From Singulisphaera sp. (GTDB lineage Bacteria; Planctomycetota; Planctomycetia; Isosphaerales; Isosphaeraceae): a DNA stretch of 34,335 bases. Numbering within the stretch: the stretch's first letter is position 1; each line of letters begins with the position of its first letter. The position numbers were made by a program, and so were the translations under genes. Positions 1 through 34,335 of this stretch are shown piece after piece. The stretch is from contig DAIDJG010000123.1 of assembly GCA_027451445.1 (NCBI GenBank), forward strand, positions 1 through 34,335, written 5' to 3'. Below the pieces are notes generated by a model. The model did no database searches. It had not been told where the DNA came from and saw nothing but the letters and a program-made list of their open reading frames with translations.

Positions 1-76
1 CTTCGCCTATGGGGTGCAGGCTCGCCACGACGGAGTGCCGAATCGAGTTCACTTGCGTTTCGGACTGATCGTTCAC
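1..76 (-). CDS. Possible 5' end of a gene leaving the left edge
   Basis: A minus-strand frame opens with GTG at 76 and runs off the window edge without a stop, giving 25 residues beginning VNDQSETQVNSIRHSVV. The composition is protein-like, and a GGAG lies about 11 nt upstream. The same frame also stays open upstream of the GTG, so the start is uncertain. No family can be recognised from so few residues. It may equally be a chance open frame. Confidence 0.22.
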   Translation of the reverse strand, partial: MNDQSETQVNSIRHSVVASLHPIGE

Positions 77-190
77 CTCCAGTTGCTCTCCACCCCGCCT
101 CGCGGCGACGCAGTTACCTTTGGTTACGGGATGCCAGAACATCCCGGCAAGGACTTGCACCCTGCTGATTCGATGCAATTACAGGCGCAC

Positions 191-325
191 ACCCCACCCG
201 CCTTGTGCGGGTGGTGAAGGAGGCCACTGGCTAGAGACGGGTGACTGCGCGGAGGTACATCGTTGGGCTCGAGGTCGTTCTCTAGCCACAGACCTTCTTC
301 ACCACCCGCACAAGGCGGGTGGGGT
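191..325. repeat. 47-bp element in inverted orientation (two copies)
   Basis: Copy A (191-237) and copy B (279-325, reversed) are 47 bp each, match at 43 positions without gaps, and are separated by 41 bp. Each contains its own hairpin: an 8-bp stem (194-201 with 207-214; 302-309 with 315-322) around a five-base loop that reads CTTGT on one strand. The pair could therefore fold as two small hairpins or as one long imperfect hairpin, as REP doublets (REPINs) do. The function is unknown. Confidence 0.8.
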
Positions 326-344
326 CGTATGTGCTCATGCAACG

Positions 345-391
345 CGTCTAGCCTGCGACCTGCTTCACCAGCCACACAAGGTGGCTGGGGT
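345..391 (-). repeat. Third copy of the 47-bp palindromic element
   Basis: This copy lies exactly 66 bp downstream of copy B in the same orientation and matches it at 37 of 47 positions without gaps. Its hairpin stem (368-375 with 381-388) differs from the other copies at two base pairs, and both differences are compensated on the opposite arm. The loop ACAAG (CTTGT on the minus strand) is unchanged. Confidence 0.75.
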
Positions 392-868
392 CGTGGGATG
401 GCGTACGACGCGCCTCGGGTTAAACCATCTCGGTGCAGACACCAAGTCTATGCGCAAACAGAAGCCAGTACCCAGGCGCGTCCCAAGTTCCCGCACGATT
501 ATTGAGTTGAGTTGACAACGAATTTGCACCATGGTTGCTTCGTGCCATTGGACCTGTGCGTCGAGGGAATAATTGGCGGGTTTCATCGCCTGTCTGTCTG
601 CACAATCATCGGCACCTGGGCCACACCGGGCTCGTGCCGAGTAGGCCGCAAGAATTAGCGACCTGCTCGGCGATCCACTTCACCTCGATGCTGCAGAACC
701 TGAAGAAACTGGCCAGGCACAAAACCGGGACTTTATAAAGACGATTGCGCAGGGACCACCGGGTCGGGCCGATGCGTGTTTCGATGGGCCGCAGACCGAT
801 CGTTAGTCCGACGTCATCTTCCATGCCTGGCCAGAACATCGAGCATCTCGCAGTCAGTTGTCTGCGGG

Positions 869-3800
869 TCAGTCCTTCGACTTCTTGATCCGAACATCGC
901 CCAGGTCCCGGTTTTCGCCGGGGTTGAGCGTGAAATCGTCGGTTAGGTCGCCCAGTACTTGAACACTTTCCTTGAGCACCTCCAGGCGGTATTTCGCGCC
1001 CGGTACCAGCCCTTCGAGTTTGAATCGGCGATCGGGCTCGATCGCGAACTGCTCCTTGTCGTATTCGTGGCCGTTCAGGGTATGCAACGGCAGTTTGTAA
1101 TCCTCGAGCATGATTTGCAGGCCACGAAAGAGCGGCTTGCCCGCGTCGTCGACGAGACGCCCAGTGAGCGTCGCCCAGGGCTGAAGTTTGAGCGTGACCG
1201 GTTCATCGCCCTCTTCGGTGACAACCGCCATCCCCGTCCACTTGTTGGGAACATAACGCGCCACCACCTCCCTGCGCTCGCCCGGATAGAGGTTCGTGAC
1301 ATTGAAGGAAGACTGCTCAATCTCCTCCATGGGATTCTGAATCTGGTTGCCAACGCCGCTGGCCTCGATCCTGTTGCGCGGTTGGCCATCGGGCCCAATG
1401 ACGTGGACGAGTCGTGACTTCCCCTTCCTCAAAGGGATGTCGCATTTGAACTCGTCCACGCCTTCCGGAATATTCACTTCAACGGTCGTATTGCGAAGGC
1501 AGACGTTAAAACCAAGCGCGTCGTAGAGCGATTCGGAGTTGTCGTCTTGCTTCAAACCCTTGATCTTTTCGAAACCAACGCCATAGAGATACTCGTCGCC
1601 GCCTCCGCCGCTGACGATCCCGCGCCCGGGATAGCCGCGAATCCGGAAAGTTCCGTTGCTCTCGGCGTGCGAATCGTCGTCGAACGCGGGGTGAACGCCG
1701 TCCTTCAGGTCGGCTTTCAGGTAAGGGTTGTCTCGAAAAGCATGATATTCCGCGGAACCGCCCCAGTCGCCCTTACCGGTGGCCTCGTCGTAAATGCGCC
1801 CGGTGATCCAGACGCCCTTCGCAAGCTTAATGGACACTTGCATCGGCTCATCACTGGGTTTGATTTCGAGCGTCAGGTTGCTCCCAAAGTACGGCTGTTT
1901 TTTGGGCGGCTCCACCTGGAAAAAGGCGTTATCACGGAGCGGATAGCTTTCGATGCGGAAGCGGCCGGCCTTGTCCGTCGTTGTGAAAAATCGATCAAAG
2001 CCGGGGTACTCCACGGTGCTCACGTCCCGCGAGAGGAACTTCGCACCCTCGACGGGTTTGCCGGTCGTTTTGTCGATGATTACACCCTCGATCGTCCGCC
2101 CGCGCTGGAGTTTGCACTCGAACGTGCTGCCGTACACAACGAGATCCGGCCGCGGGTTGACGACCAACTTGCGAGTTTCTTCGGAATACATCGAGACGTG
2201 AATGGGGTCGTCAAGCCGTCGTGTGACCACCGTGATGAGTTCCGACGCGAGGTTCGGAAACCCGTCGATATAGAGCTCGACCATACGATTCTTACCCACG
2301 CCGAGGAGCGTGAATGTCCCTTCCGCATTGCTGGTGACAGCCGGAATTAAGGGAGCATAGACCGACGGACGGTCGCCCAGGCGGCCGTAGTCGATCAGGC
2401 TGATGAACATCCCCAGCGACCGAAGGTAGGCATTGACCTCGCCGGCGTTTTTGACCTCTTCGAGCCAGGCGGAGAGCCCGTCGCCGGGTGGAATTTCGCG
2501 CGGTTGCCAGGTCACGCGGTCGTCTTCGAGCTCCATGAGGGGGTCGCCCTTGCAGCGCGGCCAATTGACGTTACGCACCCGAATGCGTGCGCCGGCGACG
2601 GGCTTGCCATCAGGGCCAATGAGCCGGCCACGAATTGGCTCTTCGGGCGCGAGTTTGATCGTGAGGCCGTCGCCGGATTCCGGCGTGCCAAAGCCATGCC
2701 CGGGCGCTACGGCAAGAAGCCACGGCCTGGCCTGCTTGATCTCGTCCTCGTCGGTATGAGGCGCACCGCGGCGGTCGGGCGACTCAAGGACGGTCAGCGT
2801 ACTGCCGTCCGGCAGCGTCGTCACCTTCGGCTGCGGCCCTGGCATGTTTGCGGACTTCCTCGGGCCGAGCTTGCGTTTGGTTTGGAAGCGGAAACGCCCG
2901 TCGGCGCCGGTCACGGCCTTCCGTTCCGGTGCAAGCATGCGCCGATCGCGTCGATAAATCACCGCGTTGGGGACCGGATTGCTGTTCGCATCCAGCACGC
3001 GCCCGACGATGTCGACCTGGCCCCACTTCTCGGGGTGGGATTCGATGTCGTCTTCGTCGGGGATCAAACGCGCGATCGGATCTGGCTCAGGATCTTGTGC
3101 GGGCACGGCCGCGACCGCGTCGACGCCTCGGGGTTGTTGCGACGGCGCGGGCGGGGCCGCGGGTGCTTCGGGCCTGGAGCCGAGGGCCACGGTCGCCCCG
3201 GCAATCGTGAGCCCGAACAATATCATCAGTACAACAACCTTCATGACTTGACCTCCTGTCATTTCCTTGAGAACGGCTGCAGCCAGTGGGGTGAGCATCC
3301 CTTTGGCGACCTGGGTGGTCGATTGGAGCAGGTGCGGTGAAAGTGCGGCCAGCGGTGCGACAAGTTGCCCCGACTCATCCGGATCGGTCTTGAGACGTTT
3401 CTGGAGACGGTCGCGCGCCGCACTGAGCCGCCGACGAACCGTCGCCTCGCCACAGCCGATTTCCTGGGCCGCTTCAACCTGGGTTTTGCCTTCGAGCAGG
3501 CAAAGCACCAGGGCCTGGCGCAGCGCGACCGGTAAGCGGGCGATTTCCTCGTGAAGCTGTGCGAGTTGGGGATGCAACTGGGAAGTTACTCGCACTTGCA
3601 TATCAAACAGCGCCCCCATACGCTGTTCCCGCGTGTTGCGTCTGGCGGTGTCGACGCTCAGGTGCTTCGAAACGCGGTAGGCGACCTCATGGAGCCAGCC
3701 GCCGAGCGAATCATCAACGCGAATCGCATTCGCCTTCTGGACCAGAATGAGGAACACCGCCTGAAAAGCATCCTCCGCCTGGATTTCGTCGTGCACGATG

Positions 3801-3979
3801 CTGCCGCAGACCCCGAGAACCATCGGCCCGTGGCGTGCGACGAGCGTGGAAAACGCATCCTCATCGCGTGTCGCGCGATAACGACTCAGCAGCACGCCGT
3901 CGGACAGTCCACCCGTTTGCCCTCCCGTGAAGAGGTGGTGAATTTGGGGCAAGATCGCGCGCAGATACATTTTAGCCAT
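869..3979 (-). CDS. ECF sigma factor fused to membrane segment and large extracytoplasmic region
   Basis: The protein has 1036 residues. Residues about 40-110 look like sigma-70 region 2 (LVARHGPMVLGVC, then AEDAFQAVFLILVQKA). Residues about 150-200 look like region 4, with a helix-turn-helix around TQVEAAQEIGCGEATVRRRL. A hydrophobic segment follows at about 245-267 (KVVVLMILFGLTIAGATVAL), then a proline-rich linker and about 720 residues with repeated beta-rich units such as GRVLDANSNPVPNAVIYRRD and GRLIGPDGKPVAGARIRVRN. These resemble carboxypeptidase regulatory-like (CarboxypepD_reg) domains. Planctomycetes are known for ECF sigma factors with long C-terminal extensions. I infer that the outside part senses an envelope signal and the sigma domains act in the cytoplasm, replacing a separate anti-sigma factor; none is encoded nearby. 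The ATG at 3979 was kept as start; ATG 3970 is possible. Confidence 0.88.
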   Translation of the reverse strand: MAKMYLRAILPQIHHLFTGGQTGGLSDGVLLSRYRATRDEDAFSTLVARHGPMVLGVCGSIVHDEIQAEDAFQAVFLILVQKANAIRVDDSLGGWLHEVAYRVSKHLSVDTARRNTREQRMGALFDMQVRVTSQLHPQLAQLHEEIARLPVALRQALVLCLLEGKTQVEAAQEIGCGEATVRRRLSAARDRLQKRLKTDPDESGQLVAPLAALSPHLLQSTTQVAKGMLTPLAAAVLKEMTGGQVMKVVVLMILFGLTIAGATVALGSRPEAPAAPPAPSQQPRGVDAVAAVPAQDPEPDPIARLIPDEDDIESHPEKWGQVDIVGRVLDANSNPVPNAVIYRRDRRMLAPERKAVTGADGRFRFQTKRKLGPRKSANMPGPQPKVTTLPDGSTLTVLESPDRRGAPHTDEDEIKQARPWLLAVAPGHGFGTPESGDGLTIKLAPEEPIRGRLIGPDGKPVAGARIRVRNVNWPRCKGDPLMELEDDRVTWQPREIPPGDGLSAWLEEVKNAGEVNAYLRSLGMFISLIDYGRLGDRPSVYAPLIPAVTSNAEGTFTLLGVGKNRMVELYIDGFPNLASELITVVTRRLDDPIHVSMYSEETRKLVVNPRPDLVVYGSTFECKLQRGRTIEGVIIDKTTGKPVEGAKFLSRDVSTVEYPGFDRFFTTTDKAGRFRIESYPLRDNAFFQVEPPKKQPYFGSNLTLEIKPSDEPMQVSIKLAKGVWITGRIYDEATGKGDWGGSAEYHAFRDNPYLKADLKDGVHPAFDDDSHAESNGTFRIRGYPGRGIVSGGGGDEYLYGVGFEKIKGLKQDDNSESLYDALGFNVCLRNTTVEVNIPEGVDEFKCDIPLRKGKSRLVHVIGPDGQPRNRIEASGVGNQIQNPMEEIEQSSFNVTNLYPGERREVVARYVPNKWTGMAVVTEEGDEPVTLKLQPWATLTGRLVDDAGKPLFRGLQIMLEDYKLPLHTLNGHEYDKEQFAIEPDRRFKLEGLVPGAKYRLEVLKESVQVLGDLTDDFTLNPGENRDLGDVRIKKSKD

Positions 3980-4511
3980 CGTTCGCAGCCTGGAACCTAA
4001 ACGGGGTGAGAGGCGTTCTGCACTACTATGCCGCGAAGATGCTGAATCCGATCACGATTTTTGAAACGGAGGCAAAATCTTGTCTCGTCAAGAGTTCGAC
4101 AACCTACGCCGCTCATGGGTTGCCGCCCAGCGTGCATCCAATGGCCTCGCAATGTAGCGTGAAGCCCTTGTGGAGACCGGACTTGCGGCAATACAACGCA
4201 ACGCGGCGGGCTCAGACCAAAAGATGCGTGCTCTCTCTTAATGGATCTTAAATTTGCTATTTAACTAGATTAATATGCTCCCTGGTCAGACCGCTTTTTC
4301 ACTAAACGCAGCGCGAACCTGAAGCTCAAATTCATGCAAGCCGCGACGTCTCTTTCCTTAGCGTGGAGTAATATTGGATTGTAGTCAGATCCATGGCCGT
4401 CGGTCTGCGCGCCCTGGCCATGGGATGGGTCCTTGGACCCTGGATATCGCGTTTTTCGCCACGACGGGCGAGCACCGTTCAAGGATTTGAACCCGAGTCG
4501 AGGGCATCGAC
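3980..4511. promoter_or_regulatory. Divergent intergenic region with AT-rich island
   Basis: This 532-bp gap separates the divergently transcribed sigma factor gene and the giant surface protein gene, so it should hold both promoters. The stretch from about 4238 to 4276 is strikingly AT-rich for this genome and contains a TAATAT at 4271. I could not find a -35 element at a normal distance from it. No gene is evident. Confidence 0.35.
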
Positions 4512-7500
4512 ATGAGTTGCCACAGGTGTGCGCCGCGGCCGCCGCGAGGGGTCTGCCGCCTCTCGTCGCGGTTTCGTCGTCGTTGGAATCCACAATTCGA
4601 TTCACTGGAACTGCGCGCCCTGCTCGCCGCGGTCACCTGGATGAACCCCAACGGCGGCAACTGGGACGTCGGCGCGAACTGGAGCACCGGCAACGTGCCG
4701 GGGACGGGTGACACGGCCGTCATTAGCACCGCGGGAGCCGCGACCATCACGGTTCAGTCGGGCGACACCATCCAGGTGCAAAGTGTAACAACGGGCAGCA
4801 ACGATACGCTCTCGATCGCGGGAGGCTCGTTGACGGTCACCGCGGGAAGCTCGACGTTGAGCGGTCCCCTCACCATGGTGGGGGGATCGTTGACTGCGAC
4901 GGGTTCGGGGACAACGCTGACGGCCAACAGCACAACCACGGTGTCGAATGCGAGTCTCTTCGCCGCAGGCGGGGCCACGCTCGGTTTGCCGACCTTGGCA
5001 AGCTACGTGGAGTCGCCCAACGCGCAGCCAACGCTACAGGCGTCCGGCAGCGGAAGTTCACTGAGCCTCCCCGCACTCACCACGCTGAGCGCCGATACCA
5101 CCACCGGCAACTCGCGCATCATCGTCAATAGCCTCGCCGGCGGCCACGTCGGGCTGGGGGCCGTGACAACACTCACCGGGCCCGTTCAGTTCACCAGCGA
5201 CGGTACCGGGAGCCAGATCGACCTGTCCAAGGCGACCAGCTACCAAGGGTTTAACATCCCCTTCGACAAGGATTCGCTCCTTGAGGTTACCAACAGCGGC
5301 ACCCTCCTGGACGGTGCCTTGACGAGTCTGTCCCAGGTAAACGTCAGCCTGGACGGGACCGGCACGATCGCCACCAGCCAGTGGACCACACTTACCAACG
5401 GGAGCGTGACCGTCACGGGCGGCACGCCCGTGTTCACCAGTCTGTCCAACATCCTCAACGATAATGTCGCGGTCAGCGGCGGGGCCCAGGTCGCGCTCCC
5501 AGCGGTCAGCAGCTACGTCGAGTCGCCCGCCGCGCAGTCGACGTTGCAAGCTTCCGGCAGCGGAAGTTCATTGTCGTTTCCTGCGCTGATGACGCTCAGC
5601 GCGGACACCACCAGCGGCAGCGCACGCACGGTGGTCAGCGCGGGCGCGGGCGGCCACATCGGCCTTGGGGCCGTGATCACGCTTTCCGGGCCCGTCCAGT
5701 TCACAAGCGACGGCTCGGGGAGCGAGATCGACCTGCCCAAGGTCACGAGCTACCAGGGGTTCAACACCCCTTTCGACAAGGACTCGTCCATCCAGGTCAC
5801 CAACAGCGGCACTTTCCTGGACGGTGCCTTGACAAGCCTGCCTCAGGTGAACGTTAGCCTCGATGGAACCGGTACAATCGCCACCAGTCAGTGGACGACC
5901 CTGTCCAACGCCGGTGTGAATGTCACCGGCGGGACGCTCGCGTTCACCAACCTGGCGAACATCCTGAACGATGGCTTCGTGATCAGCGGCGGCGCCCAGG
6001 TTGCGCTGCCGGCAGTGACGAGTTACGTCGAGTCGCCCAATGAGCAGCCGACTCTGCAAGTGTCTGGCAGTGGCAGCACACTCTCGTTCCCCTCACTGAC
6101 GACGCTCAGCGCCGACAGCACGACCGGCACGTCGCGCATCATCGTCAACGCACTCGCCGGCGGCCACGTCGGGCTGGGTGCCGTTACCACGCTCAGTGGA
6201 CCCGTTCAATTCACCAGTGACGGCGCGGGCAGCCAGATCGACCTGTCGGCGACGACCACGTTCCAGGGGTTCAGCGTCCCCTTCGACAAGAACTCGTCCA
6301 TCCAGGTCACCAACGGCGGCACGCTGCTCGACGGGGCCTTGGCCACGCTCAGCGCCGTCAACGTCACGCTCGACGGCTCGAACGCCCACGTGGGGGACAC
6401 CTGGACGACCTTCACCGGCGGCAGCCTGGCGATCACCGGCGGCTCCGACACACTGCCGGCGCTGACGGTTGTCAATGGTCCGAGCGTGCAAGTAAGCGGC
6501 GGAGGTGCGTTGAGCCTGCCGGTCCTCACAGCCGGAAACATCCCGATCACCAACGGCACGAGCGTGACGATCGGCGGCACACTCGTCAGCTTGCCCGCCG
6601 CGGGGACGTTGGGCGCCACGATCAACGCACCTCAGTCCACGTCGCTGACGGTCACACTCCAAAACAGCGGTACCTTGACCGGAACGACCGTCAACGTCGG
6701 GCAGGGAACGACCGTGGCACTCGCGGGCGGCACCTACATCGGCAACACCACACTCAACGCGTCGCCCGGCGCAACGGTCGACCTCACCGGCGGCCAGACC
6801 ACCACGTTCGGCGGGACGTTGACAGGCACCGCGACCGGTACCGTGGCGCTCAGCGGCGGACAGGTAAACGTCGGCGGAGCGGGGTTGACGGTGAATTTCG
6901 CCGGCAACACCTTCCAGTGGACGGGCGGTGCGATCAGCAGCTCGCAGGGAACCCTGACCACCCAGGGCGTGATCAACCTGACCGGCTCGGCGGATAAGGT
7001 CTTCGAGAACGATGGCGTCCTCGACAACTTCGGCACCCTTATCCAGACCGGTAGCGGCAACCTCGGCCTGCACAGCGACAACGTGACTGCCACGACACTG
7101 AAGAACGAGTCCGGAGCGTCGTACTTGCTCGAATCGGACTCGGGCATCGACAATTCCCTGGGCGGAACAGTCGCGGTTCAGAATGCCGGGACGATTCGCA
7201 AGACGCAGGGGTCGGGCACCTCGACGCTCGCCATCAACGGCGTACTCTCCAACACGGGCGCGATCGAGGCGGATTCCAAAACGCTCAGCCTGGCGCCGAA
7301 TTCCATCACTCAGGTTTCGGGCACAACGCTGAACGCTGGCACGTGGATCGCGCTCAACGGTGCGGCGCTGAAGTTCCCCAACGGCACGTCAGTCGCCACC
7401 AACGCCGCGAATATCACGCTGAGCGGCACGGGAGCCGCCATCACCGCCCTGAGCGGACTCTCCGCGAACAGCGGCAGCCTCACGCTCGGCCCCGGTGCGG

Positions 7501-9539
7501 CGCTCGCTCTCGCCAGCGGGTTCAGCCAAACGTCCGGCGGCACGCTCGACATCCAGATCAGCGGCACGCCCGCGAGCGGGATGTTCGGCCAATTGGCCGT
7601 CGCCCAAACGGCGTCACTTGCAGGAACGCTCGGCGTCGTGCTCGCCAGCGGCTTCACGCCCTCGCCAGGTCAGGACTACAAGGTCATGACGTTCGGCCAG
7701 GCCTCGGGCAACTTCACCACGTTTACAGGCGTTAGCCCGAGTTTCACCGCGACACTCAATGCGGGGAGTCTGGACCTGGTCACTCCCGCGCCGACAGGCA
7801 GTGTCGCCGCCTTGCCGGCCGCCGTCGGTACCAGCTTCGCGGTGGGCTGGTCCGGCACGGACTACACCGGAGGCTCCGGCATCGCGTCCTACACCGTGTT
7901 CGTTTCCGATGACGGCGCTCCCTTCACCGCCTGGATGACCAATACGACGCGAACGACGGTCACATTTCATGGTGCGTACGGACATCACTATGGGTTCTAC
8001 TCCATCGCGACCGACAACGCTGGCGCCGTCCAGCCCACGCCCGCCGCTGCGCACGCCACGACGACCGTGACCACACCGTTGCGTGTCGTCAGCATCAGCC
8101 CCACATCGAACTTCATGACCGGCGCGCCTGCTGACATCGTGGTCACGTTCAACCGTAGCCTCGCCGGCCTGGTACCGGACAAGAGCAACGGCACGGGGCT
8201 GGCGAGCTCGCCGTTCGCCGTGATGGTCATTCCGAGCGGCCCCGACGGTCAGGCGACGCAGAAAGCTACGGATGTGTTCTGGTCGGCCCCCAGCGGGATC
8301 GATGCAGGCGACCTCCCGCTTCCCGGAACCGCCGTGTACCACGTCAACAGCAACGGCAACTCGACGATTACGCTGACGCCCAAACAGCCGCTGGCAACGG
8401 ACATTTATCTGATCTCGGTGAACAACGTGAGCGACGCGTTCGGCGATCCGCTGTCCACCGACATCGCGGGGGATCCGGGCACGGTGTTCACGTCGTTCGA
8501 GTATCGCCCGTTGACCAGCTCGTCGGCACCGACCGTCACAAGAGTTACTGCGGAGAGCGGGTCAGTCGTCATCAACAACAACCAGATTCCCCAGCCGGAT
8601 ACGATCGGCATCCGGTTCAGCAAGCCGATGAGCACGTACACGATCAACACGAGTACGGTGCAACTCTTCCAGAAAGGTGTCGTGGGAGCGCTCCCGGCGG
8701 CGGTGGCGTACAGTCCGACCACGCAGTCGGCATACTTGACGCCGGAAACCGCGCTAACTCCCGGCGCGATCTACTTCGTGTCGGTGAGCACGGATGTGAC
8801 CGATGATCAGAAGTTCTCCGTGCCCGGGACGGCGCTGGCGAATCCCTATGTCACGTCGTTTACGGTCAGCGGACCGGGCGTTGGCGCGGGGACGTCGCCG
8901 CTGAAGGTGTTGAGTACCGTCCCGCCTGACGGTAGGGTCTGGAACCTGCCGATGGGCTACGGCGCCGTGCAGTTCAGCGAGGCAATCAACCTTTCGTCGC
9001 TGAACCGGTTCTCGGCGATGCTCATCTCGCAGACCGGCAGCGCTGAACGTAGAGCGGGGCAGTATGCCGACGTGCCCGTGAACGCCAAGGTGGCGTTCAA
9101 CCCGAATACGGACCAGCTCATCATCGTGCCGACAGGATCGCTGCGAAATAACACGGTCTATTTGTTTTCACTTCAAGGCATCTCGGCAACCAAGGCTGGC
9201 GATGCGCTTTCAGGAACGACCTTCGCGACGTTCTTGCTGGACACGCTGTCGCCGGCAGTTGTGATGACTCGTACGAGCGTCAGCGCCGCGGACATCGCCG
9301 TTTCCGAGCCCACCACGGTGCCGGTCGAGCGACCGGCGAGCTTTCATCGGGCCTCTGTCCGTAAGCCCGACGCGGCCACGCGTCCGGTGCGAGCCATCAC
9401 TGGCGCGACGCGCACGCTTCCGGCGGGAGCGTTGGCGTTCTTGGCCCGGCGCTCGCCGAAACGCTGGTACCCACTTTCCGCAGGTCGCGGACGATTACGC
9501 TCCGTTAGTCTTTATGCCACAATGAGTTCGGCGATATAA
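4512..9539 (+). CDS. Giant secreted beta-repeat surface protein
   Basis: The protein has 1675 residues. The start ATG has a GAGG eight bases upstream. The N-terminus is arginine-rich and carries SLELRALLAAVTW (about residues 31-43), a variant of the LExRxLL motif seen at the start of many large planctomycete secreted proteins. Next comes GGNWDVGANWSTGNVPGTGD, typical of autotransporter-like or beta-helix repeat proteins. Residues about 157-666 are three tandem repeats of 170 residues, and more Gly/Ser/Thr-rich beta-helix-like sequence reaches about residue 1090. After that there is an FN3-like segment (about 1090-1190) and several segments resembling Ig-like Big_5 domains (for example RVVSISPTSNFMTGAPADIVV). 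No anchor such as PEP-CTERM, LPxTG or dockerin is visible at the C-terminus, which is basic and low in hydrophobicity. The likely role is a cell-surface or matrix protein; adhesion is inference only. Confidence 0.88.
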   Translation: MSCHRCAPRPPRGVCRLSSRFRRRWNPQFDSLELRALLAAVTWMNPNGGNWDVGANWSTGNVPGTGDTAVISTAGAATITVQSGDTIQVQSVTTGSNDTLSIAGGSLTVTAGSSTLSGPLTMVGGSLTATGSGTTLTANSTTTVSNASLFAAGGATLGLPTLASYVESPNAQPTLQASGSGSSLSLPALTTLSADTTTGNSRIIVNSLAGGHVGLGAVTTLTGPVQFTSDGTGSQIDLSKATSYQGFNIPFDKDSLLEVTNSGTLLDGALTSLSQVNVSLDGTGTIATSQWTTLTNGSVTVTGGTPVFTSLSNILNDNVAVSGGAQVALPAVSSYVESPAAQSTLQASGSGSSLSFPALMTLSADTTSGSARTVVSAGAGGHIGLGAVITLSGPVQFTSDGSGSEIDLPKVTSYQGFNTPFDKDSSIQVTNSGTFLDGALTSLPQVNVSLDGTGTIATSQWTTLSNAGVNVTGGTLAFTNLANILNDGFVISGGAQVALPAVTSYVESPNEQPTLQVSGSGSTLSFPSLTTLSADSTTGTSRIIVNALAGGHVGLGAVTTLSGPVQFTSDGAGSQIDLSATTTFQGFSVPFDKNSSIQVTNGGTLLDGALATLSAVNVTLDGSNAHVGDTWTTFTGGSLAITGGSDTLPALTVVNGPSVQVSGGGALSLPVLTAGNIPITNGTSVTIGGTLVSLPAAGTLGATINAPQSTSLTVTLQNSGTLTGTTVNVGQGTTVALAGGTYIGNTTLNASPGATVDLTGGQTTTFGGTLTGTATGTVALSGGQVNVGGAGLTVNFAGNTFQWTGGAISSSQGTLTTQGVINLTGSADKVFENDGVLDNFGTLIQTGSGNLGLHSDNVTATTLKNESGASYLLESDSGIDNSLGGTVAVQNAGTIRKTQGSGTSTLAINGVLSNTGAIEADSKTLSLAPNSITQVSGTTLNAGTWIALNGAALKFPNGTSVATNAANITLSGTGAAITALSGLSANSGSLTLGPGAALALASGFSQTSGGTLDIQISGTPASGMFGQLAVAQTASLAGTLGVVLASGFTPSPGQDYKVMTFGQASGNFTTFTGVSPSFTATLNAGSLDLVTPAPTGSVAALPAAVGTSFAVGWSGTDYTGGSGIASYTVFVSDDGAPFTAWMTNTTRTTVTFHGAYGHHYGFYSIATDNAGAVQPTPAAAHATTTVTTPLRVVSISPTSNFMTGAPADIVVTFNRSLAGLVPDKSNGTGLASSPFAVMVIPSGPDGQATQKATDVFWSAPSGIDAGDLPLPGTAVYHVNSNGNSTITLTPKQPLATDIYLISVNNVSDAFGDPLSTDIAGDPGTVFTSFEYRPLTSSSAPTVTRVTAESGSVVINNNQIPQPDTIGIRFSKPMSTYTINTSTVQLFQKGVVGALPAAVAYSPTTQSAYLTPETALTPGAIYFVSVSTDVTDDQKFSVPGTALANPYVTSFTVSGPGVGAGTSPLKVLSTVPPDGRVWNLPMGYGAVQFSEAINLSSLNRFSAMLISQTGSAERRAGQYADVPVNAKVAFNPNTDQLIIVPTGSLRNNTVYLFSLQGISATKAGDALSGTTFATFLLDTLSPAVVMTRTSVSAADIAVSEPTTVPVERPASFHRASVRKPDAATRPVRAITGATRTLPAGALAFLARRSPKRWYPLSAGRGRLRSVSLYATMSSAI
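4981..6510 (+). repeat. Three 510-bp tandem repeats inside the surface protein gene
   Basis: Landmarks recur at exactly 510 bp. The codon for the tyrosine of SYVESP lies at 5004, 5514 and 6024, and the block encoding (Y/F)QGF lies at 5241, 5751 and 6261. Each unit encodes 170 residues. The third unit diverges after about 6370, where the sequence changes to VTLDGSNAHVGDTW. The absence of indels and the high similarity suggest fairly recent duplication or homogenisation by recombination. Confidence 0.92.
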
Positions 9540-9873
9540 TCCCCGCTCCATATTTGCGACATAGACGGAAGCACACTAAGTGCGTGTCGTCGTAAGCCCT
9601 TGGCAGAAAGAGAGTTGGAAATTCAACGATATTCAGAGCGCGACCTGCGGAAAGTAGGCTGGTACTTCTCGGAGCCCGACGCTCCGTAATCCCCACTCCC
9701 GTCCGCAACTGGGAAGTTGAAGAGTCGCGGTGGATGGCGTTGGGCGTTCCGTCGTTTCTAGAAGGCGCGCATGGCCCTGAAAGGGCCACGAGATTGCACC
9801 GTCGGGTAACGTCTTTCGGAAGGAAGAGGACGAGAAAACTGTTACGCGACGCCAAATTCTCAACGCGACTCGG
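9540..9873. other. Convergent intergenic region
   Basis: This 334-bp gap lies between the ends of the giant surface protein gene and the minus-strand gene ending at 9874. Apart from the small hairpin at 9772-9788, I see nothing in it. The open frames crossing it have no recognisable features. Confidence 0.5.
9772..9788. terminator. Small perfect hairpin between convergent genes
   Basis: TGGCCCT and AGGGCCA form a 7-bp stem around a 3-base loop (GAA). It sits 86 bp past the end of the minus-strand gene and about 230 bp past the end of the surface protein gene. There is no T-run on either side, so the terminator call is weak. Confidence 0.3.
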
Positions 9874-10527
9874 CTATCCATGCTGAGCTCGCTCATCGTT
9901 TTTTCGGAACACGCCGACGTACGACTCGATCGCCTCACTGTACTGCTGCCGAGTTAACGTCACCGCCCAATCGATTCTCCGCAGTTCGATGCCACAGCAC
10001 GGGCATACGAGGATTCGCGCCAGGCCCTTGCGTTGAGTTTGAACAGCTCTCTTCCAACGCTTCGTAACCTTGGCAAAGAGCGCTCGCGCTTTCGGAGTTG
10101 CCGCGAATCCGCCTTTCCGTACCTGAATCAGACCACCGCTCTTGAGACGGTTCAAGGCGCCGTGCATTTCCTCGATCGTTGGGATCGCGTGATCGATGAA
10201 ATCGGCGACGGCCACGATCTGGGACAGTGTGCAGGTGACATCCGGTTCGCAGTAGAGGAACGCGAGCAAGATCCAACTGTCCTCCGGTTTCCATTCCGCG
10301 GGATAGGCTGGTCCTCGGACGTGGGAGCTTGAACGCGCGACAAACCATTTCCGCCCCACGGAGAAGACGGTGCCCTCGACTTCGGCCCGCTTTAACGCAG
10401 CGAGTACTTCGTTCGCTCCGACTGCGCCGTCATCCGCAAGGCTTGCGTGCTTTCGAAGCTCGTGCAACTCGGCGCCTACGTTGCGGAAATAGCGTAGGGC
10501 GTCGAGCACGCGTTCGTCTGGTGTCAT
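9874..10527 (-). CDS. Unrecognised winged-helix-like protein with a CPxC motif
   Basis: The 217-residue protein matches no family I can name. The N-terminal half, starting MTPDERVLDALRYFRNVG, is helical and ends in a beta-hairpin-like GTVFSVGRKWFVA. The middle (IPTIEEMHGALNRLKSGGLIQVRKGGFAAT) has the pattern of a winged helix-turn-helix with its wing, so DNA or RNA binding is possible. A single CPCC cluster (ILVCPCCGIELRRI) near the C-terminus could be half of a metal site. I chose the ATG at 10527, which has GGGAG 12 nt upstream. A TTG at 10602 would add 25 residues and overlap the end of yidD. It is the last gene of the minus-strand cluster. Confidence 0.65.
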   Translation of the reverse strand: MTPDERVLDALRYFRNVGAELHELRKHASLADDGAVGANEVLAALKRAEVEGTVFSVGRKWFVARSSSHVRGPAYPAEWKPEDSWILLAFLYCEPDVTCTLSQIVAVADFIDHAIPTIEEMHGALNRLKSGGLIQVRKGGFAATPKARALFAKVTKRWKRAVQTQRKGLARILVCPCCGIELRRIDWAVTLTRQQYSEAIESYVGVFRKNDERAQHG

Positions 10528-10588
10528 CCGTCGCCATGCTCCCACGAACCTCGGGCGTCGCGCGGAATTCCGACCACGAATCTTGTCT

Positions 10589-10840
10589 TCATGGCGGATC
10601 AAGGCCGCCCGGGTTCCACGGATGGCATCTCAGCAACCGCCCCGTCCCTTTCCACAAGCCCTTGATCGGGCCGTACTTCTGTAACGCACCAATCATGTAG
10701 CGGCTGCACGTCGGCTGAAACCGGCACACCGGCCCGAACGCGTTGATCAGGGGGCCAAGTGTTACCTGGTAAATTCGGACCAACAGAACCAGCACGGCGA
10801 CCAGAAGGCGGCTCAGCCACTGCAAGGGTGCGAACGTCAT
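10589..10840 (-). CDS. yidD: Membrane protein insertion efficiency factor YidD
   Basis: The 83-residue protein has the full YidD signature: an N-terminal hydrophobic, amphipathic stretch (LVAVLVLLVRIYQVTLGP), then CRFQPTCSRYMIGALQKYG, then GLWKGTGRLLRCHPWNPGG with the conserved cysteines and the HPW motif. YidD is a small inner-membrane-associated protein that helps YidC and Sec insert membrane proteins. The start overlaps the stop of rnpA by 4 bp (ATGA), so translation is probably coupled. The usual downstream partner yidC is not in this window. Confidence 0.95.
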   Translation of the reverse strand: MTFAPLQWLSRLLVAVLVLLVRIYQVTLGPLINAFGPVCRFQPTCSRYMIGALQKYGPIKGLWKGTGRLLRCHPWNPGGLDPP

Positions 10841-11217
10841 GACGGAGCCTTTATCGGCCGCACGCCGATCCGCCGTGCGATGGACTGGGCGAGGGCCGGG
10901 AGGGTCTGGCGCGTTTCCTGGAAGTTCAGCTTTGCCGAACCCTTCGGACTGACGACGAAATCGAAGCCGACGGGAAGCTCGGCCTTGCTCAGACGGAACG
11001 CTTCGCGCACCAGGCGTTTGAAGTGGTTCCGGTCGTGAGCGCGACGGATCTTTTTGCGCCCCACGGAAAGTCCAAGCCGCGGGTAGTCCAGACCGTTCTC
11101 AGCGGCGTGAACGACGATCTTCCCATCCGAGGCCGAGCGCCGGCGGTCGAACACGCGCTGAAAGTCGCGCGCGTCCGTCAAGCGCTCGTGCCGGCGGAAC
11201 GTGGCAGGCTGGGTCAT
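10837..11217 (-). CDS. rnpA: Ribonuclease P protein component
   Basis: The 126-residue protein is the protein subunit of RNase P, which assists the catalytic RNA in 5' maturation of tRNA precursors. Diagnostic sequence is visible. The N-terminal RRHERLTDARDFQRVFDRRR lines the leader-binding cleft, and LGLSVGRKKIRRAHDRNHFKRLVREAFR contains the RNR motif. FDFVVSPKGSA and the C-terminal helix complete the fold. The length is normal for the family. The ATG has no good ribosome binding site and lies 2 bp after the preceding stop, consistent with translational coupling. In most bacteria rpmH (ribosomal protein L34) lies directly upstream; here it does not. Confidence 0.95.
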   Translation of the reverse strand: MTQPATFRRHERLTDARDFQRVFDRRRSASDGKIVVHAAENGLDYPRLGLSVGRKKIRRAHDRNHFKRLVREAFRLSKAELPVGFDFVVSPKGSAKLNFQETRQTLPALAQSIARRIGVRPIKAPS

Positions 11218-11219
11218 GG

Positions 11220-11465
11220 TCAGGACTCGCTGGGATCGGTTGGAGCCGCGGGACCGATCTCCGGAAGACGGACGGGCTTCGGGGGTCTCAGATTATCACG
11301 GATCAAGCGCGCGCGGCGCGACAGGTGCCAGATCATCAGGACGCCGATCGCCCCGATGCTCACCACCACCGTGCCGAGCAACGAGCCAACGGCTCGTCGC
11401 ACGCGCGGTCGAGCGTCGGGCCGATCCAGTAACCGACGCAGCCAGTTCCGGCGAGGTTCAGGCAT
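11220..11465 (-). CDS. Small single-pass membrane protein between cbpM and rnpA
   Basis: The 81-residue protein starts MPEPRRNWLRRLLDRPDARP, has one clear transmembrane helix (VGSLLGTVVVSIGAIGVLMIW) and ends in a basic and proline-rich tail. Positive charges flank both sides of the helix, so topology is unclear. I chose the ATG at 11465, which overlaps the end of the upstream gene by 8 bp; a longer frame from 11501 exists. The stop is 2 bp from the rnpA start. I do not recognise a family. Its position suggests co-transcription with rnpA and yidD, possibly an envelope role. Confidence 0.7.
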   Translation of the reverse strand: MPEPRRNWLRRLLDRPDARPRVRRAVGSLLGTVVVSIGAIGVLMIWHLSRRARLIRDNLRPPKPVRLPEIGPAAPTDPSES

Positions 11466-11778
11466 CCGAGTCCGCAGGCGGCTCGGCCTCCAGCGCCTCA
11501 CGGAGTTCCCGAGTGAACGCGTCCAGGCGCTGATGCACGGCGGTCAGTTCGTCGCGAAGTTTGAGGATGGCTTCGACGCCCGCGAGGTTGATCCCCAGCT
11601 CGCGCTGACAGCTCACGATGGTCCAAAGCCGTCGAATCTCGGTGGGCTCGTAGCCTTCGACCGCTCCTTCTCGCACGGTGTGGACCAGCCCGCGCGTTTC
11701 ATAGCGCACCAGGACCTGGGTGGAGACCGCGAGGTGCCGAGCGGCTTCGTCGCGGGGGATGATCATGCGGCTCGTCAT
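11458..11778 (-). CDS. CbpM/HspR-like MerR-family regulator or J-protein modulator
   Basis: The 106-residue protein opens with a MerR-type helix-turn-helix (IPRDEAARHLAVSTQVLVRY) and a wing containing GAVEGYEPTEIRRLWTI. A helical C-terminal part follows (GINLAGVEAILKLRDEL, then a heptad-rich tail). This layout fits the HspR/CbpM group, whose members either repress chaperone genes or bind CbpA-type J-proteins and modulate them. It lies 34 bp downstream of a CbpA-type dnaJ, which supports that pairing. The start has GAGGA at good spacing; an ATG four codons later (11766) is also possible. Which of the two roles applies cannot be told from sequence. Confidence 0.82.
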   Translation of the reverse strand: MTSRMIIPRDEAARHLAVSTQVLVRYETRGLVHTVREGAVEGYEPTEIRRLWTIVSCQRELGINLAGVEAILKLRDELTAVHQRLDAFTRELREALEAEPPADSDA

Positions 11779-11812
11779 CGCTGGAGTTCCTCAGGCTTGC
11801 GCTCGTGCCGGC

Positions 11813-12790
11813 TCACCAAACCCCCTGGCGAGGATTCTGAGGATTCCGCTCGGCGAAATCGCGGATGAGCTTTTGGCTCGCCTCGTCCACGGACTTGGGT
11901 ACCACGACCTTGAGCACAACGAACAAGTCGCCTTCCGGCTTCCCGCCGGACGCGGCGATCCCCTGCCCTCGCAGCCGGAGCTTCAATCCGCTCGAACTGC
12001 CGGGGGGGATGGTCAACGACTTCATCCCGCTCAATGCCGGCACATCGACCTTGGCGCCGAGGATCGCCTCAGCCAAGGTGATCGGCACCTCGACCGAGAG
12101 GTTCCTGCCGTCTCGGGTGAAGTAAGGGTGCGGCTCGACGGTGACCTGAATCGTAAGATCTCCCGACGGTGCGCCCTTTTCGCCGGGTTCCCCCTGGCCC
12201 CGCAGTCGCAGTTTGGCACCCGACTCGATGCCGGCGGGAATCTTGACGACGAGGCTTTCGCGGCGTCCCTCGGCGCGCTGGACTTCGATGGTCGTCTCGC
12301 CGCCTCGCGCGGCCGTTAGGAACGGAATCGTGAGCTGCGCCTCCATTGACCGACCGGGACGGGGACCGCCGTGGCGTCTCCCCGCGCGACCGCCTCGAAC
12401 GCGATTGATGAGGTCCTCGAAGATCCCCCCAGCTTCGCCTTCGTCCTGCATTGCACCGGGGCCGAAGAACTGGCTGAAGTCGATGTTCTCGTACCCTTGG
12501 CCTGGCCCCGCAGCCCTCGCCGCCCACTCCGATGCCCCTGCGCGGGGTCCTGCGGCCCCCATGTGCTCGAACGCCGCGTGGCCGAACCGGTCGTACGACG
12601 CACGCTTTTCCGGGTCCGAAAGGACGTCGTAGGCCGCCTGCGTCTCTTTGAAACGAGCCTCGGCCTTCTTGTCACCGGGATTCACATCGGGGTGATGTTT
12701 GCGCGCGAGCGTACGGTACGCTTTCTTGATGGCTTCCGGGGTCGCATCGCGCGGTACACCCAGGACGTCGTAATAATCGCGGTCGGACAT
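11813..12790 (-). CDS. cbpA: DnaJ-family co-chaperone, CbpA type (no zinc finger)
   Basis: The 325-residue protein has an N-terminal J domain (residues 1-70: [20 protein letters not shown], then the HPD motif in [11 protein letters not shown]). A glycine-rich linker follows, then two C-terminal beta domains with repeated KLRLRGQG and GDL(T/F) segments. There are no cysteines, so the CxxCxGxG zinc-finger repeats of true DnaJ are absent; this is the class II (CbpA/DnaJB) layout. The protein stimulates Hsp70 (DnaK) ATPase activity and delivers substrates in the cytoplasm. I chose ATG 12790 because the J domain begins directly there; the frame continues upstream to 12871 with unlikely sequence. 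It heads the minus-strand cluster. Confidence 0.93.
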
Positions 12791-13077
12791 GGACTTGGAG
12801 CGCCTCGAGGCAAGGGTTCCCGCATTCATTCGACGCTTCAACCGTGCGCCGAACCGGGAGAGTGTTGCCAACAGGATTGTACCCCCTGCGAAATCGCGGA
12901 GACAAGCGGAGCCGAATCCGCGAGCTGAGGTCCAAAGGTTGCGCTCGCACCGAAACCCCTGTCACCGGACGAACATACCTCGCCCCGGCGGGATCTCGCT
13001 GCTAGAATGAGGGTGTGGTCTGGGCCGTTGGGGGTTTTGGGATCGATTCGTTCTCCGCCGATCGAGGTTGTTCCAAC

Positions 13078-13584
13078 GTGGCGAGCCTGCCGGTCATCCT
13101 CCACGAGCGCATGGGATACTGGTCCAGGCATTTGCGCTCTCGCTTGCAGGGCTGGTCCCTGCGTTGGCTCGAGTCGCGATCATCGGCCAACCTGACCTCG
13201 GCGCTGGTGGGGACGTCATGCCCGATCGTGCTGATCGACCTGGGGCATCGGCCTCGCGCGGGTCTGGAGGATCTCGATCGAGCGATCCAGGCGGCTCCGA
13301 ACGCGCTCGTGCTGGTCATCGATCCGGAGCGTCAGGAAGGCGTCGCACCGCTGGCGCGGGAGCTCGGAGCGACGCACGTGATCTCAGGCGTCGCGCCGCC
13401 TCCTGTGGTCGCAACACTCCTGATGCGCTGGATCCCGCTGGCACGGCAGCGGAACGAAAGCCAGGGTTGGGCTCGTGAGGTTCCACCCGAACCCGAACCG
13501 GAGCCCTGGAACTGGCTCGCCCCGTTGCTGGCCGAATTGTCCGCCCCTCCGCGATTGACTCCAACACCGTTCAAGTCGTCATGA
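13078..13584 (+). CDS. Degenerate response-regulator receiver-like protein
   Basis: The protein has 168 residues from the GTG at 13078, which has GAGG 10 nt upstream; an ATG at 13015 would add 21 residues. The middle resembles a CheY fold: PIVLIDLGHRP matches the strand carrying the phospho-acceptor Asp, LVLVIDPERQEGVAPLARELGATHVISG matches the second half of the fold, and PPPVVATLLMRWI matches the last helix. The acidic pair normally near the N-terminus and the lysine normally found before the last helix are missing. Phosphorylation is therefore doubtful, and it may be a pseudo-receiver used for binding. The proline/glutamate-rich tail is unassigned. It is divergent from dnaJ. No histidine kinase is adjacent. 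Confidence 0.65.
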   Translation: MASLPVILHERMGYWSRHLRSRLQGWSLRWLESRSSANLTSALVGTSCPIVLIDLGHRPRAGLEDLDRAIQAAPNALVLVIDPERQEGVAPLARELGATHVISGVAPPPVVATLLMRWIPLARQRNESQGWAREVPPEPEPEPWNWLAPLLAELSAPPRLTPTPFKSS

Positions 13585-13610
13585 ATCATGGGAACACAGG
13601 AACATTGTTA

Positions 13611-13637
13611 CTCCCTCCCCCCTTGTGGGGGAGGGAG
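13611..13637. terminator. 11-bp perfect hairpin with CTTGT loop
   Basis: CTCCCTCCCCC (13611-13621) pairs perfectly with GGGGGAGGGAG (13627-13637) around the loop CTTGT. It lies 27 bp after the stop of the receiver-like gene and about 100 bp before mrp, so it may terminate transcription between them, though no T-run follows. The loop is identical to that of the palindromes at 194-388. Confidence 0.5.
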
Positions 13638-13741
13638 ATAAATCCTTCACTTCCATGCGTTTAGGGTTGGTTGAACGGTCCTGCGCATAACTTTTCCTTG
13701 AAGCTCACCGTTCGCTCGCAAGAACCCCAGGAATGACAGCG

Positions 13742-14908
13742 ATGTTTGGCAAGTCGTCTTCGAGTCTGACTGAACAAGACGTGCTCAATGCCCTCAAGGG
13801 CGTCAAGGATCCGGACCTCGGCCGGGATCTCGTCGACCTGGGGATGATCCGGAACATTCAGGTCTCGGCGGACACCGTTTCGCTGACGGTGAACCTGACG
13901 ACGCCAGCCTGCCCACTGAAGGCAAAAATCGAGAGCGACGTCCGCACCGCGCTGACCAGCCGGCTCGGGACCGAGTTGAATTACGCGATTACGATGAGTG
14001 CAGACGTGCGCGGGAAGGGGATTACGGAGAAAGGCGATATTCCCGGCGTGAAGAACGTGATCGCCGTGGGCTCGGGCAAGGGAGGCGTTGGCAAATCGAC
14101 GATGGCGGCGGCGATCGCGTTCGGCCTCCAGTCGTACGGTTCGCGGGTCGGCTTGATGGACGCGGACGTGTATGGGCCATCGATCCCCCACCTCGTCGGG
14201 GCCTCGGGCCGGCCGATGGCGCGCGGAGAACGCATCCAGCCGATCGAGGCTGCGGGCCTGCGGCTCATGTCGATGGGTTTCCTGCTCGAACCCGAGAAGG
14301 CCGTGATCATGCGCGGGCCGATGCTCCACGGCGTGATCACCCAGTTCTTGCACCAGGTGGATTGGGGCGATCTGGACTACCTGGTGATCGACCTCCCGCC
14401 CGGCACGGGCGATGTACCGCTGACCCTCGCACAAGCCCTGCCCCTCACGGGGGCCGTCGTGGTTTGCACGCCGCAAGAGGTGGCGCTGCTTGATGCGACG
14501 AGGGCGGTCACGATGTTCCGGCAGTTGAAGATTCCGATGCTCGGAATGGTCGAGAACATGAGCTTCTTCGACATTGCCGCGTACCTTTCCGAACGGGGCG
14601 GGCCCAAGGCCAAAACGGCCGTTGCGGAACCGGGATTCTTCGGCGCAGCGGGCGATGAGCGAGTGTATTTGTTCGGCCGTGGCGGAGCACGCCAGCGTGC
14701 CGAACAGCTCGGCGTGCCGTTCCTCGGGGAGGTGCCCCTCAACATCCTCGTCCGCGAACGGGGCGACGAGGGGAAGATCCAGGAGGCGCTCAGCCCTGGT
14801 TCGCCGTCACGGCCGTATTTGTTGGGGGTCGTGGAACAGCTCGCGGCGCAGATCAGTATTCAGAACATCAAGACGCCGAAGATGCCGAAGCTGGAGATCC
14901 TCAACTGA
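13742..14908 (+). CDS. mrp: Mrp/ApbC-type P-loop ATPase without the usual CxxC
   Basis: The 388-residue protein belongs to the Mrp/NBP35/ApbC family of iron-sulfur cluster carriers. Residues about 8-85 form the N-terminal MIP18/DUF59 domain with the conserved TTPACPLK. The deviant Walker A motif GSGKGGVGKST is at about 110-120. MDADVYGPSIPHLVG and DYLVIDLPPGTGDVPLTL are typical of the family. After VENMSFF (about residue 270), where most members have a CPxC that binds the bridging cluster at the dimer interface, this protein reads DIAAYLSERGGPKAKTAVAE and then GFFGAAGDERVYLFGRGGA, with no cysteine. Cluster binding in the normal way is therefore doubtful. ATG 13742 has AGGA nine bases upstream; ATG 13733 has none at usable distance. 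Confidence 0.93.
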   Translation: MFGKSSSSLTEQDVLNALKGVKDPDLGRDLVDLGMIRNIQVSADTVSLTVNLTTPACPLKAKIESDVRTALTSRLGTELNYAITMSADVRGKGITEKGDIPGVKNVIAVGSGKGGVGKSTMAAAIAFGLQSYGSRVGLMDADVYGPSIPHLVGASGRPMARGERIQPIEAAGLRLMSMGFLLEPEKAVIMRGPMLHGVITQFLHQVDWGDLDYLVIDLPPGTGDVPLTLAQALPLTGAVVVCTPQEVALLDATRAVTMFRQLKIPMLGMVENMSFFDIAAYLSERGGPKAKTAVAEPGFFGAAGDERVYLFGRGGARQRAEQLGVPFLGEVPLNILVRERGDEGKIQEALSPGSPSRPYLLGVVEQLAAQISIQNIKTPKMPKLEILN

Positions 14909-14969
14909 CCCGAGTAGTGCGCCACGAGGCCGAAAAGCGGGATCAGCCAGGGCCCTGGAGGGCAAGATC

Positions 14970-15221
14970 ATGAGCCAGATCACGGTGACGGTCCCCGATG
15001 AAACGCTGTTGGCGCTCGGAATGACCCCGAACCAACTCGGGGACGAACTACGGTTGGCGGGCGCCGTAAAACTCTATGAGATCGGCCGGCTCTCATCCGG
15101 AGCAGCCGCTCGACTGGCCGGCATTCCGAAGCCGGCCTTTCTGGAGAAGCTTGCCGACTACGGTGTCGACACGTTCAACCTCAGCGATGCCGAGCTCGCC
15201 CAGGAGACGCGCCTTGGCTGA
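14970..15221 (+). CDS. UPF0175-family antitoxin
   Basis: The 83-residue protein starts MSQITVTVPDETLLALGMTP and contains the UPF0175 pattern: LGDELRLAGAVKLYEIGRLSS followed by GAAARLAGIPKPAFLEKLADYG, a helix-turn-helix-like region, and the tail VDTFNLSDAELAQE. This family is usually the antitoxin partner of PIN-like DUF3368 toxins. The start has a strong GGAGGG seven bases upstream. Its last 8 bp overlap the toxin start, so the two are translationally coupled. The antitoxin probably represses its own promoter, but no operator is evident in the 61 bp after mrp. Confidence 0.9.
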   Translation: MSQITVTVPDETLLALGMTPNQLGDELRLAGAVKLYEIGRLSSGAAARLAGIPKPAFLEKLADYGVDTFNLSDAELAQETRLG

Positions 15222-15702
15222 GTATGTGGTGAACACGTCTCCGATTCAGTATCTTCACCAGATCGGGCAACTCGATCTTCTTCCCACCCTTCTGAATCAC
15301 GTTTTGGTACCGCCAGCGGTCGCGACCGAGTTGGCAGCGGGTCGCGCGATCGGGGTCGACTTGCCCGACCTGGCCGCCCACGGATGGTTGACGATTCGTG
15401 CGCCGTCGGGTGGTTCGCCTGTGCCGGACACGATTACTCTCGGACCTGGCGAGACTGAGGTAATCGCGTTAACTATGGAATGCGGCGATGCCGTCGCGGT
15501 CCTCGATGATCGCGTCGCCCGACAGTTTGCCCTTTCACTCGGCTTGCGGATCACGGGAACACTTGGACTCTTGCTAGACGCGAAGCAAGCCGGCATGTTG
15601 CCTTCGATGACAGTCGCCGTCGACCGACTCGAAAGACACGGATTTCGAATCTCCAACGCAACACGTGCAACAGTGCTCAGGCTTGCGGGCGAACAATCGT
15701 GA
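15214..15702 (+). CDS. DUF3368 PIN-like toxin
   Basis: The 162-residue protein opens LAEYVVNTSPIQYLHQIGQL, matching the DUF3368 N-terminus. LVPPAVATELAAGR, then LGPGETEVIALTMECGDAVAVLDDRVARQFA carry the acidic residues expected in a PIN fold (E of PGETE, DD of VLDD). The first acidic position is Asn (VNTSP), which as far as I know is common in DUF3368. GITG-like RITGTLGLLLDAKQAG is also typical. PIN toxins are metal-dependent ribonucleases; activity here is inference. I chose TTG 15214 because AGGAG lies 7 nt upstream; GTG 15226 or 15229 are alternatives. Confidence 0.88.
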   Translation: MAEYVVNTSPIQYLHQIGQLDLLPTLLNHVLVPPAVATELAAGRAIGVDLPDLAAHGWLTIRAPSGGSPVPDTITLGPGETEVIALTMECGDAVAVLDDRVARQFALSLGLRITGTLGLLLDAKQAGMLPSMTVAVDRLERHGFRISNATRATVLRLAGEQS

Positions 15703-15780
15703 CTTCAAGCACCCCGAAATATGAGCCTCTTCAGCTCACGTCAACGGCCCCATCACACTCGCAAAGACCGCTATTACTAT

Positions 15781-16626
15781 TCAATAGGATTTCAACCTAA
15801 GCACTTTCGCATAAACGTCGAGCTTCTCGCCCACCGACAGCCGCCGCGAGCCCTCCGCATTGTGGTGCAGCACGACCAACGTCGTATCGTCATCAAACGG
15901 CTCACCGCCGCGATGCGCGGCCACGCCGGCCAGCATGGCACGCCCGAACGTGCGCGGATTGCCCGGCTCGAGGCCACGGGCCAGGGCGATGAGCCCGTCT
16001 TCGCCGAACAGACGGCCCGACGAATCGGAAGCCTCCGTCAGGGCGTCGGTGTAAATCAACACCAGATCGCCGGGTGCCAGGGTCAAGGCAAACTGGTGAT
16101 AGCTCGAATGTTCGTCGATACCGAACGGCAGGTTGCCTGGCGCCATCTCGCCGGTTTGCATGAAGACCCATTCCCGATCCGTGGCGCGGTACCAAAGCGG
16201 GCGAGGGTGGCCGGCGTTGCAAACGGTCAAACTTCGTTCGCTTGCGAGGTAGGTCGCGACGATCGCCGTCGCGAACCGCCGCCACTGGGCCAGGTCGGCG
16301 AATTCTTGATTCAGAGACTCCACAAACCGTATTTGGCTCTTCGTGTTAATATGTTTCCGCATCAGCGTCCGAAGCGACGTCGAGAACTCAGCGACGCTTT
16401 CGCCGTGCCCCGAGATGTCGGCGACAACCAGGCGCGTGGTCAGCCCGCCGCCGCAGAGCGAGATGTAATGAACATCACCACCTTCCATGGCTCCCTGGTG
16501 CGGTTGGCTAGACACCCAAAGGTCGAGACCCGGCATGGCGACGGCCTCCTCGACGGCCTGGTTGCCGCCGCGGATCTCCATGCACTGCATGATGCGTTCT
16601 TCGGGCTCGCCGGACGTCGGATTCAT
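15781..16626 (-). CDS. SpoIIE-type PP2C serine/threonine phosphatase
   Basis: The 281-residue protein is almost only a PPM/SpoIIE phosphatase domain. Metal-binding and core motifs are in order: EGGDVHYISLCGGG, VVADISGHGESVAEF, RFATAIVATYLASE, CNAGHPRPLWY, LAPGDLVLIYTDALTEA and FDDDTTLVVLHH. All expected aspartates are present, so it is probably active. Such enzymes dephosphorylate anti-sigma-factor antagonists or other phosphoproteins. No STAS or HPK-like partner is encoded nearby, and no sensory domain is attached. ATG 16626 has GAGGA at ideal spacing and lies 22 bp after the deacylase gene; a longer frame from 16767 would overlap that gene by about 120 bp. Confidence 0.92.
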   Translation of the reverse strand: MNPTSGEPEERIMQCMEIRGGNQAVEEAVAMPGLDLWVSSQPHQGAMEGGDVHYISLCGGGLTTRLVVADISGHGESVAEFSTSLRTLMRKHINTKSQIRFVESLNQEFADLAQWRRFATAIVATYLASERSLTVCNAGHPRPLWYRATDREWVFMQTGEMAPGNLPFGIDEHSSYHQFALTLAPGDLVLIYTDALTEASDSSGRLFGEDGLIALARGLEPGNPRTFGRAMLAGVAAHRGGEPFDDDTTLVVLHHNAEGSRRLSVGEKLDVYAKVLRLKSY

Positions 16627-16648
16627 GCAAATTCCTCTTGATCCATGA

Positions 16649-18208
16649 TCATCCGCGTCGCAAGGCTCGTCCAGGGGTTGCTCCTGTAGGTTCACCATTA
16701 TGCAGGACAAGTGTGCCGTTGACCAGAACGTGGTCGACGCCTTCGGCCAGGGTCCGGCCGCTCGCATAGGTTGAGCGGTCGGTAACGGTCGCCGGGTCGA
16801 AAACTGCGATATCGGCCGCGAAGCCTGGACGGAGCAGGCCGCGATCGGTTAGCCGGTAGCGCCGCGCTGCGTGAGTCGCGAGGTGGGTCACCGATTCGGC
16901 CCACGTGTAGTCGCCGAGCTCACGAGTGTGGTGGCCAAGGTAGCGGGCGAAGGCACCCCAGCCGCGAGGATGGGGAAACCCGCCGCGAAAAATGCCGTCG
17001 GAGCCGGCCATGTGCGCGGGGTGGCGAAGTATCGCCCGTAGGTCCTCGTCCGTGCGATCGCCATGGCGGAAGCCGACGATGCCTACGGCCATTCCCGAAG
17101 CAAGCAAGCTTTCGCACACGAAGTCACCGGGCGCCATTTTTGCGCGCGCGGCGGCTTCCGTTACGGTCAGACCCTCGGCCCAGCGCCAGTCGGGGTTTGC
17201 GGTCATGGCGATCGTCGTGGTATTCAGCGGGTAGGGCGTCGGGCTCGAAAACCAATCGGTGTTGAGCCGTTTCCGTACCGCGGGATCAGCCATGCGTTCC
17301 AGGGTCGCATCGATCCCGCCGGCCTGAACCCAGGGCGGAAGCGCCACCATGCCAAGGATGGTGCTGCCGGCGAGGTACGGGTAGGTGTCGAACGTCAGGT
17401 CGAAGCCCATCGACCGGCCTTGATCCATCAGCGGGATCAGCAGATCGGCGGGGCCATTGTAGTGCGAGACGTGGGAGGCCACGCCGGAGAGACGCGTGAT
17501 CTCATAAACCTCCTGCATCCCCGCGGAGGCCCTTGGGCCATACCCGCGCATGTGCGTGACGTAGACACCGTCGTCGGGGGCAATCACCGAACACAGAGCG
17601 GCGATTTCGCGGGCGTCCGCATAACGGCTCGGGATGTAGTCGAGCCCCGTCGAGAGGCCGACTGCCCCCTCGTCCATGCCCTGGCGGACCAGGGCTTGCA
17701 TGGCCTTGATCTCGTCGTCGGTGGCCGGACGCTCGTCGATGCCCATGACCTCCATGCGCACGTTGCCGTTCGGGATCAAGTACGCGACGTTGAGCGCGGT
17801 CCGCCGATCGACGTGGGTAAGGTACTCATCGACCGAGTTCCAGCAATAGTCGATGTCCGGATTGCCGTTGAATCCCGCGGTGTAGCGGCGCATGTAGTCC
17901 ATCGTCGCCGCGGACGCCGGCGCGAACGCGCTGCCGTCCTGGCCGAGGATGTACGTCGTCACCCCCTGGCGCAAGGCGGGCAAGTGGACTGGGTCCGCCA
18001 GAAGCATGGCATCGCCGTGGACGTGCGTATCGATGAACCCGGGCGCGACGTAACGGTCCGAGACGTCGACGACCATGGCTGCGGCGGCCTCATCGAGCCG
18101 GGCCACGGCGGCGACCTTGCCGTCGAGCACGCCGAGATCGGCGCGGTAGGGAGGGCCACCGCATCCGTCGATCACCCAGCCGCCCTTCAAAATCAGATCG
18201 AAATTCAC
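16649..18208 (-). CDS. N-acyl-D-amino-acid deacylase-like amidohydrolase
   Basis: The 519-residue protein is an amidohydrolase superfamily member. It has FDLILKGGWVIDGCGGPPYR at the start, the metal motif PGFIDTHVHGDAML, then VYVTHMRGYGPRA, ASHVSHYNGPAD, and the C-terminal HMAGSDGIFRGGFPHPRGWG followed by LRPGFAADIAVFDP. This order matches D-aminoacylase-type enzymes that remove acyl groups from N-acyl-D-amino acids. The segment where characterised D-aminoacylases have a zinc-binding Cys (GNCGFSxAP) reads GQDGSAFAPA here, so the metal site may be mononuclear or altered and the substrate is uncertain. I chose GTG 18208 because the family begins at this strand; GTG 18277 would add 23 unlikely residues. 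No signal peptide is seen. Confidence 0.85.
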   Translation of the reverse strand: MNFDLILKGGWVIDGCGGPPYRADLGVLDGKVAAVARLDEAAAAMVVDVSDRYVAPGFIDTHVHGDAMLLADPVHLPALRQGVTTYILGQDGSAFAPASAATMDYMRRYTAGFNGNPDIDYCWNSVDEYLTHVDRRTALNVAYLIPNGNVRMEVMGIDERPATDDEIKAMQALVRQGMDEGAVGLSTGLDYIPSRYADAREIAALCSVIAPDDGVYVTHMRGYGPRASAGMQEVYEITRLSGVASHVSHYNGPADLLIPLMDQGRSMGFDLTFDTYPYLAGSTILGMVALPPWVQAGGIDATLERMADPAVRKRLNTDWFSSPTPYPLNTTTIAMTANPDWRWAEGLTVTEAAARAKMAPGDFVCESLLASGMAVGIVGFRHGDRTDEDLRAILRHPAHMAGSDGIFRGGFPHPRGWGAFARYLGHHTRELGDYTWAESVTHLATHAARRYRLTDRGLLRPGFAADIAVFDPATVTDRSTYASGRTLAEGVDHVLVNGTLVLHNGEPTGATPGRALRRG

Positions 18209-18254
18209 GGCGTGCTCGCTTTGAGAAGTCGGATGGTAAGGTCGGAGTGTTTTG

Positions 18255-18303
18255 GAGGGCCGGTCACTGCCGGCCACGAATCGGCCGGCAATGACCGGCC
18301 CTC
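18255..18303. terminator. Strong 21-bp hairpin between DUF1501 and deacylase genes
   Basis: The left arm 18255-18275 and right arm 18283-18303 pair over 21 bp with one mismatch around a 7-base loop. It sits 46 bp after the stop of the DUF1501 gene and 47 bp before the deacylase start. No T-run follows. It may terminate or attenuate transcription, or stabilise the upstream mRNA end. Confidence 0.6.
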
Positions 18304-18348
18304 ACGGGTCGCGGCCACGCCGCATCAGTCAGGAAACGATCAACACGC

Positions 18349-19812
<1,464 letters not shown>

Positions 19813-19873
19813 CGCGTATCTCCCATGCAGGGTGGCCTGCCGTTCGGTCGGCAGTCGCCGTCCCTTGCGCAGA

Positions 19874-22800
19874 TTATTTGTTCAGAACTTCATCGAGGTT
19901 CATCAATTCGTTGGTCAACATCGTCCAGGCAGCCAGGGTCGACGGGTCGACGGTGGGATCTGGCTTCGACTCGCCGACGGCGATCAATTCCTGGGCGTCC
20001 TTGGCATTCGCTCGGTAGTAGTCGACGAGCTTCTTGATCGAGTCTTGAACGACCTGGTTTTCCTCGGGCCGGAGCGGCCGGGCCAACAGACGCTCGGCGA
20101 TAAACGCCGCGCGGCTCTCGTCGGTCGACCCGCCTTCCTTCAACGCATGCTGGGCGAGTGTGCGGGCGGCCTCGACGAACTGCGGATCGTTGAGGGTGAC
20201 GAGCGCCTGGAGCGGCGTATCGGTCCGCTCGCGCTTCACGGTGCAGACTTCGCGGCTGGGTGCGTTGAAGATGTCCATCGAGGCCGGCGGTGCGGCCCGC
20301 TTCCAGAACGTGTAGAGACTGCGACGGTAGAGGTTGTCGCCGCTGTCCGGCTTGTAGTCGCGGGTGTTGCTGCCGATCATGGCGACCGCTTCCCAGACGC
20401 CTTCCGGCTGGTACGGCTTGACGCTCGGGCCGCCGAGCTTGCGGACGAGCAGTCCGCTCGCGGCCAGGGCGTAGTCGCGGACCATCTCGGCGTCCATGCG
20501 GAACCGAGGCCCGCGCGAAAGGAGGCGGTTCTGGCTGTCCTTGGCAAGTTTTTCGGGTGTCGTGATCGCGGACTGGCGGTACGTCGACGACATGACGAGC
20601 ATTCGGAAGAAGCGTTTGATGTCCCAGCCCGACTCGCGGAAGTCGACGGCGAGCCAGTCGAGCAGCTCCTGATGCGACGGAAGCTCACCGCTCACGCCGA
20701 AGTCACCGGAAGTCCGTACCAGGCCGGTGCCGAAAAGTTCTTGCCAGAAGCGGTTCACGGTTACGCGCGCGGTCAGCGGATGCTCAGGCCGGAGGAGCCA
20801 CTGGGCCAGGCCCAATCGATTGCGCGGGTAGTCGTCGGGAAGGGCAGGCAAGGCGGAGGGTGTGGCAGGGGTTACAGGGTCGCGCCGCTTGTCGTAGTCG
20901 CCACGGAAAAGGAGGTAAGCCATGGGGGCCTCGGCCTTCTCCTGCATCACGTGGGCGATCGTGGCGCGCGACTTGATCGCACTTTGCTCGGACTCCAGGG
21001 TTCGCACCTTGGCCGCGAGGTCAAGGTAGGGCTGGTCGAGCGTGACGAGCCACCAATCGAAGAGCTCGTTCTTCTCGGCGTCCGAGCGTTCAGCCGCCGG
21101 ACGGCTGGCGAGCCAAATCGCGCGGGTTGTCCGCGCGATCCGTTCGACGTCCTGCCCTGGCAGGTTCCGCGCATAGACCCGAAGATCGGCGAGTGCGACA
21201 CCGTCCACTCTGGACTGCGTATGGCGCTGGGCGAGCTTCCAGGGGACGGTCGCCTTGATCGAATTCTTGAGGGTGTCCGCCGCGATGTCACGCTCCTGGA
21301 GCTGGCCGTTGACGTAGAGCTGGACACCGCCAGCGCGACCGGAACCGTCGTAAGTGACGAACAGGTGTTGCCACTCGCCGACCTTGAGGGCGTTGCGGGT
21401 GACGACCTTCAGGGCATCGCCGGGCCACTTGGATACGATGTGGGTCGCGAACTTGCCGTTTTCGAGCCAGAGGTCCCAGCCTCGGTAGTCGTGCTGATCG
21501 TCCATGCGAGCGAGCAGTGATCCGACAAGCTTCGCCCGGGGCAGCTTGACCCATGCGCCAAAGGAGAAAGGCTGGTCTTTCTCGAAGTCGCCCACCTCGG
21601 GGAGCTCAAGCTTCGTGCCAGGCTGCACGGCGAGCGCCTTGGCGTCGACGCGCCCCGGTTCCCAGCCGGCAGCGCTGACTCCGACCGTGCGGGACTGGCT
21701 GTCGAGCACCAGGCCCAGTGAATCCCCCTGCCCTTCATTCAATCGGCCCCAGAATCTGAGTCCTTCGTTCGGGACGAGCGCGGCAAGCGATTCGGCGGAG
21801 GTTGAGGCGAGCCACTTGTCGAAGTCGGGCCGGGCGGCTTGCTTACGGGTGTCGGCCTGCTTGCGCTCCTCGGCAAGTTCTTTGCCAAGCTGATCCCAGC
21901 GGTCTCGATCGGATGCAGCGGGAACGACAATCGTCGGCGGCGTATCCTTGATGTTGCCGTCCATCGCGGCCTGGGTCGTGTTGTTGAAGAACGCTGAGAG
22001 CGAGTAGAACTCCTTTTGGGAAAGCGGGTCGAACTTGTGATCGTGGCAGACCGCACAACCCGCGGTCAGACCCATCCAGACGACTGATGTCGTTTCGGTC
22101 CGGTCACGCGCGTACAGGACGAGGTATTCCTCGCTGATTGCGCCTCCTTCGCTCGTGGTGATGTTGCAACGGTTGAACCCGGACGCGATGCGCTGGTCGA
22201 GCGTCGGGTTCGGAAGCAGGTCGCCGGCCAGTTGCTCGATCGTAAACCGATCGAAGGGCTGATTGCGATTGAATGCGTTGATCACCGATTCCCGATAGGC
22301 CCAGATCTCGCGGTAGTTGTCAAAATGGATGCCGTGGGAGTCGGCATAGCGGGCGGCGTCAAGCCAGTATTTCGCGCGGTGCTCGCCCCAGTGAACCGAA
22401 TTCAGGTAGTGATCGACCAGCTTGCCGTAGGCCTCGGGGGATTGATCCTTCACAAACGCTTCGACCTCCGCCGGTTCGGGCGGCAATCCGGTCAGGTCAA
22501 GGCTCAAACGGCGGGCGAGTGTGCGACGATCGGCCTCGGGTGCCGGTGACAGGCCGGCGGCTTCCAGCTTCGCGAGCACGAAGTTGTCGATCGGATTCGT
22601 GATCCACGCGCCGTTCTTGACGGCGGGGGGTGCCGGCCTCTTGGGAGCAATCAAGGACCAGTGCGGCTGGTATTCCGCCCCGCCAGCGATCCAGCGCTTG
22701 AGGAGGTCCTTTTGCTCGGCGGTCAGCGCCTTCTTGGTCGCTGGAGGCGGCATCATCTCCTTCTTGTTTGCGGACAAGACACGTCCGATGAGCTCGCTCT

Positions 22801-23032
22801 CATCGGGTTTACCCGGCTCGATGGCCCCCATTTCGACCGCCGCTTCGCGCTTATCGAGCCGCAAATCCGCCTTGCGGCTCGCGCTATCCGGACCGTGGCA
22901 GGCAAAGCAGTTTTCGGCCAGGATCGGTCGGATGTCGCGATTGTATTCGATGCTCGCGTCGCCCCGGGCATAGCTCGCCGCACAAAGAGCGACCGTCAGC
23001 GTCAAGAGAGACGAGCGTGAACGTAACGCCAT
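19874..23032 (-). CDS. PSCyt1-DUF1549-LamG-DUF1553 secreted cytochrome-like protein
   Basis: The 1052-residue protein has a signal peptide (residues 1-25) and then a planctomycete cytochrome c domain (PSCyt1) with the haem motif CFACH at 42-46 and a possible distal ligand in KKEMMPPP. DUF1549 spans about 140-355 (NPIDNFVLAKLEAAGLSPAP, ADSHGIHFDNYREIWAYRES, GCAVCHDHKFDPL). A LamG/concanavalin-like domain covers about 420-630 (FGAWVKLPRAKLVGSLLARM, LYVNGQLQERD). DUF1553 covers about 735-1010 (NRFWQELFGTGLVRTSGDFG). GCAVCHDHK is a second CxxCH, so two haems are possible. Covalent haem attachment implies a location outside the cytoplasm; redox or carbohydrate-related roles are inference. GAGG lies 7 bases before the ATG. 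It is probably transcribed with the DUF1501 gene. Confidence 0.93.
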   Translation of the reverse strand: MALRSRSSLLTLTVALCAASYARGDASIEYNRDIRPILAENCFACHGPDSASRKADLRLDKREAAVEMGAIEPGKPDESELIGRVLSANKKEMMPPPATKKALTAEQKDLLKRWIAGGAEYQPHWSLIAPKRPAPPAVKNGAWITNPIDNFVLAKLEAAGLSPAPEADRRTLARRLSLDLTGLPPEPAEVEAFVKDQSPEAYGKLVDHYLNSVHWGEHRAKYWLDAARYADSHGIHFDNYREIWAYRESVINAFNRNQPFDRFTIEQLAGDLLPNPTLDQRIASGFNRCNITTSEGGAISEEYLVLYARDRTETTSVVWMGLTAGCAVCHDHKFDPLSQKEFYSLSAFFNNTTQAAMDGNIKDTPPTIVVPAASDRDRWDQLGKELAEERKQADTRKQAARPDFDKWLASTSAESLAALVPNEGLRFWGRLNEGQGDSLGLVLDSQSRTVGVSAAGWEPGRVDAKALAVQPGTKLELPEVGDFEKDQPFSFGAWVKLPRAKLVGSLLARMDDQHDYRGWDLWLENGKFATHIVSKWPGDALKVVTRNALKVGEWQHLFVTYDGSGRAGGVQLYVNGQLQERDIAADTLKNSIKATVPWKLAQRHTQSRVDGVALADLRVYARNLPGQDVERIARTTRAIWLASRPAAERSDAEKNELFDWWLVTLDQPYLDLAAKVRTLESEQSAIKSRATIAHVMQEKAEAPMAYLLFRGDYDKRRDPVTPATPSALPALPDDYPRNRLGLAQWLLRPEHPLTARVTVNRFWQELFGTGLVRTSGDFGVSGELPSHQELLDWLAVDFRESGWDIKRFFRMLVMSSTYRQSAITTPEKLAKDSQNRLLSRGPRFRMDAEMVRDYALAASGLLVRKLGGPSVKPYQPEGVWEAVAMIGSNTRDYKPDSGDNLYRRSLYTFWKRAAPPASMDIFNAPSREVCTVKRERTDTPLQALVTLNDPQFVEAARTLAQHALKEGGSTDESRAAFIAERLLARPLRPEENQVVQDSIKKLVDYYRANAKDAQELIAVGESKPDPTVDPSTLAAWTMLTNELMNLDEVLNK

Positions 23033-23076
23033 GTCGGAACCTCATGTGAATCGGCGGGAGGGAGATCTCAGGCGAG

Positions 23077-23112
23077 ACCCCACCTTCGGAAAGCGCGAGG
23101 CGGAGGTGGGGT
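23077..23112. terminator. 12-bp hairpin upstream of the PSCyt1 gene
   Basis: ACCCCACCTTCG (23077-23088) pairs with CGGAGGTGGGGT (23101-23112), including one G-T pair, around a 12-base loop. On the minus strand it lies 85 bp after the dehydratase stop and 45 bp before the PSCyt1 start. It may be a terminator or a 5' leader structure; no T-run is seen. Confidence 0.45.
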
Positions 23113-23196
23113 GGTCGGTTCAGGCAGGTTGTGGCTCTTTGATTGTAAAGCCAGGTTCATCAAAAATCCATCGTCAATTCCTCGGCTTTTGGAACG

Positions 23197-23577
23197 TCAC
23201 GAGTCTGACGAGCGCGACTTTTCCACTTTCACGAATTTGTTCGGTGTGCCTTCAAGGGCGCCGCCGGCCTCCGGTCTCCAAAAGACAACATCCTCAATTT
23301 TCCGAGCGAGCGCGAAATCCTTGTCCGTAATCCCGCCCGCCGAGTGCGTTTTCAACTTGATCGTGATCTTTGCCCAGCTCACCGACAGATCGGCATGATG
23401 CCAGGCCGCCTCGCACAGGAAGCCGACGGTGTTGACGACCTGGAGGGTCGTCTGCCAGCCATCCGTCGACACCTTGCGGCGCAGCCACCCTTCCTCAAGG
23501 AACCACTCGTTCAGGGACGAGCGCGTCAGCATCTCCGCGACTTCCTCGTCCGTGTAAACCTTCGGCTTATCACTCAT
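23197..23577 (-). CDS. Pterin-4-alpha-carbinolamine dehydratase
   Basis: The 126-residue protein matches the PCD/DCoH family (4a-hydroxytetrahydrobiopterin dehydratase), which dehydrates 4a-carbinolamine during pterin cofactor recycling. Visible family features are the N-terminal helix (YTDEEVAEMLTRS), GWLRRKVSTDGWQTTLQVVN, the active-site region FLCEAAWHHADLSVSWAKI and the C-terminal strand-helix ITIKLKTHSAGGITDKDFAL. The usual HHPD is HHAD here, but both histidines are kept. A charged tail of about 25 residues extends past the normal end. No aromatic amino acid hydroxylase is visible in the window, so the pterin-using partner is elsewhere or the enzyme has another role. GAGGA precedes the ATG by 8 bases. 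Confidence 0.9.
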   Translation of the reverse strand: MSDKPKVYTDEEVAEMLTRSSLNEWFLEEGWLRRKVSTDGWQTTLQVVNTVGFLCEAAWHHADLSVSWAKITIKLKTHSAGGITDKDFALARKIEDVVFWRPEAGGALEGTPNKFVKVEKSRSSDS

Positions 23578-23619
23578 GGTGCCAGTCCTCAGGCTCGAGT
23601 TGACACATTTCGAAATTCG

Positions 23620-23660
23620 CCCCTCAGCAGGGAGGGTTCACGGCCACCCTGCTGACGGGG
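23620..23660. terminator. Hairpin between the secreted protein gene and the dehydratase gene
   Basis: CCCCTCAGCAGGG (23620-23632) pairs with CCCTGCTGACGGGG (23647-23660) through 13 bp with a single bulged base. It lies about 44 bp after the stop of the minus-strand gene ending at 23704 and 43 bp before the next start, a good place for a terminator, though only TTT follows on one side. Confidence 0.5.
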
Positions 23661-23703
23661 GTTTGCTCGCTGTGAGGGCTGTGCGCGAGGCACGGCACCT
23701 CAA

Positions 23704-24822
23704 TTACTTGCCCGGTGACGGGGGCGGAGGCACTTTCTTGGTCACATCCTTCACGTCCATGCCCTCGAAGAACGCCTTGGCGTGTTCCGGACCGACGTTG
23801 GAGGCGACCGGCGGGGGAGGCTCTTTCCCAATCGATTCATCGCGCAGGGACACGAGCATGGGGTAAAGCGTCTTGTAAATCTCCTTCTGCCGCGGCGTCT
23901 TCGTCGCGCCGAACCGAAGGTTGTACGACTGCATAAAGCTCAACAATTCACCGAGCGACGCCTCAGGGCGCTTTTCGACGCCCGCGAGGAGCACGTCAAT
24001 CGCCGGCGTCTCGAGCATCCGGCACAGACCGTACGCCGCCTTCAGGAACTTATGAGCCTCGGTCCAATCGGGCGAGTTCTTCTTGTAGACCTGGTCGACT
24101 TTCTTCAAGAGGACGAGCAGTTTCTCCTCGGCCTTCTCGAGGGTCGCGCGGTCATAAGCACCCTTCTCCTGATTTTCTTTGCGGAGTTCCTGGACGATGG
24201 CGCGCATCTCGCTTCGCTCGGGCTCGAAGGCTTCCGTCCGCAGGGAGGCCGGCGCACCTCGCTTGGTCAGATCGTCGACGCTCACGGTAATCGCCTCGGT
24301 CGCGTACTGGAACGGAATGTCCCGAACGAGAGTTCCAGGGACCGTCGCCTTCGCCCCTTTGAGCACTTTCGTGTAGACGTTCGGGTTCGACAGCTCGTCG
24401 TAGACGACGTTCAGGGCGTCGCCGCTGGCCACGTCGGACGGTGTCGGATTATTCCGCAGGCGGTTATGAATCGTAGCCGCGGTTTCATTCCGCAGGTTCT
24501 GGCGATTGATCAGCGTCTGCTGATACCGCGCGTTCGCTTCCATCTGCGAGAGGAACATGTATTGATTGAACTCGATCGCAGTCTGCGTGTTGATCGAATT
24601 GGCAATGGCCGTCTGCTGATTGTAGACGCCGGCGCCGGCCGCCATGACGCCGAGTCCGCGAGCCACGTCTCCCCCATAGGTCGAGCCGCCGAAACCACCA
24701 CCTCCCCAACCTCCCCAACCGTAGCGGCCGTAGCCGGCCGGGTAGTATTGAGCCTGTGCGGATGCCGCCATCGCGGCCCACGCCGCCAAAATGAGCGCCG
24801 TTGATCGAAGCCCTCGCGTCAT
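23704..24822 (-). CDS. Secreted protein of unknown function with Gly/Tyr-rich N-terminus
   Basis: The 372-residue protein has a clear signal peptide (STALILAAWAAMAASAQA) with cleavage likely before QYYPAG. A low-complexity Gly/Tyr/Trp segment follows (GRYGWGGWGGGGFGGSTYGG). Next is an alpha-helical part rich in Asn and Gln (YNQQTAIANSINTQTAIEFN, RYQQTLINRQNLRNETAA). The rest is mixed and charged (ASLRTEAFEPERSEMRAIVQ, a coiled-coil-like EKAEEKLLVLLKKVDQVYKK). It ends in a proline-rich tail. I do not recognise a named domain; similar signal-Gly/Tyr-helical proteins occur in planctomycetes. GGGAG lies 9 bases before ATG. It is probably transcribed alone, bounded by the hairpin at 23620-23660. 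Confidence 0.8.
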   Translation of the reverse strand: MTRGLRSTALILAAWAAMAASAQAQYYPAGYGRYGWGGWGGGGFGGSTYGGDVARGLGVMAAGAGVYNQQTAIANSINTQTAIEFNQYMFLSQMEANARYQQTLINRQNLRNETAATIHNRLRNNPTPSDVASGDALNVVYDELSNPNVYTKVLKGAKATVPGTLVRDIPFQYATEAITVSVDDLTKRGAPASLRTEAFEPERSEMRAIVQELRKENQEKGAYDRATLEKAEEKLLVLLKKVDQVYKKNSPDWTEAHKFLKAAYGLCRMLETPAIDVLLAGVEKRPEASLGELLSFMQSYNLRFGATKTPRQKEIYKTLYPMLVSLRDESIGKEPPPPVASNVGPEHAKAFFEGMDVKDVTKKVPPPPSPGK

Positions 24823-25011
24823 CGGTGTAATCTCCCGGTGTCTGGAAGCAAACTTGATGGTTGCCGAAACCCTCGCGTCGAGCGACCGTCAATTATAACG
24901 GCGCGCACAGCTTATTCGACACACCTTCCAGGTCAGAAATATGTCGTGATCGGTGGGAACACAGCGGTTACGAAAGTTCGGATGGCGATCCCAACACGTT
25001 AATGGCAAATG

Positions 25012-25164
25012 CAGAATGGCAAATGCCAGATGCAAAATGGCAGATGTGGGAAGAATGGTGAGCGCCTGATTCCTCGGTTAGCCCAATCGTTCGTTAGGCA
25101 TCCAGTGCCATCTTGCATCTGCCGTCTTGCATCTGCCATTTTGCATCTGGCATTTGCCATTCTG
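25012..25164. repeat. Perfect 35-bp inverted repeat with 14-bp tandem units
   Basis: Positions 25012-25046 and 25130-25164 are exact reverse complements over 35 bp, separated by 83 bp. The right part also contains degenerate 14-bp tandem units beginning CATCTG at 25116, 25130 and 25144. The sequence is a simple mixture of ATGGCA, ATGCAA and CAGATG words unlike its surroundings. The gap 24823-25244 contains no other visible feature. Confidence 0.85.
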
Positions 25165-25244
25165 TTAGGAGTTTTTGTCAGGAACCTCCCGTCCCACGGT
25201 TCGTTGGGAGTCATCCCTTCGCGAACGTTCGAAGGAAAGCAGCC

Positions 25245-26276
25245 TCAGAACCCCTGTCCCTTCGTCGTAAGGTGAATCCGACAGAGGTACATATCCGCGG
25301 TGATATACAGCGTACTCCCATCATCGCCCCAGCCGCAGTTGGCCGTGGCGACTCCCGTGTTCAAAGTGCCGAGCAGGGTCCCATCCGGACTGAAGACGAG
25401 AACGCCACCCGGTCCCGTCGCAAAGACATTCCCTGCGGCATCGACCTTCATCCCGTCGGGTAGCCCCTTCTTGCCCTGCTTGGCCAGTGACGTCGCATCA
25501 TAGAAAACCCGACTCTCACCGAGCGTGCCATCGTCCTTGACGGCAAAGGCCGTCCAGATCGGTCGCTTCATATCAGAACTGGCGACATAGAGCGTCGTTT
25601 CATCGGGCGCGAACCCAATCCCGTTGGGATACGTGAGCTCGCGGGTTAGCAGCGTGATGGTGCCGTCCTTGCCAAGCCGGAACACGCCGTTGTAGGGCAG
25701 TTCCTTCGCGGGGTCGTCGTTCCCCCGAGGCAATCCGTACGGCGGGTCGGTGAAGTAAAGATCGCCATTAGACTTGTAGACCGCATCGTTGGGACTGTTG
25801 AAGCGCCTCCCCATGTACGTGTCGGCCAGAGTCTTGAACGATCCGTCCGGCTCGAGGCGAGCGATCCGGCGGTCGCCGTGCTGACAGAGAACGAGCCGCC
25901 CTTCCGCATCACGGACCAAACCGTTCGAGCCCTGCTCTCCACCCTTGGGATTGCTCCCGGTGAAACCGCTCGGGCTCAGGAAGACATGGACCTCCTTCCC
26001 CTCACTCCACCGGAAGATCGCGTTGCGCGGAACGTCCGAAAAGAGCACGTCGCGCGCCTTCTTGCTCCAGACAGGTCCTTCCGACCAGTCGAAGCCTTCG
26101 GCAAGCTTCTCGATCCTCGCATCCTGCGGCACGATCCGGTCGAACCGAGGGTCAATGCGCTCGATGGTACCGATGCTGGGATAGGTCTTCTTCTCCTGCG
26201 CAACGGCCGGAGCGCACGTCAGCAATCCCGCCACGATCGCGGCGCAGACCCAGGGAAGCGATTGAGCGCGTAACAT
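25245..26276 (-). CDS. Secreted SMP-30/gluconolactonase-like protein
   Basis: The 343-residue protein starts with a signal peptide (LPWVCAAIVAGLLTCAPAVA) and continues as a six-bladed beta-propeller of the SMP-30/gluconolactonase/LRE-like family. Typical blade motifs are EGFDWSEGPVWSKKARDVLF, NGLVRDAEGRLVLCQHGDRR, GRRFNSPNDAVYKSNGDLYF with TDPPYGL, LTYPNGIGFAPDETTLYVAS and GLPDGMKVDAAGNVFATGPG. The residues that bind the metal in this family (Glu of SEGP, Asn of SPND and YPNG, Asp of LPDG) are all visible. Members hydrolyse sugar lactones or related esters, but the substrate here is unknown. I chose ATG 26276 because it begins the signal peptide. AGGAGG lies about 14 bases upstream, slightly far. 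Confidence 0.9.
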   Translation of the reverse strand: MLRAQSLPWVCAAIVAGLLTCAPAVAQEKKTYPSIGTIERIDPRFDRIVPQDARIEKLAEGFDWSEGPVWSKKARDVLFSDVPRNAIFRWSEGKEVHVFLSPSGFTGSNPKGGEQGSNGLVRDAEGRLVLCQHGDRRIARLEPDGSFKTLADTYMGRRFNSPNDAVYKSNGDLYFTDPPYGLPRGNDDPAKELPYNGVFRLGKDGTITLLTRELTYPNGIGFAPDETTLYVASSDMKRPIWTAFAVKDDGTLGESRVFYDATSLAKQGKKGLPDGMKVDAAGNVFATGPGGVLVFSPDGTLLGTLNTGVATANCGWGDDGSTLYITADMYLCRIHLTTKGQGF

Positions 26277-26442
26277 GACTGTGACTTCGCCTCCTGATAG
26301 ATCGAGGATCGCAGTGGAGCGAGGAATACGGGGATGGGAAAGATTACCCCCGAGATTATCCCCGGAGCTCGACTCCGACAATGGTCTACCCGTTCCGAAA
26401 ACCGGCTGTCCCGTGTGCAACCGATCGCGTACCCGCGACCTA

Positions 26443-27789
26443 TCAACGGGGAGGCGAGACCCCTTTCTCAAGCAGACGATCGAGCCAGTCGAGGGCTTCA
26501 CGTTTGCTGTTCACGACGCGGTCGAGCTGGGCTTCGCGGAGCTGTTCCAGGAGGGTTGCGAAGTGCGAGCCGGGGCTGAGGCCGTGGCGGACGAGGTCGT
26601 GGCCCGTGACGAGGGGAGGCGGGTTGATCGGACCGGTCGGCTGTTCCCTCAAATAGTAATCACAGTAATCAATCTGGCTCGTTTCACCGAACGACGCGAG
26701 TGCATCCGCGCGGTGCAAGGCGAGCAGCTCTTCGACACCCGGCTGCGAGAGGATCCGTTTAAGTTTGGCTTCGCGTAACCGCTTGGCCTCACCCAGATAT
26801 TGATGATACTCGACGAGCCAGCAGATACGCTCCCGGTCGGCGTTGGAGAGTTTCAAGCGCCGGCACAGATCACCGGCCATACGGCTGCCGACCTGTTCGT
26901 GGTTGTGGAACGTCATGCGGCCGTTATGCACGGCCTTCGTGGGGGGCTTGCCGATGTCGTGCAAGAGCGCAGCGAAGGCCAGCGTGAACGTCGGGTCTGG
27001 GGGTAACAGTCTGAGCACGAGTAGCGTGTGATCCCAAAGGTCCCCTTCCGGCTGTATGGGCTTGCCTTGAAATAAACCCTTGATCGCCACGAGGGGCGGC
27101 AGCACCGCCTTGATGAGGCCGGTATGCAAGGCGAGGTCCATGGCCTTGGCCCGGCTCTCGTGCACGAGCATCTTCCGCAGTTCCTCAGCGATTCGCTCGG
27201 CGGCAACGACGGTGACCTGGTCGGCCATCGACACGAGGGAGTTGCGGGTGCGCGGTTCGATCGTCATGCCGAACCGTGATGCAAACCGGATCGCGCGAAG
27301 GAGTCGGAGCTTGTCCTCGCCGAAGCGAGCCTCGGGCGCACCGATGGCGCGGAGGGTGCGTGCCGCGAGGTCGTCCCGGCCGCCAACGTAATCGATGATT
27401 TCGTCGCTGATCGGGTCCCAGAACATTCCGTTGATCGTGAAATCGCGGCGCTCGGCGTCCTCGCGCGGCGAACTGAAGACGACGGAGTCGGGGTGGCGGC
27501 CATCGAGGTAGGCGCCGTCGCTTCGAAACGTCGCGACCTCCACCTCAGCCCCTTTGGGGCTGCGAACGCGAACCACGCCAAACGCGACGCCGACGGGGAT
27601 CGTGCGGAAAGGGAACAGGGCCATCACCTGGTCCGGCGTGGCGCTGGTGGCGACGTCGTAGTCGGTGGGGGTGAGGCCCAGCAGAAGGTCGCGGACGCAA
27701 CCTCCCGCCCAGAGCGCCGTGTGCCCCTTTTCGCGCAGTTTCCGGACGATTTCACGGGCGAATGGCCGCGCCAGTTCCGAGTTTGCCAT
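26443..27789 (-). CDS. cca: CCA tRNA nucleotidyltransferase / poly(A) polymerase family
   Basis: The 448-residue protein is a class II nucleotidyltransferase. The N-terminal catalytic head has GGCVRDLLLG and the metal-binding DYDVATSATP. RRDFTINGMFWDP, LRAIGAPEARFGEDKLRLLR and RFASRFGMTIEPRT are the conserved neck motifs. An HD domain follows, with AALLHDIGKPPTKA at about residue 280 and NHEQVGSRMA. The HD region suggests extra phosphohydrolase activity, as in some bacterial CCA enzymes. The reaction is addition of C, C and A to tRNA 3' ends; poly(A) polymerase activity cannot be excluded by sequence. The start lies 3 bp after the rsmD stop, and its GGAGGAG ribosome binding site is inside the end of rsmD, so the two are coupled. 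Confidence 0.92.
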   Translation of the reverse strand: MANSELARPFAREIVRKLREKGHTALWAGGCVRDLLLGLTPTDYDVATSATPDQVMALFPFRTIPVGVAFGVVRVRSPKGAEVEVATFRSDGAYLDGRHPDSVVFSSPREDAERRDFTINGMFWDPISDEIIDYVGGRDDLAARTLRAIGAPEARFGEDKLRLLRAIRFASRFGMTIEPRTRNSLVSMADQVTVVAAERIAEELRKMLVHESRAKAMDLALHTGLIKAVLPPLVAIKGLFQGKPIQPEGDLWDHTLLVLRLLPPDPTFTLAFAALLHDIGKPPTKAVHNGRMTFHNHEQVGSRMAGDLCRRLKLSNADRERICWLVEYHQYLGEAKRLREAKLKRILSQPGVEELLALHRADALASFGETSQIDYCDYYLREQPTGPINPPPLVTGHDLVRHGLSPGSHFATLLEQLREAQLDRVVNSKREALDWLDRLLEKGVSPPR

Positions 27790-27792
27790 GGC

Positions 27793-28428
27793 TCACTCCT
27801 CCGCCCTAGTGGGAGGGCTCGGCTCTCTTTCGGACTCCAAGGCAGCCGAGGGGTTCTGGCCGTCGCGTTCCGCGACGATTCGGATGGCGATCTGGGTACC
27901 CCCATAGCGCCGAATGTCCCAGGACTCGGGATCGGGGAGAATGTCCGCGTCGAGCGAGTTGCTCCTCGATTCGAGCGCGATCGCCGAGCCGGGGGGCAGC
28001 TTTTCGACAAGCTGGCGGAGCATCTGGTTCACCTTCTGAGGCCGGTCTTCATATTCGCGATAAGGGGGGTCCAGGAGCACAATGAGCGGCTCGTCGTGGA
28101 CGGGTTGGTACGCGCGTGCCCAGCGGTAGGCGTCGGTGAGCCGGACTTGCCCGCGCTCCTCGAAGCGGAGCGTGGTCAGATTGCGATGGATCAATGCAAC
28201 ATTGTCGCGGTTTTGCTCGATGAACAGGGTCCTGGCCGCCCCTCGGCTGAGCGCTTCGAGCCCCAGCGCCCCGGTGCCGGCGAAGAGGTCGACGACCAAC
28301 CGGTCTTCGACCAGGACGCCGAGGATATTGAAAATCGACTCGCGCACGAGGTCACTCGTAGGCCGGGTCGACGACCCTTTGGGCCCATCAAACTTGTGCC
28401 CGCGCCTCTGGCCGGCAATGATCCGCAT
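27793..28428 (-). CDS. rsmD: 16S rRNA (guanine(966)-N(2))-methyltransferase RsmD
   Basis: The 211-residue protein begins MRIIAGQRRGHKFDGPKGSS and shows the RsmD signature TRPTSDLVRESIFNIL, the SAM-binding VVDLFAGTGALGLEALSRGA, and the catalytic motif VLLDPPYREYED. These N6/N2-type methyltransferases methylate G966 (E. coli numbering) of 16S rRNA in the small subunit. The C-terminus carries a charged tail (about 25 residues) beyond the usual fold. GGAG lies 6 bases before ATG. It is the first gene of a two-gene operon with the CCA enzyme. Confidence 0.94.
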   Translation of the reverse strand: MRIIAGQRRGHKFDGPKGSSTRPTSDLVRESIFNILGVLVEDRLVVDLFAGTGALGLEALSRGAARTLFIEQNRDNVALIHRNLTTLRFEERGQVRLTDAYRWARAYQPVHDEPLIVLLDPPYREYEDRPQKVNQMLRQLVEKLPPGSAIALESRSNSLDADILPDPESWDIRRYGGTQIAIRIVAERDGQNPSAALESEREPSPPTRAEE

Positions 28429-28839
28429 GACGACCGCTCCTCACCGACTTGCCCTGCGGGACGCACCGGCTCCGATTCCCCCTAATGTTCATCATACCAG
28501 GCTATCCGCGAAACGACAGAGGCACCGGCTGCGGAAAGGCCAATCGGATGGAAGACCGGGACTTTAACTCGGGTTGACCCGTTTTCGGTTGTTGACGATA
28601 ATGCTGTCCCGTTCAAGGAGGAACTTCTCGATTCGTCAACGAACCCGACCCCGCTGTCTCCGTTGGTTGGGACTTATCCCCACTTCAATACGTATTACCC
28701 CGCCGCCGTGGTTTCGAAGGAGTGGGTGAGCCCGCCGGTCGATTGAACTTCAGGGACGAGGTTGGCCCGAGCGTGCAATCTGCCTCTCCAGCTCGCACTC
28801 CGACACCGCGCCAACCCCAGACGCAGGACAGGCAAGGTC
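28429..28839. promoter_or_regulatory. Divergent intergenic region between rsmD and metalloprotease genes
   Basis: This 411-bp gap must hold promoters for both genes. It contains nested inverted repeats: GTTGACGA (28591-28598) with TCGTCAAC (28633-28640), and inside them GTTC (28611-28614) with GAAC (28621-28624). The arms could fold into one imperfect stem or bind a dimeric regulator. No coding sequence is convincing here. Confidence 0.35.
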
Positions 28840-30642
28840 ATGTACCGGTCACCCGCCGCAGCGCTCCTGGCTGCATCCTTATTGTACGCAACACCGATCG
28901 CAACCGTTGCCGGCGCGACCGACACGCTGGGTGAAGCCCGTGCGTTGCTCGACCGCCAGGACGCCAAGGGAGCCGCGGAACGGCTCGAAGACGCGTTGCC
29001 CACCGTTGACCCGGCGGACCGCTCGGCGCTGCTGGATCTGCTCCGTCGCGCCTTTGAAGAGGCTGCCCGCCAGGCGGAACGCACGGGCAAGACGGACGAG
29101 GCCGAGCACTACCGAGAAAATCTGGCGATCCTCGACCGCAAACCCCGCGCCGTGGCGCCTCCTGCCGCGCCAGCGGTCAACTCGGTTCCCGCAAATACAC
29201 CCTCGACACTGCGCGAGATCCCGATCCAGCGCACGTCGCTCGTACCCAATCAACCCGATAAGTCCGTTGCACCCAGTCCCGAGCCAGCACCCGCGCCCCT
29301 AGACGACAAACCACCGATCACCGCCCTTCCCTCGCGAGACGATCTGGCTCCGAGTGGCGAGCCTAAGCCCACACCGGCGGCAGCACCTGCCGATCTCTCA
29401 AAGAACGCCCTGGTCGCACAGATCTCAACCGCGAACGCCGCCTTCGAAGGCCAGCGCTACGAGGAGGCTGGACGGATCTATGGAGACCTGGCCAGCACCA
29501 ATCGACTCCCCAAGCCGCTCTTCCCCCACTGGCTCTACTGCCGCTGCTGGGCGGTCAAGGAGCGGATCAACCGCAAGCCCGCCAGCGCCGAGGAGTGGTC
29601 CGAGATCGACGCGGAAATCGCCAAGATCCTGGAGCTCAATCCCAAGAACTGGCTCGCCGACTATCTCCGCAAGGTCGCCGCCGAGCGTGCCAAGAACGTC
29701 CAGGCCAGCCGATCCAATCCCAACCGAGTCATCGTCCGGGCTGCCTCTCCCGAGGAACCTGCGCCGATGCCCCTTGTGTTGAATCCACCCGAGAGCAAGC
29801 CGGCGCCGCTCTTGAATAATGACCTAAGCAACGCCGAAGTCGCCATCCCCGCCCAAAGCATGGCTGCCGAAACCGGGCGCTGGCTCGTGCTCGAAACCGC
29901 GAACTTCCGTATCCTGCACGCGGACCACACGCTGGCAAAAAGTGTCGCCGAGGTCGCCGAGCGAACACGAGAAGCACAGTCCAAGCGCTGGTCGGGCGGC
30001 TCGTCTGCGCCCGAGACGTGGTCTCCCAAGTGCGACATTTATCTGTACCCGACGTCCCAGATCTTCCGTGAGATGACCGGGCAGCCCGAAGAATCGCCCG
30101 GTTTTTCGACGATGGGAATGAACGCCGGCCGAATCATCGCCCGGCGCGTCAATCTGCGGGCCGATCACCCGACGCTCGTCACGGCCATCCTCCCGCACGA
30201 GGTCACGCACGTCGTGCTTGCCGACTTTTTCGCTCAGCAGCAAATCCCCCGCTGGGCCGACGAAGGGATGGCGGTCCTTGCTGAGCCTCGGAGCGAGCAG
30301 CAGGTCCGCGCCGGTGACCTCGAAAAGCCACTGGCTTCCGGCCGCCTGTTCGCGGTCAAGGACCTGATGGTCATGGACTACCCCGACGGCCAGTACTGGG
30401 GGCTGTACTACGCCCAGAGCGTGTCCCTGACCCGGTTTCTGGTCGAACAAGGGACTCCGGCCCAGTTCATCGAGTTCATCCAGAGCAGCCAGCGGCGGAA
30501 TCACGAAGCCGAACTGCGCCGGATTTACAAGATCGACGGGTACGGCGACCTGCAAAAACGCTGGCTGGCCTACGCGCGGTCGCAGTCCATCGCGACGACG
30601 GCGGACAAGCTCAAGAAGGACATCGATACGGCGAGCCGCTGA
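28840..30642 (+). CDS. Secreted HExxH metalloprotease-like protein with TPR-like N-terminal part
   Basis: The 600-residue protein starts with a signal peptide (SPAAALLAASLLYATPIATVAGA). An N-terminal helical part (about 28-100) follows, then a long Pro/Ala-rich linker (about 105-190). A second helical section has TPR-like spacing (NAAFEGQRYEEAGRIYGDLA, LELNPKNWLADYLRKVAAER). The C-terminal domain has ANFRILHADHTLAKSVAEVA and LPHEVTHVVLADFFAQQQIP followed by RWADEGMAVLAEP. This gives the zinc motif HExxH plus a downstream Glu, as in peptidase-MA-like gluzincins; metal and catalytic residues are intact. A periplasmic or extracellular peptidase role is likely, the substrate unknown. I chose ATG 28840, where the signal peptide begins. 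It ends 18 bp from the convergent addA-like gene. Confidence 0.87.
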   Translation: MYRSPAAALLAASLLYATPIATVAGATDTLGEARALLDRQDAKGAAERLEDALPTVDPADRSALLDLLRRAFEEAARQAERTGKTDEAEHYRENLAILDRKPRAVAPPAAPAVNSVPANTPSTLREIPIQRTSLVPNQPDKSVAPSPEPAPAPLDDKPPITALPSRDDLAPSGEPKPTPAAAPADLSKNALVAQISTANAAFEGQRYEEAGRIYGDLASTNRLPKPLFPHWLYCRCWAVKERINRKPASAEEWSEIDAEIAKILELNPKNWLADYLRKVAAERAKNVQASRSNPNRVIVRAASPEEPAPMPLVLNPPESKPAPLLNNDLSNAEVAIPAQSMAAETGRWLVLETANFRILHADHTLAKSVAEVAERTREAQSKRWSGGSSAPETWSPKCDIYLYPTSQIFREMTGQPEESPGFSTMGMNAGRIIARRVNLRADHPTLVTAILPHEVTHVVLADFFAQQQIPRWADEGMAVLAEPRSEQQVRAGDLEKPLASGRLFAVKDLMVMDYPDGQYWGLYYAQSVSLTRFLVEQGTPAQFIEFIQSSQRRNHEAELRRIYKIDGYGDLQKRWLAYARSQSIATTADKLKKDIDTASR

Positions 30643-30660
30643 TCGCAGTTGCCAAAGAGT

Positions 30661-33600
30661 TCAACGGCCGAGTGCCCGAATCGCGAACTCGATGGCCTGG
30701 TCGTTGAAGACATCTTCACCCGAGATTCCGCCACCCGGACCGAGCCGAATCTGCCACGCCTGAAGCACGGGCGCGTAACCGAGCTGCTCCGCTGCGAGGG
30801 CCGAGAGCAGCAAGCGCAATCGTTCCGATGGGCCGGGCGCAGACTCATCGCAGAGCAGCACGACACCCCAGGATCCGTCCGGCTCTTCGTACAGCAAGTC
30901 AAATCGCCCCTCAAAGATTGAGGGGTTCCGACTGCGCGGAGGCCACGCCACGGTCCAGGCCTGACCCGGCTCAACGCGACGTGCTCGTTCGAGGATCCGA
31001 CCGAGAGCTCCGGTAAGCCACGGAGTCAGACGGTCGACAGCCTCTCGAACCAGCCCTGCGTGCGCGGCCGGCACCTGCCGGCGTGCGACCCGGTGCGCGG
31101 CGTCGGGCAGGTCGCGCGCGTTGAGATGCTTGACGTCGCTGACGATCGAACGGACGAGACGGTCCAGACGCTGGGCCGAAGCACCGCGCGATTGCGCCTG
31201 GTCCAGTACGGTCACGGTCGCTCGGCCAGTCATGCGCTGCGAAGCCGTCGACGAGGCTGCGAGTGGTGTGCCATGGATGACGCTCGCGACCTCGGCCAAC
31301 GAAGGACGCGTATCCCTCCTCAGTGCGCGCTGGTCCGGCCCGTCCGTCGGTTTGTCAACCACGCGCACCCGAGGAACGCCCCAACCCTCTGGCACAGCGA
31401 CTCGGCATTCCCCTGTCTGGCGATCGAACACGGTATCGAGCCGCCGCAACGCCGTGGATTGTACGCCATCGGCTGCTCCGACCCCAGCAGAGAGGATCAA
31501 GAGGTCTCGAGCACGCGTCGTCGCGACGTAGAACAACCGAAGCGCCTCAGCGTCCTCTTCACGACGCTCGCGCAGACGATAAACCCGCCAGCCGAGGCTC
31601 TCCTGATCGGATGCTTCGTCAACCCCTTCTCGCTCCTTGGAAGGACGCACGAGCAGCCCAAGCTCCGGATCAAAGCTCGCGCACGGACCCTCGGCGCTCG
31701 ATTTCCGGTTCAAGTCCGGAAGCACGACGACCGGGAATTCGAGGCCTTTAGCGCGGTGGATCGACATGAGGCGGATGCATTCACCCGTCTCGTCCGTTGT
31801 GGCCGCCTGCTCTTCGCGCGAGGGCTCGCGCAGCTCGGAGCGCAGGCCTGCGACGAACTGGGCCAGGGTAAAGCCACCCTGGCGATCGAAGTCGCGTGCT
31901 TTCCGCACGAGTTTGCGAGCGTTGGCTCGCTTGCGATCGCCGAGGGGTTCCGCGAGCAGCGCCGCTTCGTATCCGGACTCGTCGAGCGCACGGTCGATCA
32001 GTGCAGACATCGGCACCTGGTCCTTCAGCCGACGCCACTGGGCCAGCAGCCGACGCGCCCGCAAGGCACGCTCCCGATCGACGGTCGAAAGCCTCGTGCT
32101 CTCTTCGAGATGCTCCAGGCCCTCGGTCAAACCCTGTCGCGCCGTGGCTAGCCAGTAGAGGCCGTTATCGCTCAATCCGAAGAACGGCCCCCGGAGGGCT
32201 CCCGCGAGCGCCACAGCGTCGAATGGATCCTCGATGGCGGAGAGGACATTGATGACGTCGTTGATCTCTTGCTGGATGTAGAAGGCGGACCCGCCCACGG
32301 TGTAGTAATCGAGCCCTTCATCGCGCAGGGCCGACTCGTAAACACCAACGTCCGTCAGCGCCCGGAACAGCAGCGCGATATCGTTGGGCTGGACGGGACG
32401 AACGTGGTTCGATTCCCGGTCGCGGACCAGCCAGCCCTCGTCGAGTTTCTGCCGCAGGTGCTTCGCCAGCCAGCGTGCTTCCGTCCGGCGCGCCTGGTTG
32501 ACGCTTATCTTCGTCGGACGGTCCGCGTGCAAACTTTCGGGCTCCGTGGCCCAGACGAATTCGACCGCGGGCTCGTCGTTCGTTTTCGGCAACGGTTTAC
32601 CCGGCAAAAGCGGAGGCGACGCCTCGCCCTCAAACGCTTCCTGGAACAGCAGATTGACGAAATCCAGGATGCCCGCCGCGCTTCGGAAGTTCTCGGTCAG
32701 GTCGAGCCGTCCCGCCTCGGGGAACTCGGCACGCACCTGCTGGAAGATCCTGGGCTCTGCGCCTCGGAAGCGGTAGATGGACTGCTTGAAGTCGCCCACG
32801 ATAAAGAGCCGGCCGTTCAGGTAGCCCGTGCCGGCGAGCCGGTTGAGGATGTCGTTCTGAACGGGGTCGGTGTCCTGGAACTCGTCGACGAGGAGCAACT
32901 CGATCGAGTCGGCCAGGGCGTTACGCACGTTCTCATCCGAGTCGCGAAGCAAGTCGCGCGTATTGATCAACAGGTCGTCGAAGTCGAGCCCGACCCGCGC
33001 TCGCTTCGCCTTCGCATACTCGGCGCGTGCCGCACGGGCGAGCCGGCCGAAGCGAAGGCCATGCTCAGCAAACTGAAGCGCCGCGGGCTCGCTCCACTGG
33101 TTCTGTTTGCGAAAGCCGTCGATCCCATCGCGGAATGCCTTGAGACGCGAGGCGATATCGTCCTTGATTTCGGGGGAAGGCCAGTGCGTCGTGCGCAAAC
33201 CCTTGGGTAGAAGCGCCTGCGCACGCAGGCCGGCGAGAGCATCGTCGTTATCGCACCAGAAATCGAGAGCCGGCAGTTGCTCGCATAAGGTGGTTTGCAT
33301 CTCGATCAGCTTGGGGTGCGTGAATTCCGCATCCGCGAGTGACTGAAATGCCGCACGTCCGAGCGCACACACACCCGCGAACAGACCTGGCCGCTCGCGC
33401 TCCTCCCAGGCTGCACGCCAACGGGCAACGATTGCCTGGGCACTTTCCTTGATCCACGCTTCCAAACCGTCGACATCCCGCCGCGCGAGCAGCGCGGAAA
33501 GTGCCTCGCGGACCGAGCGTAGGCCGTATTCGGCGGCGAGGAGGATCAGATCCGGATCTTTGCGGGCCAGCAGGATCCGGAGACACCGTGAAAGCGCCTC

Positions 33601-34020
33601 TTCGCGGATCGTCCCAGCGATCGTTTCATCCAGAATCCCGAAATCGGGATCGAGCCGCGCTTCGAGCGCGTGCTCGCGAAGCCAGTTACCACAAAACTCA
33701 TGGAAGGTTCCCACGCGCGCGGCCTCGAGCGCTCGCAAGATCGTGCGCCAGCGCGGCGAATCGTCATGCTGGTCCAGTCGTTTGCGACACTCGGCACGAA
33801 TCCGCCCCCGCAGCTCTCGCGCGGCTTTTTCCGTGAATGTCAGTGCGACCACTGAACGAACCGATTTCGTTCCGGGCCGGTCGAGTTCGCCAAAGAACCG
33901 CGCGGTCAACACGGTCGTTTTGCCGCAACCGGCCCCGGCGCTCAGAGCGACGCTCGCGTCGCGCACTGCCAAGGGGCGAGATTGCTGCTCCGTGAGTGAT
34001 TGGCGCGGTGTTTCAGACAT
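30661..34020 (-). CDS. addA: AddA-like UvrD/REP-type helicase with degraded nuclease domain
   Basis: The 1119-residue protein is a superfamily 1A helicase. Visible motifs are Walker A (SAGAGCGKTTVLTARFF, about residues 27-43), VALTFTEKAARELRGRI (motif Ia), GTFHEFCGNWLREHA, LLLVDEFQDTDPVQ (motif II, about 375), GDFKQSIYRFRGAEP (motif III), LTENFRS (motif IV), IRLMSIHRAKGLEFPVVVLP (motif V) and RLFYVATTRARDLLILS (motif VI). The layout matches AddA, the helicase-nuclease of the RecBCD-equivalent AddAB complex in double-strand break repair. The C-terminal RecB-nuclease-like region retains EGRFDLLYEEPDGSWGVV, but where active members have VDYKTD it reads LLCDES, lacking the catalytic lysine. The nuclease is probably inactive. 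No addB is next to it. Confidence 0.88.
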   Translation of the reverse strand: MSETPRQSLTEQQSRPLAVRDASVALSAGAGCGKTTVLTARFFGELDRPGTKSVRSVVALTFTEKAARELRGRIRAECRKRLDQHDDSPRWRTILRALEAARVGTFHEFCGNWLREHALEARLDPDFGILDETIAGTIREEALSRCLRILLARKDPDLILLAAEYGLRSVREALSALLARRDVDGLEAWIKESAQAIVARWRAAWEERERPGLFAGVCALGRAAFQSLADAEFTHPKLIEMQTTLCEQLPALDFWCDNDDALAGLRAQALLPKGLRTTHWPSPEIKDDIASRLKAFRDGIDGFRKQNQWSEPAALQFAEHGLRFGRLARAARAEYAKAKRARVGLDFDDLLINTRDLLRDSDENVRNALADSIELLLVDEFQDTDPVQNDILNRLAGTGYLNGRLFIVGDFKQSIYRFRGAEPRIFQQVRAEFPEAGRLDLTENFRSAAGILDFVNLLFQEAFEGEASPPLLPGKPLPKTNDEPAVEFVWATEPESLHADRPTKISVNQARRTEARWLAKHLRQKLDEGWLVRDRESNHVRPVQPNDIALLFRALTDVGVYESALRDEGLDYYTVGGSAFYIQQEINDVINVLSAIEDPFDAVALAGALRGPFFGLSDNGLYWLATARQGLTEGLEHLEESTRLSTVDRERALRARRLLAQWRRLKDQVPMSALIDRALDESGYEAALLAEPLGDRKRANARKLVRKARDFDRQGGFTLAQFVAGLRSELREPSREEQAATTDETGECIRLMSIHRAKGLEFPVVVLPDLNRKSSAEGPCASFDPELGLLVRPSKEREGVDEASDQESLGWRVYRLRERREEDAEALRLFYVATTRARDLLILSAGVGAADGVQSTALRRLDTVFDRQTGECRVAVPEGWGVPRVRVVDKPTDGPDQRALRRDTRPSLAEVASVIHGTPLAASSTASQRMTGRATVTVLDQAQSRGASAQRLDRLVRSIVSDVKHLNARDLPDAAHRVARRQVPAAHAGLVREAVDRLTPWLTGALGRILERARRVEPGQAWTVAWPPRSRNPSIFEGRFDLLYEEPDGSWGVVLLCDESAPGPSERLRLLLSALAAEQLGYAPVLQAWQIRLGPGGGISGEDVFNDQAIEFAIRALGR

Positions 34021-34305
34021 GAGCGAGCCTGGATAGACCGTAGCGTGAGTGATTTAGAGCCGATGTCGGTTGAGTTGCATACGATCGGTCGAGCCGGTGC
34101 GTGCACCCCGCATAGGCGCGCACTCAGCGTGGTTTCCGCTCGGACGGGGCGCGGCACGACCGGGTGATCCACCTTTTGGAAGGAGGGGAACCTCATAACT
34201 CCCCCCCTTGGGAAGCTGGTGACCCGACACTTTTGCGGGTAGGGAAAGGCGGACGTTCATGAGCGTGCGTAGAAGGGATAGAAACACTCCCTTCGGAGCC
34301 AACCC
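34021..34305. other. Gap upstream of addA-like gene
   Basis: This stretch has no convincing gene. A purine-rich arm (AAGGAGGGG at 34180-34188) can pair with CCCCCCCTT (34201-34209) through 9 positions with one mismatch, a weak hairpin. It lies between divergent starts (34020 and a possible start at 34306), so both promoters should be here. Confidence 0.35.
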
Positions 34306-34335
34306 ATGAACGCCCTCTCTCTGGTACGCAAGTGG
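34306..34335 (+). CDS. Possible start of a gene cut by the right edge
   Basis: ATG at 34306 is followed by nine sense codons (MNALSLVRKW) to the window end, and GGAG lies seven bases upstream, a good ribosome binding site. The 10 residues resemble a normal protein start but cannot be assigned to a family. Confidence 0.35.
   Translation, partial: MNALSLVRKW

Follow-up and report, generated by a model that had tools for sequence, protein, structure and literature searches.

The 47-bp palindromes at the start of the window (the whole stretch of 34,335 nucleotides analyzed here, contig C123 in the draft genome of Singulisphaera sp., which comprises 10.9 Mb in 622 contigs) belong to a large family of hairpin units with compensated stems, intergenic placement, an outward-pointing array organization and, in relatives, an association with the gene of a fused two-domain Y1 transposase. 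We consider it likely that these units are REP-type hairpins serving as single-stranded DNA substrates of fused, pseudo-dimeric Y1/HUH transposases of PVC bacteria, that the arrays without a gene are derived, and that the recent local spread has been passive, inside MITEs. With somewhat less assurance we propose that PVC bacteria possess a distinct class of REPs, in which an asymmetric HUH transposase, fused into a pseudo-dimer, has a single composite site, and CTAG-footed hairpins outlive the enzyme as a shared landing pad and cargo of unrelated mobile DNA. Genome-wide counts given below come from searches of the contigs of this genome and of stretches extracted from them. The relevant features of the window are the following.

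1–190, minus strand: 5' end of a group II intron, cut by the contig end and inserted directly after column 44 of unit A (GGGGT/GTGCGCC...).
191–237, minus strand: copy A, hairpin unit; 44-nt core 234–191, 5' arm 214–207, loop 206–202, 3' arm 201–194; 63.3 bits with covariance model R1.
191–508, no strand: surviving part of a T1-type MITE with its unit array; repeat coverage across loci stops at about 508 (10-copy alignment).
238–278, no strand: central spacer between the divergent units, the position of the transposase gene in gene-bearing relatives.
279–325, plus strand: copy B, hairpin unit; core 282–325, arms 302–309/315–322, loop 310–314 (ACAAG), foot CTAG at 282–285; 74.6 bits with model R1.
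345–391, plus strand: copy C, hairpin unit of the other stem subtype; core 348–391, arms 368–375/381–388, loop 376–380; 71.6 bits with model R1.
478–506, minus strand: right terminal inverted repeat of type T1 (CTAAATAACCTTGC..GAAC.TGGGACGC, 6 mismatches).

The three copies lie where the sequence-only reading had placed them, one on the minus and two on the plus strand, with 43/47 identical positions between A and B and 37/47 both between B and C and between A and C. Far from being the only ones, they are joined by many others: a BLAST search with a 245-bp element as query returned 137 matches, distributed over about 40 places in the genome, and model R1, built from 68 units, identified 119 hairpin units. 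The unit consensus is CTAGCC NNN GACCTYCTTCA [CCASCCRC ACAAG GYGGSTGG] GGTCG, with the foot CTAG(C) present in 86–94% of the units, depending on the column. Intergenic placement, which had been put forward for checking together with the copy number, was found at 44 of 48 unit loci according to a home-made gene finder, a hexamer score for which long ORFs served as training set; at the remaining loci the overlap is with ORFs of low score or, in one case, with a gene start. Coding potential of the repeats themselves was considered and rejected, the ORFs running across them having no match in Pfam. The region 869–3979 of the window (minus strand) encodes a protein of 1036 aa that combines an ECF sigma factor at the N terminus with carboxypeptidase-regulatory-like domains at the C terminus.

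Neighboring units in the same orientation are spaced by 63–88 bp, and the start-to-start distance of 66 bp reported for copies B and C, which is correct, is also the most frequent value in the genome. Among clusters of mixed orientation, 23 of 24 have the outward layout (<-<- ->->), with a gap of 5–52 bp between the divergent units, or 40–52 bp in most MITE copies. The family thus resembles REPs and REPINs as a short palindrome in many, mostly intergenic copies with a close inverted organization. The earlier description of copies A and B as a REPIN-like inverted pair holds for this organization, but the copies in the window are in fact three members of an outward-facing array of four units that lies within a MITE.

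Outside this genome, related units were reached by the structure model but not by BLAST: the 245-bp element had no match in 58 other genomes, one congener included. No units were found in the one congener searched, and five are present in G005, a member of the same family but another genus. A second model (R2) detected related units sporadically, in 12 of 297 genomes of the class, representing five families. Neither the unit element nor the fused protein was found in plasmid records.

In genomes G249 and G198, a Y1_Tnp gene lies between unit arrays. A cognate Y1 gene flanked by the same repeats was observed in these two genomes, in G134 and at 33 of the 49 loci with a full gene, where perfect hairpins with an 8-bp stem and a 5-nt loop are present on both sides within 500 bp. 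Perfect hairpins are 86 times denser near the gene than far from it (168 versus 6, or 3.67 versus 0.043 per kb), and they mostly point away from it: 119 are directed outward (68 on the left, minus strand; 51 on the right, plus strand) versus 41 inward (19 on the left, plus strand; 22 on the right, minus strand). All share the CTAGC...AACTT...CC[stem][loop][stem]GGG anatomy, with the leader and foot [CT]TAGC...AACTT; between gene loci the stem sequences vary and the geometry is constant. Arrays that flank a gene and the gene-less arrays of the window's genome point outward alike, so the gene-less ones resemble non-autonomous derivatives or relics of the REPIN kind.

A profile search found the fused gene family in 16 of the 297 genomes of the class. 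Gene and units occur together in five genomes (hypergeometric p = 1.5e-4, uncorrected for kinship); 11 of the 16 gene-bearing genomes have no unit match with model R2, and several carry hairpins of a different sequence beside the gene. A GTDB scan yielded 69 gene loci, mostly in Planctomycetota, but also in Lentisphaerota, Kiritimatiellota and a few others. Usually there is one gene copy per genome versus about 19–20 or more units, with several gene copies in a few genomes. Loci L223 and L240 encode an identical fused protein, and their genome belongs to the same class as that of the window. Four gene copies were seen in the Pirellulaceae MAG JAGYIQ01 (L244–L247), and at L247 there are five left-hand and two right-hand hairpins, all of a single stem type. 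One branch of the fused transposases (L231 1055–2079, L232 780–2197, L280, L281 and L299) is flanked by CCACCGAC-GCGGG-GTCGGTGG hairpins, which have a different loop and form tandem arrays of about 70 bp.

The fused-family gene was not found in the genome of the window or in G246, G265, G191 and G200, all of which carry units; draft assemblies may miss a gene flanked by repeats. The nine Y1 transposases that the genome of the window does encode were rejected as partners, since their loci contain no units and they have no similarity to the fused family. The two transposase genes nearest to units of the window's type, L201 307–1025 (minus strand) and L216 2231–2677, are damaged (frameshift; loss of the N half), and the genes between the closest units in G249 and G198 have no intact N half.

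The fused proteins are about 265 aa long. All 45 aligned members match PF01797, and all are IS200-like Y1 transposases by both Pfam and NCBIfam. When compared with single-domain TnpA of known structure, the HUH half corresponds to residues 153–260 and the Tyr half to residues 70–126. In the N half, Y121 and Q125 are invariant (45/45) and the HUH position is mostly occupied by Gln, whereas in the C half H212 and H214 of the DH[LVI]H motif are invariant (45/45), and the aligned chains stop 3–8 residues past E257, before any second Tyr helix, with ORFs extending by at most about 40 residues more. The active sites of the IS608 TnpA homodimer each pair the Tyr of one subunit with the HUH motif of its partner. 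The complementary losses in the two Y1 domains imply one composite active site, and the fusion would keep it by taking Tyr and Gln from the N domain and HUH from the C domain, as suggested by residue conservation and by a confident AlphaFold model (pLDDT 93.6, pTM 0.91). The modelled C domain has a Z score of 9.9 to ISDra2 TnpA over 112 residues and of 5.4 to the E. coli TnpA-REP. No other fold with a comparable whole-domain match was among the matches returned by Foldseek/VIA.

These data show that the earlier REP/RAYT suggestion was right in kind, since a REP-type Y1 (HUH) gene is flanked by the hairpins in relatives. However, the gene is a two-domain fusion and not a standard RAYT, it was not found in the window's own genome, and the foot is CTAG(C) instead of GTAG. 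Similarly to the REP/REPIN/BIME systems with RAYT (TnpA-REP), the family has many short intergenic hairpins, inverted pairs and a patchy distribution, as well as a Y1 gene present once and bordered by hairpins of its own (REPtron). It differs from them by the foot, GT[AG]G in REPs versus CTAG(C) here and [CT]TAGC beside the fused genes; by 7 unpaired nt that separate the foot-side stem from the main stem; by arrays that point outward from the gene; and by a fused protein with Y---Q in place of a single domain with Y--NP. Of the features of RAYT class 2, the fused protein has the Y1_Tnp domain with HUH, but Y121xxxQ125 is in the N half and HUH in the C half. The TnpA-Y1 class 3 has been described in Planctomycetes with atypical flanking hairpins, a Y----Q motif and, in one genome, hairpins in high copy number; its members have a median length of 178 aa, NHVH and YV..EQ motifs, and the hairpin foot CnGA (PMC6006769). 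The host group, the atypical flanking hairpins, a motif joining Tyr and Gln and the abundance of hairpins are shared with our system, which the class 3 description nevertheless sets apart by the length of about 265 aa, by a C-half DH[LVI]H motif and by the CTAGC foot. Unexpectedly long proteins were discarded by Quentin et al. 2018 (PMC6006769). In the literature searched we came across no account of a Y1/REP transposase fused from two domains, which is weak evidence for novelty. Given the different foot and the lack of a single domain with Y--NP, the system, judged by its sequence features, is a variant that appears to work like REP/RAYT but is filed outside both RAYT class 2 and TnpA-Y1 class 3.

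The units could also represent the termini of an ordinary insertion sequence of the IS200/IS605 type, together with those of its deletion derivatives, and not be REPs at all. The fused enzyme indeed scores higher with NF033573 (IS200/IS605) than with NF047646 (REP), it has the class 1 Y---Q motif, and a few genomes contain several gene copies. Like the TnpA of IS608 and ISDra2, it has the Y1 fold and the same Tyr and Gln spacing. On the other hand, it has two domains per chain and one composite site versus two in the homodimer, and it is accompanied by many hairpins versus one per end. Since most genomes have one gene copy versus tens of units, several unit pairs stand on each side of the gene, and no tnpB was seen, we regard an ordinary insertion sequence as an unlikely source of the units.

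In the genome of the window, many of the arrays are enclosed in MITEs. A four-unit array is surrounded by an element of about 455 bp whose terminal inverted repeats read CTAAATAACCTTGC(R)(S)GAACYTGGGACGC (10 copies aligned), and at 13 loci T1 ends are present at both sides; in the window, the left end is off the contig, beyond the intron. A second end type, T3, bounds both a 296-bp three-unit MITE (L046) and an IS630-family element in contig C277 (CTA-AGCAGGTCCGCAGAA...CTTAG), whose transposase is encoded in two overlapping ORFs (NF033545, DDE_3). IS630-family elements prefer CTAG targets with TA duplication. Terminal repeats shared with an autonomous IS630-family element were found for T3 only, the L046 MITE and the C277 element both having CTA...TAG ends. 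The terminal repeats and CTA..TAG ends of T1 elements fit as well, and many of the T1 copies have non-matching ends without a clean target duplication; a search of this genome for an autonomous T1 element, based on the terminal repeats, returned only MITEs and contig ends. The third type, T2, is found in unit-less MITEs of this genome and in a four-unit MITE of G005. MITEs also hit the CTAG foot of units, for instance in L040, L051 and L056. Two near-identical MITEs of about 170 bp with T1-like ends CTAAATAGCC...GGCTATTTAG were observed (L127 3972–4142 and L056 3231–3401), one of them inserted into a unit at its CTAG foot, which looks like a sign of recent activity. In addition, identical 141-bp element ends with a T1-like terminal repeat occur at two contig ends (L125 4646–4786 and L126 1–141) and may be the long inverted termini of an autonomous element that the assembly does not contain in full.

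Could the units be no more than interior segments of MITEs of the IS630 type, unrelated to Y1, acting as ballast or as sites for the DDE transposase and spreading by MITE transposition alone? The 13 loci with T1 at both sides and the one with T3 at both sides speak for this, as does the identity of the T3 ends with those of the C277 element (NF033545), and known IS630-family MITEs likewise have terminal inverted repeats, a TA/CTAG target and no autonomy. The units here differ from such MITEs in that REP-type arrays are carried as cargo and T1 has no partner found. Moreover, this outward array is seen with three end types (T1 and T3 here, T2 in G005) and with none, the C277 element has no units, and in dozens of genomes Y1 genes are bordered by hairpins built like the units. 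The Y1 association largely refutes transposition in MITEs as a full account, which we judge improbable; it is retained as the account of recent local spread, being a better documented route in this genome than the fused enzyme.

Evidence for folding of the units is family-wide. As single-stranded DNA, copies B and C are predicted to fold into a main stem of 8 bp closed by a loop of 5 nt, with a bulge of 7 nt (T.CTTCA) and GACC/GGTC as the outer helix, and the 23-nt hairpin arose by chance 0 times in 100 shuffles. RNA prediction for the whole region gives the same fold (z = -10.2), to which the A/B inverted pair contributes much, and Rfam had nothing at gathering level in the window and six unit loci. 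The switch of the stem from CCACCCGC/GCGGGTGG to CCAGCCAC/GTGGCTGG with the ACAAG loop unchanged, which had been taken as a sign of selection on a folded strand, is real. Yet the two forms are widespread subtypes (21 and 29 copies), so the window alone shows no fresh compensatory event. Selection on the fold is supported instead by covariation across the family: columns 24/38 are G-C in 73 units and C-G in 31, columns 27/35 are G-C in 64 and A-T in 42, and columns 28/34 are C-G in 99 and G-C in 11. The covariation score of the 68-unit alignment, 0.188 versus 0.069 in shuffles, was reached in 0/500 of them, and, contrary to what uncompensated stems would give, among the stem positions of 114 units, departures from the most frequent pair affect both arms in 90 cases versus one arm in 45. 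Across the class, eight pairs are changed on both sides (0.332 versus 0.100, 0/500 shuffles, 83 units) in an alignment that was fitted to the structure and so favors it; slid controls score at most 0.034.

Covariation by itself cannot separate a folded strand from the binding site of a dimeric protein recognizing double-stranded DNA, and the core is a perfect palindrome. We nevertheless find such a site very improbable, given the asymmetry outside the palindrome (the 5' CTAGC foot and the leader are on one side only), the conserved loop and the orientation of the units relative to the gene, as expected of single-stranded hairpins of HUH enzymes. The genes flanking the units are in tandem in 16 cases, convergent in 9 and divergent in 9, which matches random expectation with no excess of convergent ends. 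Selection for transcription terminators or mRNA-stabilizing hairpins at gene ends would explain stable, compensated, intergenic hairpins, but it is hardly credible in view of these random orientations, the lack of a T-run after the stem, the tandem arrays and a patchy distribution with absence from the one congener searched.

The hairpins are also a target of a group II intron. After column 44 of unit A the sequence turns into GTGCGCCTG..., and an identical unit/intron junction is present in contigs C51 and C157. The C51 intron has an ORF for a reverse transcriptase (RT; TIGR04416, E = 3e-52) with GsI-IIC RT as the best PDB match, and a sister copy in contig C305, without an RT ORF, contains domain V (Rfam RF00029, 53 bits). 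The shared junction, the RT in C51 and domain V in C305 identify positions 190–1 of the window as the 5' end of a group II intron, which in the assembled sequence replaces one end of the MITE. The insertion is 3' of the hairpin in three contigs, with domain V seen in C305 only and the class assigned by RT similarity only. Members of this intron family outside the window were noted at L053 3617–4690 and L136 2749–3486. The RT gene of the C51 copy is split by a gene for a large serine recombinase, and no intron RT was found in viral contigs. Insertion just 3' of a DNA hairpin and an RT nearest to that of GsI-IIC are shared with bacterial group IIC introns, but the intron here has inserted at a dispersed repeat of the REP type instead of a terminator or an attC site.

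Taken together, these observations suggest the following scenario for REP-type hairpins served by the fused transposase. The autonomous form in relatives would be a REPtron with a central gene and outward hairpins on both sides, and removal of the gene from it would yield exactly the <-<- ->-> array of this genome. The fused enzyme is predicted to bind the CTAGC foot with the hairpin and to cut and join single strands at the units by its one composite active site, so that the units would spread by its activity; from the protein sequences and the structural model we infer that it could mobilize them. The recent spread in this genome was apparently passive, inside MITEs bounded by terminal inverted repeats and using CTAG/TA targets. 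Other mobile DNAs seem to land on the units, MITEs in the CTAG foot and the group II intron just 3' of the hairpin.

Canonical TnpA-REP proteins are monomers, while the TnpA of IS200/IS605 acts as a dimer. The system described here touches on two questions, why TnpA-REP became monomeric and how REPs spread without leaving like insertion sequences. If the scenario is true, a natural single-chain enzyme with one composite site would make both testable, as one cut-and-join per round is expected. The outward hairpins on both sides of a two-domain "cut-and-rejoin" gene in relatives point to the route by which the units may have spread. The finding would add a class of REPs with a different foot, and a case of units that persist without a detectable enzyme and are reused as the target of a group II intron and as the cargo of MITEs.
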